From an uncultured Synergistales bacterium (GTDB lineage: Bacteria > Synergistota > Synergistia > Synergistales > Aminobacteriaceae), in contig CAJOEM010000006.1 of assembly GCA_905233725.1 (NCBI GenBank), positions 1 through 64,000 of the forward strand: a stretch of DNA of 64,000 nt. The letters are read 5' to 3'. Position 1 is the stretch's first letter. Each line of letters begins with the position of its first letter. Positions 1 to 64,000 of the stretch are shown in pieces. The notes below the pieces were generated by a model, which worked only from the letters and a program-made list of their open reading frames with translations, was not told where the DNA came from and did not search any database. The position numbers and the translations under genes are program-made.

Positions 1-27
1 TCATGATTCGAAAATCCTCCCGAAAAA

Positions 28-306
28 TTATTCCTGAACAGTCACAAGCTGTCTGTAGATATTCGGACGCAAACCAAGAACACGTCGCAACTCAAACGTC
101 TGTGACGGCTCAAGCTCGAAATCAAACAAAACGTAAAATCCCTCGGTCTTCTTGTTAATCGGATAGGCAAACTGGCGCTTCCCCCAAAGATCTTTCTTGA
201 GAACGTTTCCGCCAAGATTATTGATTACGCCGGAAATTCTCTCGGACTCTTCTTCCTGATTGTCGGTTTCGGCGCTCAGGATTGCTAACATTTCGTATTT
301 ACGCAC
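28..306 (-). CDS. rpsF: 30S ribosomal protein S6
   Basis: 92 aa, MRKYEMLAILSAE...NIYRQLVTVQE, typical S6 sequence and length. Confidence 0.95.
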   Translation of the reverse strand: MRKYEMLAILSAETDNQEEESERISGVINNLGGNVLKKDLWGKRQFAYPINKKTEGFYVLFDFELEPSQTFELRRVLGLRPNIYRQLVTVQE

Positions 307-336
307 TGCAACACACCTCCTCCCCTTGGACTTTTG

Positions 337-366
337 ACCTTTCGTTAGTGCGTTCAGCCGAAAGGT
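337..366 (-). promoter_or_regulatory. Perfect 8-bp stem hairpin in the 5' leader of rpsF (possible S6 autoregulatory leader)
   Basis: ACCTTTCG (337-344) and CGAAAGGT (359-366) inverted repeat about 30 nt upstream of the rpsF start; the regulatory role is inference. Confidence 0.35.
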
Positions 367-488
367 AGGGCTGCGATATTATAGCACAAAAAACTCCGCT
401 GACGATCTGGGAGATCAATTCAACGGAGGAAAAAAGGAAACTTTATAATGAAAAAATTTTATGTTCTGTCGTGCTGTTTTTCGAATGG

Positions 489-564
489 TCGGGACGAGAG
501 GATTCGAACCTCCGACCCCCTGCACCCCATGCAGATGCGCTAAGCCAGACTGCGCTACGTCCCG
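489..564 (-). tRNA. tRNA-Pro (GGG anticodon)
   Basis: Reverse complement CGGGACGTAGCGCAGTCTGGCTTAGCGCATCTGCATGGGGTGCAGGGGGTCGGAGGTTCGAATCCTCTCGTCCCG folds as a cloverleaf with anticodon loop ATGGGGT and T-loop GGTTCGAATCC; no encoded CCA. Confidence 0.93.
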
Positions 565-619
565 TTGTTGATTTAACAACGCTGGATATTCTAAACTGAT
601 TTTCCCAATGCGTCAAGAT

Positions 620-1792
620 TTACTCGGAATTTTTTATCGCGTCAAGCATATCCAAAATCTGGAAATTCTCGCAAATATCGTGTACTCGCAAAATCTGAAC
701 TTTCCCGGATAAATACGCACTTACAGCCAACGTTCGCAGCAAATTTTTTTGAGTGAAGCGCTTTCTCGAATGACCAACAAGAATCGGACACGCAAATTTT
801 CTCAGGAACTCGATATGTTTCACAAGCTGCAAATTCTGAGAAATATTCTTGCCAAAGCCCAAGCCCGGGTCAAGAATAATTTTCTCGCGCTTAACTCCGG
901 AGTTTTCCAGAATCGCCAATTTCTCGCGGAAATAATCGTCAAGTTCTGAGAGCAAATTCGCATTTTGATTCTCGGAATTATCGGCTCTGAAATTCGTGAG
1001 TACGTATGCAAGTCCGTTTTTCGCTGTAATTTCTGGAATTTTCGCATCAAAGCTAAAGCCGGAAATGTCGTTTATTATGTCAACTCCCTCGAGTGCAGCA
1101 GCGTTCGCAACTCCGGATTTGTACGTGTCAAGAGAAATTATCGCACCAGGGAAATTCTTTCGCAGCAATTTCACCGCAGGAATTACTCGCGCAAGTTCTT
1201 CGGATTCGGAAATTTGTCTCGCACCAGGTCGTGTAGATTCGCCGCCAATGTCGAGAATATCAGCTCCGGATTCCAGAAATTTCTCGGCTGAATGCAAAAT
1301 CTCGCGTTCGGAGCTAAGTCTGCTGTCCGCAAAAAACGAATCTGGCGTGACGTTCATGATCGCCATGAGTTTCGTTCGTCCTGAAAATTTCAAGCTGCGA
1401 TTATTCGGCAAGCTCATTTCCCAGACGTTCACGAAAATATTTCGCAACAAATCCGCAAATTCCTCGCGAAATTCACGCAATCCCCAACAGTCCATCGAGC
1501 GCAATTTTTCGAGCAAATTACGCAGTTGTTTTTCCGTGCCGATTAATAACACGTCGCTAAATTCAGTTTTTGCGTCAATAACATGTTTCGCAACGACACA
1601 ATCTCCGCCGCGCGATAATAACTCCTGCTTCAAGAACGAAGCTGCCCTGAAATCCACGTGTTCCGCGTAAATGTGAAAGTTCCGAAACTTTGGCTGCAAA
1701 AAAGCAATCGCACGCGAATCAAAACCAATTCTTTCGCAAATTCTCCGGAAGTCACTTGCATCTGAAATATTAATCTGTGTAATCATACGCAA
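620..1792 (-). CDS. folP: Dihydropteroate synthase with about 120 aa N-terminal extension
   Basis: MAIMNVTPDSFF, DIGGESTRPGA, DIINDISG, ILDPGLGFGK, VGHSRKRF motifs. Confidence 0.93.
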   Translation of the reverse strand: MRMITQINISDASDFRRICERIGFDSRAIAFLQPKFRNFHIYAEHVDFRAASFLKQELLSRGGDCVVAKHVIDAKTEFSDVLLIGTEKQLRNLLEKLRSMDCWGLREFREEFADLLRNIFVNVWEMSLPNNRSLKFSGRTKLMAIMNVTPDSFFADSRLSSEREILHSAEKFLESGADILDIGGESTRPGARQISESEELARVIPAVKLLRKNFPGAIISLDTYKSGVANAAALEGVDIINDISGFSFDAKIPEITAKNGLAYVLTNFRADNSENQNANLLSELDDYFREKLAILENSGVKREKIILDPGLGFGKNISQNLQLVKHIEFLRKFACPILVGHSRKRFTQKNLLRTLAVSAYLSGKVQILRVHDICENFQILDMLDAIKNSE

Positions 1793-1868
1793 TATTATAT
1801 TCTTGATCTGTGATAATGCTAAATGCGTTTATAATAGATTCTAAATTTTTTCGAAAGGAGTTTTTTTC

Positions 1869-3755
1869 GTGACGAGAATTTTTTTCGCACTGATAATCGT
1901 ATTCGCTTTAATGCCACTTGGAATAGCGTTCGCAGCATTGCCACCGTTGATCCCAATGGAAGATTTTTTCAAGAATCCTGAGATAGCCGGGTTCTCAATC
2001 TCACCGAACGGAAATTTCCTGGCATTCGTGAAACCTTGGGAACGTCGCATGAACGTTTACGTGCGAGAGATTGCAACTGGAACAGAAAAACGAATCACAT
2101 CAGCAACTGAACGTGACATTGCCGGCTTCATGTGGAAGGGCAGCGACAGAATTGTTTTTGCTCAGGATGTTGGCGGCGACGAAAATTTTCACGTGTACAT
2201 AACTGATCTTAAAGGCGCAAACACTCAGGATTTGACACCGTTCGAGAAAGTTCGCGCAATGATCGTCGATGACCTGGAAGAAGACCCGCAGCATATACTA
2301 ATCGAGCTAAATCGCAATAATCCCGAAGTTTTCGACGTGTACAGATGCGACATAAATTCCGGGGATCTCGAATTAATCGCTGAGAATCCGGGAAATATTA
2401 CGGGCTGGATTACGGATCATAACGGCAAATTACGCGCTGCAATCGAAACTGACGGTGTGAATGAAACGTTCCTGTATCGCGCAAACGAATCCGAAGATTT
2501 CCGCAGATTAATCACGACAAATTTCCGCGAGACATTTTCGCCAGCTATGTTCGATTACGATAATAAATTCATGTACGTAGTGTCAAATCTCAGCCGCGAT
2601 AAAGACGCAATATACAAGTTTGATCCGGACGAGAACAAATTGCTCGACTTGATATTCGAACACCCGGAAGTTGACGTTGACGGGATTTTGCACTCGAAAA
2701 AGAAAAAGAAAATCACCGCCATCACATACGTAACGGACAAATTGAATTACAAATTTCTTGACGCGGATCGTGAAGAGATACAGAAGACTCTCGAGGAATT
2801 TTTCCCGGGATTCGAACTTGCTGTGACGGATTATGACGATGATGAGACGAAATTTATCGTGCGGACTTACTCGGACAATTCGCTTGGAACGTATTATTTC
2901 TACAATCGCAACGATAATTCGCTGTCGAAACTTGCAGACTTATCGCCCTGGCTGAAATCCGAAAATCTCGCACACATGCAGCCGGTGAAATTCCAATCAC
3001 GAGACGGTCTCGACATTCACGGATATTTGACGTTGCCGCTTGGAGTTGCCTCGAAAGATTTGCCGCTGGTTGTAATTCCTCACGGTGGTCCGAGTGAGCG
3101 TGATTCTTGGGGATTCGATTCCGAAGCGCAATTTCTGGCGAATCGTGGCATAGCTGTGTTGCAGGTGAATTTCCGAGGTTCGACCGGTTACGGCAAAGAA
3201 TTTTGGCAGGCAGGCTTCAAACAATGGGGACGCAAAATGCAGGATGACATTACGGACGGAGTTTTGTGGGCAGTGTCTCAGGGCATAGCCGATAAATCAC
3301 GCCTCGCAATTTACGGTGGAAGTTACGGAGGATATGCTGCACTCGCTGGCGCAACTTTCACGCCGGATCTGTACGCGTGTGCTGTGAGTTACGTTGGCCC
3401 GTCGAATCTTTTCACGTTACTCGAGAGCATTCCGCCATATTGGGAGCCGTATCGCGAAATGGAATACGAAGAAATCGGTGATCCGATTAAAGACAAGCAG
3501 CTTTTGCATGATGTCTCGCCGGTTTTTCACGCGCAGAATATCAAGATCCCGTTATTCGTCGCTCAGGGCGCAAATGATCCCAGAGTCAACAAAGCCGAAT
3601 CCGATCAAATCGTCGAAGCAGTTCGCAAAGCCGGCAAGGATGTCGTCTACATGGTCAAAGACAACGAGGGTCACGGATTCCAGAATGAAGAGAACAGATT
3701 CGATTTTTATCGCGAGATGGAATCATTTTTCAAGAAGCATTTGAACTCAAGATAA
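1869..3755 (+). CDS. S9 family prolyl oligopeptidase-type serine peptidase, secreted
   Basis: Signal peptide, beta-propeller-like N-terminus, GGSYGGYAAL nucleophile motif, C-terminal GHGF. Confidence 0.92.
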   Translation: MTRIFFALIIVFALMPLGIAFAALPPLIPMEDFFKNPEIAGFSISPNGNFLAFVKPWERRMNVYVREIATGTEKRITSATERDIAGFMWKGSDRIVFAQDVGGDENFHVYITDLKGANTQDLTPFEKVRAMIVDDLEEDPQHILIELNRNNPEVFDVYRCDINSGDLELIAENPGNITGWITDHNGKLRAAIETDGVNETFLYRANESEDFRRLITTNFRETFSPAMFDYDNKFMYVVSNLSRDKDAIYKFDPDENKLLDLIFEHPEVDVDGILHSKKKKKITAITYVTDKLNYKFLDADREEIQKTLEEFFPGFELAVTDYDDDETKFIVRTYSDNSLGTYYFYNRNDNSLSKLADLSPWLKSENLAHMQPVKFQSRDGLDIHGYLTLPLGVASKDLPLVVIPHGGPSERDSWGFDSEAQFLANRGIAVLQVNFRGSTGYGKEFWQAGFKQWGRKMQDDITDGVLWAVSQGIADKSRLAIYGGSYGGYAALAGATFTPDLYACAVSYVGPSNLFTLLESIPPYWEPYREMEYEEIGDPIKDKQLLHDVSPVFHAQNIKIPLFVAQGANDPRVNKAESDQIVEAVRKAGKDVVYMVKDNEGHGFQNEENRFDFYREMESFFKKHLNSR

Positions 3756-3794
3756 TTTGTAAAAATCACAGGTTGTGCTATAATAACTAGAATC

Positions 3795-3846
3795 AAAAAA
3801 ACGTCTTTTGGATCTCGAAATTCGGGGTTCAAGAGACGTTTTTTAC
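3795..3846. terminator. Intrinsic terminator-like hairpin
   Basis: AAAAAACGTCTTTTGGA...TTCAAGAGACGTTTTTT imperfect inverted repeat with T-run. Confidence 0.75.
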
Positions 3847-3984
3847 AGCTACATTTACAGCTACAAATTTTGCCCACCAAAAACATTCTGCTGAGTGCGA
3901 TTATCCCGCGAAAAAATTGCACGATTTTCACAAAAAACGCGTTGCAGAAATTACGGATTTTTGAGTTCAAGATCAGAATCAGAA

Positions 3985-4986
3985 TCAAAACTTGTGCAGC
4001 GATGGATCCGGATTGAAATTTATGCTCGGAGTTACGCCACGTCGCCAAGCATTGCAGCCAGCCAACGCAATCATGACAGCGTTATCCGTGCAGTTCTTGA
4101 TCTCAGGCAGCCAAGTGCGGAAATTTCGACTACGCACAAAATTTTCACGCAACGAACTATTCGCACAAACTCCACCAGAAATCGCAACGTCTTTCACACC
4201 AGTAATTTTCACAGCAAGATTCACTTTCGCAATGAGTGATTCGATCACGGATTTTTGGAACGACGCGCACAGATCATTCACGTGCGATTCTAGATTATCA
4301 AGTTTGCGTACTTGCCATAACAACGCAGTTTTCAAGCCACTGAAGCTGAACTCGATTTCTCCGGAATTTTTCAATGGAACAGGGAATTTGAACGCTTCAG
4401 GATCCCCGGATTTTGCGAGCTTGTCAATCTCAGGACCTCCAGGATACGGCAAGCCGAGAATTTTTGCAGCTTTGTCATAAGCTTCACCGGCTGCATCGTC
4501 GCGAGTTTCTCCCAAAAATTCGTACACGCCAAAGTTTCGAACAAGAATTATCTCCGTGTGTCCACCAGATACGATTAAAGACAAGAACGGCGGCTTCAAG
4601 TCCGAATTATTAATCAACGGTGCGAACAAATGACCCTCAAGATGATTCACCCCGATTAACGGCACGTGCCAGATTTGCGACAACGCGCGCGCAGTCTGAA
4701 CTCCGACAATCAAAGAACCCATCAGACCCGGTCCACGAGTTACGCATATCAAGTCCAGATTTTCACCAGAAATTTCGCAACATTCGAGAGCAGATTTCAC
4801 CAACGGCAGCAAATTCTCCAGATGTTTTCGGGCCGCAAATTCCGGAATTACTCCGCCAAATTTCGCGTGATCTTTAATCTGGCTGGACAAATAATCGCAC
4901 ATAACACGAAAATTTTCGCCGTCATGATTTATAATTGCGACACCTGTATCATCGCAGCTAGTTTCGATTCCTAATATTAAGCTCAT
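3985..4986 (-). CDS. tsaD: tRNA N6-adenosine threonylcarbamoyltransferase
   Basis: MSLILGIETSCDDTG, HLEGHL, SGGVCANSSLR. Confidence 0.97.
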   Translation of the reverse strand: MSLILGIETSCDDTGVAIINHDGENFRVMCDYLSSQIKDHAKFGGVIPEFAARKHLENLLPLVKSALECCEISGENLDLICVTRGPGLMGSLIVGVQTARALSQIWHVPLIGVNHLEGHLFAPLINNSDLKPPFLSLIVSGGHTEIILVRNFGVYEFLGETRDDAAGEAYDKAAKILGLPYPGGPEIDKLAKSGDPEAFKFPVPLKNSGEIEFSFSGLKTALLWQVRKLDNLESHVNDLCASFQKSVIESLIAKVNLAVKITGVKDVAISGGVCANSSLRENFVRSRNFRTWLPEIKNCTDNAVMIALAGCNAWRRGVTPSINFNPDPSLHKF

Positions 4987-5005
4987 GATTCTCCTTCACA
5001 AAAAT

Positions 5006-5830
5006 TCACAAAAATATCTCGTTCACGTGAATATTAACTTGCTTGACTTCCATTCCGGTTAAGAAACTCAATCCCATGCGTATCTTTTTTTGCAAATGCC
5101 GGGCGATTTCGAGTGCGCTGCTGTCTCCGAGATTCAGGTCGAGTTCGATATTAATAGTTATACATTCGTCGCGTGATTCCAGTTCGAGTGAGCGTAATTT
5201 TCGCACGTGTTCCTCGTAATCAAGCAATCTGTTGCAAATCTCGATTATAGCGTCGGGTTCAATCGTAACTCTGCCGTTGAAACTGAATAATGGCTTGACG
5301 ATTGTGTTCCTGGAATTGTCACGATCACGTCCCTTGAAGATGCCGCGAATTTGACTGACGAGTTTTCCGGCGAAATTCTTCTGGATTTGCGCTCTTGCGA
5401 CAGGCACAACGTGTTGCTTTTTCTCACGACGTTCACGCAATGCAGCTTCGATTTCCTCGGGTGTAGCTATGTCTGAGATATTTATGATTTTCACGGGGTC
5501 CGGCAATTCGAGACGCGCCGTAATTTTGTGAATCATTTCGACAGACGTTGCGAGAATCATGAGTTTATCCGGAGTGTGTCGCCTGAGATATTTCGAGACT
5601 TCCTCACGATGATCCGGAAACTCGAAAATCGCACGCCTAATCGCACGCAAGCGGTTAATCTCGGATTTTGCGCTGCGTCCGGCTAAGATTCTCCCGCGCG
5701 AAATCACAAGTCCGTCGTCAATAATTACGTCGATGCCGTTCTGTCTTGCGACGTGTGTAGCTCTGTGACTTTTGCCAGTTCCAGCAGGCCCGACAAATGC
5801 GTAGACTTCAGTTTTGAGTAATTCGCCCAC
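5006..5830 (-). CDS. P-loop NTPase-like N-terminus fused to an Asp23/Gls24-like C-terminal domain
   Basis: Walker A FVGPAGTGKS; C-terminal NGRVTIEPDAI...GLSFLTGMEVKQVNIHVNEI resembles Asp23/Gls24. Confidence 0.6.
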   Translation of the reverse strand: MGELLKTEVYAFVGPAGTGKSHRATHVARQNGIDVIIDDGLVISRGRILAGRSAKSEINRLRAIRRAIFEFPDHREEVSKYLRRHTPDKLMILATSVEMIHKITARLELPDPVKIINISDIATPEEIEAALRERREKKQHVVPVARAQIQKNFAGKLVSQIRGIFKGRDRDNSRNTIVKPLFSFNGRVTIEPDAIIEICNRLLDYEEHVRKLRSLELESRDECITINIELDLNLGDSSALEIARHLQKKIRMGLSFLTGMEVKQVNIHVNEIFL

Positions 5831-5836
5831 GGTAAT

Positions 5837-7105
5837 TTACAGGCTGTCGAGCAATTCGACCTTCGCACCAAGAGACCGCAATTTTTGATCTATAGCTTCG
5901 TAGCCGCGCCACACGTGAACCATGTCGTCAACTCGCGTCTCACCCTCAGCAGCAAGTCCGGCGATTATCAACGCTGCACCTGCTCTCAAATCCGTAGCTT
6001 TGACCGTTGCTCCCTGTAATTTTTTCACGCCTTTGATCACAGCCAAGTCACGGGAAATTTTTATGTCTGCTCCCATGCGGTTCAATTCTTGCGCGTAGAG
6101 AAATCTCGACTGGAACACGCTCTCTTCGACCATGCTGACACCGTTCGCGATTGACAGAGCTGCGGACATTTGCGGCTGTGCGTCAGTAGGAAATCCGGGG
6201 AATGGCATTGTCTTGACTGAGATAGGCTTTAGTCTCTTCACGGGATAAACTGTTACGGAATCTTTCGTGACTTTGAATTTTGCGCCGGCTTCTTCGAGTT
6301 TCGCCAGCATAGAGTCAATATGTGACGGAATCAGATCTGTGACTGTCATTTCGCCACGAGTCATCACTCCAGCAAGAATATACGTTCCAGCTTCGATTCG
6401 ATCCGGAATTACGCGAGAATATCCAGATTTTGCACGATCGATTCCTTTTATGCGAACTCCACCCGTTCCTTCGAGTTCAACAGGCACACCTAAATTTCTC
6501 AAAGTCTCGGCGAGATTATCAATTTCGGGTTCACGCGCGATATTTTCGATTATAGTTTCGCCGCTTGCAAGAGCTGCTGCGACCATGAGATTCTCAGTTG
6601 CTCCGACTGATGGGAAGTCAAGATAGATTCTCCGACCACGCAATCTGCCCTTCACCGACGCATGAACGACACCGTTACGAATCTCGATTTCCGCGCCCAT
6701 TTGCTTCAAGCCTTTAAGATGCAAATCTATCGGACGGCTTCCAATCGAACAGCCACCCGGCAATGGCAAAGAAATTCTCCCGCAATTCGCAAGCAACGGT
6801 CCCAATACTAACGATGACGCTCGCATTTTTCGCACGATAGGTTCGGGAGCTTCCCAGCGCAATTCCTCAGGGACTTTGAAGATCGCACGGGAATTATTTT
6901 CTTTTAGGATTTCGACACCCAACGCACGCAATAAATCATACATCGCCGAAATATCGTACAAATCCGGAATGTTATCAAGTGTGAGAGTTCCTCCCCTGAG
7001 AATCAGACACGCAGCAATCACCGGTAACGCAGCATTTTTCGCGCCCTGAGTTTTTATGCTGCCCTTCAGCGGAATGCCGCCGGTAATTTTCAGAACGTTC
7101 TTCAA
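5837..7105 (-). CDS. murA: UDP-N-acetylglucosamine 1-carboxyvinyltransferase
   Basis: GGIPLKGSIKTQGAKNAALPVIAA, GGCSIGSRPIDLHLKGL; EPSP-synthase family. Confidence 0.96.
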   Translation of the reverse strand: MKNVLKITGGIPLKGSIKTQGAKNAALPVIAACLILRGGTLTLDNIPDLYDISAMYDLLRALGVEILKENNSRAIFKVPEELRWEAPEPIVRKMRASSLVLGPLLANCGRISLPLPGGCSIGSRPIDLHLKGLKQMGAEIEIRNGVVHASVKGRLRGRRIYLDFPSVGATENLMVAAALASGETIIENIAREPEIDNLAETLRNLGVPVELEGTGGVRIKGIDRAKSGYSRVIPDRIEAGTYILAGVMTRGEMTVTDLIPSHIDSMLAKLEEAGAKFKVTKDSVTVYPVKRLKPISVKTMPFPGFPTDAQPQMSAALSIANGVSMVEESVFQSRFLYAQELNRMGADIKISRDLAVIKGVKKLQGATVKATDLRAGAALIIAGLAAEGETRVDDMVHVWRGYEAIDQKLRSLGAKVELLDSL

Positions 7106-7106
7106 G

Positions 7107-9041
7107 TTATTCAGCCTCCAGTTTCACGTATTCTGGAACAAGAGTTTTTAAAACTTCGAGAGATTTTTCCGGTGTAGAGACCGCGTATTCGAGCAAGCCG
7201 TCAAAATTTTGGTTCGTGTCATTATCCTGATCTGCTTTCATATCGCTGACAAAAATTTTCGGGTTCTGAGTTTTTCGCACGGAATTCTCGTCGTAGAATA
7301 ATTCTTCGTAGAGTTTTTCACCCTCACGGATTCCTGTGTATTCGATTTTGATATCGACTCCGGGTTTGAAGCCGCTCAGACTGATCAGCAATTCCGCCAT
7401 CTCACGAATTATAACGGGTTGTCCCATGTCAAGCACGAACAATTCGCCGCCATGTCCGAGAGAGCCAGCTTGAATCACGAGACTTACTGCTTCGGGAATG
7501 AGCATGAAGTATCGTTTCATATCTGGATGAGTTACGGTTACTGGACCACCTGCTGCGATTTGCTTCTCGAATTTCGGAATGACGCTGCCACGGCTTCCCA
7601 ACACGTTGCCAAATCGTACTGCCATGAATTTAGTCTCCGGGAAATTTTTCTGTTCACGTTCGAGGACTTTTTCTGCGAGACGCTTTGTTGCACCCATGAT
7701 GCTGGACGGATTGACGGCTTTATCTGTTGAGATTACGACCATGCGTTCGGCGTGAAATTTTCCTGCTGCACGTGCAAGCATTCGAGTTCCAAAAGCATTC
7801 ACACGAATCGGTTCTCGCGGCGTGTCCTGCATTTCCATCATGGGAACGTGTTTGTGAGCTGCTGCGTGGAAAATAATTTGCGGTCTGTATGTCTTGAATA
7901 ATTCTGTGATTGCGATTTCGTCCGCAACGTCTGCGATAATTGGCTTAACTGGAATGTTCACGTGTAAATCATTCAGGCTTTCGAGCAGCAAATATATTGA
8001 TTGTTCGCCGTGTCCGAGCACGAAGACTTCTTTTGGGGAATTGTGCAGAACTTGTCTGACGATTTCACTGCCGATTGAGCCTCCAGCACCGGTAATTAAC
8101 ACGCGCTTATCTTTGATGTAATTCGATTCCGGGTCGAGATTTATTTTCACGGGATCGCGCCCGAGCAGGTCTTCGAGTTTGACGTTGCGTAATTTTGTTA
8201 CGGAGATTTGACCGCCTGCGAGTTCACGTAGACTTGGCAAAATTCTCACCTGGACGTTTAATTGCGAGAGTGTGTCGTAAAGTTCGCGGATTTTTTTGCC
8301 ATTAACCGATGGAATTGCGATTAACACGACTTTGAAATTCTGAGTTTCGATTATGTGCTGCAAATCTTCAGTTGTGCCGAGAACTTTCAAGCCAGAAACC
8401 TGACGCCCGACTTTGGATTTGTCATCGTCAACGAACGCGTACGGGTACAAATCTGAATCGAATCGCATCAAGTCACGTGCCAAAAATGCTCCGGCTTCAC
8501 CTGCACCGATTATGAGAGTTTTTGCGCGCTGATTTTTTGGGTTAATGTGAACGGATTTCGACATCAGCCACGAGAAACGCAATCCCCCACAGAAAATTAT
8601 TCCCAAAGCAAATGTTAAAACGATTGAGATTCTCGGGTAAAAATACAAGTATTCGCTAACGTAATTTACGATTATGAGTGTTAATATCGAGACGATATAC
8701 GACCAGAAAAATTTTATGCAGTCTTCAGTGCCAGCGTGTTGCCAGATCGTGTTATACTCGCCGAGTGCCGCGAAAATTGCTATGGTTAAACCCGGAAACA
8801 CGATTGATAATTTCAGGCACGCATCTGTGAAGCTGCCCGGTATATAAAAGTTGTATCGAATCGCGTAACCCAGATACGACGCAAACGCCAACAAAACGAA
8901 ATCGAATATCGCAATCACGATCTTGTAACTCGAAATTCGTTGCCAAAGGTTTAACACCGGAAATATTTTTTGAAAACGCATTGTTTCCTCCGATTTATTT
9001 GGATTTGAAAAAATATTATCATTCAGCAAAAATTCTAGCAC
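7107..9041 (-). CDS. Membrane-anchored nucleoside-diphosphate-sugar epimerase/dehydratase (CapD/PglF/WbpM type)
   Basis: N-terminal TM segments, Rossmann GAGEAGAFLAR, GAGGSIGSEIVRQ, SSIMGATKR. Confidence 0.93.
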   Translation of the reverse strand: MLEFLLNDNIFSNPNKSEETMRFQKIFPVLNLWQRISSYKIVIAIFDFVLLAFASYLGYAIRYNFYIPGSFTDACLKLSIVFPGLTIAIFAALGEYNTIWQHAGTEDCIKFFWSYIVSILTLIIVNYVSEYLYFYPRISIVLTFALGIIFCGGLRFSWLMSKSVHINPKNQRAKTLIIGAGEAGAFLARDLMRFDSDLYPYAFVDDDKSKVGRQVSGLKVLGTTEDLQHIIETQNFKVVLIAIPSVNGKKIRELYDTLSQLNVQVRILPSLRELAGGQISVTKLRNVKLEDLLGRDPVKINLDPESNYIKDKRVLITGAGGSIGSEIVRQVLHNSPKEVFVLGHGEQSIYLLLESLNDLHVNIPVKPIIADVADEIAITELFKTYRPQIIFHAAAHKHVPMMEMQDTPREPIRVNAFGTRMLARAAGKFHAERMVVISTDKAVNPSSIMGATKRLAEKVLEREQKNFPETKFMAVRFGNVLGSRGSVIPKFEKQIAAGGPVTVTHPDMKRYFMLIPEAVSLVIQAGSLGHGGELFVLDMGQPVIIREMAELLISLSGFKPGVDIKIEYTGIREGEKLYEELFYDENSVRKTQNPKIFVSDMKADQDNDTNQNFDGLLEYAVSTPEKSLEVLKTLVPEYVKLEAE

Positions 9042-9115
9042 AATCTCGCGTAAGAAAATGTTTTGTTATATAATTATGTGCAAATTTCACGAGAAAAAAA
9101 ACGGAGGCGAAACTT

Positions 9116-10063
9116 ATGGTTGATGTATATTCAATCGGAGAAATGGTTATAGATTTCATACCCGGTTCTGAGAATGCAAGTTATGTTCGAAAAGCCGGTG
9201 GAGCTCCTGCAAATGTTGCGATTGCTGTTGCGAAAAACGGGCTTAAAGCGTCGATGTGCTGCAAAGTTGGCGATGATAGTTTCGGGCAATTCCTGATGAA
9301 TACGCTCGCGGAATTTGGCGTTGAAGCAGCATGTAAAGAACTCAGCAAAGATGCAGTTACGACTATGGCGTTTGTTACACTGATGGAAAATGGCGAGAGA
9401 GTCTTCACGTTTGCGCGCAAACCCGGGGCTGACATGTTGTTGAAAGAATCCGACGTGAAAGAATCTGATATTGAGAATTCCGTTATAATTCACGCTGGCT
9501 CATGTTCTCTTTCTGCAAAGCCCGAATCCGACGCGACGATTAAAGCGATGAAACTCGGACACGAATCCGGAAAACTCGTGAGTTTCGACGTAAATTACCG
9601 CAACGTCATGTGGGATAATAATATGGACGCGTGTGTTGCTGCGATCAAAGATATTTTGCAGTATGTTGACCTGCTGAAATTATCCGGCGAAGAAATTGAC
9701 ATGATGGGCGGCGAAGAGAATCTCCCAAAATTGATGAAAGAATACGATATTTCTGTAATCGTTGAGACTTTGGGTTCGAAAGGTGCGCAGGCGTTTTTCG
9801 GCGATGAAGTTGTGAAAGTTGCCGGTCATAAAGTGAAAGCTGTTGACGCGACGGGTTGCGGAGATGCGTTTTGGGGAGCGTTTTTGTCGAAGCTGAGAAT
9901 CCAGAACGTGTCGAAAATTTCGGATATTAACGTGAATATTTTGAAGACCGCAATGGAATACGGGAATATTTCGGGTTGTATTTGCGTGCAGTCGAAGGGT
10001 GCGATTGCGTCAATACCAACTCGCGAACAAATCGAGCAATATATGCAGCTGCATTTGCAATAA
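9116..10063 (+). CDS. PfkB family carbohydrate kinase
   Basis: GGAPANVAIA, VDATGCGDAFWGAF motifs. Confidence 0.93.
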   Translation: MVDVYSIGEMVIDFIPGSENASYVRKAGGAPANVAIAVAKNGLKASMCCKVGDDSFGQFLMNTLAEFGVEAACKELSKDAVTTMAFVTLMENGERVFTFARKPGADMLLKESDVKESDIENSVIIHAGSCSLSAKPESDATIKAMKLGHESGKLVSFDVNYRNVMWDNNMDACVAAIKDILQYVDLLKLSGEEIDMMGGEENLPKLMKEYDISVIVETLGSKGAQAFFGDEVVKVAGHKVKAVDATGCGDAFWGAFLSKLRIQNVSKISDINVNILKTAMEYGNISGCICVQSKGAIASIPTREQIEQYMQLHLQ

Positions 10064-10067
10064 AATC

Positions 10068-10757
10068 ATGATCTGGAATGAAAAGTGCATAATTTCGCCG
10101 TCGTTAATTTGCCTGGACATGTGCAATCTCGAAGCCCAAGCGAAAATTCTCGAGGAAAATAATATCAAGATGCTTCACGTTGACATTCTTGACGGACATT
10201 TCAGCCCATCAATGCCGCTCGGACTTGACACAGTGCGACAGTTGCGCGCGAAAACAAGTCTGGAATTTGATTGTCACGTTATGACGACTGAGCAGGATTA
10301 TTTTGTGGACGAGCTGCTGGATATTGGCGTGTCGCAAATAACTTTTCACGCTGAAACTCAGCCGCATATAGACGGAATGCTAAATCGTATTCATTCGCGC
10401 GGTGTGAGGGCTGGCGTTGCTCTGAAACCAGCGACACCGTTATCGACGCTTGATTACGTTCTTGAGAAATGTGATTGTGTGTTACTGATGCTGATTAACC
10501 CGGGTTACGCGTTCGTGAAAAATGAGAAGCAAGTCAGCTATGCAGATCGCAAGATTCAGGATTTGCGCAGAATGATTAACGAGCGAAATTTGCAGACGAA
10601 AATCGAACTTGACGGCAGGATTTCAACCCAGAATATTCGTGATTGGGGAAGAGATTCTGCCGATATTTTTGTGACGGGCAGCACGTGTCTGAAGCGCGAT
10701 AATTTGGCGCAGAGTTTGCGAGACTTGAACGTGTTGCGGGAGAGTGTGTTATCATGA
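10068..10757 (+). CDS. Ribulose-phosphate 3-epimerase family protein (possibly AlsE-like)
   Basis: ISPSLICLDM, LHVDILDGHFSP, DCHVM, INPGYA, IELDGRIS; ATG 10068 preferred over the track start 9999, which overlaps the kinase gene. Confidence 0.88.
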   Translation: MIWNEKCIISPSLICLDMCNLEAQAKILEENNIKMLHVDILDGHFSPSMPLGLDTVRQLRAKTSLEFDCHVMTTEQDYFVDELLDIGVSQITFHAETQPHIDGMLNRIHSRGVRAGVALKPATPLSTLDYVLEKCDCVLLMLINPGYAFVKNEKQVSYADRKIQDLRRMINERNLQTKIELDGRISTQNIRDWGRDSADIFVTGSTCLKRDNLAQSLRDLNVLRESVLS

Positions 10758-11332
10758 GCGAGACTTTTGCGGAGAAATATTTGAAGGCACGTTCGGATGT
10801 AATTGCTGAGATTGACAGAACGTTGGCTAGCATTGATCCGGATCAGATTCAGAAGCTTTGTGACGAAATTCTCAAGGCGAGAAAAGTTTTTCTTGTCGGA
10901 GTCGGGCGCGTAATGCTGGCGTTGCAGTGTGTGTGTAAGAGGCTTGCGCATTTGGGAGTAGATTCGCATTATGTCGGCGAAATCACAGAACCGGCAATTA
11001 CGAAAGATGATTTGTTAATCGTAGGCTCTGGCTCAGGCGCGTCACTGTTTCCGTTGGGGATTGCGAAAAAAGCGCGTGCAGTTGCGAATTGCAGAATCGT
11101 TCACATTGGCTCGAATCCGAACAGCGAAATGAAAGATATTGCGGATTTCATGGTCAGGATTCCGGTTCGGACGAAATTTTATCTCGATGATGAAGTCGAA
11201 TCTTGCCAGCCAATGACGAGTTTGTTTGAGCAGAGTGTGTTATTGCTCGGCGATGTTATTGCGAAGATGATTATCGAAGAGCGCAACTTGAACATGAAAG
11301 ATCTTTGGCAATATCACGCGAATTTAGAATAA
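10754..11332 (+). CDS. SIS-domain sugar-phosphate isomerase (6-phospho-3-hexuloisomerase-like)
   Basis: VFLVGVGRV..., LIVGSGSGASLFPLGIAKKA, about 190 aa. Confidence 0.8.
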   Translation: MSETFAEKYLKARSDVIAEIDRTLASIDPDQIQKLCDEILKARKVFLVGVGRVMLALQCVCKRLAHLGVDSHYVGEITEPAITKDDLLIVGSGSGASLFPLGIAKKARAVANCRIVHIGSNPNSEMKDIADFMVRIPVRTKFYLDDEVESCQPMTSLFEQSVLLLGDVIAKMIIEERNLNMKDLWQYHANLE

Positions 11333-11346
11333 TGGAGATGTTTTAC

Positions 11347-12396
11347 ATGAGCAAGAATGAAATTTTGAAGCGCGTCGGCAATATTCAGCAGTTGGCGTAC
11401 GTTCGAGCGATTGAATACTCAGAGGGACGCAGCTCTGGTTTGAAAGCTTTTGATATTAAGAACGGCAAATTATCCTTGCGAGTTATGGCAGATAAGGCTC
11501 TCGATGTCAGCGAATTTTCTTACGCAGGCGTGAATATAAATTTTCTGTCGAAGCCTGGATTGCAGGGACTTGGACATTATGACACGAACGGAGCAGAAGC
11601 TGGTCGCAGCATAATGGGCGGATTATTTTTCACGGCAGGTCTTGAGCATTTCGGCGCGCCATGTAACGTTGACGGCGTAGATTACCCGATGCACGGCAGA
11701 ATGCGTTCGACACCAGCTGAACATGTCTCGAGTGATGCGTTCTGGAACGGCGAAGATTACGTTTTGCGAGTTTCCGGTGAGATGCGCGAGGCTGCGTTAT
11801 TCGGGGAAAATTTAGTTTTACGCCGAACGATTGAGACGCTTTATGGCTCAAAGACTTTCACGCTGACGGACGAATTTGAGAATCAGGCGTTCAGAGATGA
11901 AGTCATGATGTTGCTGTATCATATTAATCTGGGCTTCCCGTTCCTGGACGAGGACACGAAATTCTATATCCCAACAAAGAAGATTACACCGCGAAATTCT
12001 GACGCAGAAGGACACGAAGCCGATTATAATAAAATGGAAGCTCCGAAAGATAACGAGCCTGAATACGTTTTCCTGCACGAACTGAAAACTGAAGCGAATC
12101 TTGACACGCAGGTTCTGGCTGTGAATCCGAATCTGAAATTGGGCTTGAGAATATCATGGAACGCGAAATATCTGCCGTGTTTCATGCAATGGAAGTCGAT
12201 TGCGTCCGGTGATTACGTTGTTGGTCTTGAGCCGGCGAATTCACTCGTTCACGGTCGCAAATGGTATGTTGATAATCATCAGGAATTGCACAAGATTAAA
12301 TCGTTCGGACGCGAGAAAAATATTTTGCAGTTTACGATTCTTGATGGCGATAAAGAAATAAACGACGCGATTTCTGCGTTTGAGAAAAAATTCTAG
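11347..12396 (+). CDS. Aldose epimerase-like DUF4432 family protein
   Basis: Mutarotase-like fold features: GGLFFTAGLEHFGAPC, YPMHGRMRSTPAEH, YHINLGFPFLDE. Confidence 0.75.
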   Translation: MSKNEILKRVGNIQQLAYVRAIEYSEGRSSGLKAFDIKNGKLSLRVMADKALDVSEFSYAGVNINFLSKPGLQGLGHYDTNGAEAGRSIMGGLFFTAGLEHFGAPCNVDGVDYPMHGRMRSTPAEHVSSDAFWNGEDYVLRVSGEMREAALFGENLVLRRTIETLYGSKTFTLTDEFENQAFRDEVMMLLYHINLGFPFLDEDTKFYIPTKKITPRNSDAEGHEADYNKMEAPKDNEPEYVFLHELKTEANLDTQVLAVNPNLKLGLRISWNAKYLPCFMQWKSIASGDYVVGLEPANSLVHGRKWYVDNHQELHKIKSFGREKNILQFTILDGDKEINDAISAFEKKF

Positions 12397-12414
12397 TAAC
12401 GAGGTGTTTTGCTA

Positions 12415-13098
12415 ATGAAGCGATCAGAGATTAACAAGTGTATCAAAGAATTTGAGGCTTTACTGAAGAAGCATTGTTTCGAGTTGCCGCCGTTTTTGAG
12501 TTTCACGCCCGAAGAATGGCAGACGAAGGGTCACGAATACGACGAGATTCGCGACAATGCTCTTGGCTGGGATATTACGGATTATGGCGAGGGACATTTT
12601 GAGACGAAGGGTCTGTATTTGATCACGATCAGAAATGGCAATGTTCATAACCCGAAGTACACGAAAACTTACGCCGAGAAAATCATGATGCTCAAAGAAG
12701 GTCAAGTCTCGCCGAATCATTTTCACTGGAAGAAAATGGAAGATATTATTAACAGAGGCGGCGGAAATGTCGTGTTCAAGCTTTGGAACGCCGATCGGAA
12801 AACTGAGCAGCCGTTAGATACTGATGTCGAGATTTTTTCGGACGGTCGCACATACACGGTCAAAGCTGGCTCAGAAGTAATTTTGAAGCCCGGTGAATCA
12901 CTCTCGCTTTACCCGTATTATTATCACGAGTTCAGGATTCAACCCGGCACTGGCTACGCGATAATCGGTGAAGTTTCTATGTGCAATGACGACAACACTG
13001 ATAATAGGTTCTACGAGCCGCTTGGAAGATTCCCAACGATTGATGAGGACGAGCCTCCATACAGGTTACTTTGCACGGAGTATCCTGCCGCAAAATAG
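12415..13098 (+). CDS. D-lyxose ketol-isomerase family protein
   Basis: SPNHFHWKKMEDIINRGGG cupin metal motif and GESLSLYPYYYHEF. Confidence 0.85.
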   Translation: MKRSEINKCIKEFEALLKKHCFELPPFLSFTPEEWQTKGHEYDEIRDNALGWDITDYGEGHFETKGLYLITIRNGNVHNPKYTKTYAEKIMMLKEGQVSPNHFHWKKMEDIINRGGGNVVFKLWNADRKTEQPLDTDVEIFSDGRTYTVKAGSEVILKPGESLSLYPYYYHEFRIQPGTGYAIIGEVSMCNDDNTDNRFYEPLGRFPTIDEDEPPYRLLCTEYPAAK

Positions 13099-13142
13099 AT
13101 TAGTGCAAGATTTGAATTTGAAATGGAAGGAGCAATATTATT

Positions 13143-14663
13143 GTGAGCGATTATGTAGTTACGATGGAACACGTTACGAAGACGTTTCCGGGTGTTAAAG
13201 CTCTCGACGATGTTCAGCTGCATTTGTTGCCCGGGCGCGTGATGGCGCTGCTGGGCGAGAATGGCGCAGGGAAATCGACACTCATGAAAATTCTCTCGGG
13301 CGTTTACACAAGGGATTCAGGTGACATTACGATTTTCGGCCAAAAAATCGAGGGTGACTTGAACACAAAGCAAGCTCAGGCTCTCGGAGTTGCGATAATA
13401 CACCAGGAGCTGAACATGTGCCAGCACTTGACAGTCGCAGCGAATATGTTCTTAGGACGCGAGATCACTAAGGGCGGCAGACTTGACAACGCAGAAATGA
13501 ATCGTCAGGCAGTCGAGCAATTAGCCAAACTCGGCATACATGATCTCGATCCTGAAGAATCCGTCGGGAATTTAACGGTCGGTCGTCAGCAGATGGTCGA
13601 GATCGCAAAAGCATTGTTGATTAACGCGAAAGTTCTGGTCATGGACGAGCCGTCAAGTTCGTTGTCTAATGCTGAAATTGTCGAGATGTTCAGGATTGTT
13701 CGCGAGTTGAAAGCAATGGGAACAGCGATCGTTTATATCAGCCACAGGTTGCAGGAATTGCATCACATTGTAGATGACGTTACGATCATGAGAGACGGCA
13801 AATATATAACGGAAGGCAAATTCGAGGACTTCACGATGGATCAGATTATTGCGAACATGGTCGGTCACGAGGTCAAGAATCAATTCCCAAGAGAGACAGT
13901 TCCAAAGGGCAAGAAAATTCTCGAAGTTAAACACCTGAACGCCGGCAAAATGGTCAAGGACGTGAGCTTTGAAGTTTTCGAGGGTGAAGTTTTGGGATTC
14001 TCCGGACTTGTTGGAGCTGGCAGAACTGAGACAATGCGCGCAATTTTCGGAGCAGATCGCAAAGATGGCGGTGAAATTTTGCTTGACGGAAAGCCACTCG
14101 AAATCACAAATCCAGGATCGTCGATTCGCCATGGTGTAGTTCTTGCGCCGGAAGATCGTAAGAAAGAAGGATTGTGCACGAAGCTTACGATTAGAGATAA
14201 TATCGCGTTGCCAAATCTTGATATAATCACGGCCGGAAGCTTGACGGGAAAAATCAATCGCAAAATTGAGAACGAAATGATCGAGAAGGGCAAGAGTTCT
14301 CTGACGATTAAGATGTCCGGAGCTGATGCGGAAGCTGGCAGTCTGTCGGGCGGAAATCAGCAGAAAGTCGTCGTCGCAAAATGGCTGGCGCGTCAATCAC
14401 GCGTAATTATTTTCGACGAACCTACACGCGGCATTGACGTTGCTGCGAAAGTTGAGATTTATGATATTATCAACGAATTGAAGAAGCATGGCGTTGGTGT
14501 CATTATCGTTTCGTCGGAGTTGCCGGAAGTTATGGGAATTTCGGATCGCATAATCGTCATGTGTAACGGCAGAATCACTGGAGAAGTTGATCCAAGACAC
14601 ACGTCAGAAGAAGAGATCATGACCTACGCGACGCAATTTGGAGATCACGCAGCCGCATCGTAA
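13143..14663 (+). CDS. Sugar ABC transporter ATP-binding protein (RbsA/MglA type, duplicated ABC domain)
   Basis: GENGAGKSTLMKILSGVY, VGRQQMVEIAKAL, SLSGGNQQKVVVAKWLA. Confidence 0.95.
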   Translation: MSDYVVTMEHVTKTFPGVKALDDVQLHLLPGRVMALLGENGAGKSTLMKILSGVYTRDSGDITIFGQKIEGDLNTKQAQALGVAIIHQELNMCQHLTVAANMFLGREITKGGRLDNAEMNRQAVEQLAKLGIHDLDPEESVGNLTVGRQQMVEIAKALLINAKVLVMDEPSSSLSNAEIVEMFRIVRELKAMGTAIVYISHRLQELHHIVDDVTIMRDGKYITEGKFEDFTMDQIIANMVGHEVKNQFPRETVPKGKKILEVKHLNAGKMVKDVSFEVFEGEVLGFSGLVGAGRTETMRAIFGADRKDGGEILLDGKPLEITNPGSSIRHGVVLAPEDRKKEGLCTKLTIRDNIALPNLDIITAGSLTGKINRKIENEMIEKGKSSLTIKMSGADAEAGSLSGGNQQKVVVAKWLARQSRVIIFDEPTRGIDVAAKVEIYDIINELKKHGVGVIIVSSELPEVMGISDRIIVMCNGRITGEVDPRHTSEEEIMTYATQFGDHAAAS

Positions 14664-14739
14664 TCGGAAAATCAAGAATCGCAATTTAATCACTAAGGCA
14701 AAAAGGCAAAATTACGAATTTACAAAGGAGAGTTTCAAA

Positions 14740-15738
14740 ATGGAAAATAAAAAGCGCAGTTTTCTTTCAAAACCCGGAGTTGCTTCAGTTTTAACGGCGT
14801 TCATCGGAGTTATCGTTCTAATGGTAATATTCGCAATGATGAATCCGAATTTTATCAAGCGTAATAATTTGATGTCACTTGCACGTTCGATCTGTCCGTA
14901 TTTGCTGGTTGGAATCGGTCAGGGCATTGTGTGTATCACTGGAAATATCGACTTGTCAATCGGCTCGGTTTTGGGAATGTCAGCGATGATTTCGGCAACA
15001 CTGGTCTGCAATGGAATGAACGTTATTCTTGCGATTATAATTGACTTGATCGCGTGCTTGCTCGTAGGCTTATCAAATGGCGTGTTGGTCGGAAAATTCA
15101 AGTTACCGCCATTCATCGGCACATTGGGAACGATGACGATCTGCCGCGGAATTGCTCAGCTCGTGAATAATAATTACAATACTGGCGACATTGGCACGGG
15201 CGGCTTGAAAGATTTGTTCAGAGACACGTTCTATTATGGGCGCGTTGGCTATGTTTATTACGGCGTTGTGATTTGCTTGATAATCTGGGCGATATTCTGG
15301 TACTTGATGAGCTACACTGCGACTGGACGACACATTTACGCAATCGGCTCGAATGTTGACGCTGCGAGATTATCAGGCGTTGATGTTTTCAAGACTACTA
15401 CGACGGCTTACGTGATTTCGGCTTTCTGTTCGTTCATGGCTGGATTAATCACAATGGCAGCGGCTGGCATGGGTTCGATGCAGGCGGGAATGAGCTACGA
15501 AATGTACGGAGTTGCTGCGGCGGTTATCGGCGGAATTTCGACATTAGGCGGCAGCGGCTTGTTAGTCGGAGTTATTGCTGGTGCGTCAGTCTGGGCGATT
15601 TTGCAGAATGGATTGACTCTGGCGAATGTTCCTGTTGCAATGCGCAATATAATCATTGGAATTATCGTTGTCGCGTGCGTATTATTTGATATTATGAGAC
15701 GCAGCGGCATGATCGGCGCAAAGAAAAAGGCTGCATAG
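14740..15738 (+). CDS. Sugar ABC transporter permease (RbsC type)
   Basis: GNIDLSIGSVLGMSA, GTLGTMTICRGIAQL; start after AAAGGAG Shine-Dalgarno. Confidence 0.93.
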   Translation: MENKKRSFLSKPGVASVLTAFIGVIVLMVIFAMMNPNFIKRNNLMSLARSICPYLLVGIGQGIVCITGNIDLSIGSVLGMSAMISATLVCNGMNVILAIIIDLIACLLVGLSNGVLVGKFKLPPFIGTLGTMTICRGIAQLVNNNYNTGDIGTGGLKDLFRDTFYYGRVGYVYYGVVICLIIWAIFWYLMSYTATGRHIYAIGSNVDAARLSGVDVFKTTTTAYVISAFCSFMAGLITMAAAGMGSMQAGMSYEMYGVAAAVIGGISTLGGSGLLVGVIAGASVWAILQNGLTLANVPVAMRNIIIGIIVVACVLFDIMRRSGMIGAKKKAA

Positions 15739-15800
15739 GCTGTGTGAAAATCATAGTCTCAGCAAATAGATATTTTATTTTTAATCGGAGGTTTGTAGTT

Positions 15801-16730
15801 ATGAAAAAGGTTTTATTAGCGGCATTATTGGTTTTAGCGGTTTGTTCGGCAGCGTTCGCGGGTGTCAAGACGAAAGTTGGCTTGATCACGATGGATCAGA
15901 TGGACGTTCACTGGGTCAGACTTCAGCAGGCAGCACAGGCTCGTGTTGATGAGTTGAACGCAGCAGGCAATCAGATCGACATGGTTTGGCTTGCACCCGA
16001 AACGAAGGACAATCAGCAGCAGATCGAAAAGATCCAGAATGCAGTTGCGGACGGCGTGAATTATATTATCATCGCTTGCAACGACGGCACTTCTGCAAAT
16101 CGCGCACTTCAGGAAGCAATCGACGCTGATATTAAAATTATCTACGTTGACGCACCTGCAACTCTCAAAGCTTCGGCAACTTACGCAACGGATAATTTTG
16201 CCGGTGGAAAGCAAATCGGCGAATATCTCGCGAAATTGTTCGAGAGAGACGGCGTAACTGAAGGCACAATCGGAATCGTTGATGCTCAGGCTGGTGTTCA
16301 GTCATGCCAGGACAGATATGATGGCTTCGCGTCAGTGTTCAAAGACACGAAATTCGTAATGGGTGAGCGTCAGTACTCAGACGGCGATAATTCAAAAGCT
16401 CAGGAACTTGCCAACACGCTTATTAATAACGGCGTAGTCGCAATCTATGGCACGAATGACGGCGCAACGAACGGTTCAGCAGCAGCAGTTAAAGACGCAA
16501 TCAATAACGGTCAGAAAATTTACTGCGTTGGCTGGGACAAGTCGGATTCGAATATTGCACACGTTGAGAGCGGCGAGTTGTTAGCATTTGCTGCACAGAA
16601 TCCTCAGGTTATGGGCAGAATGGCAATCGATGCAGTTGTCGAACTTGAGTCAGGCAAAGATCTTAACGGCGTAGTTGTTGACACTGGTGTCTCGACTGTA
16701 ACGGCTGAGAACGTTGCAGAGTTCAAATAA
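15801..16730 (+). CDS. Periplasmic sugar-binding protein (Peripla_BP_4 type)
   Basis: Signal peptide MKKVLLAALLVLAVCSAAFA; IIIACNDGTSANRALQEAIDADIKIIYVDAPA. Confidence 0.93.
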   Translation: MKKVLLAALLVLAVCSAAFAGVKTKVGLITMDQMDVHWVRLQQAAQARVDELNAAGNQIDMVWLAPETKDNQQQIEKIQNAVADGVNYIIIACNDGTSANRALQEAIDADIKIIYVDAPATLKASATYATDNFAGGKQIGEYLAKLFERDGVTEGTIGIVDAQAGVQSCQDRYDGFASVFKDTKFVMGERQYSDGDNSKAQELANTLINNGVVAIYGTNDGATNGSAAAVKDAINNGQKIYCVGWDKSDSNIAHVESGELLAFAAQNPQVMGRMAIDAVVELESGKDLNGVVVDTGVSTVTAENVAEFK

Positions 16731-16766
16731 TCGAATCGCGCAATACTAGTCAGGAAATTTTTTCAG

Positions 16767-16789
16767 CCCCACCGCGCGTGGGGTTTTTT
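16767..16789 (+). terminator. Intrinsic terminator
   Basis: CCCCACCGCGCGTGGGGTTTTTT. Confidence 0.9.
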
Positions 16790-16859
16790 ATTTTGCGTCT
16801 TTCGTGTAAAATACAGGGTTATTGATACATATTTCTAAACGAAAGGACAGATTGGAGTT

Positions 16860-19010
16860 TTGCCGGACGTTGCAGTAAACACCGTTGGATTGCGAAAGAA
16901 AGTTCAAGATTACTCTGACATCGGTGTTGCCTTGTTGATGGTCTTAGTCATCGTCATGATGGTAGTGCCTCTCCCAACTTGGCTGATAGATTTGTTGCTC
17001 TCGATGAATATAACGCTTGGAGTTGTTACGTTGCTTGTGACGTTTTATGTCAAGCGTGCTTTGGACTTGTCAATTTTTCCGACGCTGCTTTTAATCTCGA
17101 CGTTGTTCAGATTGTCGCTGAATGTTTCGACGACGCGATTGATCTTGCTTTACGGTAATGCCGGCGAATTAATAAACGCGTTTGGGAATTTCGTTGTCGG
17201 TGGAAATTACGTTGTTGGAATTATCATGTTCTTGATTCTCGTAATTATTCAGATGCTGGTAATTACGAAAGGCGCTGAACGTGTCGCGGAAGTTGCAGCA
17301 AGATTCACTCTCGACGCAATGCCAGGAAAACAAATGTCGATTGACGCGGATTTGAACTCGGGATTGATTGACGAAGCCGGAGCTAAACAAAGAAGGCAGG
17401 ATATTCAGCGTGAAGCGGATTTCTACGGAGCTATGGACGGTGCCTCGAAATTCGTGAAAGGTGACGCGATTGCAGGTTTGATTATCACGACGATTAATAT
17501 CGTTGGCGGCTTGTCGATCGGAGTTTTCATGCGCGGAATGGATGCTGCGGGCGCTGCTGCACATTATAGTTTATTAACAGTTGGAGATGGTCTTGTCGGA
17601 CAGATCCCGGCGCTATTAATGTCTACAGCGATGGGCGTTATAGTAACACGAGCTGCTGCGTCATCTGAACTTGGACCGGACTTGATAAACGCGTTTACGA
17701 AATATCCCAGGCCGTTGTATATTGCTGCTGCGATGTTATTATTCCTGGGACTTTTGCCCGGATTGCCAACGATCCCGTTTATTACGCTTGCGACGCTGAT
17801 GGGTTTTCTGGGCTACACGGTCAGTCGTGAAGCAAACGTGCAATCAATCGCTGCTGAAGAAATGGCTGCTGCATTGCCTGCTGGTGCTTCTGCTCCTGCT
17901 CAAGCTCCGGGTGCTGCTGCGAGTGCTGGAGCTGCTCCTGCTGATTCTGGCTCGAAATCCGAGAGTGTTTCGCCTGAAGACGTTATGAAATTATTAACGG
18001 TCGAACCAATGGAAGCTGAAATTGGTTACGCGATAATCCCGTTAATAGATCCTGCTCAGGGTGGCGACATGTTGGATCGAATCGGCACAATCAGAAAGCA
18101 AATGGCTCTGGAAATGGGAATAGTAGTTCCGCCGATAAGAATACGCGATAATATCCAGATTAAGCCTACGGAATATATTTTGCGCGTCAAAGGTGCAGAA
18201 GCTGGTCGAGGTGAATTGCTGCCGGATCATTATTTGGCGATGAATACTGGCGGTGTTGAGGAAGATTTGATCGGAGTGCCTACGAAAGAACCTGCGTTTG
18301 GCTTGCCTGCGTTATGGATTTCGCCTGATTTGCGCGATAAAGCTGAGAGCATGGGCTACACGGTTGTAGATGCTCCGTCTGTGATGGCAACACACCTGTC
18401 AGAAGTAATCAAGAAAAACGGCGCGGAATTATTAACTCGTCAGGAAGTTCAGAAATTAACGGATATGGTTAAAGAGACTGCTCCAGCGGTTGTTGGTGAA
18501 TTGCTGTCGTCGTTATCGCTAGGGGAAATTCAGAAAGTTTTGCAGAATTTGATTCGTGAGCAGATACCGATTCGAGATTTAGTTACGATTTTTGAGGCAC
18601 TGGCGGATTATGGCAAGATGTCACGCAGCGTTGATTTCTTGACGGAACGCGCGAGAGAATCGCTTTCGAGATTGATTTCGCTCAAGATTCAGGGCACGGA
18701 CGGAGTGATAACTGCAGCAACTCTGTCGCCGAACTGGGAGCAGAAAATTCTCGCTGGAGTTGACGGCGATTTGACGCGAGGTTGGCAGCTGAATCTTGAT
18801 CCGCGAGAAGTTCAGAGATTGATCACGGCTATTTCTAAAGCTATGGAGAGCTTAATCGTTAAGAATTTGCCGCCGGTCTTGCTGGTACATCCAGATGTTA
18901 GATTGATTGTGCGAAGATTGATTGAAGGCTCGATTACGAATATATTTGTCGTCTCGTATAATGAAATAGTACGCGGAGTTCAGATAAAGACAGTCGGTAT
19001 GGTGGAGTAA
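16860..19010 (+). CDS. flhA: Flagellar biosynthesis protein FlhA (TTG start)
   Basis: FHIPEP family: STLFRLSLNVSTTRLIL, DAMPGKQMSIDADLNSGLID. Confidence 0.96.
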   Translation: MPDVAVNTVGLRKKVQDYSDIGVALLMVLVIVMMVVPLPTWLIDLLLSMNITLGVVTLLVTFYVKRALDLSIFPTLLLISTLFRLSLNVSTTRLILLYGNAGELINAFGNFVVGGNYVVGIIMFLILVIIQMLVITKGAERVAEVAARFTLDAMPGKQMSIDADLNSGLIDEAGAKQRRQDIQREADFYGAMDGASKFVKGDAIAGLIITTINIVGGLSIGVFMRGMDAAGAAAHYSLLTVGDGLVGQIPALLMSTAMGVIVTRAAASSELGPDLINAFTKYPRPLYIAAAMLLFLGLLPGLPTIPFITLATLMGFLGYTVSREANVQSIAAEEMAAALPAGASAPAQAPGAAASAGAAPADSGSKSESVSPEDVMKLLTVEPMEAEIGYAIIPLIDPAQGGDMLDRIGTIRKQMALEMGIVVPPIRIRDNIQIKPTEYILRVKGAEAGRGELLPDHYLAMNTGGVEEDLIGVPTKEPAFGLPALWISPDLRDKAESMGYTVVDAPSVMATHLSEVIKKNGAELLTRQEVQKLTDMVKETAPAVVGELLSSLSLGEIQKVLQNLIREQIPIRDLVTIFEALADYGKMSRSVDFLTERARESLSRLISLKIQGTDGVITAATLSPNWEQKILAGVDGDLTRGWQLNLDPREVQRLITAISKAMESLIVKNLPPVLLVHPDVRLIVRRLIEGSITNIFVVSYNEIVRGVQIKTVGMVE

Positions 19011-19016
19011 AAAATT

Positions 19017-20600
19017 ATGCGTGTTGTAAATCAAATTGTTTTCACGGCGAAAGATGACGCTGAAGCTATCAGACTTGCTACGGAACGTTTAGGACGTGAC
19101 GCGGTGATTTTGTCGTCGCAAATGGTCAAAGAAGGCGGAGTGTTCGGCTTATTTCAGAAATCCGTTTTGCGAGTTACGGCTGGAATTTTGGAGGAAGATG
19201 ATAATTCAAGCCCGGCTAGACCCGTTGCGAAAAAGAATCCTGCGCCATCGAGTTCAAGTTCGATCTCATCAATGGACGAGGAAACCAGGCGCGAAAATCT
19301 CATCGCATTCCAAAAGTTGATGGAGTTTAAGGAACGTTCGGAGCGCAAAACAGTTCCCGCACAAACGCAGATTCCTGTTCCAACGCCAAGTTCGAGTCAG
19401 ATCCCGGATAACTCGCCGATTCCGCTTGGTGATGAGGGCTACATGACTGGCAGCATGAACACAACGGACACGATCAGAATTTCAGAGCAAGCTTTGAGAA
19501 GTGCTTACGGTCAGCAGCCGCGAATAACTCCAGCACCGCCGATTACAAATCTTAATCCGAACCCGAATCCGAATCTGAATCTTAATCCAGTTCCGGCGAA
19601 TCAGCCAAGCCAGAATCCGATTCCAGTTTCAAGTCCAGTTTCGCAAATTCCGGATAACACGCAGAGATTAACGGATCAAGTCGGAGCCTTGGCAGATAAG
19701 ATCGACTCGCTAATTCAGAGACTCGCAGCCGTTGAGAAACAAACACGAAATTCTCAGCAGAATTTTCAGCCGATTAGTCCGCTTAGCAACGTTCAGAATG
19801 TGACGCAATCCAGCGATCCCGAACGAAATTTCATAGAGCAAAGATTAAGAGCTTCAGGTGTCGATGAGAAATATATTTCAAAACTTGTTGCGGATTACAT
19901 GATCTCAAAAGGCGATCCCAAGCAAAAGAAAATTCCGTTTAATAAATGGCTCGCGAAAAGAATTTACTGTGCGGCCGATGAGAAACTCGATGCTGTCGGC
20001 GGGCGAAAAGTCATGATGTTCGGACCAACAGGTGTCGGGAAAACTACGACTATTGCAAAACTCGCAGCAATCAAAGCTCTCTGGGAACACAAGAAAGTCC
20101 TGCTCCTGACTTCAGATACGTATCGAATCGCGGCAGTTGAACAGCTCAAGACTTACGCGAAAATTCTTGGAGTTCCGATTGAGATAATTTTCGACACGAC
20201 GGCAATCCCTGCAATAGTTGACGAATACGAAAGTTCGGATATTATTTTGCTGGACACCGCCGGAAGATCTCAGCGCGACAAAGAGAATATCAAGATTTTC
20301 GAGAACTTGTATAATTCATTCACGCCCGATGCTGTACACTTAGTTCTCGCAGCAAACATGAAATACGAGGATATGCTCGACGTTGTTGAACACATTCCAG
20401 CAGTTCCGATTTCGCATTTGTTATTCACTAAGCTCGATGAGACAGTGAGTTACGGTGCTATGTTTAACATTCAGCAGGTGATAGGTGCGCCGATTTCGTT
20501 TTTGACGCTTGGTCAGAACGTGCCAAAAGATATAGAGACTGCTTCCGGTGCGAGAATAGCAGATTTCTTAATGAAGACGCAAGATGAACGACGACAGTAG
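19017..20600 (+). CDS. flhF: Flagellar SRP-like GTPase FlhF
   Basis: GPTGVGKTTTIAKLAA, DTYRIAAVEQLKTYAKIL, DTAGRS, TKLDET. Confidence 0.95.
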   Translation: MRVVNQIVFTAKDDAEAIRLATERLGRDAVILSSQMVKEGGVFGLFQKSVLRVTAGILEEDDNSSPARPVAKKNPAPSSSSSISSMDEETRRENLIAFQKLMEFKERSERKTVPAQTQIPVPTPSSSQIPDNSPIPLGDEGYMTGSMNTTDTIRISEQALRSAYGQQPRITPAPPITNLNPNPNPNLNLNPVPANQPSQNPIPVSSPVSQIPDNTQRLTDQVGALADKIDSLIQRLAAVEKQTRNSQQNFQPISPLSNVQNVTQSSDPERNFIEQRLRASGVDEKYISKLVADYMISKGDPKQKKIPFNKWLAKRIYCAADEKLDAVGGRKVMMFGPTGVGKTTTIAKLAAIKALWEHKKVLLLTSDTYRIAAVEQLKTYAKILGVPIEIIFDTTAIPAIVDEYESSDIILLDTAGRSQRDKENIKIFENLYNSFTPDAVHLVLAANMKYEDMLDVVEHIPAVPISHLLFTKLDETVSYGAMFNIQQVIGAPISFLTLGQNVPKDIETASGARIADFLMKTQDERRQ

Positions 20601-21540
20601 ATATTATAATTACAGTGAGCGCGATTATTATAACGATCAGGCCCATGATCTGAGATCTTTAACGCAATCCAATCGCAAACGCCGAACTTTCACGATTTCG
20701 ATTTTGAGCGGCAAAGGCGGTGTTGGCAAGAGCAATATTGCAGCGTCTTTGTCATGCGCACTTGCTGACTTTGGCAAACGTGTTGTGTTATTCGACGCGG
20801 ATTTGGGACTGGCGAATCTTGATATTCTTTGCGGTGTCAAGGCGAAGTATAATCTCGCGCATTTGATAACCGGTTCGAAAAGCCTCAGGGAAATTTTGCT
20901 GCCATTGCCACGAACTCCGCAATCGATTAATAACAAAGGGTCGGTGATTCTCTTGCCGGGCGGTGTCGGAATAAAAGAAATTGCTGAACTCGGCGATAAT
21001 GATTCGAGACAGGTTTTCGAAAGTCTGGCTGGCTTGGAGAAATTGGCGGATTATTTGATCATGGACGCTGGAGCAGGCATTCATAAAGGCGTTCTGTCGT
21101 TCGGCTATGCTTCGGATATTACGCTGCTCGTGACAAGTCCGGAACCAACGTCTGTGAGAGATGCTTACGGAGTGATCAAATCTCTTGGTCCTGACGCTTG
21201 GATGAGAAATAACGGTGCAGGCTTGATGCTGATCGTGAATATGGCTTCGAGTCGCAAACAAGCTCATGAAGTTGCAGATAGAATCAGAATTGCGTCAACG
21301 AAATTTTTGGGGAATGCGCCGGTGTATCTGGGTTATGTTTTGAGAGATCAGGTTGTTGAAAGAGCGGTTCGTGCGTGCAGAATATTTTACAGGTTAGAGC
21401 CCAAATCTCCAGCGAGCGCGTGCATTACGAATATTGCGGTCGAGTTGCTGCGATTGTGTGAGGGTGTTCGCGTGAAAAGTCAGCCAATTCCGAAAGATGG
21501 AGTTTTAAAAACGTTTTTCAAGCAGATATTTGGAAAGTAA
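20584..21540 (+). CDS. flhG: MinD/ParA-like ATPase FlhG
   Basis: LSGKGGVGKSNIAASL, DADLGLANLDIL, directly downstream of flhF. Confidence 0.92.
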   Translation: MNDDSRYYNYSERDYYNDQAHDLRSLTQSNRKRRTFTISILSGKGGVGKSNIAASLSCALADFGKRVVLFDADLGLANLDILCGVKAKYNLAHLITGSKSLREILLPLPRTPQSINNKGSVILLPGGVGIKEIAELGDNDSRQVFESLAGLEKLADYLIMDAGAGIHKGVLSFGYASDITLLVTSPEPTSVRDAYGVIKSLGPDAWMRNNGAGLMLIVNMASSRKQAHEVADRIRIASTKFLGNAPVYLGYVLRDQVVERAVRACRIFYRLEPKSPASACITNIAVELLRLCEGVRVKSQPIPKDGVLKTFFKQIFGK

Positions 21541-21563
21541 TTATAAAATCGGAGGTGTTATTT

Positions 21564-22628
21564 GTGAATAACAGAAAGATACGCGTATTAGTCGTTGATG
21601 ACAGTGCTTTGATGCGGCAATTAATCAGCGATATTGTCAATTCGGATCCAAGATTGACTGTCGCGGGCACAGCAAGAGACGGCAGAGACGCGTTGCAGCA
21701 AATCCAGAAGTTGAAGCCCGATCTCGTTACGATGGACGTTGAGATGCCGAATATGGACGGTCTGAAAGCTCTCGAGGAAATTATGCGAGTGTGTCCGTTG
21801 CCCGTAATAATGGTAAGTTCTGTTACACAGCAAGGCGCAGAGACTACACTTAAAGCTCTGAATCTTGGTTGTGTAGATTTTGTGCCGAAACCATCAGGAT
21901 CGATTTCGATTAATATAAAAGACGTAGGCAAGGAGTTAATCGACAAGATAATTGCAGCTAGCACAGCACAGATTAAGCCGTTCTCGAAATTTGGCTCGAA
22001 TTTTCACAGCTTCAGTCATAAAATGTCACCGCCAAGTTCGTTTGGACAGTCAAAACGACGTGACATAGTTGCGATTGCGTCATCAACTGGCGGACCGATG
22101 GCTCTGAGCGAATTAATCCCGAAGTTGCCGGCGAATTTTCCGGTTCCAATCGTGATCACACAGCACATGCCCAAAGAATTTACGACTTCGTTCGCAAAAA
22201 GACTGAATGATTCGTCGAAAGTTGAAGTTATCGAGGGATTCAGTGGACTGACTCTCAAACCTGGACGTGTCGTTATAGCTCCGGGTGGCAGTCACTTGCT
22301 GGTCAGGAGACGCAATGGCACGGCAATTTGTGACTTGAGCGATGCGCCGCCGGTTTTATCGGTCAAGCCTGCAGCGAATGTCATGTTCCTGAGTGTTGCG
22401 GACGAATACGGCGGAAATGTTCTGTGCGTAATAATGACCGGAATGGGACGCGATGGCACGGATGGAGCGATTGCTTTGAAAAGATTGGGTGCTTATGTCA
22501 TTGCTGAATCTCAGAAAACTTGTGTCGTGTACGGAATGCCTAAAGCTGCTGTAGATGCCGGAGTCGTCGACGAGATTCTCCCGTTGAATGAAATCCCCGA
22601 AGCAATGTCTCGACTTGTCAAATGCTAA
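21564..22628 (+). CDS. cheB: Protein-glutamate methylesterase CheB
   Basis: Receiver VVDDSALMRQ, SSTGGPMAL, TQHMP, MTGMGRDGTDGA; GTG start after GGAGG. Confidence 0.96.
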   Translation: MNNRKIRVLVVDDSALMRQLISDIVNSDPRLTVAGTARDGRDALQQIQKLKPDLVTMDVEMPNMDGLKALEEIMRVCPLPVIMVSSVTQQGAETTLKALNLGCVDFVPKPSGSISINIKDVGKELIDKIIAASTAQIKPFSKFGSNFHSFSHKMSPPSSFGQSKRRDIVAIASSTGGPMALSELIPKLPANFPVPIVITQHMPKEFTTSFAKRLNDSSKVEVIEGFSGLTLKPGRVVIAPGGSHLLVRRRNGTAICDLSDAPPVLSVKPAANVMFLSVADEYGGNVLCVIMTGMGRDGTDGAIALKRLGAYVIAESQKTCVVYGMPKAAVDAGVVDEILPLNEIPEAMSRLVKC

Positions 22629-22685
22629 AATGCTAAAATAGTGGCAAATAAAAAAAACGAAATTTCAGGAGGATTTTTAGAAATT

Positions 22686-24734
22686 ATGTCAGATATGGAT
22701 ATGAGCCAATATTTGAGCGCATTTCTCGATGAAACTGATGATAACGTTCACAGACTTGATGATTTGCTATTGGCACTCGAAAAAGACATGGTTGACATGG
22801 ATGTCATAAACGAGATTTTCAGGGCAGCTCATACGTTGAAAGGCATGGCAGGAACCATGGGCTTCACGAACATGATGGGTCTTACTCACGCAATGGAAGA
22901 CAGACTCGATGCTGCTCGAAAAGGTACAAGACCGTTGACTGAGGACGACATGAACATGTTATTTCAGGGACTGGACACGCTGCAGGAAATGGCGGACTCG
23001 ATTCGCGGCGGCGGAAATGATTCGCATATCGATGTCTCGGAAATGGTTCAAACTCTCAGAAATGAGGCCCCTAAAGAAGCTCCTGCTGCAAGTCCAAGTG
23101 CTGATAATTCTGCTGCAAGTTCGGGCGGCTTGTCTGCTCAGGATGCCGAATGGGTCAAGAAAGCTAATGATGCCGGCGAAGGCGCGTATAAAATTCACGT
23201 GAAGTTGAGTGACCAGTGTCTGCTACGTGCAGCGCGCGCTTACATGGTCGTGAACAGGCTAGAGGAATTGGGCGCATTGTTCAAGACTGACCCTCCAACT
23301 GAAGCTCTTGAAAAAGAAGAATTTGATCACGATTTCGAAGTCTATATTGCAACGGCAGCTCCGGTTGAGGAAATGAAAGCAGCAGTCGAGAAAATCAGCG
23401 ACGTATCTCAAGTTGATATTGAGGATATTAAGATCGGAGACGCTCCTGCACCAGCTCAGGCAGCTCCAGCAGCAGAACCAGTTCAAGCAGCAGCTCCAGC
23501 TCCGGCAGAAAAACCAGCAGCTCCAGCCCCGGCAGAAAAACCAGCAGCTCCAGCTAAGAAAGACACGGCTAAGAAGAGTTCCCAGACTGTCAGAGTTGAC
23601 ATTGGAAGACTCGACAAGCTGATGAATTTGGTCGGAGAACTTGTTATCTCGCGTGCAAGAATTGAGCGCCTTGTTCAGGAGGCAAGATTGCGCCAATTTG
23701 ACGACACGCTCTCACAGTTGGGCAGAATTTCTGGCGACATTCAGGAATTGGTTACGAAATTGCGAATGGTTCCAGTTTCGTTCACGTTCGACAGGTTCCC
23801 AAGATTGATTCGTGACTTGTGCAAGACGCTGAATAAAAACGTTGAATTAGTTCTCGAAGGCGAGGATACTGAATTAGACCGAACGGTTATTGACGAAATC
23901 GGCGACCCGATGGTGCACTTGATCCGTAACTCGATGGATCACGGAATAGAACATCCTGAAGAACGCAAAGCTCTCGGAAAACCTGAGAAAGGCACGTTGA
24001 AAATTGCAGCGTATCAGGAAGGCAGCGGAGTTGTAATCGAAGTCAGTGACGATGGCTCAGGCATAGATCCGGATAAAGTCCGCAAGAAAGCGATTGAGAA
24101 AGGCTTATTAACTGAAGATCGCGCGAGTGTCATGAGTGATGAAGAGGCTCAGCAGCTTGTGTTATTGCCGGGATTCTCGATGGCTAAGCAGGTCACGGAC
24201 TTGTCTGGACGCGGCGTAGGCATGGACGCGGTGAAAACTAAAGTCGAAGCTCTGGGCGGTCAGTTCGATCTCGTCAGCAAGAAAAACGAGGGAACGCATG
24301 TTTATATAAGACTTCCGTTGACGCTGGCGATTGTTCTTTCGCTTTTGATCAAAGTCGGCGATGAGACTTACGCGATAAGTCTGGAGAACGTCGAAGAGAC
24401 TATCATGGTCAGAAAAGAAGATATTAAAACCGTACATGGCGAACCTACGACGTTGTTGCGCGGCGAAGTCTTATCGTTGAATATTCTCGGCGATATTCTT
24501 GGCACTGAGAATCTCGAACGCGATCGCGATGAATATCCGGTAGTTGTCGTCAAGATCGGCAGAAATAAAATCGGCTTTATCGTGAGTGAGTTAATCGGTC
24601 AGCAGGAAATCGTGATTAAATCGCTTGGGAGATTTTTGGCTAAGATTGACGGGATCACCGGCGGAACAATTCTTGGCGATGGCAACGTCGCGTTGATATT
24701 AGATGTAGCGTCATTTTATTCGACAAAGGGCTGA
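22686..24734 (+). CDS. cheA: Chemotaxis histidine kinase CheA
   Basis: P1 FRAAHTLKGMAG, LVGELVISRARIE, HLIRNSMDHGIE, DDGSGID; Pro/Ala-rich linker. Confidence 0.96.
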   Translation: MSDMDMSQYLSAFLDETDDNVHRLDDLLLALEKDMVDMDVINEIFRAAHTLKGMAGTMGFTNMMGLTHAMEDRLDAARKGTRPLTEDDMNMLFQGLDTLQEMADSIRGGGNDSHIDVSEMVQTLRNEAPKEAPAASPSADNSAASSGGLSAQDAEWVKKANDAGEGAYKIHVKLSDQCLLRAARAYMVVNRLEELGALFKTDPPTEALEKEEFDHDFEVYIATAAPVEEMKAAVEKISDVSQVDIEDIKIGDAPAPAQAAPAAEPVQAAAPAPAEKPAAPAPAEKPAAPAKKDTAKKSSQTVRVDIGRLDKLMNLVGELVISRARIERLVQEARLRQFDDTLSQLGRISGDIQELVTKLRMVPVSFTFDRFPRLIRDLCKTLNKNVELVLEGEDTELDRTVIDEIGDPMVHLIRNSMDHGIEHPEERKALGKPEKGTLKIAAYQEGSGVVIEVSDDGSGIDPDKVRKKAIEKGLLTEDRASVMSDEEAQQLVLLPGFSMAKQVTDLSGRGVGMDAVKTKVEALGGQFDLVSKKNEGTHVYIRLPLTLAIVLSLLIKVGDETYAISLENVEETIMVRKEDIKTVHGEPTTLLRGEVLSLNILGDILGTENLERDRDEYPVVVVKIGRNKIGFIVSELIGQQEIVIKSLGRFLAKIDGITGGTILGDGNVALILDVASFYSTKG

Positions 24735-24741
24735 TTTTTAA

Positions 24742-25383
24742 ATGAGTGATTTAGGGTCATTCAATGCACTTCAGTTGGACGCAATAAAAGAAGTCGCAAA
24801 TATTGGAACCGGCAACGCAGCTACAGCTCTGAGCAAATTGTTATCTTGTATGATTAACATGGAAGTTCCGCAAGTTGAGCTGGTCTCGATTTATGATTTG
24901 GCAAGTCACTACGGGGATCCAATGCAGACAGTCGGGGCTGTATTTGTGCGTTCGACCGGCGAGTTCGGTTGCAGTTTGATATTTATCCAGAAGGAGGAAG
25001 CAGCGCAATTAATGACGGGGTTGTTGCTTCGGCAGCAATTCGGAGCGTATTTGCCTGAAGTAATTCCTCCCGAGATGAGTGACAGTGCGTTAAGTGAAGT
25101 CGGGAATATAGTGTTGAGTTCGTTCTTGAACGCGATAAATCTGTTAATTGGCAGTCAGCATCAAATAAGTGTCCCGGGGGTTGCTCATGACATGTTGAGT
25201 TCGATTCTTGACGTTGTAGCGTCGATATTCGGCTGTATGGGTGAGTATGCTTTAATGGTCAATACTGAATTGAAAGTTGAGGGATTAGAAGTACAGGAAA
25301 ATAGCGACATCACTGGCAATATAATATTGATTCCCGATCCTGACGCATTGGAACTCTTGTTGAAAAAGTTGATGGTGATGTAA
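24742..25383 (+). CDS. cheC: Chemotaxis phosphatase CheC
   Basis: DAIKEVANIGTGNAATALSKLL and DSALSEVGNIVLSSFLNA. Confidence 0.93.
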   Translation: MSDLGSFNALQLDAIKEVANIGTGNAATALSKLLSCMINMEVPQVELVSIYDLASHYGDPMQTVGAVFVRSTGEFGCSLIFIQKEEAAQLMTGLLLRQQFGAYLPEVIPPEMSDSALSEVGNIVLSSFLNAINLLIGSQHQISVPGVAHDMLSSILDVVASIFGCMGEYALMVNTELKVEGLEVQENSDITGNIILIPDPDALELLLKKLMVM

Positions 25384-25874
25384 TGGCAGAGAAAAGTCAC
25401 GTATTAGGAATGGCGGATTTACTTGTCGCAACAGCACCTGTCAAGCTTGTTACGTTGGGTTTAGGCTCTTGCATTGGTCTGGTGTTGTTTGATCAGCAGG
25501 CGAAAGTGGCAGGAATGGCGCATATCATGTTGCCGGATAGTCGTGGCAGCGGTGGAACTGAGAAAGTCGGAAAGTTTGCGGATACGGCTGTCCCGGCGTT
25601 ATTTAACGAGATGTTGCGTCACGGTGCGAATAAAATGCGAATCAGGGCGAAAATTGCCGGTGGTGCGCAGATGTTCGCGTTACCTGGAGCGAGTGCGGAT
25701 TTCTTGACGGTCGGTGCTAAGAATGTTCGCGAGACTACGATGAGACTTGCCAGACTTGGGATTGCGCTGATAGCTTCGGACACTGGCGGCAATCGCGGGC
25801 GCACGATAGAGTTTTCGACGGATAACTGGCTCTTGAAAGTAAAGACTCTTGGGAAGGGGGTAGCAGAAATATGA
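25383..25874 (+). CDS. cheD: Chemoreceptor glutamine deamidase CheD
   Basis: LGLGSCIGLVLFD, GMAHIMLPDSRG; adjacent to cheC. Confidence 0.93.
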   Translation: MAEKSHVLGMADLLVATAPVKLVTLGLGSCIGLVLFDQQAKVAGMAHIMLPDSRGSGGTEKVGKFADTAVPALFNEMLRHGANKMRIRAKIAGGAQMFALPGASADFLTVGAKNVRETTMRLARLGIALIASDTGGNRGRTIEFSTDNWLLKVKTLGKGVAEI

Positions 25875-26620
25875 AACCTGAAGAGCAGCAATTATGGGAC
25901 GGTTTTATATCTGCTGGACGAACCGGCAAATGTCGCGACGAATTAATCACGAGGTATTTGCCGCTGATCAAATACGTTGCCGGACGAATGGCTATAACTC
26001 CTCCCGCGGGTCTTGATTACGAGGATATTCTGAGCTTCGGCGTGTTTGGCTTGATCGACGCTGTAGATAGATTCGAGCCATCGAAGGGCTTTGTGTTTCA
26101 GACTTTTGCGATCCCCAGAATACGCGGTTCGATTCTTGACGAGTTGCGCAAATATGACTGGTATTCCCGGACAGGCCGCGAAAAAGTCCAGAAGTTAAAT
26201 CGCGCTATGGAAAAAGTTTTCCAAGCTGAGGGCAAATTCACGGACGATGCGATTCGCAAAGAAATGGGCGTTTCAGACGAGGAATATTACGAGATTCAGG
26301 AGCTGGCAAGTCGAGGCTATATCACGTCTCTTGATGACGTTACGCCGCTCGATGACGGTGAGGTTTCGCTGGAGTCAACGATTGCTGATGATCGTGAGGG
26401 TGCGCCGGAGCGTCTGGTTTACGAGAGTGAGCTTCAGGAAGTTGCGGACGCTCTGAGAGAATTGCCGGAGCGTGAGTGTCAGATGCTGAGCCTGTATTAT
26501 TACGAGGGTCTTACGCTCAAAGAGATTGGCAAAGTTCTGGGAGTTTCCGAGAGCAGAGTTTCGCAAATTCACGGCAAAGCATTATCTATGTTAAAGGCGA
26601 TTCTGAAATCGAAATATTAA
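25871..26620 (+). CDS. fliA: Flagellar RNA polymerase sigma factor FliA/SigD/WhiG
   Basis: YEDILSFGVFGLIDAVDRFEP, RGSILDELRKYDW, LSLYYYEGLTLKEIGKVLGVSESRVSQIH. Confidence 0.95.
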   Translation: MKPEEQQLWDGFISAGRTGKCRDELITRYLPLIKYVAGRMAITPPAGLDYEDILSFGVFGLIDAVDRFEPSKGFVFQTFAIPRIRGSILDELRKYDWYSRTGREKVQKLNRAMEKVFQAEGKFTDDAIRKEMGVSDEEYYEIQELASRGYITSLDDVTPLDDGEVSLESTIADDREGAPERLVYESELQEVADALRELPERECQMLSLYYYEGLTLKEIGKVLGVSESRVSQIHGKALSMLKAILKSKY

Positions 26621-26650
26621 TCAAGTTAATCAGGGAGGTGAAATTTCTAA

Positions 26651-28306
26651 ATGGACGCAAGAATTGAAGCGGAAATAGCAGCAGGAAGCAATGACAAGAA
26701 TCGCTTCGAGAATCTGAAAATAGACGCGGATTCGGACGGAATTTGGCTTTTTTCTGAGGGCAAATTCAAAGAAAATGACGTTTACGCAATGCTCAAGGCT
26801 TATGGGATCGTCAGGTATGATTTCAAGGCAGTTCGCAAGTTCATAAAAGACGGTGAGCCATGCAAAGTCTGCGTTCGTAATCCTGCGTTTGAGAAAGATG
26901 CGCGCATAATCGTAAATCTCGCTAAAGACAAAATGACTGCAAGTGTCACGATTGAGCCACCATTTTTCGCGAAACCCTGGCCGTCTGAAGCCGAAGTTCT
27001 CAAATCATTAGCTGCTAACGGCGTGAAAGTTGGAATTGATCAGGCTGCGATTCAATCATTGCTCGCTCGAAAATTAGCAAACGAAGCTGTAATAGTCGCA
27101 CGCGGTGTAGCTCCGATTGAGGGCAAAGACGCTTATATCGAGTTGCTTAAAGATCCGGACAAGCCTTTCGAAGTTCGCGATGACGAGAAAATAGATTTCT
27201 GGAGCAGAAGCACGATCATAACAGTTCATCCGGCTCAGGAAATTGCGATTAAACACCCACTCGAACAAGGCAAAAACGGCGTTGACGTAACCGGCGCGGT
27301 CGCAAAAGCTAAGCCAGTCAAGAATGTCGAATTTGCTTTCGGAACTGGATTAATGCGCGACGAAGAGAATAAATTGATCTTGATAGCGTCGGCTGAAGGT
27401 CAGTTGAAAAAACAGGGCGGTCGCTTGGTCGTTTTGCCGGAACTTGAGATTCATGATGATATAGATTTCGGAGTCGGCAGCATAGATTTCACAGGTTCAG
27501 TAAAAATCTTCGGCGCAGTTCACGAGGGTTTTCACGTAACGGCTCAGGGAAATATAGAAATTCACGGTCCTGTCGAGGGCGCAGATATTGACAGTCAGGG
27601 CGTAATAATCGTCAAAGGCGGCGTTCGCGGCATGGGCAAAGGCACGATGAAAGCTACGGGCGATATTAGTTTGAGTTTCGGAGATCAGGCAGAAATCCGC
27701 AGCGGTGGAACTATCTTGGCTCAGACATCGATTCTGCACAGTCATCTTTACGCTCAAAAAGCCGTGATTGCTCTGGGCACGAAAAAATCCCAGATTGCTG
27801 GCGGAAAAATCGAAGCCGGTCTCGAAGTCTCATGTAACGTACTCGGCAGCGAAATGGGAACAAAAACTGAAGTCGTCGTAGGCTTGCCTCCGGAACAACT
27901 CGAGAAGCGCAAAATTTTCAACGGGGAAATAAAGCGATTCCAGGATAATCTCGAACGCATTGAGCCGAATCTTGTCTTGCTCAAGAAACTCGAAGCAGCA
28001 GGTCAACTCGATGATAATAAACGCGCAATGATGATGAATTTCACGAAAATGAAGTTCCAGTTGCAGGCAGCTCTCGAAAATATGCAGAACGAGTTAAGCG
28101 CACTCGACGAGCAATTAGCATTGGTTCGCGACAAAGGAATCGTTAGAGTAAAAGATATTTGTTACCCGGGTGTGTTTATAAGCATCAGGGGACTTGCTTA
28201 TCAAGTTCAGGAAGTTTGCAAGTACACGTCGTTCATTGCAGATGACGAGAAACGCGCAATAGTTTTGAAACCGTATGATTACATGGCTGGACATTTGGGA
28301 GGTTAA
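26651..28306 (+). CDS. FapA family (DUF342) polymer-forming protein
   Basis: GKNGVDVTG..., VHEGFHVTAQGNIEIHGPVEGADIDSQGVIIVKGGVRG. Confidence 0.9.
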   Translation: MDARIEAEIAAGSNDKNRFENLKIDADSDGIWLFSEGKFKENDVYAMLKAYGIVRYDFKAVRKFIKDGEPCKVCVRNPAFEKDARIIVNLAKDKMTASVTIEPPFFAKPWPSEAEVLKSLAANGVKVGIDQAAIQSLLARKLANEAVIVARGVAPIEGKDAYIELLKDPDKPFEVRDDEKIDFWSRSTIITVHPAQEIAIKHPLEQGKNGVDVTGAVAKAKPVKNVEFAFGTGLMRDEENKLILIASAEGQLKKQGGRLVVLPELEIHDDIDFGVGSIDFTGSVKIFGAVHEGFHVTAQGNIEIHGPVEGADIDSQGVIIVKGGVRGMGKGTMKATGDISLSFGDQAEIRSGGTILAQTSILHSHLYAQKAVIALGTKKSQIAGGKIEAGLEVSCNVLGSEMGTKTEVVVGLPPEQLEKRKIFNGEIKRFQDNLERIEPNLVLLKKLEAAGQLDDNKRAMMMNFTKMKFQLQAALENMQNELSALDEQLALVRDKGIVRVKDICYPGVFISIRGLAYQVQEVCKYTSFIADDEKRAIVLKPYDYMAGHLGG

Positions 28307-28315
28307 ATTAGTATT

Positions 28316-28579
28316 ATGCAACCCGTAAGTATGTTAATGTCGCATTTCAACGTCGAGAATACGATTCATCACACACCGAACGCACTCGCAGCAGCTCAGG
28401 ATACAGGTCAAGGTCAGGAACTCGTTCGCGAAGGCATCAAGGCTGTCCAGACTGTTCAGGCAAGTGAAGCAGCAGCAAAATCTCAGCGTGTCAAGCGCAA
28501 AAATGATAATGACGAGAATAATAATCGCGATAATAACGGCAAAGATGGCAAAAAAAAGAAATTTGATTTTTACGGATAA
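28316..28579 (+). CDS. Small hypothetical protein of the flagellar operon
   Basis: 87 aa, Lys/Asn-rich C-terminus; tightly spaced in operon. Confidence 0.6.
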   Translation: MQPVSMLMSHFNVENTIHHTPNALAAAQDTGQGQELVREGIKAVQTVQASEAAAKSQRVKRKNDNDENNNRDNNGKDGKKKKFDFYG

Positions 28580-28611
28580 AAATTGCGTAAATTTTGCGAG
28601 GTGTTTTGTAA

Positions 28612-29166
28612 ATGGCTGTGCAGAATAATTCGCTCGGCTATATTATCATCGGCGGTGCGGAAAGTATGCCCAGAGGCATGGCTCTCGTCGCAGATGTTCG
28701 CGGCATTCCGCTCGAGTGCATTTACACGGAGCCAGTTAAGCTCAATCGTCTGCAGAGAATTTTGTACGGGAAAGCTCGTGACACGTATTTAAAAGAAGAA
28801 TTGATTCTCAAGAGTTTGCTCGAAGCTGTCGAAACTAAGCCGCAATTATGGCTTTGTAACGACGCAGCTATTTTGAACCCGTTGAAATTTAACGCGAAAG
28901 TCAAAGCCGTCATGCTGGAAAATTCAAGTCACGATCCGTTAGAGGCAATCGGCCATGTCGAGAGTACTCAGGATCCAAATGTTTTCTGGCTGCAAACTGA
29001 CAAAGCAGGCGCCCCGTTGAAACTCACATTCCCAACTGATACGCGCGCCGATGAAATGAAAATGTCAGTCGCAAATTTAATCGAAGCTGCAAAAACAATG
29101 GAATTACTCGAACCGTTTGACCGTCTGCAAAAAGCTATTGTGTCACTCGTAAACGGCGTGGAATAA
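28612..29166 (+). CDS. Hypothetical protein, flagellar operon
   Basis: 184 aa ORF, RBS GAGGTG, codirectional with tight spacing. Confidence 0.75.
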   Translation: MAVQNNSLGYIIIGGAESMPRGMALVADVRGIPLECIYTEPVKLNRLQRILYGKARDTYLKEELILKSLLEAVETKPQLWLCNDAAILNPLKFNAKVKAVMLENSSHDPLEAIGHVESTQDPNVFWLQTDKAGAPLKLTFPTDTRADEMKMSVANLIEAAKTMELLEPFDRLQKAIVSLVNGVE

Positions 29167-29181
29167 ATATAAATAATAATC

Positions 29182-29799
29182 ATGTTCGAAGATTTTCGCG
29201 AAGAATTCGAATCAGGAATTGGCGATCTCAGGGATTATTGCACCAGTATTTTTTCTCGCGGAGTCAAAGTCTACAGGTACGATAATTTGCTTGGGGAGCA
29301 ACCGGAAATCAAACGCGTTAATAAACGTGTCGAGGCTTTCAAGCTGGATGCTGAAATTAAAATTAATGCGTCGAAACTTCCGGATTTACACGAGAAAATA
29401 TCTTGCGAAATTCATAGCGTAAAATTCTCTCAGGAACTCGTCAAGCTTCACGGCGGGAAAATCAAGCGCATTGATAAACGTGAAATCGCAATTCATAAAT
29501 TCCCAATCGCGAGAAAAATTCGCACATGGGACGCTACGAAACGAATTGTCGCAATGCCTCAAGAACGCACAAATCGCTTGAAATGGCAGCGTGAACGTCC
29601 AAAATTAAATCAGGGCGAAATGCTTCTGGCCTGGTACGGACCAATCGTTGACGGAGCAGTTCTCAAACTCGCTCTGAATAAGCAAAAAGGCACGCTGCTA
29701 ATCTGGTACAATCATCGCAGCAGACAGTTCAAAGCGCGCGGAGTGTTCCTGTTCAGGCGCCTGGGACTTGGCGAAAAACCTCAGTGGCGTTGGCTGTAA
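29182..29799 (+). CDS. Hypothetical protein, flagellar operon
   Basis: 205 aa basic ORF, tight operon spacing. Confidence 0.75.
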   Translation: MFEDFREEFESGIGDLRDYCTSIFSRGVKVYRYDNLLGEQPEIKRVNKRVEAFKLDAEIKINASKLPDLHEKISCEIHSVKFSQELVKLHGGKIKRIDKREIAIHKFPIARKIRTWDATKRIVAMPQERTNRLKWQRERPKLNQGEMLLAWYGPIVDGAVLKLALNKQKGTLLIWYNHRSRQFKARGVFLFRRLGLGEKPQWRWL

Positions 29800-29832
29800 A
29801 ATGCAAAATAATTTTTTGAAAGGCTAATTATC

Positions 29833-30459
29833 ATGCAAAAATTCAGATTTTGTTCAGGGAGGCGCAACTCGTCTCCCATTTTTTTTCACACGCGAAATCT
29901 CAGCCAGAAAAATTTCTCACGCACGAAAATCAAATTATTATTCACGAAACACAAATTCGACGCATCGTTAATTCACGGAGCAGCGAAAATTTGCAAGCGT
30001 GGCGGAGTTCAGGTTCTCACGTGCAATCCAGTCTCTCGCAAAATGCAGGCGTTCCCGACAAGTTTCTGGTTGACGTGTCCGTTTTTGATTAAGCGTGCCA
30101 GCAAAATCGAATCAAGCGGCGGTGTGAAAGAATTAGAAATTTACATGCAAAATTCGGCTGTAAAAAATAAATATTCTGAGTATAATATTTTTCATCAGGT
30201 AATTCGAATAAAACTCATGGGGAAAATCAAGTGCGAATATATGCGCAGATTCAAGAACAAGATTTTCAGGAATTTAATTCGCGGAGGAATTGGGGGGATT
30301 ATGCGTAATAATACAAATGATTTCTTAACGGTCAAATGCCTGCACTTGCAAGTTGCGTCGTTCTTGGCTCTGGGCACGCACCCAGCCAGCGATTGGCTAA
30401 AGAAACATAAACTCAACGCCGAATGTCCGGCAGATTATGATTGCGTATTCATAAAATAA
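29833..30459 (+). CDS. DUF501 domain-containing protein
   Basis: FPTSFWLTCPFLIKRASKIESSGGVKELE and GIGGI...VKCLHLQVASFLALGTHPASDWL. Confidence 0.82.
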   Translation: MQKFRFCSGRRNSSPIFFHTRNLSQKNFSRTKIKLLFTKHKFDASLIHGAAKICKRGGVQVLTCNPVSRKMQAFPTSFWLTCPFLIKRASKIESSGGVKELEIYMQNSAVKNKYSEYNIFHQVIRIKLMGKIKCEYMRRFKNKIFRNLIRGGIGGIMRNNTNDFLTVKCLHLQVASFLALGTHPASDWLKKHKLNAECPADYDCVFIK

Positions 30460-30487
30460 TTTTTAGTTTTTAACGAGGTGATTTCCA

Positions 30488-31096
30488 ATGAATCATGAAT
30501 TTAGCGGGCTTGATAATCAGGCTCAAAACAAGAATTTTGTGAGAATCTCGGGACTTGTGCATTTCCTGAGCAACTCGAAAAATAATCATAAATATTTCCC
30601 GTTCGCGCTACGTCACGAGAATATTTATAATAACATGCTGCGAAAAGATTTCCTGAATGTTCGCGTTTTCCCAGAGGATTTGCAAGAGAAAATCAAGGCT
30701 ATGAACGAGAACGATTTCGTCGAATTAACAGGCGTTTTGCGTTCGTCACGAGGCAGCGGTGAATTATATCTTGCGGCTCTCGAAATTAACAAGCTCGACA
30801 AATCCGAAAATTTGCAGCTCGAAAATCAGGTCGAATTATCAGGCTTCGTTCACGTCATCAAAGCACAATCCGAGGGCGAAACCGGCACAGGAAAATACAC
30901 ACGCTTTGCCGTGCGTCAGGAAAATCACGAACTCGACGGTCAGCCACGAAAAGATTTCCTGGTCGTTAGAGTCTACGACGAAGCATTGCGCGCGAAATTG
31001 GCGACAAAATCCGATTCCGAACCAGTCAGCGTAACCGGAACTTTGCGCTCATCAAGAGGCAGCGGCGTAAATTACGTTCGATGCGTAAGTCTATAA
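30488..31096 (+). CDS. Two tandem OB-fold/SSB-like domains, function unknown
   Basis: Internal duplication: VRISGLVHF...FALRHE...KDFLNVRVF...DFVELTGVLRSSRGSGELY and VELSGFVHV...FAVRQE...KDFLVVRVY...PVSVTGTLRSSRGSGVNY. Confidence 0.7.
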   Translation: MNHEFSGLDNQAQNKNFVRISGLVHFLSNSKNNHKYFPFALRHENIYNNMLRKDFLNVRVFPEDLQEKIKAMNENDFVELTGVLRSSRGSGELYLAALEINKLDKSENLQLENQVELSGFVHVIKAQSEGETGTGKYTRFAVRQENHELDGQPRKDFLVVRVYDEALRAKLATKSDSEPVSVTGTLRSSRGSGVNYVRCVSL

Positions 31097-31118
31097 TCAC
31101 GCTATAAATTTCTTTGAC

Positions 31119-32030
31119 ATGGACATGAAAAAACCACGAAAAATTAATACACAAAGCGATATGAACTTAACCGAACTCGCAAGCATGATTCGCGAACAGA
31201 TAGATTTCTTCCCAACGAAAACTCGACGTGTCGCTGAATATATACTCGGCAATTCGTCCGAGATTGCGTTTGACTCGATTAGCGAAACTGCTGAGAAATT
31301 ATCTGTCTCGCGTGCTCAGTTAGTGCGCGTCGCCAGAATGCTGGGATTCCTGGGCTATGCTGACTTGAAAAACACTCTCAAGCGCGAATTATTAACTCAG
31401 GTTTTGCCCGCTTCCGTTGACGTTCAATCCGCGAACGAGAAACAAATCCCGAACGAATTAAGCAGACTTGAACAGGCTAACATCGAAGAAACCTGCAGGA
31501 ATTTAATGCGCAATCAGGACGCAATCGAGCAATTTTGCGAACAAGCTAAAAAATCCGATTGCATTTACTGCATGGGCTGGGGAATTTCGGCAATGCCTGC
31601 TGAATGGTTCTACACTAGATTCTCAGAACTAGGGCTAAAAAGCGTCTTAATGCGCCGCGGCTCTCTGTCTTTAATCGAACAGTCCAGAGGCATCGGCAAA
31701 AAAGACATGCTGGTCGTTTGCGAACTTCCAAGTTACGTACGTGAAGTCACTGAAGCCGTACAGAATATTTTCACAAACAAAGCGTTCGTTACAACTATAA
31801 CCGATACTCCAGCGGCTCCGGTATGTTCGTACTCATCGCAGCAATTCTACGTCAGCGATCATTCACCGTTATTCGGCAGCAGCTTAATCGGCTCTATGTT
31901 CGCAGTCCACGTTTTGACATCAATGCTCGCTAACAGCATGGGCTCTGACGGCAAACGCGCTCTCAAAGCTCAGAAAGCAAATCTCACCGACGAGAGAATA
32001 TATTTCCCGTCATTCAGTCTAAGATATTAA
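31119..32030 (+). CDS. MurR/RpiR family transcriptional regulator
   Basis: HTH_6 IREQIDFFPTKTRRVAEYILGNSSEIAFDSISETAEKLSVSRAQLVRVARMLGFLGYADLK plus SIS domain. Confidence 0.9.
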   Translation: MDMKKPRKINTQSDMNLTELASMIREQIDFFPTKTRRVAEYILGNSSEIAFDSISETAEKLSVSRAQLVRVARMLGFLGYADLKNTLKRELLTQVLPASVDVQSANEKQIPNELSRLEQANIEETCRNLMRNQDAIEQFCEQAKKSDCIYCMGWGISAMPAEWFYTRFSELGLKSVLMRRGSLSLIEQSRGIGKKDMLVVCELPSYVREVTEAVQNIFTNKAFVTTITDTPAAPVCSYSSQQFYVSDHSPLFGSSLIGSMFAVHVLTSMLANSMGSDGKRALKAQKANLTDERIYFPSFSLRY

Positions 32031-32040
32031 TTAATAACAC

Positions 32041-32090
32041 AAAAGCCTTCGCCAAGAATTATTTCTCAATATTTCTCACGAGGGCTTTTT
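32041..32090. terminator. Bidirectional terminator-like hairpin
   Basis: AAAAGCCTTCG...CGAGGGCTTTTT between convergent genes. Confidence 0.8.
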
Positions 32091-32115
32091 AATGCAAAAA
32101 TTCTCACGTGTATAT

Positions 32116-32847
32116 TTACGCGAAATTCCCGGGCTTTACTTCGTTGTCATTCACTTGCAATCCTTTGGGAGCTGCTTCATCGGCGATTAACATTCCGTCA
32201 CGAAATCTCAGAACTCGCTGTGACCATGTCGCTATATCCGGCTCATGCGTAACGAGAATTATCGTTATTCCCTGTGAATGCAGATCCGTGAAAATATTCA
32301 TGATCTCTACCGTAGTTTTCGTGTCAAGATTTCCCGTCGGCTCATCTGCCAAAATTATCGGCGCATTCCCAACTATCGCACGCGCAATCGCAACTCTCTG
32401 TTGTTGTCCACCGCTCATCTGTGACGGCTTGTGATGCAGTCTCTCTCCCAAACCAACACGCTCAAGAGCATTGATCGCAGCTTTACGACGCTGAGAACTT
32501 TTCACGCCACGATAAAGCAGCGGCAATTCGACATTTTCAACTGCGTCAACCCTCGGCAGCAAGTTAAAGCCCTGAAACACAAAGCCCAATTTCTGATTGC
32601 GAATGTCAGCTAACTCGGCTTTATTCTGCGCTTTCACGTTCACGCCATCAAGCTCGTAATTCCCAGACGTAGGCACATCAAGGCAGCCAAGAATATTCAT
32701 CATCGTAGATTTCCCCGAACCAGACGGCCCCATAACGCAAACAAATTCCCCACGCTCAATATTAAACGACACGTTATTCAACGCACGCAACTCAATATCA
32801 CCGGTCTTGTAAATTTTCACAAGATTTTCGATTCGAATTATGCTCAT
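32116..32847 (-). CDS. ABC transporter ATP-binding protein (MacB/LolD type)
   Basis: GPSGSGKSTMMNILGCLDVPTSG, MSGGQQQRVAIARAIV, ADEPTGNLD. Confidence 0.95.
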   Translation of the reverse strand: MSIIRIENLVKIYKTGDIELRALNNVSFNIERGEFVCVMGPSGSGKSTMMNILGCLDVPTSGNYELDGVNVKAQNKAELADIRNQKLGFVFQGFNLLPRVDAVENVELPLLYRGVKSSQRRKAAINALERVGLGERLHHKPSQMSGGQQQRVAIARAIVGNAPIILADEPTGNLDTKTTVEIMNIFTDLHSQGITIILVTHEPDIATWSQRVLRFRDGMLIADEAAPKGLQVNDNEVKPGNFA

Positions 32848-32861
32848 GTTCTGATTTAACT

Positions 32862-34205
32862 TTAACGTGGCGGTCTAGGTCCACGTCCTCCTCCTCCGAG
32901 TAATCCGCTGCTGCGAGATTTATTTCCAGTGTCAACTCCAGCTTGCGCATTGATTACAAGTTCTGTGTTCTCGTGAATTATTCCCCGACGTTCTGATTGT
33001 GCTGGTTTTGATTCAGGCTTTTGTAAATCACGCTCACGATTCTGATTCTGTGCCCGCGGTGGACGTGGTGGACGTGGCGCGCTTGCCTTCTCACTCACTA
33101 ATTCTACCCAGCGACTGTCAGCTACTCCAGTCTCAACTTGAATCGGCGGCATTAACTCTCCGTTGCGGGAAGCCCAGACCAATCCAGAATGCAAAGTCTT
33201 TTTCTGCGTCAAAACCGAACGGTCAAAAGACATATTCGCGATCAAATCTTCAGGCGGCGTAAATCTCAACGCAGCAACAGGAATACGCAGCGCATTCTCG
33301 CACTTGGCTGTCTCAATCGAAACGTTCGCAGTCATTCCGGGTTTGAGCTTGAGTTCATGATTCTCAACGTGTATTATAACCGTGTAAGTTACGACATTAT
33401 CGCTTGTAGCCGGAGCTATTCGAACCTGCACAACTTTCCCCGAAAAAATTTCATCAGGGAATGCGTCAACTCTAAACGTCACATTCTGTCCTTCTTTTAC
33501 TGCGCCAATATCTGCCTCGTCAACTTTCGTCTCAATCTGCATCTTCGTCAAATCCTCGGCTATCTTGAAAAGCGTCGGCGTTTGATAACTAGCTGCAACA
33601 GTCTGTCCTGCGTCAACCTGCCTGTCAATCACAACTCCGTTCACCGGTGAAGTTATGCGCGTGTAATTCAGATTCGTGCGTGCTTTCTCAACAGCTGCTT
33701 TCGCCTGAACAACTCGCGATCTTGCTTCCTGCAGGGCTGCTTTCTTGACTGCAACGTCTGTCTCACTCGTGTCAACTTCACTGCGCGCGATTAATTTGCG
33801 ATTGAACAAGTCACGATTGCGCTTTAATTTTCTCTCGGCATCCTGTAGCGACGCAAGATTACTTTGAACCGTAGCCTGATATACTCCCAACGTAGCTTCC
33901 TGTTCATTCAGCGTGAGTTTCAAGACAGACGGGTCAATCAGCGCGATTAACTGCCCGGACTTCACGACAGAGTTAAAATCTACATAGATTTCCTGAACCG
34001 TGCCAGAAACCTGCGTGCCAATTTCTACGACACTGATCGCGTTTAACTCACCTGTTGCCGTAACTGTTGACGTAATATCTCCGCGTGTCACAATCGATGT
34101 CGTCAAACCGTACTTGACTTTCTCCTCTCGAAAGAAAAACTCCCAAACTCCCCAGCATATTCCAGCCAAAATCACAAGTATAAATAACTTTTTCAACCCA
34201 GGCAT
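32862..34205 (-). CDS. Efflux periplasmic adaptor (HlyD/MacA type)
   Basis: TATGELNAISVVEIGTQVSGTVQEIYVDFNSVVKSGQLIA; ITSPVNGVVIDRQVDAGQTV. Confidence 0.93.
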   Translation of the reverse strand: MPGLKKLFILVILAGICWGVWEFFFREEKVKYGLTTSIVTRGDITSTVTATGELNAISVVEIGTQVSGTVQEIYVDFNSVVKSGQLIALIDPSVLKLTLNEQEATLGVYQATVQSNLASLQDAERKLKRNRDLFNRKLIARSEVDTSETDVAVKKAALQEARSRVVQAKAAVEKARTNLNYTRITSPVNGVVIDRQVDAGQTVAASYQTPTLFKIAEDLTKMQIETKVDEADIGAVKEGQNVTFRVDAFPDEIFSGKVVQVRIAPATSDNVVTYTVIIHVENHELKLKPGMTANVSIETAKCENALRIPVAALRFTPPEDLIANMSFDRSVLTQKKTLHSGLVWASRNGELMPPIQVETGVADSRWVELVSEKASAPRPPRPPRAQNQNRERDLQKPESKPAQSERRGIIHENTELVINAQAGVDTGNKSRSSGLLGGGGRGPRPPR

Positions 34206-35041
34206 TATTTTCCCCCCAAACTTTCCAAAACACTCAGCATATTCTCAGACACGTCAATCTCGTCAGAATTCAATCGCCCAATCGGAATATTCTTGTTCGT
34301 GCCGTGATAGTCGCTGCCGCCAGAAATCAGCAAATCATTCTCACGCGCAATCTTCGCAAGTTCGCTGCACGTGGCAAAATCATATTTCGAGTAATAGCAC
34401 TCAAGTCCTCGCAAGCCATACGAGAGCATATTCGCAAATTCAGCCTCGAAAATTTCACGCGGCGATTCACTCTCGCCCTCGCCACCCAACGGATGCGCCC
34501 AAACAGGAATGCCGCCGGATTTCAAGATCGCGTTAATCACGAATTTTGCCTCAAGACTGTATTCGCGAGTGTGGCACTTGTCTATGAATTTTCGCATCGC
34601 CTCCGAACGATTTGACGCGTAATTCTTCCGAACGAGTAAATTTGCCAAATGCGGCTTGCCTACTCCGGGAATATTCGACAGCTCTTCAAAATCCGAGTCC
34701 GTTATATTAAATCCGAACTTTTCGCGCAAAAATTTCACACGCTTCAGAAATTTCTCGTGACGCAACTCATCGCCCAATCGCAGCGCTTCGACAAAATTCG
34801 CATTATCCGGATCAACACCCAATCCCAGAACATGAATCCGGTTATGCGTGTACAGACACGAAAACTCAATGCCAAAAACAAATCCTTCAACACCACGCAA
34901 CTTCAACGCTCCTGCAATCGTATCATGATCCGTTACGGCAAATCTGCGTATACCAAGTTCGCGAATCTTCCGCAGCAAATTCTCCGGCGAGTCCGTGCCA
35001 TCTGAAGCAGTCGTGTGTAAGTGCAAATCGTAATTACTCAT
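34205..35041 (-). CDS. PHP domain phosphoesterase (nucleotide/oligoribonucleotide phosphatase type)
   Basis: DLHLHTTASDGTDSPENLL, AVTDHDTIAGAL, GGSDYHG. Confidence 0.92.
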   Translation of the reverse strand: MSNYDLHLHTTASDGTDSPENLLRKIRELGIRRFAVTDHDTIAGALKLRGVEGFVFGIEFSCLYTHNRIHVLGLGVDPDNANFVEALRLGDELRHEKFLKRVKFLREKFGFNITDSDFEELSNIPGVGKPHLANLLVRKNYASNRSEAMRKFIDKCHTREYSLEAKFVINAILKSGGIPVWAHPLGGEGESESPREIFEAEFANMLSYGLRGLECYYSKYDFATCSELAKIARENDLLISGGSDYHGTNKNIPIGRLNSDEIDVSENMLSVLESLGGK

Positions 35042-35047
35042 TCTTAA

Positions 35048-36325
35048 TCACTCCCCAAATTCCGGCGGCAAATGTCCCAGAGCTTCGTCCAAATCCGCCC
35101 TCGCAGTCTGCGCATCAAACAGAGCCTGATAATACGCGTAACGTGATGACGCAAGTGTCGAAACTGCATCGCTCAATTCGAGAAAATTCCCAACTCCGAC
35201 TTCGTAACGCCCCTGAGCAAGTTCCAAACTTTCCTCGGCATATTTCACGCTGGCTTGGCTTGATGACGCGCGTTCAGTTGCATTCATGAGAGATAATGCT
35301 GCCGTTCTGACTTCGTGTGTCAAAGTCTGGCGCAAACTTTCGATTTCGGCGTTCGTCTGGTCAAGCTGTCCTCTTGCAGTCTCAATCGCTGCTTCAGTTG
35401 CTCCTCCGTCAATTACAGGAACGTTCAGGCTTAATCCGAGCGTGTATTCTCCGCGTGAACCTGAGCCTTCCGTGTGCGAGTAACTCGTGCCTGCTGAGCC
35501 AGTCAATGTCGGTGAATTTGCTCTTGCTGCGGATTTGATTGCGAGTGTGTTAGCTTTTGCGTCGAATTGCAATTTTCGAAAATCCGGGCGATCTGACAAT
35601 GCGATTGCGATCAAGTCTTCAAGATCATTATCAAGTTTTGGCAGCAATAATTCCGTCGATAATTTTAAATTCAACGGTACCGCGAAATCTTTGCCAATCG
35701 CGACTTTCAAAGCTTCCTGAGAGAGCAAAATATCATTCTCAGCCTTCAGCAGCGAAACCCTCGCACTCGCTAAATCCGCCTGAGCCTTCGTTACGTCAAT
35801 GAACGAACTGTTGCCAACTTCGTACAAACCCTGCGCAGTCTTCAAATGTTCTTCGAGATTCAGCAATTTTTCGCGTTCAACATCACGATTCAGCAATTTC
35901 AGCACGAGATCATAATACGCACGTTTAGCATTTGCCGCTACAGTTACTTTGGTCGATAACTCAGTCTGTAACGCTGCCTGAATCGAATTATTCTGCATCT
36001 GTTTGCGAATCTTGTTCTGAGAATTATCATAAAGCAATTTTGACGCATTCAGCGCGATTGATTCTGTGTTCGAGTTATTGTCCCAGTATTCGTAATCGCC
36101 GGTGTGGCGTGCTGAACCTGTCAAATTAACCGTGACACGATCATTCACTTTCAACGATTCAAGCTGTGCCAGTGAAACCCGAGTCGCTCCTTTAGTACGC
36201 TTAATCGACGGATGATTCTCAAGTGCAAGGCGTAAGCATTCCTGAATCGATAACTCCTGATATTCCTGCCCGAATGCCGGCGAACTTAGCATCACGAGCA
36301 AAAACACTGCAAAAATTCTGCGCAT
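35048..36325 (-). CDS. TolC family outer membrane efflux protein
   Basis: Signal peptide; LSIQECLRLALENHPSIK; two OEP repeats. Confidence 0.93.
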   Translation of the reverse strand: MRRIFAVFLLVMLSSPAFGQEYQELSIQECLRLALENHPSIKRTKGATRVSLAQLESLKVNDRVTVNLTGSARHTGDYEYWDNNSNTESIALNASKLLYDNSQNKIRKQMQNNSIQAALQTELSTKVTVAANAKRAYYDLVLKLLNRDVEREKLLNLEEHLKTAQGLYEVGNSSFIDVTKAQADLASARVSLLKAENDILLSQEALKVAIGKDFAVPLNLKLSTELLLPKLDNDLEDLIAIALSDRPDFRKLQFDAKANTLAIKSAARANSPTLTGSAGTSYSHTEGSGSRGEYTLGLSLNVPVIDGGATEAAIETARGQLDQTNAEIESLRQTLTHEVRTAALSLMNATERASSSQASVKYAEESLELAQGRYEVGVGNFLELSDAVSTLASSRYAYYQALFDAQTARADLDEALGHLPPEFGE

Positions 36326-36406
36326 AAAAATTTCTCAACACCTCCAGAAAATTTATCACGCGAAAATTCTATTCTGAATCTGTGAATATTATGTGAAAGT
36401 CACAAG

Positions 36407-36811
36407 TTATGATTCAAGATTTATAAACACGAATTTGAATCTGCACAGGTCTAAATTTTTCTCGTTCACAATGTCCGCGTCGATATAAAATATTCTCCTG
36501 CCAGCTTTGCGGACTTTCGCCGTACAGATCAATTTCTGAGCATTACGCGCGCCTCGCAAATAATCAACGTGTCCATTCACCGTGACGCCGTTTCCGCCAG
36601 CACTGATAAACGCAACTCCGGACGTATCATCAGCCATCGTGAATAATACTCCGCCGTATGGAATGCCGTACGGATTGAAATGTTCCTCGTGTAATTCAAG
36701 CTCACTGATCGCAACGCCATCGCCGATCTTCACGAATCTGAATCCGGTCTTGCATTCAATATCATTCTTCAACTTTTCCAACGCTTCTTGATTAATAACA
36801 ATCTGTTCCAT
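36407..36811 (-). CDS. PaaI-type hotdog-fold thioesterase
   Basis: HFNPYGIPYGGVLFTMADDTSGVAF; start at 36811 after AGGAGG. Confidence 0.87.
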   Translation of the reverse strand: MEQIVINQEALEKLKNDIECKTGFRFVKIGDGVAISELELHEEHFNPYGIPYGGVLFTMADDTSGVAFISAGGNGVTVNGHVDYLRGARNAQKLICTAKVRKAGRRIFYIDADIVNEKNLDLCRFKFVFINLES

Positions 36812-36827
36812 AGTGTCAGCCTCCTGA

Positions 36828-37607
36828 TTAATTATTCGCAATAAAATTCTCGATTAATTTCCGCGCAATACTAGCTTCGTCGGGGATATTCAGCTTTCGT
36901 ATCGCGTCCTTGTCAAACCAATCTGCTTCGACAATCTCAACGCCATCAGGACGAATTTCTCCGGATTGCCATGAGGCCGTAAATCCCAGCATTAGCGAAT
37001 TTGGGAAGGGCCATGATTGACTGCCGAAATACTTCACGTTTTTCACGCGCAAATTCACTTCTTCATAAACTTCACGACAAACCGCCATCTCAAGCGTCTC
37101 GCCAGGTTCAACAAATCCCGCAATGATGCTAAATCTGTTATTCGAAAACATCGCGTTATGTGCCAAAAGCAATTTCCCCTCACGAACTATTGCTACGATT
37201 ATAGCTGGTGAAATCTGTATGTAAAAAACTTTGCCGCAAGATTCGCATTTACGCCCGTAATCCGAATCACTCGCGCGCAATTCACCGCCACAATGAGAGC
37301 AATACTTCGCTGTACGAAACCAGTTCGCAAACTGCCACGAACCAGACACACTCAGAAAATCCTCCTGACCAAATCTGTGCCAAACTTCACGCAGACTTAT
37401 AAACTCATAATTCTCGAAATTCTCGCCTAAATTCTCAGGCTTCTTCACATCGAGCCAGTGATTCAATCGCTGCCAATTCGCCGGCAAGTCACGTGAATCA
37501 AGAATCACATTCTCACGCGCAATTCGCAAATCTGATTCTAAATCCGATTCCGAAATATCAATCGCATTCTCTCGCAGCAAAATCCGATCTCCAGAAAAAA
37601 TATACAT
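36828..37607 (-). CDS. nudC: NAD(+) diphosphatase (Nudix, zinc ribbon)
   Basis: CSHCGG...CESCG zinc ribbon; GFVEPGETLEMAVCREVYEEVNL Nudix box; SQSWPFPNSLMLGF. Confidence 0.95.
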   Translation of the reverse strand: MYIFSGDRILLRENAIDISESDLESDLRIARENVILDSRDLPANWQRLNHWLDVKKPENLGENFENYEFISLREVWHRFGQEDFLSVSGSWQFANWFRTAKYCSHCGGELRASDSDYGRKCESCGKVFYIQISPAIIVAIVREGKLLLAHNAMFSNNRFSIIAGFVEPGETLEMAVCREVYEEVNLRVKNVKYFGSQSWPFPNSLMLGFTASWQSGEIRPDGVEIVEADWFDKDAIRKLNIPDEASIARKLIENFIANN

Positions 37608-37621
37608 GCAAAACTCCTGTC

Positions 37622-37836
37622 CTTAATCGTGTGTATTTCTCCTAAAATGGTAAAGCTTCGTTTTATTTTATATTAAAATGGCTTGAAATCAAAAACGAAA
37701 TCTGATATAAGTACAAAAAATAATTTTACAGAACGGTCGTTATTTTTCCCGGTAATTTTATTTCTCAAAGTGTTTTATATCACTGGAGTTTGTCGCATAA
37801 GTGGAGAGTCCGTTTACCGCTTTGCGTGTATTGAAA
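37622..37836 (+). repeat. Dispersed AT-rich element, copy 1 (CRISPR-repeat-like 3' end)
   Basis: Near-identical to the reverse complements of copies 2 and 3; ends ...GTCCGTTTACCGCTTTGCGTGTATTGAAA. Confidence 0.85.
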
Positions 37837-37871
37837 TTAACGCGAAAATCACTCGGAGAAAATTATCAATT

Positions 37872-38567
37872 ATGAACGATATTAACACAACAGGTCTAAA
37901 CTCACGCGACGCAAGCGAATTGCTCAGGAAGAATCTAAAAAATAATCCGGACAGTCTGAACGTTACATCAGAAAGTCCGGTCATAGCCAGCGAACTGAAA
38001 CATATTCTCGAAAACGCAAATTACAGCGTAGAAATCACCGATGACGATGGAAAAATTCTATTAATCGCAACCCGTGAAAATGCCGCGACAATTCCAGATA
38101 ATGACGAGCCAGAAAAACCCGAAATTCTCAAGTCCGAACAGATTTCAATCTCAGATTATGCTCCAGATGCCGAATTTGAATCCGAAACCAAAGCCGAACG
38201 CGAACAAATCCCAGCGCAAATCTCCCCAGAAAAATTCCGAACTGCTTACATATTCTCGAACACAAATTTCTCTCGAAACAAAAACTTCGGATTAACATTT
38301 CTGAATCGCAGCTTGCAATCAATCGCGAAACTCGATCACAAACCCGACTTGATCGTGTTATTAAACGAAGCCGTCAAATTAGCTCTATACAACACGTCAT
38401 CATGCGACACGCTGAAATTTCTCGAACGCAATCATACGCGAATACTTGTATCCGGACTTTGCAGCGACAATTTCGGCATAACTGAGACTGTCGGTGCTGG
38501 GATCATTGCTGAACTTGACGAGATATTTTACGAGATTTCCACCTGTGAACGAGTAATTAGCCTGTGA
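37872..38567 (+). CDS. yedF: YedF-like selenium metabolism-type protein (degenerate TusA domain + DsrE-like C-terminus)
   Basis: INTTGLNSRDASELLRKNL aligns with TusA GL.CP.P; C-terminal LDHKPDLIVLLNEAVKLAL...ILVSGLCSDNFGI is typical of YedF. ATG 37872 preferred because the track start 37683 lies inside the repeat. Confidence 0.75.
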   Translation: MNDINTTGLNSRDASELLRKNLKNNPDSLNVTSESPVIASELKHILENANYSVEITDDDGKILLIATRENAATIPDNDEPEKPEILKSEQISISDYAPDAEFESETKAEREQIPAQISPEKFRTAYIFSNTNFSRNKNFGLTFLNRSLQSIAKLDHKPDLIVLLNEAVKLALYNTSSCDTLKFLERNHTRILVSGLCSDNFGITETVGAGIIAELDEIFYEISTCERVISL

Positions 38568-38579
38568 AATTTTCCTGAA

Positions 38580-41180
38580 TTATTTCCCTTGGTATGCTCT
38601 GAATCGCAAATATTTCGCAAAAACCCAACCAGTAATCCCGTCCTCAGTTTTGATTAAGAACCATTGCCTGTATTGCTCCTTAAACTGAACCGGATGACCT
38701 GAATTTAGCTGTGTGATCACTCGTGATGAAGTGCTGGGATTGGCACGAATATTAACGTGATTGCCTGAAATATAGGCGTTGGGTCTGAAATCGGGTTTTC
38801 GAGGCGCGCGTTTCGTGACGTTCTCCAGAATTTTCAGAGCCTGAGTATTTGCGAGTTTGTCATTATTTCGGGCGCAATCAAGAGCGTAGAAATCTTCTTC
38901 GGGATAATCGGGATAATCTTCTGGGCCCAACATTGCAGTGATATTCGGGTCTGCTCCGGCATTGAGCAAAAATTCCACAACCTCAGCAGTATTCGACGCA
39001 GCAGCTTTTATTAAAGCAGTTTCTCCCATGACATCTTGCGCGTTAATATCGCAGCCGGCTTCGAGCAATCTCTGAATTACGTCAATCGTATTATACCAAG
39101 CTGCGTACATGAGTGCAGTCATTTGTGCGCTGTCCTTGTATTTCACGTCTGCTCCGGATTCAATCAGCAAATTTATCACGTCAAGAGAATTTTTCTCAGC
39201 AGCTAACAATAACACCGTCCAAAATTTTTCGTCGCGAGCATTCACATCTGCACCAGCTCGAATCAATTCCTGAATCACGAGTTTGGGATTTGTCTTGTTA
39301 AACGTAGCTTTGATAATCGGCAAATTTTCCTTTGTATTGACTTCAGCTCCGGATTGAATCAAGAACTTCACGATCTCAATGTTTGACGAATGTTCAGACG
39401 CAATCGCAAGCAGAGAAAGTTTTCCCCAAGCTTTACTCGTGAACGCAGCATTAGGTGAGAATTTCCCATTAGACATTTTCTCGCGGAATTTTTCCAACGA
39501 ACCGGATTTGCAAATTTCCTCAAACTCATCGTAATCACTTCTCGATAATTCCGTCCATAGTTTGCCGCTGGTATTCATGACGGCGCGTAATTTCTTGAGA
39601 GCTTGTGTGGCTTTTGGGTGATCTTTGAGTTCAGCGTTCGTGTAATATTCGGCTGCTTTGTCGAGATTCTTCTCAACATCAATGCCGTGTTCGTACATTT
39701 CCCCGAGAGTAAAATTTGCTTCGGCACTTCCTGCAGCTGCTGCCTCGTGAAATAATATTGACGCGAATTTTCTGTCGGCTTCGTGTTCGATGCCGTCTCG
39801 GTAAATTACTCCCCAAGCGTACTTGATATTCGGATCTTTATCTAAATTCATCGCTGCAACAAGACCTGTCTCAAGAGCTTTTTGATTTATCAACGCTGCT
39901 TTGACATAATCCTGCTCGACTCCCCAGCCGTGATAATACATGAGCGCGAGATAATGATTTCCCAGAGCATTATTCTGAGCCGAAGATTTTTCCAGCCACT
40001 TCAGAGCCTCGTTATAATCGCGTTCAACGCCGAATCCGTTAATATACGCCGAACCCAAATGAGCTTGAGCTAACGAATCACCATTCTCTGCAAGTTCCCG
40101 TGTAATTTCGACTGTCTCCGAAACTCCTGCCTCTGCAAGTTGTGCTATTCCCCGCAACGCGCCAAGATTCCCGAGTTTGTAAGCTCGCCTGTACCACGTG
40201 AAAGCCTCGTGAAAATCTTTCGAAACACCTTCGCCGTAATGATACATGCGTCCGAGAAATAACTGCGCATTGTCGTTATTATCTTCATCTGCGAGTTTAC
40301 GCAACATAGCGAGTGATTCCGCATCGCCTTTCTTCGCCATATCCCGGAGCCAATACGCATCTCCGTCAATTTTAGCGCGTTTGTAACGCAAGATTGCAGC
40401 CTCGTGTAAATCCTGTGAAATAACATCGCCCTTTTCATACATCGAAGCAAGTCGTAACATCGAAGTCAGATTGCCATTCTCAGCAGCTCTGCGATAATAT
40501 TCAGCGGCTTTCTTGAGATTCTTCTCAGCTCCGTTCACACCTTGTTCGTGAATATCTCCCAGAATGAACAGTGCGTCAGGATGATTTTGCTCAGCAGCCT
40601 TATTCAGCCAGATCAAAGCTTGTTCGTAATCTCGCGGAACTCCTATGGCATTTCGATACATGTTTCCAAGCTCGAATTGTGCCTGGGGATTTCCATTTGA
40701 AGCAGCGTTTTTGATACTCTCGAACCATTTGTCGGATTCACGCCAGTCGTAAAAATTCGATTTACTATTGCGATATATGTTTGCTATTGTGTACTGGATT
40801 GCGAAATTATTCTCAGCATGTTTGAGCAAATATTGGAACGCGTCTGAATTACCGGATTCTGCGATACGTTCGATTCCTTTAAGTGCTTCAGTCTGTCCGT
40901 TATCTGCTGCCTTAATATACCATTGGAATGCTTCATCTTTGTTCGTTTTGTACATGAGATTTCCGAGTTCGAACTGAGCGTTCCTGTCACCCTGATTAGC
41001 TAGTTCGCGAATTTTCCCGAGGGCTTTTTGATTGCCAAAAATTGCAGAACCTACCAACGTCCCGAGATTTGGCTCAAAACCTGCGTTGCTCTCACCAGTA
41101 CGCAAGAACATCAACGCTGCTCCGAAAAGCAACAACACAATCAACAACACGACAGTTCTAAAAATTTTTCTCATCTTCAA
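38580..41180 (-). CDS. Large Sel1-repeat / ankyrin-repeat / SH3b protein, membrane-anchored or secreted
   Basis: N-terminal TM; many Sel1 motifs (AQFELGNMYRNAIGVPRDYEQALIWLNKAAEQ); ankyrin motifs (TALMYAAWYNTIDVIQRLLEAGCDINAQD); C-terminal SH3 (VNIRANPSTSSRVITQLNSG...GWVFAKYL). Confidence 0.92.
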   Translation of the reverse strand: MKMRKIFRTVVLLIVLLLFGAALMFLRTGESNAGFEPNLGTLVGSAIFGNQKALGKIRELANQGDRNAQFELGNLMYKTNKDEAFQWYIKAADNGQTEALKGIERIAESGNSDAFQYLLKHAENNFAIQYTIANIYRNSKSNFYDWRESDKWFESIKNAASNGNPQAQFELGNMYRNAIGVPRDYEQALIWLNKAAEQNHPDALFILGDIHEQGVNGAEKNLKKAAEYYRRAAENGNLTSMLRLASMYEKGDVISQDLHEAAILRYKRAKIDGDAYWLRDMAKKGDAESLAMLRKLADEDNNDNAQLFLGRMYHYGEGVSKDFHEAFTWYRRAYKLGNLGALRGIAQLAEAGVSETVEITRELAENGDSLAQAHLGSAYINGFGVERDYNEALKWLEKSSAQNNALGNHYLALMYYHGWGVEQDYVKAALINQKALETGLVAAMNLDKDPNIKYAWGVIYRDGIEHEADRKFASILFHEAAAAGSAEANFTLGEMYEHGIDVEKNLDKAAEYYTNAELKDHPKATQALKKLRAVMNTSGKLWTELSRSDYDEFEEICKSGSLEKFREKMSNGKFSPNAAFTSKAWGKLSLLAIASEHSSNIEIVKFLIQSGAEVNTKENLPIIKATFNKTNPKLVIQELIRAGADVNARDEKFWTVLLLAAEKNSLDVINLLIESGADVKYKDSAQMTALMYAAWYNTIDVIQRLLEAGCDINAQDVMGETALIKAAASNTAEVVEFLLNAGADPNITAMLGPEDYPDYPEEDFYALDCARNNDKLANTQALKILENVTKRAPRKPDFRPNAYISGNHVNIRANPSTSSRVITQLNSGHPVQFKEQYRQWFLIKTEDGITGWVFAKYLRFRAYQGK

Positions 41181-41198
41181 GTTTCCCCTTCAAATTTG

Positions 41199-41594
41199 TC
41201 AGATCATGATTTCCTGTTCAAGAATCTCGACCGCATTTCTCACGCAGTCATCGCAGCTGCACAAGATTTTTTTCGTGACGACACCTTTTATATCTTTGCA
41301 GATTGACGCTCCGCATTTTTCAACGAATTTCCTGTGAAGATCCGCAGCGTCGTTTCTAATCGGCTTGCCGTTGTATTTACGCAATCCCAGAATCATTTCT
41401 GCACCACACAACGCGCCACAAGTTGCCTCCATGCAGCCCATGCCTAAACCAAAACCTGCACCTAATTTCCGCAGCAAATGCGAATCGAGACCGACTTCAT
41501 CAGCGAATACACACGCCACAGCCTGACAGCAATTATAATGCGCATCACCCGTGCGATTCTTCAACTCAACTGCCAAATCTTGTTTTGCACTCAT
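41199..41594 (-). CDS. C_GCAxxG_C_C family (putative redox) protein
   Basis: HYNCCQAVACVF, GMGCMEATCGALCGAEMILGL. Confidence 0.88.
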   Translation of the reverse strand: MSAKQDLAVELKNRTGDAHYNCCQAVACVFADEVGLDSHLLRKLGAGFGLGMGCMEATCGALCGAEMILGLRKYNGKPIRNDAADLHRKFVEKCGASICKDIKGVVTKKILCSCDDCVRNAVEILEQEIMI

Positions 41595-41606
41595 GTTAAT
41601 TCCCTC

Positions 41607-42470
41607 TTAATTTCCTCGCTTGAACATCGTGCCTGCGCCTTCATTCGTCAAAAGCTCAATCAGAATCGAATGCGGCACACGACCGTCCATGATTATAACT
41701 TTCTCAACGCCCTCGTTAATCGCACGAACGCAACACTCAGTTTTTGGCAACATTCCGCCGGAAATCACGCCGTCTCGTGTCAAATTCTCCGCCTCTGAGA
41801 CAGTCAATTCCGGAATCAATGTCGCGGGATCTTTCGGGTCGCGCAAAATTCCAGCAATGTCAGTCAAGATTATCAATCGTTTAGCACGCAACGCTCCAGC
41901 AACACACGCAGCTGCAATGTCGCCGTTAATGTTCAGAATGTCTCCGTCAGGGCTGCTGCCAATCGTCGAGATAACAGGAATATAGCCTCGTTCGAGCAAA
42001 TCGTCGATCAAATTCACGTTCACTTTCCTGACTTCACCGACAAAGCCTAAATCGCGATTCTTGATCTCAGCTTCGATTAACCTGTCATCAATTCCAGAAA
42101 TTCCAACCGCGCGCGCTCCTGTAATTTCGAGCAAATTCACGAGTGACTTGTTTATTTTCCCAGCCAAGACCATCTCAGCAATCTCAACAGTCTCAGAATC
42201 CGTAACTCGCAAGCCGTTCACAAATTCGGGTTTCTTGCCAAGCCGCGACATCAAATCACTCATCTCAGGACCGCCGCCGTGAACGAGAACTACTCTAACG
42301 CCGACAAGCCACAAAAGCACGAGATCCTGCATAACCTGCTGCTTTAACTCGGGATTTATCATCGCATTGCCACCGTATTTCACGACAACAGTTTTGCCCC
42401 AATATTTCTTTATGTACGGTAACGCCTGAACAAGAACTTCTGCCCGTTCAAAATTCGAAAAATTTATCAT
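41607..42470 (-). CDS. argB: Acetylglutamate kinase
   Basis: VVVKYGGNAM, VLVHGGGPEMSDLM, NINGDIAAACVAGAL. Confidence 0.96.
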   Translation of the reverse strand: MINFSNFERAEVLVQALPYIKKYWGKTVVVKYGGNAMINPELKQQVMQDLVLLWLVGVRVVLVHGGGPEMSDLMSRLGKKPEFVNGLRVTDSETVEIAEMVLAGKINKSLVNLLEITGARAVGISGIDDRLIEAEIKNRDLGFVGEVRKVNVNLIDDLLERGYIPVISTIGSSPDGDILNINGDIAAACVAGALRAKRLIILTDIAGILRDPKDPATLIPELTVSEAENLTRDGVISGGMLPKTECCVRAINEGVEKVIIMDGRVPHSILIELLTNEGAGTMFKRGN

Positions 42471-42474
42471 GATA

Positions 42475-43728
42475 TTATGTCCTGTAATCCCCGTTGATTT
42501 TCACGTAATCATACGTCAAGTCACAACCCCAAGCTGTCGCGTCAAATTCGCCGTCATTAAGATTGATGTTTATGTTGATCTCCGGCTTTAACAAAATCTC
42601 TTTCGCAAGTTCTTCGGAGAAATCTATGCCTGCACCGTTCCTGCAAACTGGAATTTTCCCGCCAACACTCGCAAATTCGACATCAATTTTCGCAACGTCA
42701 ACGTCCGCGCCACTGTAGCCGATCGCACACAAGACTCGTCCCCAATTCGCGTCAGAACCAAACATCGCAGCTTTCACCAAGTTCGAGCAAATCACACTCT
42801 TAGCGACTGTTCGAGCAACGGATTTTTCGCGCGCACCCGTAACTTTGCATTCGAGTAATTTCGTCGCGCCTTCACCATCAGCAGCCATTTTTCGGCACAA
42901 TTCCGAGCAAACGTGATTCAACGCAGCTTTGAATATCTCAAAATTTTCGCCCTCAGAATTTATCTCAGGATTTCCTGCTGAAGCATTCGCCAAAATCGAT
43001 AGCATATCGTTCGTGGAAGTATCGCCGTCAACGCTCATCATGTTGAACGTGTCAATGACTACAGAACTCAGCGCACTCTGCAAAAATTCCGGCTTAATCG
43101 CAGCATCAGTCGTCACGAATACCAACATCGTAGCCATATTCGGGTGAATCATTCCGCTGCCTTTGGAAATTGCGCCCATTCTGCAAACTTTGCCGTCAAT
43201 TTCAAATTCGATTGCAACTTCTTTCTTGCGCGTGTCAGTTGTCATGATTCCTTCACAAGCTTCGTCGCTGGATTTCTGATCATGCGCGAGTTTCTTCACG
43301 AGTTGCGGGATGCCGGCTTCGATTGGCTGAATATTCAACGGTTGTCCGATTACGCCGGTTGAAGCTACGATTACGTTTTCGGATTTGATATTCAGGTTTT
43401 TCGCGACAAGTTCGCACATTTGATTAGCAATTTCGATCCCGTTAGCGTTGCATGTATTCGCGTTCCCTGAGTTGCAGATTACGGCTTGAGCGTGGCCGTT
43501 TGAGAGTTGCAGATTATTTTTCGTTACGGTCAGAGGCGCGCCTTTGACGAGATTTCGCGTATAGACTGCTGCTGCTGAACAATCAGTCTTCGAGTAAATC
43601 ATAGCCAAATCATTCTTGACGCGATTTTTCCTGATGCCGCAATGAACTCCCGACGCAAGAAAATTCTTTGGAGCGCAAACTCCGCCGTCTACGTTCGTAA
43701 ATTTCAGATTCAAGTTCAAGATTAACAT
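42475..43728 (-). CDS. argJ: Bifunctional glutamate N-acetyltransferase/amino-acid acetyltransferase
   Basis: ICNSGNANTC, AISKGSGMIHPNMATMLVFVTTDA. Confidence 0.96.
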   Translation of the reverse strand: MLILNLNLKFTNVDGGVCAPKNFLASGVHCGIRKNRVKNDLAMIYSKTDCSAAAVYTRNLVKGAPLTVTKNNLQLSNGHAQAVICNSGNANTCNANGIEIANQMCELVAKNLNIKSENVIVASTGVIGQPLNIQPIEAGIPQLVKKLAHDQKSSDEACEGIMTTDTRKKEVAIEFEIDGKVCRMGAISKGSGMIHPNMATMLVFVTTDAAIKPEFLQSALSSVVIDTFNMMSVDGDTSTNDMLSILANASAGNPEINSEGENFEIFKAALNHVCSELCRKMAADGEGATKLLECKVTGAREKSVARTVAKSVICSNLVKAAMFGSDANWGRVLCAIGYSGADVDVAKIDVEFASVGGKIPVCRNGAGIDFSEELAKEILLKPEINININLNDGEFDATAWGCDLTYDYVKINGDYRT

Positions 43729-43752
43729 TCCTTTCGTGTATTCGTGTATTAA

Positions 43753-44679
43753 TTAGCAAATTAAGCTTTCGGTTTCGTCAATTCCCAAGACGAGATTCAT
43801 GTTCTGGACAGCTGCACCCGAAGCACCTTTACCGAGATTGTCGAATCGTGCGATTAATAACAGCCGCTCATCGTTGCCAGTCACGCTTATCTGCAAATCG
43901 TCGCGTCCTGAAAATTTCGCCGCTGAGTAAAAACCGTTCTCTGAAGCATCATCGCCAGCAAAATTTATCACGCCGTCTTGATAATATGTCTCGTAAACTT
44001 TCTTGAGAGCGTCAATATTACCGGCTAAATCCGAAGCATGAACCTGCACGACAACTTCCATTCCAGAATAGAACGGAGCAACAATCGGGCAAAAAACTGG
44101 TGCGTGAGTTAGTCCGCAAATTTTCAAGATTTCGGGCAAATGTTTGTGATTCTGATTTGCAGCGTACAGTCTCGGAGCATTGAGCAGCGAGTTTTTGTTT
44201 TCGGCTTCGTATTCAGCGATCATTTTTTTGCCGCCGCCGGAATAGCCCGTGATTGAGAAACATGATAATTCAGCGTCTCGTGACAGAATATTCATCTCGA
44301 TTAACGGAGCGATTAACACGATTACGCCCGTAGCATGACAACCCGGGTTTGCAATTCGTTTCGCAGATTTGATTCGTTCGCGTTGACCAGAAATTTCCGC
44401 CAATCCGTAGACCCAATTCTCAGAAGTTCTGTGAGCAGTTGACGTATCGATTATGACGGTCGAATCATTTTCGACGAGATTTGCTGCCTCGATTGCTGCC
44501 TGATCAGGTAAACACAAGAACACTATATCCGAAGCGTTCATGATTTTTTTACGCGCGATTGGATCTTTGCGTTGAGATTCGTCGAGAGTCTGCAGCAAAA
44601 TATCGCCGCGTTTTCTCAAGCGTTCGTGGATTTGTAGACCTGTAGTTCCTGCACTGCCATCGATGAAAATTTTTCTCAA
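43753..44679 (-). CDS. argC: N-acetyl-gamma-glutamyl-phosphate reductase (short type 2 form)
   Basis: KIFIDGSAGTTGLQIHERL, NPGCHATG, SITGYSGGGKKMI; probable TTG start at 44679 after GGGAG (track ORF extends to 44715). Confidence 0.92.
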   Translation of the reverse strand: MRKIFIDGSAGTTGLQIHERLRKRGDILLQTLDESQRKDPIARKKIMNASDIVFLCLPDQAAIEAANLVENDSTVIIDTSTAHRTSENWVYGLAEISGQRERIKSAKRIANPGCHATGVIVLIAPLIEMNILSRDAELSCFSITGYSGGGKKMIAEYEAENKNSLLNAPRLYAANQNHKHLPEILKICGLTHAPVFCPIVAPFYSGMEVVVQVHASDLAGNIDALKKVYETYYQDGVINFAGDDASENGFYSAAKFSGRDDLQISVTGNDERLLLIARFDNLGKGASGAAVQNMNLVLGIDETESLIC

Positions 44680-44814
44680 GATTCGATTTACTCTCCCGTT
44701 AAATAATATTTGCAATTTCGGCGTGTATTGTAATTGTGTTAAACATTTTTGTCAAATTATATTATCGAGTGAATAAAAATTTCGTACACGTGAAGCCAGT
44801 ATTTCAGCATCAAA

Positions 44815-44846
44815 AAACTCCCCGTCTGATTTAGGCAGGGAGCTTT
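44815..44846 (-). terminator. Intrinsic terminator of the parvulin gene
   Basis: Minus strand GCTCCCTGCCTAAATCAGACGGGGAGTTTTTT. Confidence 0.8.
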
Positions 44847-44863
44847 CTTGTGATTTATTCGCG

Positions 44864-45742
44864 CTAGAATCTTTCGACTTGATATTTCTTTTCGAGTTCT
44901 TCGGAGTGTTTACGCAGGAGTTCCGAACTTTTGACGTTCTGCAATTCCTGAACGATATGCGCTTTCAACTCGTCATTGTACGGGATAACATTCTCAGGTG
45001 AAGTTCCGTGCAGCTTGATTATGTGCCAGCCGAAACGTGTCTTCACTGGTTCTGAAACATCGCCGGGATTTTTAAGAGCAAACGCTACGTCCTCAAATTC
45101 CTTGACCATAACGCCTTTCGGAAAATCTCCCAGATCGCCGCCAGTTGATTTTGCGCCGGGTTCAATCGAGTATTTCTTCGCAAGTTCATCGAATGACACG
45201 CCGTTTTGCAATTCAGCCTGAATTTTCGCGATAATATCCTGGCTGGAATTGTCGTCGCTGATCAGAATGTGTGACGCGTGAACTTTTGCTGGCTCTGTGA
45301 AATACTCCGTCACATGCTCATCGTAGAATTTTTTCGCCTCATCATCTGTAACGCTAACGTCCTTCAACACGTCCATCATAGCAACCTGAACTAACATTCG
45401 GTTCTTGAAATCCTCGATTGCCTGCTGAAATTCCGGATTCTCATCGAGTTTTTTGTCTTTCGCGTCGAGTGCGAATAACTTGAGTGAGATAAGCTCGTCA
45501 AGAATCATTTTCTGACCCTGTTCTCCGCCGTAAAGCATCGCCTGCTGTCCCAACATTTGCAACGCGCGAATCACGTCAAGTTCCGTAATTTCTTCACCGT
45601 TGACCTTCGCGAGAATTTTTGGTGAAGCGACATCTTCGGATTCAGCCGAGTAACACGCACACGCAAACAACCCCACGAATACTGCACACAAACACACACA
45701 CGTTAAAAACTTCTTGCTGATTGTCATATTTACCTTTTTCAT
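44864..45742 (-). CDS. Parvulin-type peptidyl-prolyl isomerase (PrsA/SurA-like), exported
   Basis: VHASHILISDDNS, GGDLGDFPKGVMVKEFEDVAFAL, TRFGWHIIKLHG. Confidence 0.93.
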   Translation of the reverse strand: MKKVNMTISKKFLTCVCLCAVFVGLFACACYSAESEDVASPKILAKVNGEEITELDVIRALQMLGQQAMLYGGEQGQKMILDELISLKLFALDAKDKKLDENPEFQQAIEDFKNRMLVQVAMMDVLKDVSVTDDEAKKFYDEHVTEYFTEPAKVHASHILISDDNSSQDIIAKIQAELQNGVSFDELAKKYSIEPGAKSTGGDLGDFPKGVMVKEFEDVAFALKNPGDVSEPVKTRFGWHIIKLHGTSPENVIPYNDELKAHIVQELQNVKSSELLRKHSEELEKKYQVERF

Positions 45743-45855
45743 TTTGGAAAATATTCCTCCTGTTGAGATTAAAAAACTCACTGCAAGTTTAGCACAGAAA
45801 AATTTTTCCCGTATAATTGTCATGATTGCGAAAAAATTTTTTTTACAAGAGAGGA

Positions 45856-46140
45856 ATGTTTTTATTGCGCGTAGTAAATACTCAGGTTGTTCTTGGATTA
45901 TCGATTTGGATTTTGGGTTTTGCGTTCATGACGATGGGCTGGCTGGTCGATGCGTTGTTCGAGAAATGGGGGCGTGTTCCGGCGAAAATTCTGTACAAAA
46001 TCGGTGCCGTAATCGTTGCAGTTCCGGTGATAATTCTGCTCTGGAAAATTTCCGGTTCACTCTACACGAATCGATACTACATTTCGACTTATATTAACAC
46101 GGGCTTGCAATTCCTGAGCGACGCTGTGAAAGTTCTGTAA
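45856..46140 (+). CDS. Hypothetical membrane protein
   Basis: Two hydrophobic segments; preceded by GAGAGGA; abuts the next gene. Confidence 0.65.
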   Translation: MFLLRVVNTQVVLGLSIWILGFAFMTMGWLVDALFEKWGRVPAKILYKIGAVIVAVPVIILLWKISGSLYTNRYYISTYINTGLQFLSDAVKVL

Positions 46141-46141
46141 C

Positions 46142-46678
46142 ATGTCGTTGATAATCGGATTTGTTGCTGCTGCATTCATGCTGTATTTCCCGTACTGGTG
46201 GTGCAGATTTCGTGGCGAAAGTGAGCTTGATTTCGGCTTGCGATGGTTTCTGACGCGCGATTCGAAACGTGATGTTATTTTCGCTCTGTTGATTACGCTC
46301 GTGCCGTTGACGTTTGTGTCGATGAATTTTCCGGTAGAGTGGGGCGGTGGGAATATTCCGCATAAATTGTCGTTTTGGATTGCGATTGATAATCTCGGCG
46401 GAGGAATTGCTGCTGCGTTTATCGAGGAGACGTTTTACCGTGGCTGGCTGCAAAGTTTGTTATCGCGGAAAATGAACGTGTACCTGGCGATTGCGATTAC
46501 GGCACTGATATTTGCGCTGAGTCACTTGATCTTAATAACCGGTTGGCTTCGAGTCGCGACGTTTTTCCCTGGGTTAATCATGGGTTGGCTGAGATTTCGC
46601 GGCGGTTCGGTTTTGCCGTCGATAATTTATCACGCGGTCTGTAATGTCTGGGCAGTTTGGTTTGCTCCGATTCCGTGA
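46142..46678 (+). CDS. CPBP family intramembrane metalloprotease
   Basis: FIEETFYRGWLQSLL, FALSHLI. Confidence 0.87.
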   Translation: MSLIIGFVAAAFMLYFPYWWCRFRGESELDFGLRWFLTRDSKRDVIFALLITLVPLTFVSMNFPVEWGGGNIPHKLSFWIAIDNLGGGIAAAFIEETFYRGWLQSLLSRKMNVYLAIAITALIFALSHLILITGWLRVATFFPGLIMGWLRFRGGSVLPSIIYHAVCNVWAVWFAPIP

Positions 46679-46715
46679 AAGCATTTGTGAAATATTTGCG
46701 AAAGGATTTGTTAAT

Positions 46716-47786
46716 ATGCGAAAAGTTTTAATAATTGCGATTGTATTGTTGGTAATGATTTTGGGATTTGCTGTTGATGTTCGTGCTGAGAAATTCATCG
46801 AGTTGCGAATACCTTGCGTGAAAAATTCTCAAGTTACGGCGAAATTGCCCTCCGGAGAAATTGTGAATCTCGGCGAAGTTGCGCAAATTCCCGTGAAAGA
46901 AAATTATCCTGCGTACACTGCGAGTAAATGGGCAGCGAAATCCTCGGTTTGTGCGAGTGCTGTGAACGCGATTCACATGTTGGTCAGCGTTAGAGATTCC
47001 CGTGGCAGCATAATCAGCATAGTGCCGTCTGTTACAGTTGCTCCGGCTGCAGGGGCTGGCGCGTATTTTGCGATTAAATCCGAAGCTGGAACTGGAATTT
47101 TCGGGGGATTTGCTCCGTTAGTTGGCTCTCGCGTTACGATTCTGAATCCGGAAAATAATTCTGAACGCGAACTTGACGGTGTGCCTGATGAGGGCGAAAT
47201 TCTTATAATCCGCACTGATTTGCCAAACGAACCCGAAGTCTTCATGGTCGAAATCGAGAACAGACCTGCCGGACGCGTGATTACCTGGGGAGATTCCGGC
47301 GTGCGTGTTGTTGCGAGAGTTGTAAGACCGATTGGCGGCGTTGGTAGATTTGGCGGAACAGTTTTTCAGGATCGCGGGCGAATCAGAGCTTCACATTCGG
47401 GAGTTATCGACGTTGCTACATCAAGACGCGGTGAAGTTGGCGGACTTCAGATTATGCCGCTGAAACACGCGTTGACTTCTGTGGAAATGATCAATGCATG
47501 GAGCTTGACACAATGGCTGATAATTGCGCCGGAATTTGATCAGGAAGATCTCGAAGGTCAGGAGCCTTTATTCAAGCAATCGCTGGTTCCTGGAACACAA
47601 CTCGATGACAAGTTCAAGTTCGAAAATTTCTGGAACGCTTATGGACGCAAGCCGCTCGTGATTTGCAGGCGTTCGGGCGGAGATTGGGAGAAATTGCCTG
47701 AAGTTTCCGGACGAGTTGATGACGCACTGAGAGATATTACGCACCTGAGATTGTATTTCCCGATGTGGAATGAGCCGTTGCGCTAA
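46716..47786 (+). CDS. Hypothetical secreted protein
   Basis: Signal peptide MRKVLIIAIVLLVMILGFAVDVRAE; RBS GAAAGGA. Confidence 0.8.
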   Translation: MRKVLIIAIVLLVMILGFAVDVRAEKFIELRIPCVKNSQVTAKLPSGEIVNLGEVAQIPVKENYPAYTASKWAAKSSVCASAVNAIHMLVSVRDSRGSIISIVPSVTVAPAAGAGAYFAIKSEAGTGIFGGFAPLVGSRVTILNPENNSERELDGVPDEGEILIIRTDLPNEPEVFMVEIENRPAGRVITWGDSGVRVVARVVRPIGGVGRFGGTVFQDRGRIRASHSGVIDVATSRRGEVGGLQIMPLKHALTSVEMINAWSLTQWLIIAPEFDQEDLEGQEPLFKQSLVPGTQLDDKFKFENFWNAYGRKPLVICRRSGGDWEKLPEVSGRVDDALRDITHLRLYFPMWNEPLR

Positions 47787-47788
47787 AA

Positions 47789-48496
47789 ATGCTGGATTAC
47801 GTTTTCGAAGTTATGACAGGTTCCGGCAGCCTGAAATTTCTCGGAGCGTTTGCCTGGGGAGTTGCCAGCGTAATTCTGAGTCCGTGCGGAATTGCGATTG
47901 TGCCGCTGGTTGTGAGTTACGTCAGCAATTCTGAGAACCCGTCGCGAATCCGTGCATTCAAGATTTCGATTGCGTTTTGCGCAGGGATTCTTGTGAATTT
48001 GATATTAATTGCGTTTGTTATGTCGAGTTTTGGGATTTTGTTCGGAGGCTATGAGCGATTCCTGACGATTTTCACAGCGCTAATATTCGTTTTGATGGGG
48101 CTGCAATTAACCGGAATATTGCGTTTGCGCTTTGGATTTCTGCCGGGTTCGAAAATTCAGGGAAACGAATCTCAGAATTTGCGTGGAGCTGTTTTGCTTG
48201 GGATTTTGTCGGGATTATCTGTTGGAGCGTGTAATATTGCGTACGTGTCGCCGATTTTGTCGATTGCGATGTCGCTTGCGTCACGAAATTTTCTCGCAGG
48301 GATTTTCCTGATAATTTTCTATGCGCTGGGATATTGCTTTGTTCTGGTGATTTGCGGAACGTTCACACAGGTTGCGAGTGCTTGGCTGCATAGTGAGCGC
48401 GGGGATTTTGCGATGAAAGTCCTGAATATAATTTGCGGAGTTGTGCTGATATTCTCGGGAGCGTATTTGCTTTACGAGTTGAGATATTATTTATGA
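47789..48496 (+). CDS. CcdA/DsbD-type cytochrome c biogenesis transmembrane protein
   Basis: ILSPCGIAIVPLVVSYV, GLSVGACNIAYVSPIL, multiple TM helices. Confidence 0.85.
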   Translation: MLDYVFEVMTGSGSLKFLGAFAWGVASVILSPCGIAIVPLVVSYVSNSENPSRIRAFKISIAFCAGILVNLILIAFVMSSFGILFGGYERFLTIFTALIFVLMGLQLTGILRLRFGFLPGSKIQGNESQNLRGAVLLGILSGLSVGACNIAYVSPILSIAMSLASRNFLAGIFLIIFYALGYCFVLVICGTFTQVASAWLHSERGDFAMKVLNIICGVVLIFSGAYLLYELRYYL

Positions 48497-48499
48497 GGG

Positions 48500-49294
48500 G
48501 TGATTGAGATTTATCCGGTATTATTCGAGTACGGCAGCTTGAGAATTGATACGTACAGTGTAGTTTGGTTTGTTGCGTTGATGCTTGCGATTTCATGGGC
48601 ATTGCGCCGCCTGAGAATTTACGGAATTGATGAAGACGAGGCGCGTTCTGTGATGGCGTGGTCGTTTGTGTTCATGTTGCTCGGAGCCAGGGCACCGGAA
48701 TATTTCCAGAATTTTCGCGTGTACATGAGCAATCCGAAATTGTTTCTTGACCTGAATCGCGGAAGTTTGCACGAAATCGGCGCAATTCTCGGAGCGGTTT
48801 TGTCGGCGTTGATCATGTGTGTCGTGAAAAATCTTCGTGGGAAAAATATCTCGTTCGTAAGAATGTGTGATGTTGCGATAATTCCGGCGTTTGCAGCGAT
48901 TGCGATTGGAAGATGGGGTTGCTTTCTGAACGGCTGCTGCTTTGGACTTGTCAGCTCAAGTTTTTTCGCGGTGCATTTCCCGTTTGATTCTGTCGATGTA
49001 ACTCGTCACCCAACACAGATTTATTACTCGCTTTTTGCGTGCGTGAACGTTTTGATTTTGCTTTTGGTTGAGAGAAAGCTTCTTGCCGGGAAAAATTCGC
49101 GTTCTGTCTCGATAATTGCGCCGTTGGGAATATTGCTGTATTGTCTGATGCGCTTCGTGATAGGTTTCTTCAGGGTGATGAATCCGTTTTACACTAGTTT
49201 CGCACACGTAGCTATTTGCTCAGGAGCGTTTATAAGCGTGATTTGGCTCGGGATTTCATTGCGGAAATTTTCGGGCAAAGTCGGAGCAAAATAG
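48500..49294 (+). CDS. lgt: Prolipoprotein diacylglyceryl transferase
   Basis: GSLRIDTYSVVWF, LGARAPEYF, GRWGCFLNGCCFG, RHPTQIYYS. Confidence 0.93.
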   Translation: MIEIYPVLFEYGSLRIDTYSVVWFVALMLAISWALRRLRIYGIDEDEARSVMAWSFVFMLLGARAPEYFQNFRVYMSNPKLFLDLNRGSLHEIGAILGAVLSALIMCVVKNLRGKNISFVRMCDVAIIPAFAAIAIGRWGCFLNGCCFGLVSSSFFAVHFPFDSVDVTRHPTQIYYSLFACVNVLILLLVERKLLAGKNSRSVSIIAPLGILLYCLMRFVIGFFRVMNPFYTSFAHVAICSGAFISVIWLGISLRKFSGKVGAK

Positions 49295-49408
49295 TTAATA
49301 ATAGTTAGCGAATTCTCGTTAGAATCTTCCATGAATAATTCACGATTCGAGATTAGAATTACACGTGCTTTGAAATGAGCGATTATATTTACTCAGGAGG
49401 TTATTATC

Positions 49409-50875
49409 ATGAAGAATTTTAGAATCATTTCAGGTGTAGCAATTTTAGCAGTAATATTTACGTGTGGGAGCGCATTTGCAGCATTGACGACGTTGCCGCA
49501 AGATTCGAGTTCAAATTCGAGTCTGAATCCGATTGTGGCGATTTTCAAGAAAGCTTCAACAGCAGTGGTGAATATTGACGTTGAGAAGACTGCTCAGAGG
49601 CGAGTCAGTCCATTCCCGTTTGATGACGATCCGGTGTTCAGGCATTTCTTCGGGGACGCGTTCAAGGATTTCACACGCTCAGTTCCGATGAAGGGACGCG
49701 GTTCAGGCTTTATCGTGACGAAAGACGGACAAATTCTCACGAATAATCACGTTGTCGATGGCGTTGACAAGATCACAGTTTCCGTTCTGTTATCCGACGG
49801 CAGCAAGAAAACTTATCCGGCGCGAATTTTGGGAAATGACCCGACGTATGACGTTGCAGTAATCAAGATCGATGCGGACGAAGATTTGCCGACGCTGGAA
49901 CTCGGAGATTCTGATGCTCTCGAAGTTGGCGAATTTGTCGTAGCGATTGGCAATCCTCTGGGCTTTGAACACTCGGTCACGGCTGGAGTAATCTCGGCGA
50001 AAAACCGCAGCATTCACGCACAAGACGTAAATTTCGACGATTTTCTGCAAACTGACGCGGCGATTAATCCTGGAAATTCTGGCGGACCGTTAATCGACAT
50101 GAACGGCAAAGTAATCGGAATTAACACAGCAATCATTCCGTATGCTCAGGGATTGGGCTTTGCGATTCCGGTCAATCGTGCGAAAGAAGTCATGGGTGAT
50201 TTGGTCTCATATGGACGTGTGAAACGTGGCTGGCTGGGAGTTTCGATTCAGAAAGTCACTCCGGAAATTGCGAAAGCTTACGGTGTTCGTGGCGAAGGCG
50301 GCGCGATAATCGGCGATGTTTTCAAAGATTCTGCTGCTGAGAAAGGCGGTTTGAAACGCGGCGATGTCGTAATCGAAATCAACGGTGAGAAAGTCAAGGA
50401 CGTAGATTGGTTCGTGCAGAAAGTCAGAACACTTTCACCTGGTTCGACTGTAAACCTGAAAATAATTCGCAGGAAGCGTGAACACACATTGAGAATCAAA
50501 CTCGATGAACGCCCGAATACAGCTGATGGTCGCGTGAAAGAGAACGATCTTAAATCCGGCAAGTCTGATCAAAAAGGCTCCGAAGCTCTGAAGGATTTCG
50601 GCATCGAAGAAGTTTTGACGCTGAATAATTCTCTCAGGCGCAAATACAAGATTGATTCAAAAACTGACGGCTTGATAATCTCGAAAGTTTCCAGAGATTC
50701 GCTTGCTGCTGCTCAGGGGATTCGTGAGGGCGATTTGCTTCAGGAAGTCAACGGCTTCGAGGTGAAAACTCCGGAAGATATTTCCAAAGCTGTTGATAAA
50801 AATGACAAGGCGTTAATAATCATGATCGAGCGCGAGGGTTCAACATTTATCGTGCAGGTCACGAAGAGCGAGTAA
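49409..50875 (+). CDS. Do/DegP family periplasmic serine protease with two PDZ domains
   Basis: GSGFIVTKDGQILTNNHVVDG, DAAINPGNSGGPLIDMNGKVIG. Confidence 0.96.
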   Translation: MKNFRIISGVAILAVIFTCGSAFAALTTLPQDSSSNSSLNPIVAIFKKASTAVVNIDVEKTAQRRVSPFPFDDDPVFRHFFGDAFKDFTRSVPMKGRGSGFIVTKDGQILTNNHVVDGVDKITVSVLLSDGSKKTYPARILGNDPTYDVAVIKIDADEDLPTLELGDSDALEVGEFVVAIGNPLGFEHSVTAGVISAKNRSIHAQDVNFDDFLQTDAAINPGNSGGPLIDMNGKVIGINTAIIPYAQGLGFAIPVNRAKEVMGDLVSYGRVKRGWLGVSIQKVTPEIAKAYGVRGEGGAIIGDVFKDSAAEKGGLKRGDVVIEINGEKVKDVDWFVQKVRTLSPGSTVNLKIIRRKREHTLRIKLDERPNTADGRVKENDLKSGKSDQKGSEALKDFGIEEVLTLNNSLRRKYKIDSKTDGLIISKVSRDSLAAAQGIREGDLLQEVNGFEVKTPEDISKAVDKNDKALIIMIEREGSTFIVQVTKSE

Positions 50876-50911
50876 TTTTTATAAAGCGCAAAGTGTAAAA
50901 TGCAAAATAAG

Positions 50912-50945
50912 ACGCAGGCTAATCAACACAACCTGCGTTTTTTAT
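50912..50945 (+). terminator. Intrinsic terminator
   Basis: ACGCAGGCTAATCAACACAACCTGCGTTTTTTA. Confidence 0.85.
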
Positions 50946-50953
50946 TGCTATTA

Positions 50954-51949
50954 TTATCTCTGGACGAATGCAGGCGTATTTGCTGGAGCGTTCAGAAATT
51001 TCTTGAGTTCATCGTCGAGTTTCAGAAGCGTTATCGAGAAACCTTCCATGTCGAGCGATGTCATGTAATTCCCCACCAGAGTTTTCGCAACGGAAATATT
51101 TTTCGCAGCCAAGACTTCTTTCACGTGCTTATTCGCCACGAAGAGTTCCATCAAAGGAGTTCCGCCCATTCCGTTAATCATCACAGCAACTTCGCAGCCT
51201 GAATCGTAAATTCCCTCTGCAAAAATCTTCGCGAGTAATTTGTCAGCAATCGCGTTCACCGGACTGATTTTCTCACGATTTACACCGGGTTCGCCGTGAA
51301 TGCCAATTCCGATTTCAATCTCGTCGTCCTGCAAATCAAAACTCGGCTTCCCAGCAGCAGGAACTGTGCAAGCATCAAGAGCCATTCCCATCGAGCGCAC
51401 GTTAGCGATAACTTTCTCTGCAATGCGCTTTACGTTCTCAAGATCAGCTCCGGATTCAGCAGCAGCTCCAGCAATCTTGTGTACGAAAACTGTTCCGGCA
51501 ATTCCGCGTCGTCCAGTTGTCCAGGTGCTGTTTTCAACTGCAACGTCATCAGCTACGACAACTTTCTCGACTTTGATGCCATCATCAGCAGCCATGTCCG
51601 CAGCCATTTCGAAATTCATTACGTCTCCGGTGTAATTCTTGATTACGAGCAACACGCCTTTTCCGCCATCGACAGCTTTGATTGCCTCGTAAACCTGATC
51701 CGGTGTCGGTGATGTGAAGACTGCTCCTGCAACTGCGCCGTCAAGCATTCCTTCGCCAACGTAGCCGCCGTGTGAAGGTTCGTGACCACTGCCGCCGCCC
51801 GAGACTAACGCAACTTTCTTTGACGCTCCACACGCACGCACAAGAACTTCGAAGCCATCAAGACGCTTCACGTACTCAGGATACGCAGCGACCATTCCGT
51901 CCAACATTTCGCTGACGATATTATCAACGCCGTTAATTAATTTTTTCAT
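50954..51949 (-). CDS. dhaK: Dihydroxyacetone kinase subunit DhaK
   Basis: ALVSGGGSGHEPSHGGYVGEGMLDGAVAG, KNYTGDVMNFEMA, GIGIHGEPG; start at 51949 after GGGAGG. Confidence 0.95.
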   Translation of the reverse strand: MKKLINGVDNIVSEMLDGMVAAYPEYVKRLDGFEVLVRACGASKKVALVSGGGSGHEPSHGGYVGEGMLDGAVAGAVFTSPTPDQVYEAIKAVDGGKGVLLVIKNYTGDVMNFEMAADMAADDGIKVEKVVVADDVAVENSTWTTGRRGIAGTVFVHKIAGAAAESGADLENVKRIAEKVIANVRSMGMALDACTVPAAGKPSFDLQDDEIEIGIGIHGEPGVNREKISPVNAIADKLLAKIFAEGIYDSGCEVAVMINGMGGTPLMELFVANKHVKEVLAAKNISVAKTLVGNYMTSLDMEGFSITLLKLDDELKKFLNAPANTPAFVQR

Positions 51950-51970
51950 GCCAATTTGCCTCCCATAATT

Positions 51971-52121
51971 TTTCAATCCACGATTTCAATCCACGCAAAG
52001 CGGTAAACGGACTCTCCACTTATGCGACAAACTCCAGTGATATAAAACACTTTGAGAAATAAAATTACCGGGAAAAATAACTGATTTCAAGCCATTTTAA
52101 TTATAAAGGAGAAATACACGA
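51971..52121 (-). repeat. Dispersed AT-rich element, copy 2 (shortened), between dhaM and dhaK
   Basis: Reverse complement TTGAAATCAGTTATTTTTCCCGG...GTCCGTTTACCGCTTTGCGTGGATTGAAATCGTGGATTGAAA; lacks 47 bp present in copies 1 and 3. Confidence 0.88.
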
Positions 52122-52138
52122 TAAAGAATATATATTTT

Positions 52139-52543
52139 TCACGCGAGAATTTTTCGATTCTCACGAGCTTCTTCTGCTGCCTTCAAAACTGATTCGAGAT
52201 CGCCGCCTGTAACAGCCTCAACTGCCGCACAAATCGCGCCCTCAACAATCGGAGCGTCTGCCAATTTCACAGCGATATTATTTTCCGGATCATCGTGTAA
52301 TAAATCAATCGCCGTTTCCGCACTCAGGATTCCACTGCCCAAATCCGCGAGAATTATCACACCGTCACCATCGTTCGCAGCTTTAATCGCGTCCAGAATT
52401 TTCAGAGCATCCGTGCCAATGCTGCCGTCATCAAGTCCACCAGCCGGAATAATTTTATTATGTTCACGTGCCATTTCACGCGCAAGATCGCAAATTCCCT
52501 CGGCAATTTTCCAGCTATGAGACACGATTACAAGCCCGATCAT
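52139..52543 (-). CDS. dhaM: PTS-dependent dihydroxyacetone kinase phosphotransferase subunit DhaM (EIIA domain only)
   Basis: GLVIVSHSWKIAEGI, GGLDDGSIGTDALKI, ILADLGSGILSAETAID. Confidence 0.92.
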   Translation of the reverse strand: MIGLVIVSHSWKIAEGICDLAREMAREHNKIIPAGGLDDGSIGTDALKILDAIKAANDGDGVIILADLGSGILSAETAIDLLHDDPENNIAVKLADAPIVEGAICAAVEAVTGGDLESVLKAAEEARENRKILA

Positions 52544-53169
52544 GATTGCCTGCTCCTGAGAAATTCCAGAGTCGTTCGCAGAATTATCGTCGCTGAAGTT
52601 GCGCCTGGGTCTTGATGTCCAATGCTGCGTTCTCCCAAATAACTCGCACGGCCTTTAGTAGCAATAATCGTCTTGGTAAATTCTACGCCATCTTCGGCAG
52701 CTTTACACGCATTTTCCAGAGCCTGAATCATGTTTTGATTTTGTGAGAGCGATTCGCAATATTTTTCGTACGCAGGGATTATCGCGTCTAACATAGTTTT
52801 CTCACCCTTGACAGCATGACCGCGTTTCTGTATTCCGGCGATTGCGACTTCGAGAACTTTTTGTAAATCTTCGGGAGTGATTTCGGATTTTCCAGCGAGA
52901 ATTTTCCCAGCTTCCATGTAGGCAGTGCCGTATAATGGACCGGACGCTCCGCCGACTGTTGATAACAGCGTCATACCGGTTTTCTTGAGAGCCGCGCCAA
53001 AATCGTTGTTATCATTCGGGACTTTCTCGACTACAGCTGCAAATCCCCGTGCCATATTTATTCCGTGATCTGAGTCGCCAATTTCGCGGTCAAGTTCGGT
53101 CAGGAAATCTTTGTTCGCAATAATTTGTTTCGCAGTTTGTTCGAGGTATTCGTAAATTTCAGAAGGCAT
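52540..53169 (-). CDS. dhaL: Dihydroxyacetone kinase subunit DhaL
   Basis: LDREIGDSDHGINMARGF, GGASGPLYGTAYM, RASYLGERSIGHQDPGATS. Confidence 0.95.
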   Translation of the reverse strand: MPSEIYEYLEQTAKQIIANKDFLTELDREIGDSDHGINMARGFAAVVEKVPNDNNDFGAALKKTGMTLLSTVGGASGPLYGTAYMEAGKILAGKSEITPEDLQKVLEVAIAGIQKRGHAVKGEKTMLDAIIPAYEKYCESLSQNQNMIQALENACKAAEDGVEFTKTIIATKGRASYLGERSIGHQDPGATSATIILRTTLEFLRSRQS

Positions 53170-53348
53170 TGTTATTTTCCTCCGAGTTTGATTGATTTGA
53201 ATGATTGAGTGATTGTGTATGTAAAATTTCTTGTGAAGATTTCGCGTTTATTATAAAATATCTCGCCGTAATTTGAAATTGAAATTCTAATTGGAGTTGA
53301 TGCAAAATTTTTGGAAATGGAATTGGAAATGTAAATAATAATAGTAAC

Positions 53349-53804
53349 GTGAAATTTCTGGTGCGTGGCGCGTTGATTGCTGCGTTGTATGCCGCGTTGA
53401 CGATAATTCTCGAACCGATTTCATACGGGGCGCTTCAGTGCAGAATTTCGGAGGCGCTGACGTTGTTGCCGTTTATCATGCCCGAAGCTATTCCAGGATT
53501 ATTCGTCGGTTGCATTGTCGCGAATTTCTACGGAGGCTTCGGAATTGCTGACATAGTTTTCGGCAGTGCGGCGACGTTGTTGGCTGCGATTTGTACGCGA
53601 AAATTTTCGTGGGGAAATATTTATCTCGCGGCTGTGTATCCGGTGATTTTCAACGCGATAATTATCGGAACGATGTTGAATCTTGTGACGGATGCGCCAT
53701 TGATTGCGACTGGAATTTACGTCGGATTAGGCGAGGCGGCAGCGTGTTTTTTAATCGGGATTCCGTTGGTGAAGATTTTGAAATCGCGAATAATAATTAA
53801 CTAA
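53349..53804 (+). CDS. QueT-type queuosine precursor transporter
   Basis: EPISYGALQCRISEALTLLPFIMPEAIPGLFVGC, membrane protein of about 150 aa. Confidence 0.88.
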   Translation: MKFLVRGALIAALYAALTIILEPISYGALQCRISEALTLLPFIMPEAIPGLFVGCIVANFYGGFGIADIVFGSAATLLAAICTRKFSWGNIYLAAVYPVIFNAIIIGTMLNLVTDAPLIATGIYVGLGEAAACFLIGIPLVKILKSRIIIN

Positions 53805-53902
53805 AATTACGGTTAATATACGGCTCAGAACGGTTATAATATGCACGTATTTTTCTAACAATATTTTTTCTAAATTTTTTCGGAGGAAGAATTTTTTTTC
53901 AC

Positions 53903-54382
53903 ATGAAGAAGTTTTCAAGTTTTACAGGAATTGCAGTATTAGTGTTAGCATTGATGTTAGTGTTTTCAGGTTCAGCGTTTGCGGCGGCTAAGAAGCCCTC
54001 AACCACACAGGCAACAACAGCAGCTTCAACTGGCAGTGTCGGAATCGTTGACCGCTCGGAAATCTTGAGGAATCACCCGGGACTTGCCAAAGCTCAGCAG
54101 CAACTCACAGAGATCGCGCGCAAAAAAGAGAATGAGGCAAAAGCAGCAGCTGATAAAGAGACAGACACTGCGAAAAAAGCTCAGGCTGTTCAGGCGAAGA
54201 GAATGGAACTCGCTCAGGAAGAACAGAAATTGATGGCACCGATTTATCGTGATTGTGAGCAGGCAGTGCGTGAAGTTGCGGTGCGTAAGAAATTGACGCT
54301 GGTTCTCGACAAGTTTGTTGTGTTGATTGGCGGCGAGGATATTACTCAGGACGTTATACAGCAGCTTGCGAAGAAAAAATAG
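53903..54382 (+). CDS. OmpH/Skp family periplasmic chaperone
   Basis: Signal peptide, VGIVDRSEILRNHPGLAKAQQQL, coiled coil, LTLVLDK. Confidence 0.87.
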   Translation: MKKFSSFTGIAVLVLALMLVFSGSAFAAAKKPSTTQATTAASTGSVGIVDRSEILRNHPGLAKAQQQLTEIARKKENEAKAAADKETDTAKKAQAVQAKRMELAQEEQKLMAPIYRDCEQAVREVAVRKKLTLVLDKFVVLIGGEDITQDVIQQLAKKK

Positions 54383-54395
54383 CGAGTGAAATTTC

Positions 54396-55622
54396 ATGCG
54401 GAGAATATTATTTTTTAGCCTGTTAATATTCTTCAGTTTTGGAATCGTAATTAATGCAGCGTTCTGCGCCCAAGTGAATCCGGAGCAAAATCGGGATCGC
54501 GTTTGGGTGTGGAACGTTCCTGTTGTTTCGCCCTCAGGTGGCTGGGAGAATGAACCCGGGAAATCTATCAGCACGGCGTTGACATGGGCTGAGCGTGAAA
54601 TTTCCGAGAGCAGTCGCGGCACAGGCGGTCATGATATAAAATTTGTGCGCCTTGAATTGTCGGCTGATATTGAAGATCCTGCACTTGCGGCTGAGTTGCT
54701 TGATTTGCAGATTAATGCGAGTACGATAGCTGTGATGAGTTTCGGCGGCTATGAAGTTGATCGCGTTCTCGTGCGTCGCATGACAGGAAACGCAATCCCG
54801 TTATTCCTTGCTGGCGGTGAAAATATCTTGATAGATCGCAATGGTCGTCCGTTGTCGAATATTTTTGCGCTGGATTTGTATCGCGATTACAGGAGCGCGG
54901 CTTTTGCTGAATACGCTCGGAAAACTTTCCCGCCGGAGACGAGACTTGCACTTGCTGCGAGCAGATTCACGGTTAATCAGGAACGTGAGGCGAAGATTTG
55001 CTACACGCTGCTGGATGACGCAGGATTTTTGCCGATGCCGTTTTGGGCGGACGCTTCAGCTAGAGATTCGTTCTCAATGATGTCAGAGGAAATCGAGAGT
55101 TCTCAGGGTGAGAAATCCGGGATCATGATCTCGTTCATGGGCAGCATGGGCGCGAGGGAAATTTGGCGTAATTTCATGAGATTGCGTTCGGCTTGGAGAT
55201 TGTGGAATTGTTCGGCTCCTGATGAAAGCTACTTGTCGTGTCGCGGAATGGTCTTGGCTGATCAGAACGTGTTGTTAAACAAGATCGGCGGCTTTATCGC
55301 TGTGAAACGTCAAATCTGGTCAACACGTGCGATGCCGATTTCGGATAATGTCGCGGCTGGAAGAGTTCTGGCGCTGGTCTCATGGCTGCAGAAAGGAATT
55401 GATTCGCTGCCTCAGCCGTTGGATTCAATTCCGAGAAATTCGCTTTTGCAGAGTCTGGAGCGCGTGAAAAATATCTCGTTTGGCAATCAGATTCTGGATA
55501 TTTCGCCGAGTTTGCATAGACCGTATGCTCGAAATGTTTATATCGTCGAAGTCAGGAATCGCGATTACGAAATAATAGACACGGTTTTGACGAAAGGACT
55601 TGTTTACGTGCCGTCGTATTGA
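54396..55622 (+). CDS. Hypothetical secreted protein, possibly type I periplasmic-binding-like fold
   Basis: Signal peptide; alternating alpha/beta pattern (STIAVMSFGGYEVDRVLVRRMTGNAIPLFLAGG); domain call is weak. Confidence 0.65.
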   Translation: MRRILFFSLLIFFSFGIVINAAFCAQVNPEQNRDRVWVWNVPVVSPSGGWENEPGKSISTALTWAEREISESSRGTGGHDIKFVRLELSADIEDPALAAELLDLQINASTIAVMSFGGYEVDRVLVRRMTGNAIPLFLAGGENILIDRNGRPLSNIFALDLYRDYRSAAFAEYARKTFPPETRLALAASRFTVNQEREAKICYTLLDDAGFLPMPFWADASARDSFSMMSEEIESSQGEKSGIMISFMGSMGAREIWRNFMRLRSAWRLWNCSAPDESYLSCRGMVLADQNVLLNKIGGFIAVKRQIWSTRAMPISDNVAAGRVLALVSWLQKGIDSLPQPLDSIPRNSLLQSLERVKNISFGNQILDISPSLHRPYARNVYIVEVRNRDYEIIDTVLTKGLVYVPSY

Positions 55623-55625
55623 TAA

Positions 55626-55655
55626 TTGAGAATCGAGAATCGAGAATTGAGATTG
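55626..55655. repeat. Short degenerate tandem repeat (GAGAATC-like 7-mers)
   Basis: TTGAGAATCGAGAATCGAGAATTGAGATT. Confidence 0.6.
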
Positions 55656-55695
55656 GAATTTGAGATTTCACGTTTTATATTTCATAACGGGTATT

Positions 55696-55744
55696 AAAAA
55701 TTTTGCGGGAGAGTTCTTGATGGGAATTTTTCCGCAAAATTTTT
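55696..55744. other. Perfect 13-bp inverted repeat (terminator-like hairpin)
   Basis: AAAAATTTTGCGG (55696-55708) and CCGCAAAATTTTT (55732-55744), 23-nt loop. Confidence 0.7.
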
Positions 55745-55766
55745 TTGAGGCAAAATATTATATTTC

Positions 55767-55985
55767 TTTCAATCCACGCAAAGCGGTAAACGGACTCTCC
55801 ACTTATGCGACAAACTCCAGTGATATAAAACACTTTGAGAAATAAAATTACCGGAAAAAATAACGAGCGTTCGGTAAAATTATTTTTTATACTTATATCA
55901 GACTTTGTCTTTGATTTCAAGCCATTTTAATTATAAAATTTTAATTATAAAATAGAACAAAGCTTTACCGTTTTAGGATAAATAC
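55767..55985 (-). repeat. Dispersed AT-rich element, copy 3 (long form)
   Basis: Reverse complement matches copy 1 over about 200 bp; ends GTCCGTTTACCGCTTTGCGTGGATTGAAA. Confidence 0.88.
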
Positions 55986-56031
55986 TATAATTTGTGTGAG
56001 AATAATATTTTGAAATTCGAAAGGGGAAATC

Positions 56032-58227
56032 ATGTCTGAAAAACTCGTTGTGAAATTTTCCGAAACGCTGGACGGATTGGAAAGTGAAGACAAATTCTCG
56101 TCTCTGGTCAAATTGGGAAGAGATGCGCTTGAATGTCTCGATGCTGATAATAACTCGTGCATGATATATCTCGAACGAATGGCGCGCGTCATGGTGAGAT
56201 TGATATACAGGCGCTATAACTTGTTCGTGGATTCTGCAAATATCACGCCCGAAAATCTGCAGAACCTGAATGACCTCGGGATTATAAACCAGAAAGCCCT
56301 CACGAGATTCAAAACGCTGCTTGTCAGCCATGACGATGATAACGCAAAAAGAGCGATTCAAATCATGACCCCGCTGTGTAATCAGTTGCGCAAGATATAT
56401 AACAGCGATTTTGAATTCGTTGGCGAGAAATTTCCGCCTGAGATCGTCGCATATTTAAAAGAAGCCGAGAGCAGAATGTATTCTGACAGCGTTTCGTTTT
56501 TTATAAATCTTGAGAATGCGTGCGAGGCCGCTGTGAGTTTCATCGTCGCACACAAGAAAATCAGACTTCCAGCTTCGAATGATATTCGCGAAAAATACGT
56601 GAATAGCTTGAAAGCACTGTTACGAGAGAAAGTCATACGTGAACAGGGTTATTCGGTTTTGTGCGATGTCAAAGAGGCGAGAAATAATTTTGCACATATA
56701 GGAACAGGTGATTTTATGCTCGAAGACAAGGGAAAGGCAAATCTGCTGCAACGTGTTAAATCTTTATTCAAGTTTTTCAGCGGATTATTGACGGTCAGCT
56801 CTGAGAAAAAGAATCAGGATAAGGGCGCTCATGTCAGCAGTCAGATTCATGTTCATGATTCGAAAACGAAAATTTTGCAATTAAAAACTTCCGGGATTTT
56901 GGAAGGCGACAAGATAGAATCAGGTTCAGGTCCTGAAATTGAAGATTCACTCAAGATTTACGAGACCGCAGATTTGCAGGAAGTTCAGGAGAAAATTAAA
57001 TCCGGCGCAGATGTAAACGAACGCAGCTCACTAGGCAACACGCCACTGATGCACGCAGCGAAATGCAATGCCCCGTACGTCGTGAAATTTTTGCTCGAAT
57101 CCGGCGCTGATGTAAATGCTAAGAACAAGAAAGCTTGGACGGCGTTGTTATTTGCGGCAGCGTATAATACCGGCGATGTTGTGGAATTGTTGCTCGAATC
57201 CGGCGCTGATGTGAACGCGAAGAATAAAAAAGACAAAACGGCGATAATTTGCGCGCTTGAGTCTTCATCGACAGAAAATATTCATGATGTCGTGAGAATC
57301 TTGGTCGAACACGGTGCAGATGAACACGCGGTTGCCAGTAATGGCAGGATGGCAGCGGATTTTCTCGGGAAGGTTCGTGATTTGAAATTCGAGGCTATAA
57401 GTGATGAAGATTTCGTCGAGTTATGCAAGTCCGCAAGCATGAGGCAAATTTACGACGCTATCAGACACGGCGCGAATATCAACGCTAGAACAAAAGATAA
57501 TTCCAGCGCATTAATGTTCGCCGCGAGATTTAATCGTCCGGTAATTGTTGAGTACTTGATTGCCAACGGAGCTGACGTGAATCTCGAAAATGATAGGGGA
57601 AACGTTGCTCTGGATTTTGCGAGGACGAATGAGAATATGCAGGATTCTATCGCGTTGAAAAATCTTGCGTACAAAACTGAGCGGGAATTTCTGAAGATTT
57701 GCAAATCCGGAACTCTTGAACAAATTCAGGATTTTGTCGAAAGTGGCGCGAACGTGAATGCTCGTGCGAAAGACAAGTCCAGTGCATTGATGTTTGCAGC
57801 GAGATTTAGCAGCCCCGACGTTATAGATTTTTTGCTCTCGATCGGTGCGGACGCTAATCTGGAGAATGCGAAGGGAAATATTGCTCTGGATTTTGCGCGC
57901 GTGAACAAGAATTTGCAGGATTCGCCGGCGTTAAAAAATCTTGCGTATAAAACCGAACGGGAATTTCTCAAGATTTGCAAGTCCGGGAATATTAAACAGA
58001 TTCAGGAATTTGTCGAAAGTGGCGCGAATGTGAATGCTCGTGCGAAAGACAAATCCAGTGCGCTAATGTTCGCTGCGAGATTTAACAGTCCGGATGTGAT
58101 AAAATACCTGCTCTCGAACGGTGCCGACGTAAATCTCAAGAACACAAAGGGAAATGTTGCGCTTGATTTTGCGAAAGTGAATCCGAAAATTAATGCGTTA
58201 GATTTGCAGATTTTGTTCAAGAATTGA
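56032..58227 (+). CDS. Ankyrin-repeat protein with helical HEPN/DUF4145-like N-terminus
   Basis: Ankyrin motifs (NTPLMHAAKCNAPYVVKFLLESGADVNAKNKKAWTALLFAA); N-terminal CDVKEARNNFAHIG resembles the HEPN RxxxxH region. Confidence 0.88.
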   Translation: MSEKLVVKFSETLDGLESEDKFSSLVKLGRDALECLDADNNSCMIYLERMARVMVRLIYRRYNLFVDSANITPENLQNLNDLGIINQKALTRFKTLLVSHDDDNAKRAIQIMTPLCNQLRKIYNSDFEFVGEKFPPEIVAYLKEAESRMYSDSVSFFINLENACEAAVSFIVAHKKIRLPASNDIREKYVNSLKALLREKVIREQGYSVLCDVKEARNNFAHIGTGDFMLEDKGKANLLQRVKSLFKFFSGLLTVSSEKKNQDKGAHVSSQIHVHDSKTKILQLKTSGILEGDKIESGSGPEIEDSLKIYETADLQEVQEKIKSGADVNERSSLGNTPLMHAAKCNAPYVVKFLLESGADVNAKNKKAWTALLFAAAYNTGDVVELLLESGADVNAKNKKDKTAIICALESSSTENIHDVVRILVEHGADEHAVASNGRMAADFLGKVRDLKFEAISDEDFVELCKSASMRQIYDAIRHGANINARTKDNSSALMFAARFNRPVIVEYLIANGADVNLENDRGNVALDFARTNENMQDSIALKNLAYKTEREFLKICKSGTLEQIQDFVESGANVNARAKDKSSALMFAARFSSPDVIDFLLSIGADANLENAKGNIALDFARVNKNLQDSPALKNLAYKTEREFLKICKSGNIKQIQEFVESGANVNARAKDKSSALMFAARFNSPDVIKYLLSNGADVNLKNTKGNVALDFAKVNPKINALDLQILFKN
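57685..58187 (+). repeat. Tandem ankyrin modules, 276-bp period
   Basis: GAATTTCTSAAGATTTGCAARTCCGG at 57685 and 57961; GTCGAAAGTGGCGCGAA at 57736 and 58012. Confidence 0.85.
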
Positions 58228-58260
58228 TTACAGAATTAATTAACGGGGGAAAGAGACGCA

Positions 58261-59843
58261 TGTTCAAGGCGATGTTTAGGTTCCAGCGGCGAAGGAGCAG
58301 CATATTATTCAAATTCGGAATGTTATTTTGCGTGTTTATTCTCGTGAATCTGTTGGTGTGCGGAGTTTTCACGTATATGTTTCAGGACAGAGTTTTTCTG
58401 GCTCGACAGGTCAAGCAGCTGCGTTACATTTCCGAGTATTTGTCGGTGATGATTCACTCGCGCGGAAACGATTTCGCAATTTACCAGAAATATTTCCTGA
58501 AGAATTGCAAGGACATGCAAATCCCCAAAAATTTCACACACGATGACATGCTCAAGAGTCAGGAGGAATACGAAAGGCTATTCGCAGCGAATCACGCCGG
58601 AAAAATTCTCGGGGAAACGATTCAATTCGAAGAGCTAACACCAGAAGTTCAGATGGCTTTTGCGATTGCGCGTCATGAGTATTACGTTTTAATTTTCGAG
58701 GAAGCGTGCAGAATCTTCGACTTGAAATACGTGTATTACATCGTGCCGGATTTTGAGAAGCTCGAAGCGTGTTACATGCTCGATGCTGTGCGTGAAGGGC
58801 GTTCGGAAGAAGAGCCGGATTTGCTCTTAACGGGTGAAATTGTTGAGCAGGTGATGGAGCGCCACAAATTTCTCTGGGAAGCCTGGAACACAGGAAAAAC
58901 TCCGACGAATTACGATGTGTTCAACAACGAATACGGTCACACGTACGCATGGTATTCGCCGCTCTTCATGAACGATGAGAAATTGGGCTTGATCTGCACC
59001 GAAATCGCAGTCTCAAGTTATAATCACGCAATTTTCATGAACACGCTCCAGCAATTAACAATCATAGCAATAATTCTGACGATCGCAGTTGTTACGCTGT
59101 TATACGTGATTAACAGGTTTTATATTAAGCGCATCAAGTTATTATCTCAGGACATTTTCAGGTACAGCTTCAGCAAGGACGCAAAACTCGCCGGAATAAT
59201 CGAGAAACGCATGCACGGTCGCGACGAAATTTCTGAACTCGGCAATCAGACAGCTTCGATGATAATGGAACTTGAAAATTACATGAAGAGTCTGGTCGAA
59301 ATAACGAATCAACTTTTGGAGACGAAAGAACAAGTGAACGCAATGTCAGCTCTCGCGAAAAAAGACGCTTTGACAGGTGTCGGCAATCGCAACGCATACG
59401 AACAGGAAATCAAGCGCATAGACTGGCAAATTGCAGATGGGAAAGCTTGTTTCGGGATCGTAATGATCGACCTGAATTATCTCAAGCGAATCAATGACAC
59501 ATACGGACACGAACACGGGAATTTCGCTCTGAAAAAATGCTGCAGTCTGATTTGCGAAACTTTTGAGAACTCGCCGGTATTCAGAATCGGTGGTGATGAG
59601 TTCGTCGTTCTGCTCGAGAATGATTCGTGCGATAACGTACAGAATTGCATCGATAAATTCAACCGGAATATCGAATCGCAAACACACGACAAGAAATTAC
59701 AAGTTTGGGAACGAGTTTCAGCTGCAATCGGCTACGCTAAATTTGACCCCAGACAGGACGAGAGCGTCTACAACGTTTTCAAGCGCGCCGACAAAGCAAT
59801 GTACGCACGCAAAGTCGCAATGAAAGCCACGAGAAATTATTAA
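58261..59843 (+). CDS. Membrane sensor diguanylate cyclase (GGDEF)
   Basis: Two TM segments flanking a periplasmic region; DALTGVGNRNAYE, RIGGDEFVVLL; start 58261 after GGGGGAAAG. Confidence 0.93.
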
Positions 59844-59855
59844 TATTCCAGAATC

Positions 59856-59906
59856 AAAAAGCCACCGTAGAATTAATATTATTTCTATTTCTACCGGTGG
59901 TTTTTT
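59856..59906. terminator. Bidirectional terminator-like hairpin
   Basis: AAAAAGCCACCG...CGGTGGTTTTTT between convergent genes. Confidence 0.85.
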
Positions 59907-59914
59907 CGTGAAAA

Positions 59915-60151
59915 TTAGCCGTCGAGTTTCGCAATGATATTCTGAATCTTCCCACTCACGGCATCGAGCGAATATGCAAGTCGCAAACAGGTCAACACCA
60001 GCAAATCCTCCTGATCGGCGTTCTTAAATTCCGAACCGCAAGCTTCATCGATTAGAATTTTCATGCGATCTACGTCTTCTTCTTCGAGTGGAGTCGCAAC
60101 TCTGTAAGTCTTCTTCCCGATTGTTAAGAATACATCGCGTGAATTTTTCAT
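59915..60151 (-). CDS. zapA: Cell division protein ZapA
   Basis: VFLTIGKKTYRVATPLEEEDVDRMKILIDEA...LVLTCLRLAY. Confidence 0.85.
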   Translation of the reverse strand: MKNSRDVFLTIGKKTYRVATPLEEEDVDRMKILIDEACGSEFKNADQEDLLVLTCLRLAYSLDAVSGKIQNIIAKLDG

Positions 60152-60157
60152 GATCAG

Positions 60158-60379
60158 CTATTTTATCACGAGAAAATGATTCAGGCGAAAATTCTGCTCC
60201 GAACTGGCTTCGAAATTCCGGATATTTTCCCGCGCCGCATTAACGAAATCCCTGTCACGTTCGATATGTGCCTGCGAAAATCTCTCAAGCTCCGAACGCA
60301 GCATATTACGCTCAGAAATCAGATTCTCAGTTTTGCGCTCTAACTCGTCCGTGAAAATCTCAATGTCATTCAGTGTCAT
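60158..60379 (-). CDS. Small coiled-coil protein
   Basis: 73 aa heptad-rich, between pheT and zapA, codirectional. Confidence 0.65.
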   Translation of the reverse strand: MTLNDIEIFTDELERKTENLISERNMLRSELERFSQAHIERDRDFVNAARENIRNFEASSEQNFRLNHFLVIK

Positions 60380-60381
60380 GA

Positions 60382-62817
60382 TCAGCGAATCACATAGCCT
60401 TTTGATTTCAGAATCTCGCGAACTTTCATGTGAATGCTCTCGACGAAATCGTCTTTCAGAGTCATGTCGCGTGACCTGTAGCTCAGAGTGTAAGCCAGGC
60501 TGCGGAATCCTTCAGGAACGCCTTTGCCTTCGTAAATGTCAAATAACCTGAGAGATTCAAGAATATTATTATTCTCACTTGCTTCGAGAACTGAGTCACG
60601 AATATCGCGCATTACATCGTCCTGTTTGCGATCATGTGAGACAAGCAGCGAAATATCACGGAACGACGCAGGGAATTGGCTCGCGGGTGTGAAAACGGGT
60701 TTCTGAGCCTGCAAAATTTCCGTCAAGTCAAATTCGAAAACGTAAACGCCTGAGACATCGAGTTCCTGTTCAATCACGGGCTTTAATCTTGCGGCGAATC
60801 CGATCTTTTTGCCATTTACGCGAATCTCAGAACTTTGTCCTGCGTGCGTGAAAGTCTCAGAACCAGGCAGAAATTCCGGCGCATATCCTCGGGCGATAAT
60901 CAGCGCTTCAATATCGGATTTCATGTCATAAAAATTCCCATTGCGTTCTCCGAATACTGAGCGTGTGTCTGTCCCGTTGAATAACAAGCCGGCAACATGA
61001 TCTGGCTCGACGTGTTCGATCTTTGGGTCTGAATCTTTCAGGAAGATTTTGCCCTGTTCGAAAATTTTCACGGGATCGCGCCAACCTGACGTAACACTGG
61101 TTTTCAATGCCGAAAGCAATCCAGGAATCAGTGTCGTGCGCATCGCCATTTGATCGCGGCTAATCGGGTTCGCAAGCTTTAACGGATCAGCACGCAAATC
61201 GCCGTCATCGAGTCGCAATTTCTCCGGAAAATCCTCGGGCAAAAAGCTATACGTCATGATCTCCGTGTAGCCTCGTGACATCAGGAAATTTCTCACAAAG
61301 CCTGAGAGCTGCATTTCAGGACCGATTTCTGCGCGTTTGGGCATCTCGCCGGGCAATTTGTTCTCGTACTTGTTGTAGCCTCTGAAGCGTCCGATTTCTT
61401 CGATTAAGTCCTCTTCAATCGTTATATCCGGTCTCCAACTTGGCGGCAAAAACTCACGGTCCGCAAAATTATCGCGAATTTGCTTAATGCCGAATCCAGC
61501 CAAAATTTTCGCAGCGTAATCAAAATGGAACTTGAAATGTTTCGTTCCCAGATACATGTTGAGCTTCTTGTAAGTCAGCGTCACGGGCAACGGTTCTTGA
61601 TAGCTATTCTCAGCCGAAAGCGGGCGATAATTAATCTCAGCACCGCACCAATCGCGCATCAAAGCACACGCAGCAGTCAAAGCAGTTCTGCTCAAATTCG
61701 GGTCAACAGTTCGTGAAAATCTAAACGCTGCCTCGGAATTTATGCCCAATCTTCGCGACGTGTGACCAACTCGAACCGGTGAAAAACTCGCGCTCTCAAT
61801 CACGATCGTGTTTGTGTCAGGATTGATTCCAGTTTGTTCACCGCCCATAACGCCTGCCAACGCAATCGCTTCACCGCCACTTGTGATCAACATGTCTTTA
61901 TCCGTAAGCAATCGCTCTTTGCCATCGAGTGTGAGCATTTTCTCGCCGTCATTTGCAGCTCTGACAGTAATTTCCCGCGCGGGCAGCGTGTTCAGGTCGA
62001 ACGCATGAAGCGGCTGTCCCAGCATTAACATCACGTAATTCGTAACGTCAACGGCATTTGAAATCGGGCGCATTCCCAGATGAGCAAGATCTATTTTCGC
62101 AGTAAGCGGCGAGTCCTGAATTTTCGCGCCGGTCGCAAGCCCAAGTCTGTAGCAATAGCAGCCCTGATCAGGCAACGAGATTTCGCCGAATTTCTCAGAC
62201 CAGTCTTGATCCTGTTGTAACGGCCTCAGCCATTCAGGTGTCTTGAAAATCGAATCCGGGTACAGACCTTTGATTTCACGTGCCATTCCCAAATGTGAGA
62301 GCAAGTCTCCGCGATTTGGCGTGATCGAAACGTCAAAGATAATATCGCCGATGTGATACAGCGACGCAGCATCAGCTCCAATCTCAGCATCACCAGGTAA
62401 AATCAGCAATCCGTCCGGAGAATCTACGTCATGAAGCCCCAATTCCTCAGCCGAAAGCATCATTCCGAAACTCTCAACTCCTGAAAAATCACGTTTGCCA
62501 AGTTCCAGACCGTTCGGCAAAACCGCGCCTAATCCAGCGTAGAAGACCAGATCGCCTCTTTTCATGTTCGTAGCACTGGTTACGCAGACGTGTTCGCCAG
62601 TTCCGGTGTTCAGGTGAGCGATCGACAAGTGTTCATTCGTTGGGTGTTTTTCAAGAGCGTCGATTCTGGCAACGACGACTCCCTGCATTTTCCCGGCAGT
62701 GTAATTTATGCTCTCGATCTCAGTTCCCGAGACTGATAATCTTTCGGCTAAATCTTCGGGCGACAAATCCGGCTGAATCTCGATAAAGTTCTTTAATAAT
62801 TCTAAGCTAATATACAT
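60382..62817 (-). CDS. pheT: Phenylalanyl-tRNA synthetase beta subunit
   Basis: Missing the usual tRNA_bind ambiguity: VVVARIDALEKHPTNEHLSIAHL, DVTNYVMLMLGQPLHAFD, GRFRGYNKYENKLP, C-terminal FDX-ACB. Confidence 0.96.
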   Translation of the reverse strand: MYISLELLKNFIEIQPDLSPEDLAERLSVSGTEIESINYTAGKMQGVVVARIDALEKHPTNEHLSIAHLNTGTGEHVCVTSATNMKRGDLVFYAGLGAVLPNGLELGKRDFSGVESFGMMLSAEELGLHDVDSPDGLLILPGDAEIGADAASLYHIGDIIFDVSITPNRGDLLSHLGMAREIKGLYPDSIFKTPEWLRPLQQDQDWSEKFGEISLPDQGCYCYRLGLATGAKIQDSPLTAKIDLAHLGMRPISNAVDVTNYVMLMLGQPLHAFDLNTLPAREITVRAANDGEKMLTLDGKERLLTDKDMLITSGGEAIALAGVMGGEQTGINPDTNTIVIESASFSPVRVGHTSRRLGINSEAAFRFSRTVDPNLSRTALTAACALMRDWCGAEINYRPLSAENSYQEPLPVTLTYKKLNMYLGTKHFKFHFDYAAKILAGFGIKQIRDNFADREFLPPSWRPDITIEEDLIEEIGRFRGYNKYENKLPGEMPKRAEIGPEMQLSGFVRNFLMSRGYTEIMTYSFLPEDFPEKLRLDDGDLRADPLKLANPISRDQMAMRTTLIPGLLSALKTSVTSGWRDPVKIFEQGKIFLKDSDPKIEHVEPDHVAGLLFNGTDTRSVFGERNGNFYDMKSDIEALIIARGYAPEFLPGSETFTHAGQSSEIRVNGKKIGFAARLKPVIEQELDVSGVYVFEFDLTEILQAQKPVFTPASQFPASFRDISLLVSHDRKQDDVMRDIRDSVLEASENNNILESLRLFDIYEGKGVPEGFRSLAYTLSYRSRDMTLKDDFVESIHMKVREILKSKGYVIR

Positions 62818-62823
62818 GTCAAA

Positions 62824-63864
62824 TCACTTCGCAAATCCTGATAAAAAATACGAGACGTTGCCATCGAATAATAATCTCAGGTCATTGATCCCGTATTTGA
62901 GCATTGCCATTCGATCCAAGCCAATTCCGAACGCGAATCCGTTGTATTTCTCAGGATCGATTCCGCCAGCTTTGATAACATTCGGGTGAACCATTCCCAT
63001 TCCGACGACTTCGAGCCAGCCTGTGCCGTGACAAACTCTGCAATGTTCATCATGTCCGGAGCATTCTACGCATTCGATATCAAGTTCCATTGAAGGTTCC
63101 GTGAACGGGAAATAACTCGCTCTGAATCTATATTGCAATTCGCGCCCGAAAAACGCGTTGAACATCTCGGACATTGTGCCTTTCAACTCGCTGAACGAAA
63201 CGTATTTGTCAATTAGCAAGCCTTCCATCTGGTTGAACATCGGCGAATGTGTCGGGTCATTGTCGCGCCGGTAGACTTTTCCCGGGCATACGATTCGAAG
63301 CGGCGCACCGTATTTCAGCATCGAACGGACTTGTACGGGAGAAGTGTGCGTTCGCAAAAGCGTGCCGTCCGGAAAATAAAACGTGTCCTGCATATCGCGA
63401 GCCGGGTGCCATGGTGGAATGTTCAGGCATTCGAAATTATAGAAATCCTGCTCTTTCTCAGGTCCCAAAGCAACCGAATATCCCAAACCCTGCATGATAT
63501 TCACGAGTTCGTGCATTGTCTGCATGACCGGGTGAAACGCTCCGATTGAATTTCCCTTCGATGGCAGTGTCACGTCGATTTTCTCGTTTAATTCAATCTG
63601 TTGATTTTCTAAATCACGAATTTTGCGCCCGGATTTTTCGAGAGCGTGCTCGATTTCGTCACGTAACGCGTTCAATTCCTGACCGACAGTTTTTCGCTCT
63701 TCCGGCGGCAATTTCCCCAGCGAACGCAGCAGCAAAGTCAGATCGCCTTTTTTACCCGTGAATTTCACACGAACAGCATCAAGCTCCTGAAGAGTTTTTG
63801 CATCTCCAAGAGCTTTCTCGAATGACGATCTTACTTCGCCTATATTCAAGTCTAAATCCGGCAT
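62824..63864 (-). CDS. pheS: Phenylalanyl-tRNA synthetase alpha subunit
   Basis: GSIGAFHPV-like GNSIGAFHPVMQTMHELVNIM, RTHTSPVQVRSML, GFAFGIGLDRMAMLKYGI. Confidence 0.97.
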   Translation of the reverse strand: MPDLDLNIGEVRSSFEKALGDAKTLQELDAVRVKFTGKKGDLTLLLRSLGKLPPEERKTVGQELNALRDEIEHALEKSGRKIRDLENQQIELNEKIDVTLPSKGNSIGAFHPVMQTMHELVNIMQGLGYSVALGPEKEQDFYNFECLNIPPWHPARDMQDTFYFPDGTLLRTHTSPVQVRSMLKYGAPLRIVCPGKVYRRDNDPTHSPMFNQMEGLLIDKYVSFSELKGTMSEMFNAFFGRELQYRFRASYFPFTEPSMELDIECVECSGHDEHCRVCHGTGWLEVVGMGMVHPNVIKAGGIDPEKYNGFAFGIGLDRMAMLKYGINDLRLLFDGNVSYFLSGFAK

Positions 63865-64000
63865 TACTTTACGGCCTTCGCTTTTTCGACGAGTTCTTTG
63901 AATGCTGAAATGTCGTGGATTGCGAGTTCCGAAAGCATTTTGCGATTCATATTCACGTCGAGTTTCTTTAACGCGTTCATGAACACGCTGTAGCTCATGC
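63864..64000 (-). CDS. rplT: 50S ribosomal protein L20, C-terminal part (truncated by window edge)
   Basis: Minus-strand translation [44 protein letters not shown]; overlaps the pheS start by 1 nt. Confidence 0.92.

Follow-up and report, generated by a model that had tools for sequence, protein, structure and literature searches.

The three related blocks found in the window, by which we mean the whole 64,000-nucleotide stretch analysed here, are copies of a short mobile element whose right end has the frame of a type I-C CRISPR repeat and whose insertion sites carry the type I-C motif TTC. We propose, with a confidence a little short of even, that this is a non-autonomous mobile element whose RNA would borrow the type I-C system of its host to guard or re-home its site. 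This reading is drawn from sequence comparison; no single rival predicts the mobility, the PAM, the register and the repeat frame together. The three copies lie at the places and on the strands given by the first-pass annotation (one on the + strand and two on the − strand), and their neighbours are ordinary genes. The extent assigned to the block needed correction, since the element starts at a conserved CGTGTATTTCTCC and ATTGAAA is its end; likewise, the claim that similarity stops right after ATTGAAA fails for copy 2, whose last 13 bp partly recur (TCGTGGATTGAAA, 51971-51983). The features in the window are as follows.

37628 to 37836, + strand: copy 1, from left end CGTGTGTATTTCTCC to right end ATTGAAA
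37683 to 37711, + strand: promoter-like TTGAAA, 17 nt, TATAAG of copy 1, directly upstream of the RNA, identified by inspection
37721 to 37836, + strand: predicted folded RNA of copy 1, comprising stem 1, the pseudoknot, stem 2 and the terminal hairpin
37792 to 37837, + strand: terminal hairpin, frame GTCGC...GCGTGTATTGAAA plus the next base, abutting host sequence
51965 to 51969, − strand: right duplication of copy 2, ATTAT (4/5 identical), one base past the repeat end
51971 to 52120, − strand: copy 2, with an interior deletion and its last 13 bp partly repeated
52121 to 52128, − strand: TTC (52126-52128), then the left duplication TTTAT (52121-52125) of copy 2
55767 to 55882, − strand: predicted structured RNA of copy 3, the top score in the host genome (129.7 bits)
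55767 to 55985, − strand: copy 3

Copy 2 sits between dhaM-like and dhaK-like genes. The flanks of copies 1 and 3 have decayed: the left flank of copy 1 reads TCC-TTAAT, in which PAM and duplication are unrecognisable, and they are equally unrecognisable at copy 3, whose left end is mutated. As a further check the first-pass annotation had proposed counting the copies genome-wide; a search of the whole host assembly (a gut member of the Synergistaceae; G000, 1.87 Mb in 57 contigs) with copy 1 as query gave about 15. The family as a whole comprises about 45 copies over four species and is found in 4 of the 43 genomes of the genus, all of them drafts with one genome per species. An order-wide search of 183 genomes for the RNA found no carriers beyond the same four species, and a pattern scan of GTDB gave matches in goat and red-deer Synergistaceae/Synergistales, that is, in two of the four; its matches in unrelated phyla were taken as chance. 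The element measures about 120-220 bp, and many copies are internal-deletion derivatives in which both ends are kept (left CGTGTATTTCTCC, right GCGTGGATTGAAA). Several copies precede a gene start, and copies sit in chromosomal operons. At L011, L044 and L118, in three species, the terminal 13-15 bp on the right are partly repeated in tandem, so that the end repeat of copy 2 has a counterpart in a single copy from each of two further species (L044 and L118); these repeats could reflect slippage or failed spacer uptake. In one of the sister species, G013, a second short repeat family (GTGCTTTTACTATA...) interrupts element copies L054, L057, L118, L136 and L137.

That the element is an insertion, and mobile, follows from flanking duplications in a fixed register and from empty sites in relatives. 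Duplications in the host genome are 5 bp long; five of them match perfectly (ATGAT, AAGTC, TAAAC, ACTAT and TTAAA) and a sixth agrees at 4 of 5 positions. When left and right flanks were compared in the duplication register, 36 of 50 bases matched versus 20.6 in shuffled pairings, a value as high being reached by 3 of 20000 shuffles, and neighbouring registers gave 20-22. At L012 ATATA is duplicated too, one base off register. The sister species have mostly 4-bp duplications (ACGG, AAGA, TTGA and ATTT are perfect) and once one of 5 bp (TTAAT), the 4-bp register for G001 and G013 having been picked from the data. Empty sites, which the first-pass annotation had suggested mapping, were found for copy 2, where about 20 relatives align straight over the dhaM-dhaK junction with the element absent. 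Its suggestion of a non-autonomous mobile repeat mimicking a CRISPR repeat is thus supported by the target duplications and the empty sites. Inspection of full-length copies revealed a motif, AAA-N2-GGTAAA, 15-25 bp from both ends and in opposite orientation, which may be a binding site; in looking for the terminal inverted repeats of a MITE, this subterminal motif alone was seen. No autonomous relative with the same ends was present among the copies found, and a loose left-end pattern search for an autonomous copy was swamped by background.

The likeness of the right end to a CRISPR repeat not only held but could be extended, the hairpin being flanked by GTCGC on its 5' side and by GCGTGGATTGAAA on its 3' side, and it is further backed by the I-C cas genes that the genome encodes, by the I-C arrays of relatives and by the TTC found where the element inserts. 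The hairpin frame, GTCGC...GCGTGGATTGAAA, is that of the type I-C arrays of the genus (G029, G001, G007 and G013); the array repeat of G029 reads GTCGCTCCCCTCGTGGGGGCGTGGATTGAAAT. The element hairpin is longer than the array hairpins, and in G013 the element L138 has a short terminal hairpin that comes close to an ordinary I-C repeat. Each copy has one repeat, whereas a type I-C array has at least two together with unique spacers, and no second repeat was found downstream of the guide position, a result that counts against the reading we favour. The notion of an orphan leader plus single repeat is not supported as such, since the part upstream of the hairpin is instead a promoter-like sequence followed by a conserved folded RNA. 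By eye, this upstream part is unlike the I-C leader of G029, the sole readable one, the host array being absent from the assembly. The first-pass annotation had named unrelated CRISPR repeats and leaders as an outcome that would undo its proposal; the leader does look unrelated, and the repeat is clearly related.

In the host genome, TTC stands directly before the duplication at 10 of 12 intact left ends (p = 1.7e-14; the frequency of TTC in the window is 2.8%), the two exceptions being TCC and GTC. It does so at 3/3 in G001, and G013, in its 4-bp register, has a mixture of TTC and TTT. TTC is a demonstrated type I-C PAM in Xanthomonas, and a 27-nt guide suffices (PMC8406640). At L007 an upstream ORF has this TTC as its final codon and its stop codon within the duplication, and hence the motif belongs to the target and not to the element. 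The layout of an insertion is TTC, duplication, element, N, duplication, and the right side reads GATTGAAA-N-duplication. Since N corresponds to the last base of the I-C repeat, the duplication occupies spacer position 1 onward; in the empty site the same bases are protospacer position 1, directly after the PAM. The register is unchanged whether the duplication is 4 or 5 bp. Aligned in this way, the right flank of a copy matches the site as it was before insertion in exactly the register of a crRNA. Some copies (L001, L003, L007 and L009) have lost the hairpin or the PAM and duplication, which counts against the favoured reading.

The earlier statement that the window has no cas genes holds as far as seen, with the addition that I-C cas genes lie on other contigs of the genome. 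Comparison with NCBIfam confirmed cas5c, cas8c, cas7 and a cas4 cut by the contig end, with cas3 elsewhere; the truncated cas4 scored 64.4 against a cut-off of 65. The cas5c-cas8c-cas7-cas4 genes are on G000:C8 (L154) and cas3 is apart on G000:C34 (L194); in G029 they are adjacent. I-C cas genes, as expected alongside a type I-C array, are thus present in the genome. A search of the host assembly found no cas1, no cas2 and no CRISPR array, all of which probably sit past the contig break at cas4. Traces of I-C systems independent of the RNA occur in 8 of the 43 genus genomes and include all four RNA-bearing species (p = 6e-4), a co-occurrence counted after the data had been seen; when arrays or cas genes alone are counted, 3 of the 4 RNA-bearing species remain (p = 0.003). 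Cas7 was not detected in 3 of the 4, so that either the assemblies miss it or the RNA persists without it; this too counts against the favoured reading.

These results bear on whether the element might be an ordinary MITE moved by an unseen transposase that prefers TTC-N5, its CRISPR-like end being due to chance or decay and its RNA having some other role, such as transposition control or that of a 5' leader. The duplications, the conserved ends and the interior deletions are all typical of MITEs, the subterminal AAA-N2-GGTAAA lies near both ends, and several copies precede a gene start. We nevertheless consider this rather unlikely, as it needs three coincidences, namely the I-C frame on both sides of the hairpin, the I-C PAM and a base-exact I-C register, and it must also accommodate the fact that the element is confined to species in which I-C traces occur and that genuine I-C repeats share its layout.

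The exact GCGTGGATTGAAA is also found as single ordinary I-C repeats beside genes in G001, G006, G007, G013, G020, G022 and G029; a match within an open coding region of G025 was set aside as probable chance. These single repeats in other species of the genus are our loci L220-L247. Their stems vary in sequence and many still pair (CGCTCA/TGAGCG, CGCTCTC/GAGAGCG), although for some of the short stems shuffled sequences fold equally well. At several of these loci the arrangement is that of the element (motif/duplicated bases: TTC/TAGTC, TTC/CACTTCAG, TTT/AATGT, TTT/AACCGTAACAGAAAAAAGTAG, TTT/36 bp, diverged), the duplicated bases restarting after the repeat; other single repeats show none. It follows that the register is not limited to one element lineage, although the left junction is. 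A single I-C-like repeat occupies the rpsG-fusA spacer, directly before fusA, in both G001 (L227) and G029 (L239), and this unit may be old and inherited. Another gene has a single repeat at its end in both G029 (L240, G029:C13) and G001 (L223, G001:C60), G029 having two repeats that are 7 bp apart.

The variation among these loci fits the view that the copies are scars of escape from self-targeting, in which the chromosomal source of a spacer was cut and then repaired by a leader-plus-repeat copied from the array to a place ahead of the protospacer, which removed the PAM and left fossils. Spacer integration produces just such an exact join of the repeat to protospacer position 1, and the genuine single repeats vary both in duplication (5, 8, 21 and 36 bp) and at the left junction. 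The window family, however, has a fixed left end and a fixed duplication length, its RNA part is unlike the G029 leader, and compensatory changes, described below, keep the fold of the RNA as they would not in a fossil. We therefore regard scars as quite unlikely for this family.

The predicted RNA is about 117 nt long and ends at the right edge of the element. The promoter-like TTGAAA-N17-TATAAG, recognised by inspection, lies about 55 bp in from the left end, and the pattern is conserved across species; a consensus promoter scan did not list the pair, that scan demanding T as the sixth base of the second hexamer. The RNA contains stem 1 (UUACCG...CGGUAA), a loop strand (AACGGU), stem 2 (CUC...GAG) and the terminal hairpin, in whose loop ACCGUU pairs with the loop strand AACGGU to form a pseudoknot. 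Over 33 copies, 12 pairs had double-sided changes versus 4.2 in shuffles, and no shuffle reached the covariation score, these shuffle contrasts being inflated by kinship among the copies; 88% of cells pair versus 34-49% when the partners are slid. For the pseudoknot, to which the alignment was not fitted (it was fitted to the three nested stems), 87% of cells pair, as against 49% after a shift of one column, and double changes are seen in L049 (AACAGU:ACUGUU) and L131 (AAUGGU:ACCAUU). The outer part of stem 1 is unpaired in many copies, and RNAalifold, given the 33-row alignment with its gaps, predicted no more than five pairs; it is the pair counts that carry the structure. The compensatory changes thus support a predicted fold with three stems and a pseudoknot. 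No family in Rfam, at curated or permissive thresholds, matched the RNA of the element; within the window Rfam matched a tRNA gene (489-564, − strand) and nothing else. In two G001 copies, L046 and L056, the terminal loop contains inserted sequence (CCCTTCGGGGCTACGCTA...), of which 18 bases are shared with the tnpB locus L059 of the same genome, in its 3' part.

A fold of this kind raises the question of an omega-like guide for a type V or TnpB-like nuclease, encoded elsewhere or missed by the assemblies, with TTC as its PAM and the I-C likeness convergent. In outline, a pseudoknotted scaffold with a 3' guide position resembles the guide RNAs of TnpB and Cas12, TnpB domains occur in 3 of the 4 RNA-bearing species, with many in G001, and the 18 bases shared between the loop insert of the two G001 copies and a G001 tnpB locus point the same way. 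No TnpB domain was found in G013, despite its many element copies, and TnpB loci were rejected as the source of the RNA after twelve TnpB-type loci had been examined and no RNA match appeared beside them. The present element duplicates its target, as IS200/IS605 elements do not, and its terminal hairpin carries the I-C frame. An omega-like guide is accordingly, in our judgement, very unlikely.

If instead the RNA works through the type I-C system, as we propose, transcription would pass through the right edge of the element into the host flank, and Cas5c would recognise the hairpin and cut at its base, between GCG and TGGATTGAAA, to give the usual I-C 5' handle joined to a flank-derived guide. 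Cascade-Cas3 of the I-C system would then attack element-free copies of the site, in which the PAM is present; occupied sites would be spared because there the PAM is replaced by the repeat end, the same rule by which an array tells self from non-self. Attack on empty sites would favour retention of the element and possibly its re-insertion by recombination. The choice of new sites, for which a copy's own guide cannot account, a point that counts against this proposal, might lie with an unseen transposase having a TTC preference or with recruitment through I-C adaptation or interference. Such a maintenance role has been proposed for TnpB and its omega-RNAs (PMC10278001 for TnpB). The stems and pseudoknot upstream of the hairpin also count against the proposal: they are needed by no I-C crRNA known to us.

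The same repeat end could serve another purpose, that of a mobile RNA decoy of the Racr type, a mimic that would tie up Cas5c and Cas7 and shield the element or its passenger from I-C, the flank being irrelevant. RNA anti-CRISPRs, one of type I-C among them, have been published with this layout of a lone repeat preceded by a promoter (PMC10651486), and the hairpin retains the I-C frame. A decoy predicts neither TTC at insertion sites nor the exact register of the flank, and the copies are found in chromosomal operons, with no confirmed match to the element in phage, plasmid or viral-contig collections. We think a decoy unlikely.

More tentatively than the guarding role itself, we suggest that the element may stand for a class of transposable elements that use type I CRISPR immunity for their upkeep, in effect a homing drive like that of OMEGA systems but powered by a CRISPR complex of several subunits. 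The flank crRNA of each copy would destroy or convert element-free alleles, the PAM would match the insertion rule, and the single I-C repeats scattered through related genomes would represent its minimal forms. Should the guide function, the type I CRISPR of the host would have been made by a mobile element into the keeper of its insertion, and an RNA-guided logic so far tied to TnpB and IscB would extend to type I CRISPR. This would bear on the trading of parts between RNA-guided nucleases and transposons, on why single CRISPR repeats occur outside arrays, and on whether CRISPR adaptation and transposition have a common route. The open-access literature that we searched contained solitary repeat units and ectopic repeats and described no PAM-registered mobile repeat. 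Even on a cautious view, we found no description there of a CRISPR-repeat-ended mobile element with a PAM insertion rule.

Among known systems, an assignment to an established Rfam family fails, as noted above. Tn7-like CAST elements are also mobile DNA linked to CRISPR components and make a duplication of about 5 bp. They insert tens of base pairs beyond the protospacer, whereas the present element inserts 4-5 bp from the PAM, within the protospacer, and lacks Tn7-type genes. With CreTA and ectopic repeats (PMC9458426) it would share a crRNA-like RNA made from repeats beyond the array; CreTA occupies a fixed locus with a toxin RNA (creT) and, in most cases, two degenerate repeats, in contrast to a multi-copy, mobile element with one well-kept repeat end. 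Like a MITE it is short, non-coding and present in many copies, with target-site duplications, empty sites and interior deletions. It differs in apparently lacking perfect terminal inverted repeats, in having a conserved RNA that reaches its right edge, and in inserting beside a CRISPR PAM. Like Racr and solitary repeat units (PMC10651486) it has, as judged by inspection, one repeat mimic behind a promoter-like sequence, outside arrays and away from cas genes, but it is multi-copy, chromosomal, mobile and PAM-registered, with a longer folded RNA, and had no match in the phage, plasmid and viral-contig collections searched. OMEGA systems (TnpB/IscB omega-RNA of IS200/IS605 type) have an omega-RNA end where this element has an I-C repeat frame with TTC as PAM, and a TnpB or IscB gene and (in IS200/IS605) insertion without duplication where it has a 4-5 bp duplication and no nuclease gene inside. 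In layout, however, the two agree: the predicted guide position is host DNA beyond the 3' edge of the element, the target motif lies on the opposite side, the RNA is pseudoknotted, and the predicted target is the element-free site.
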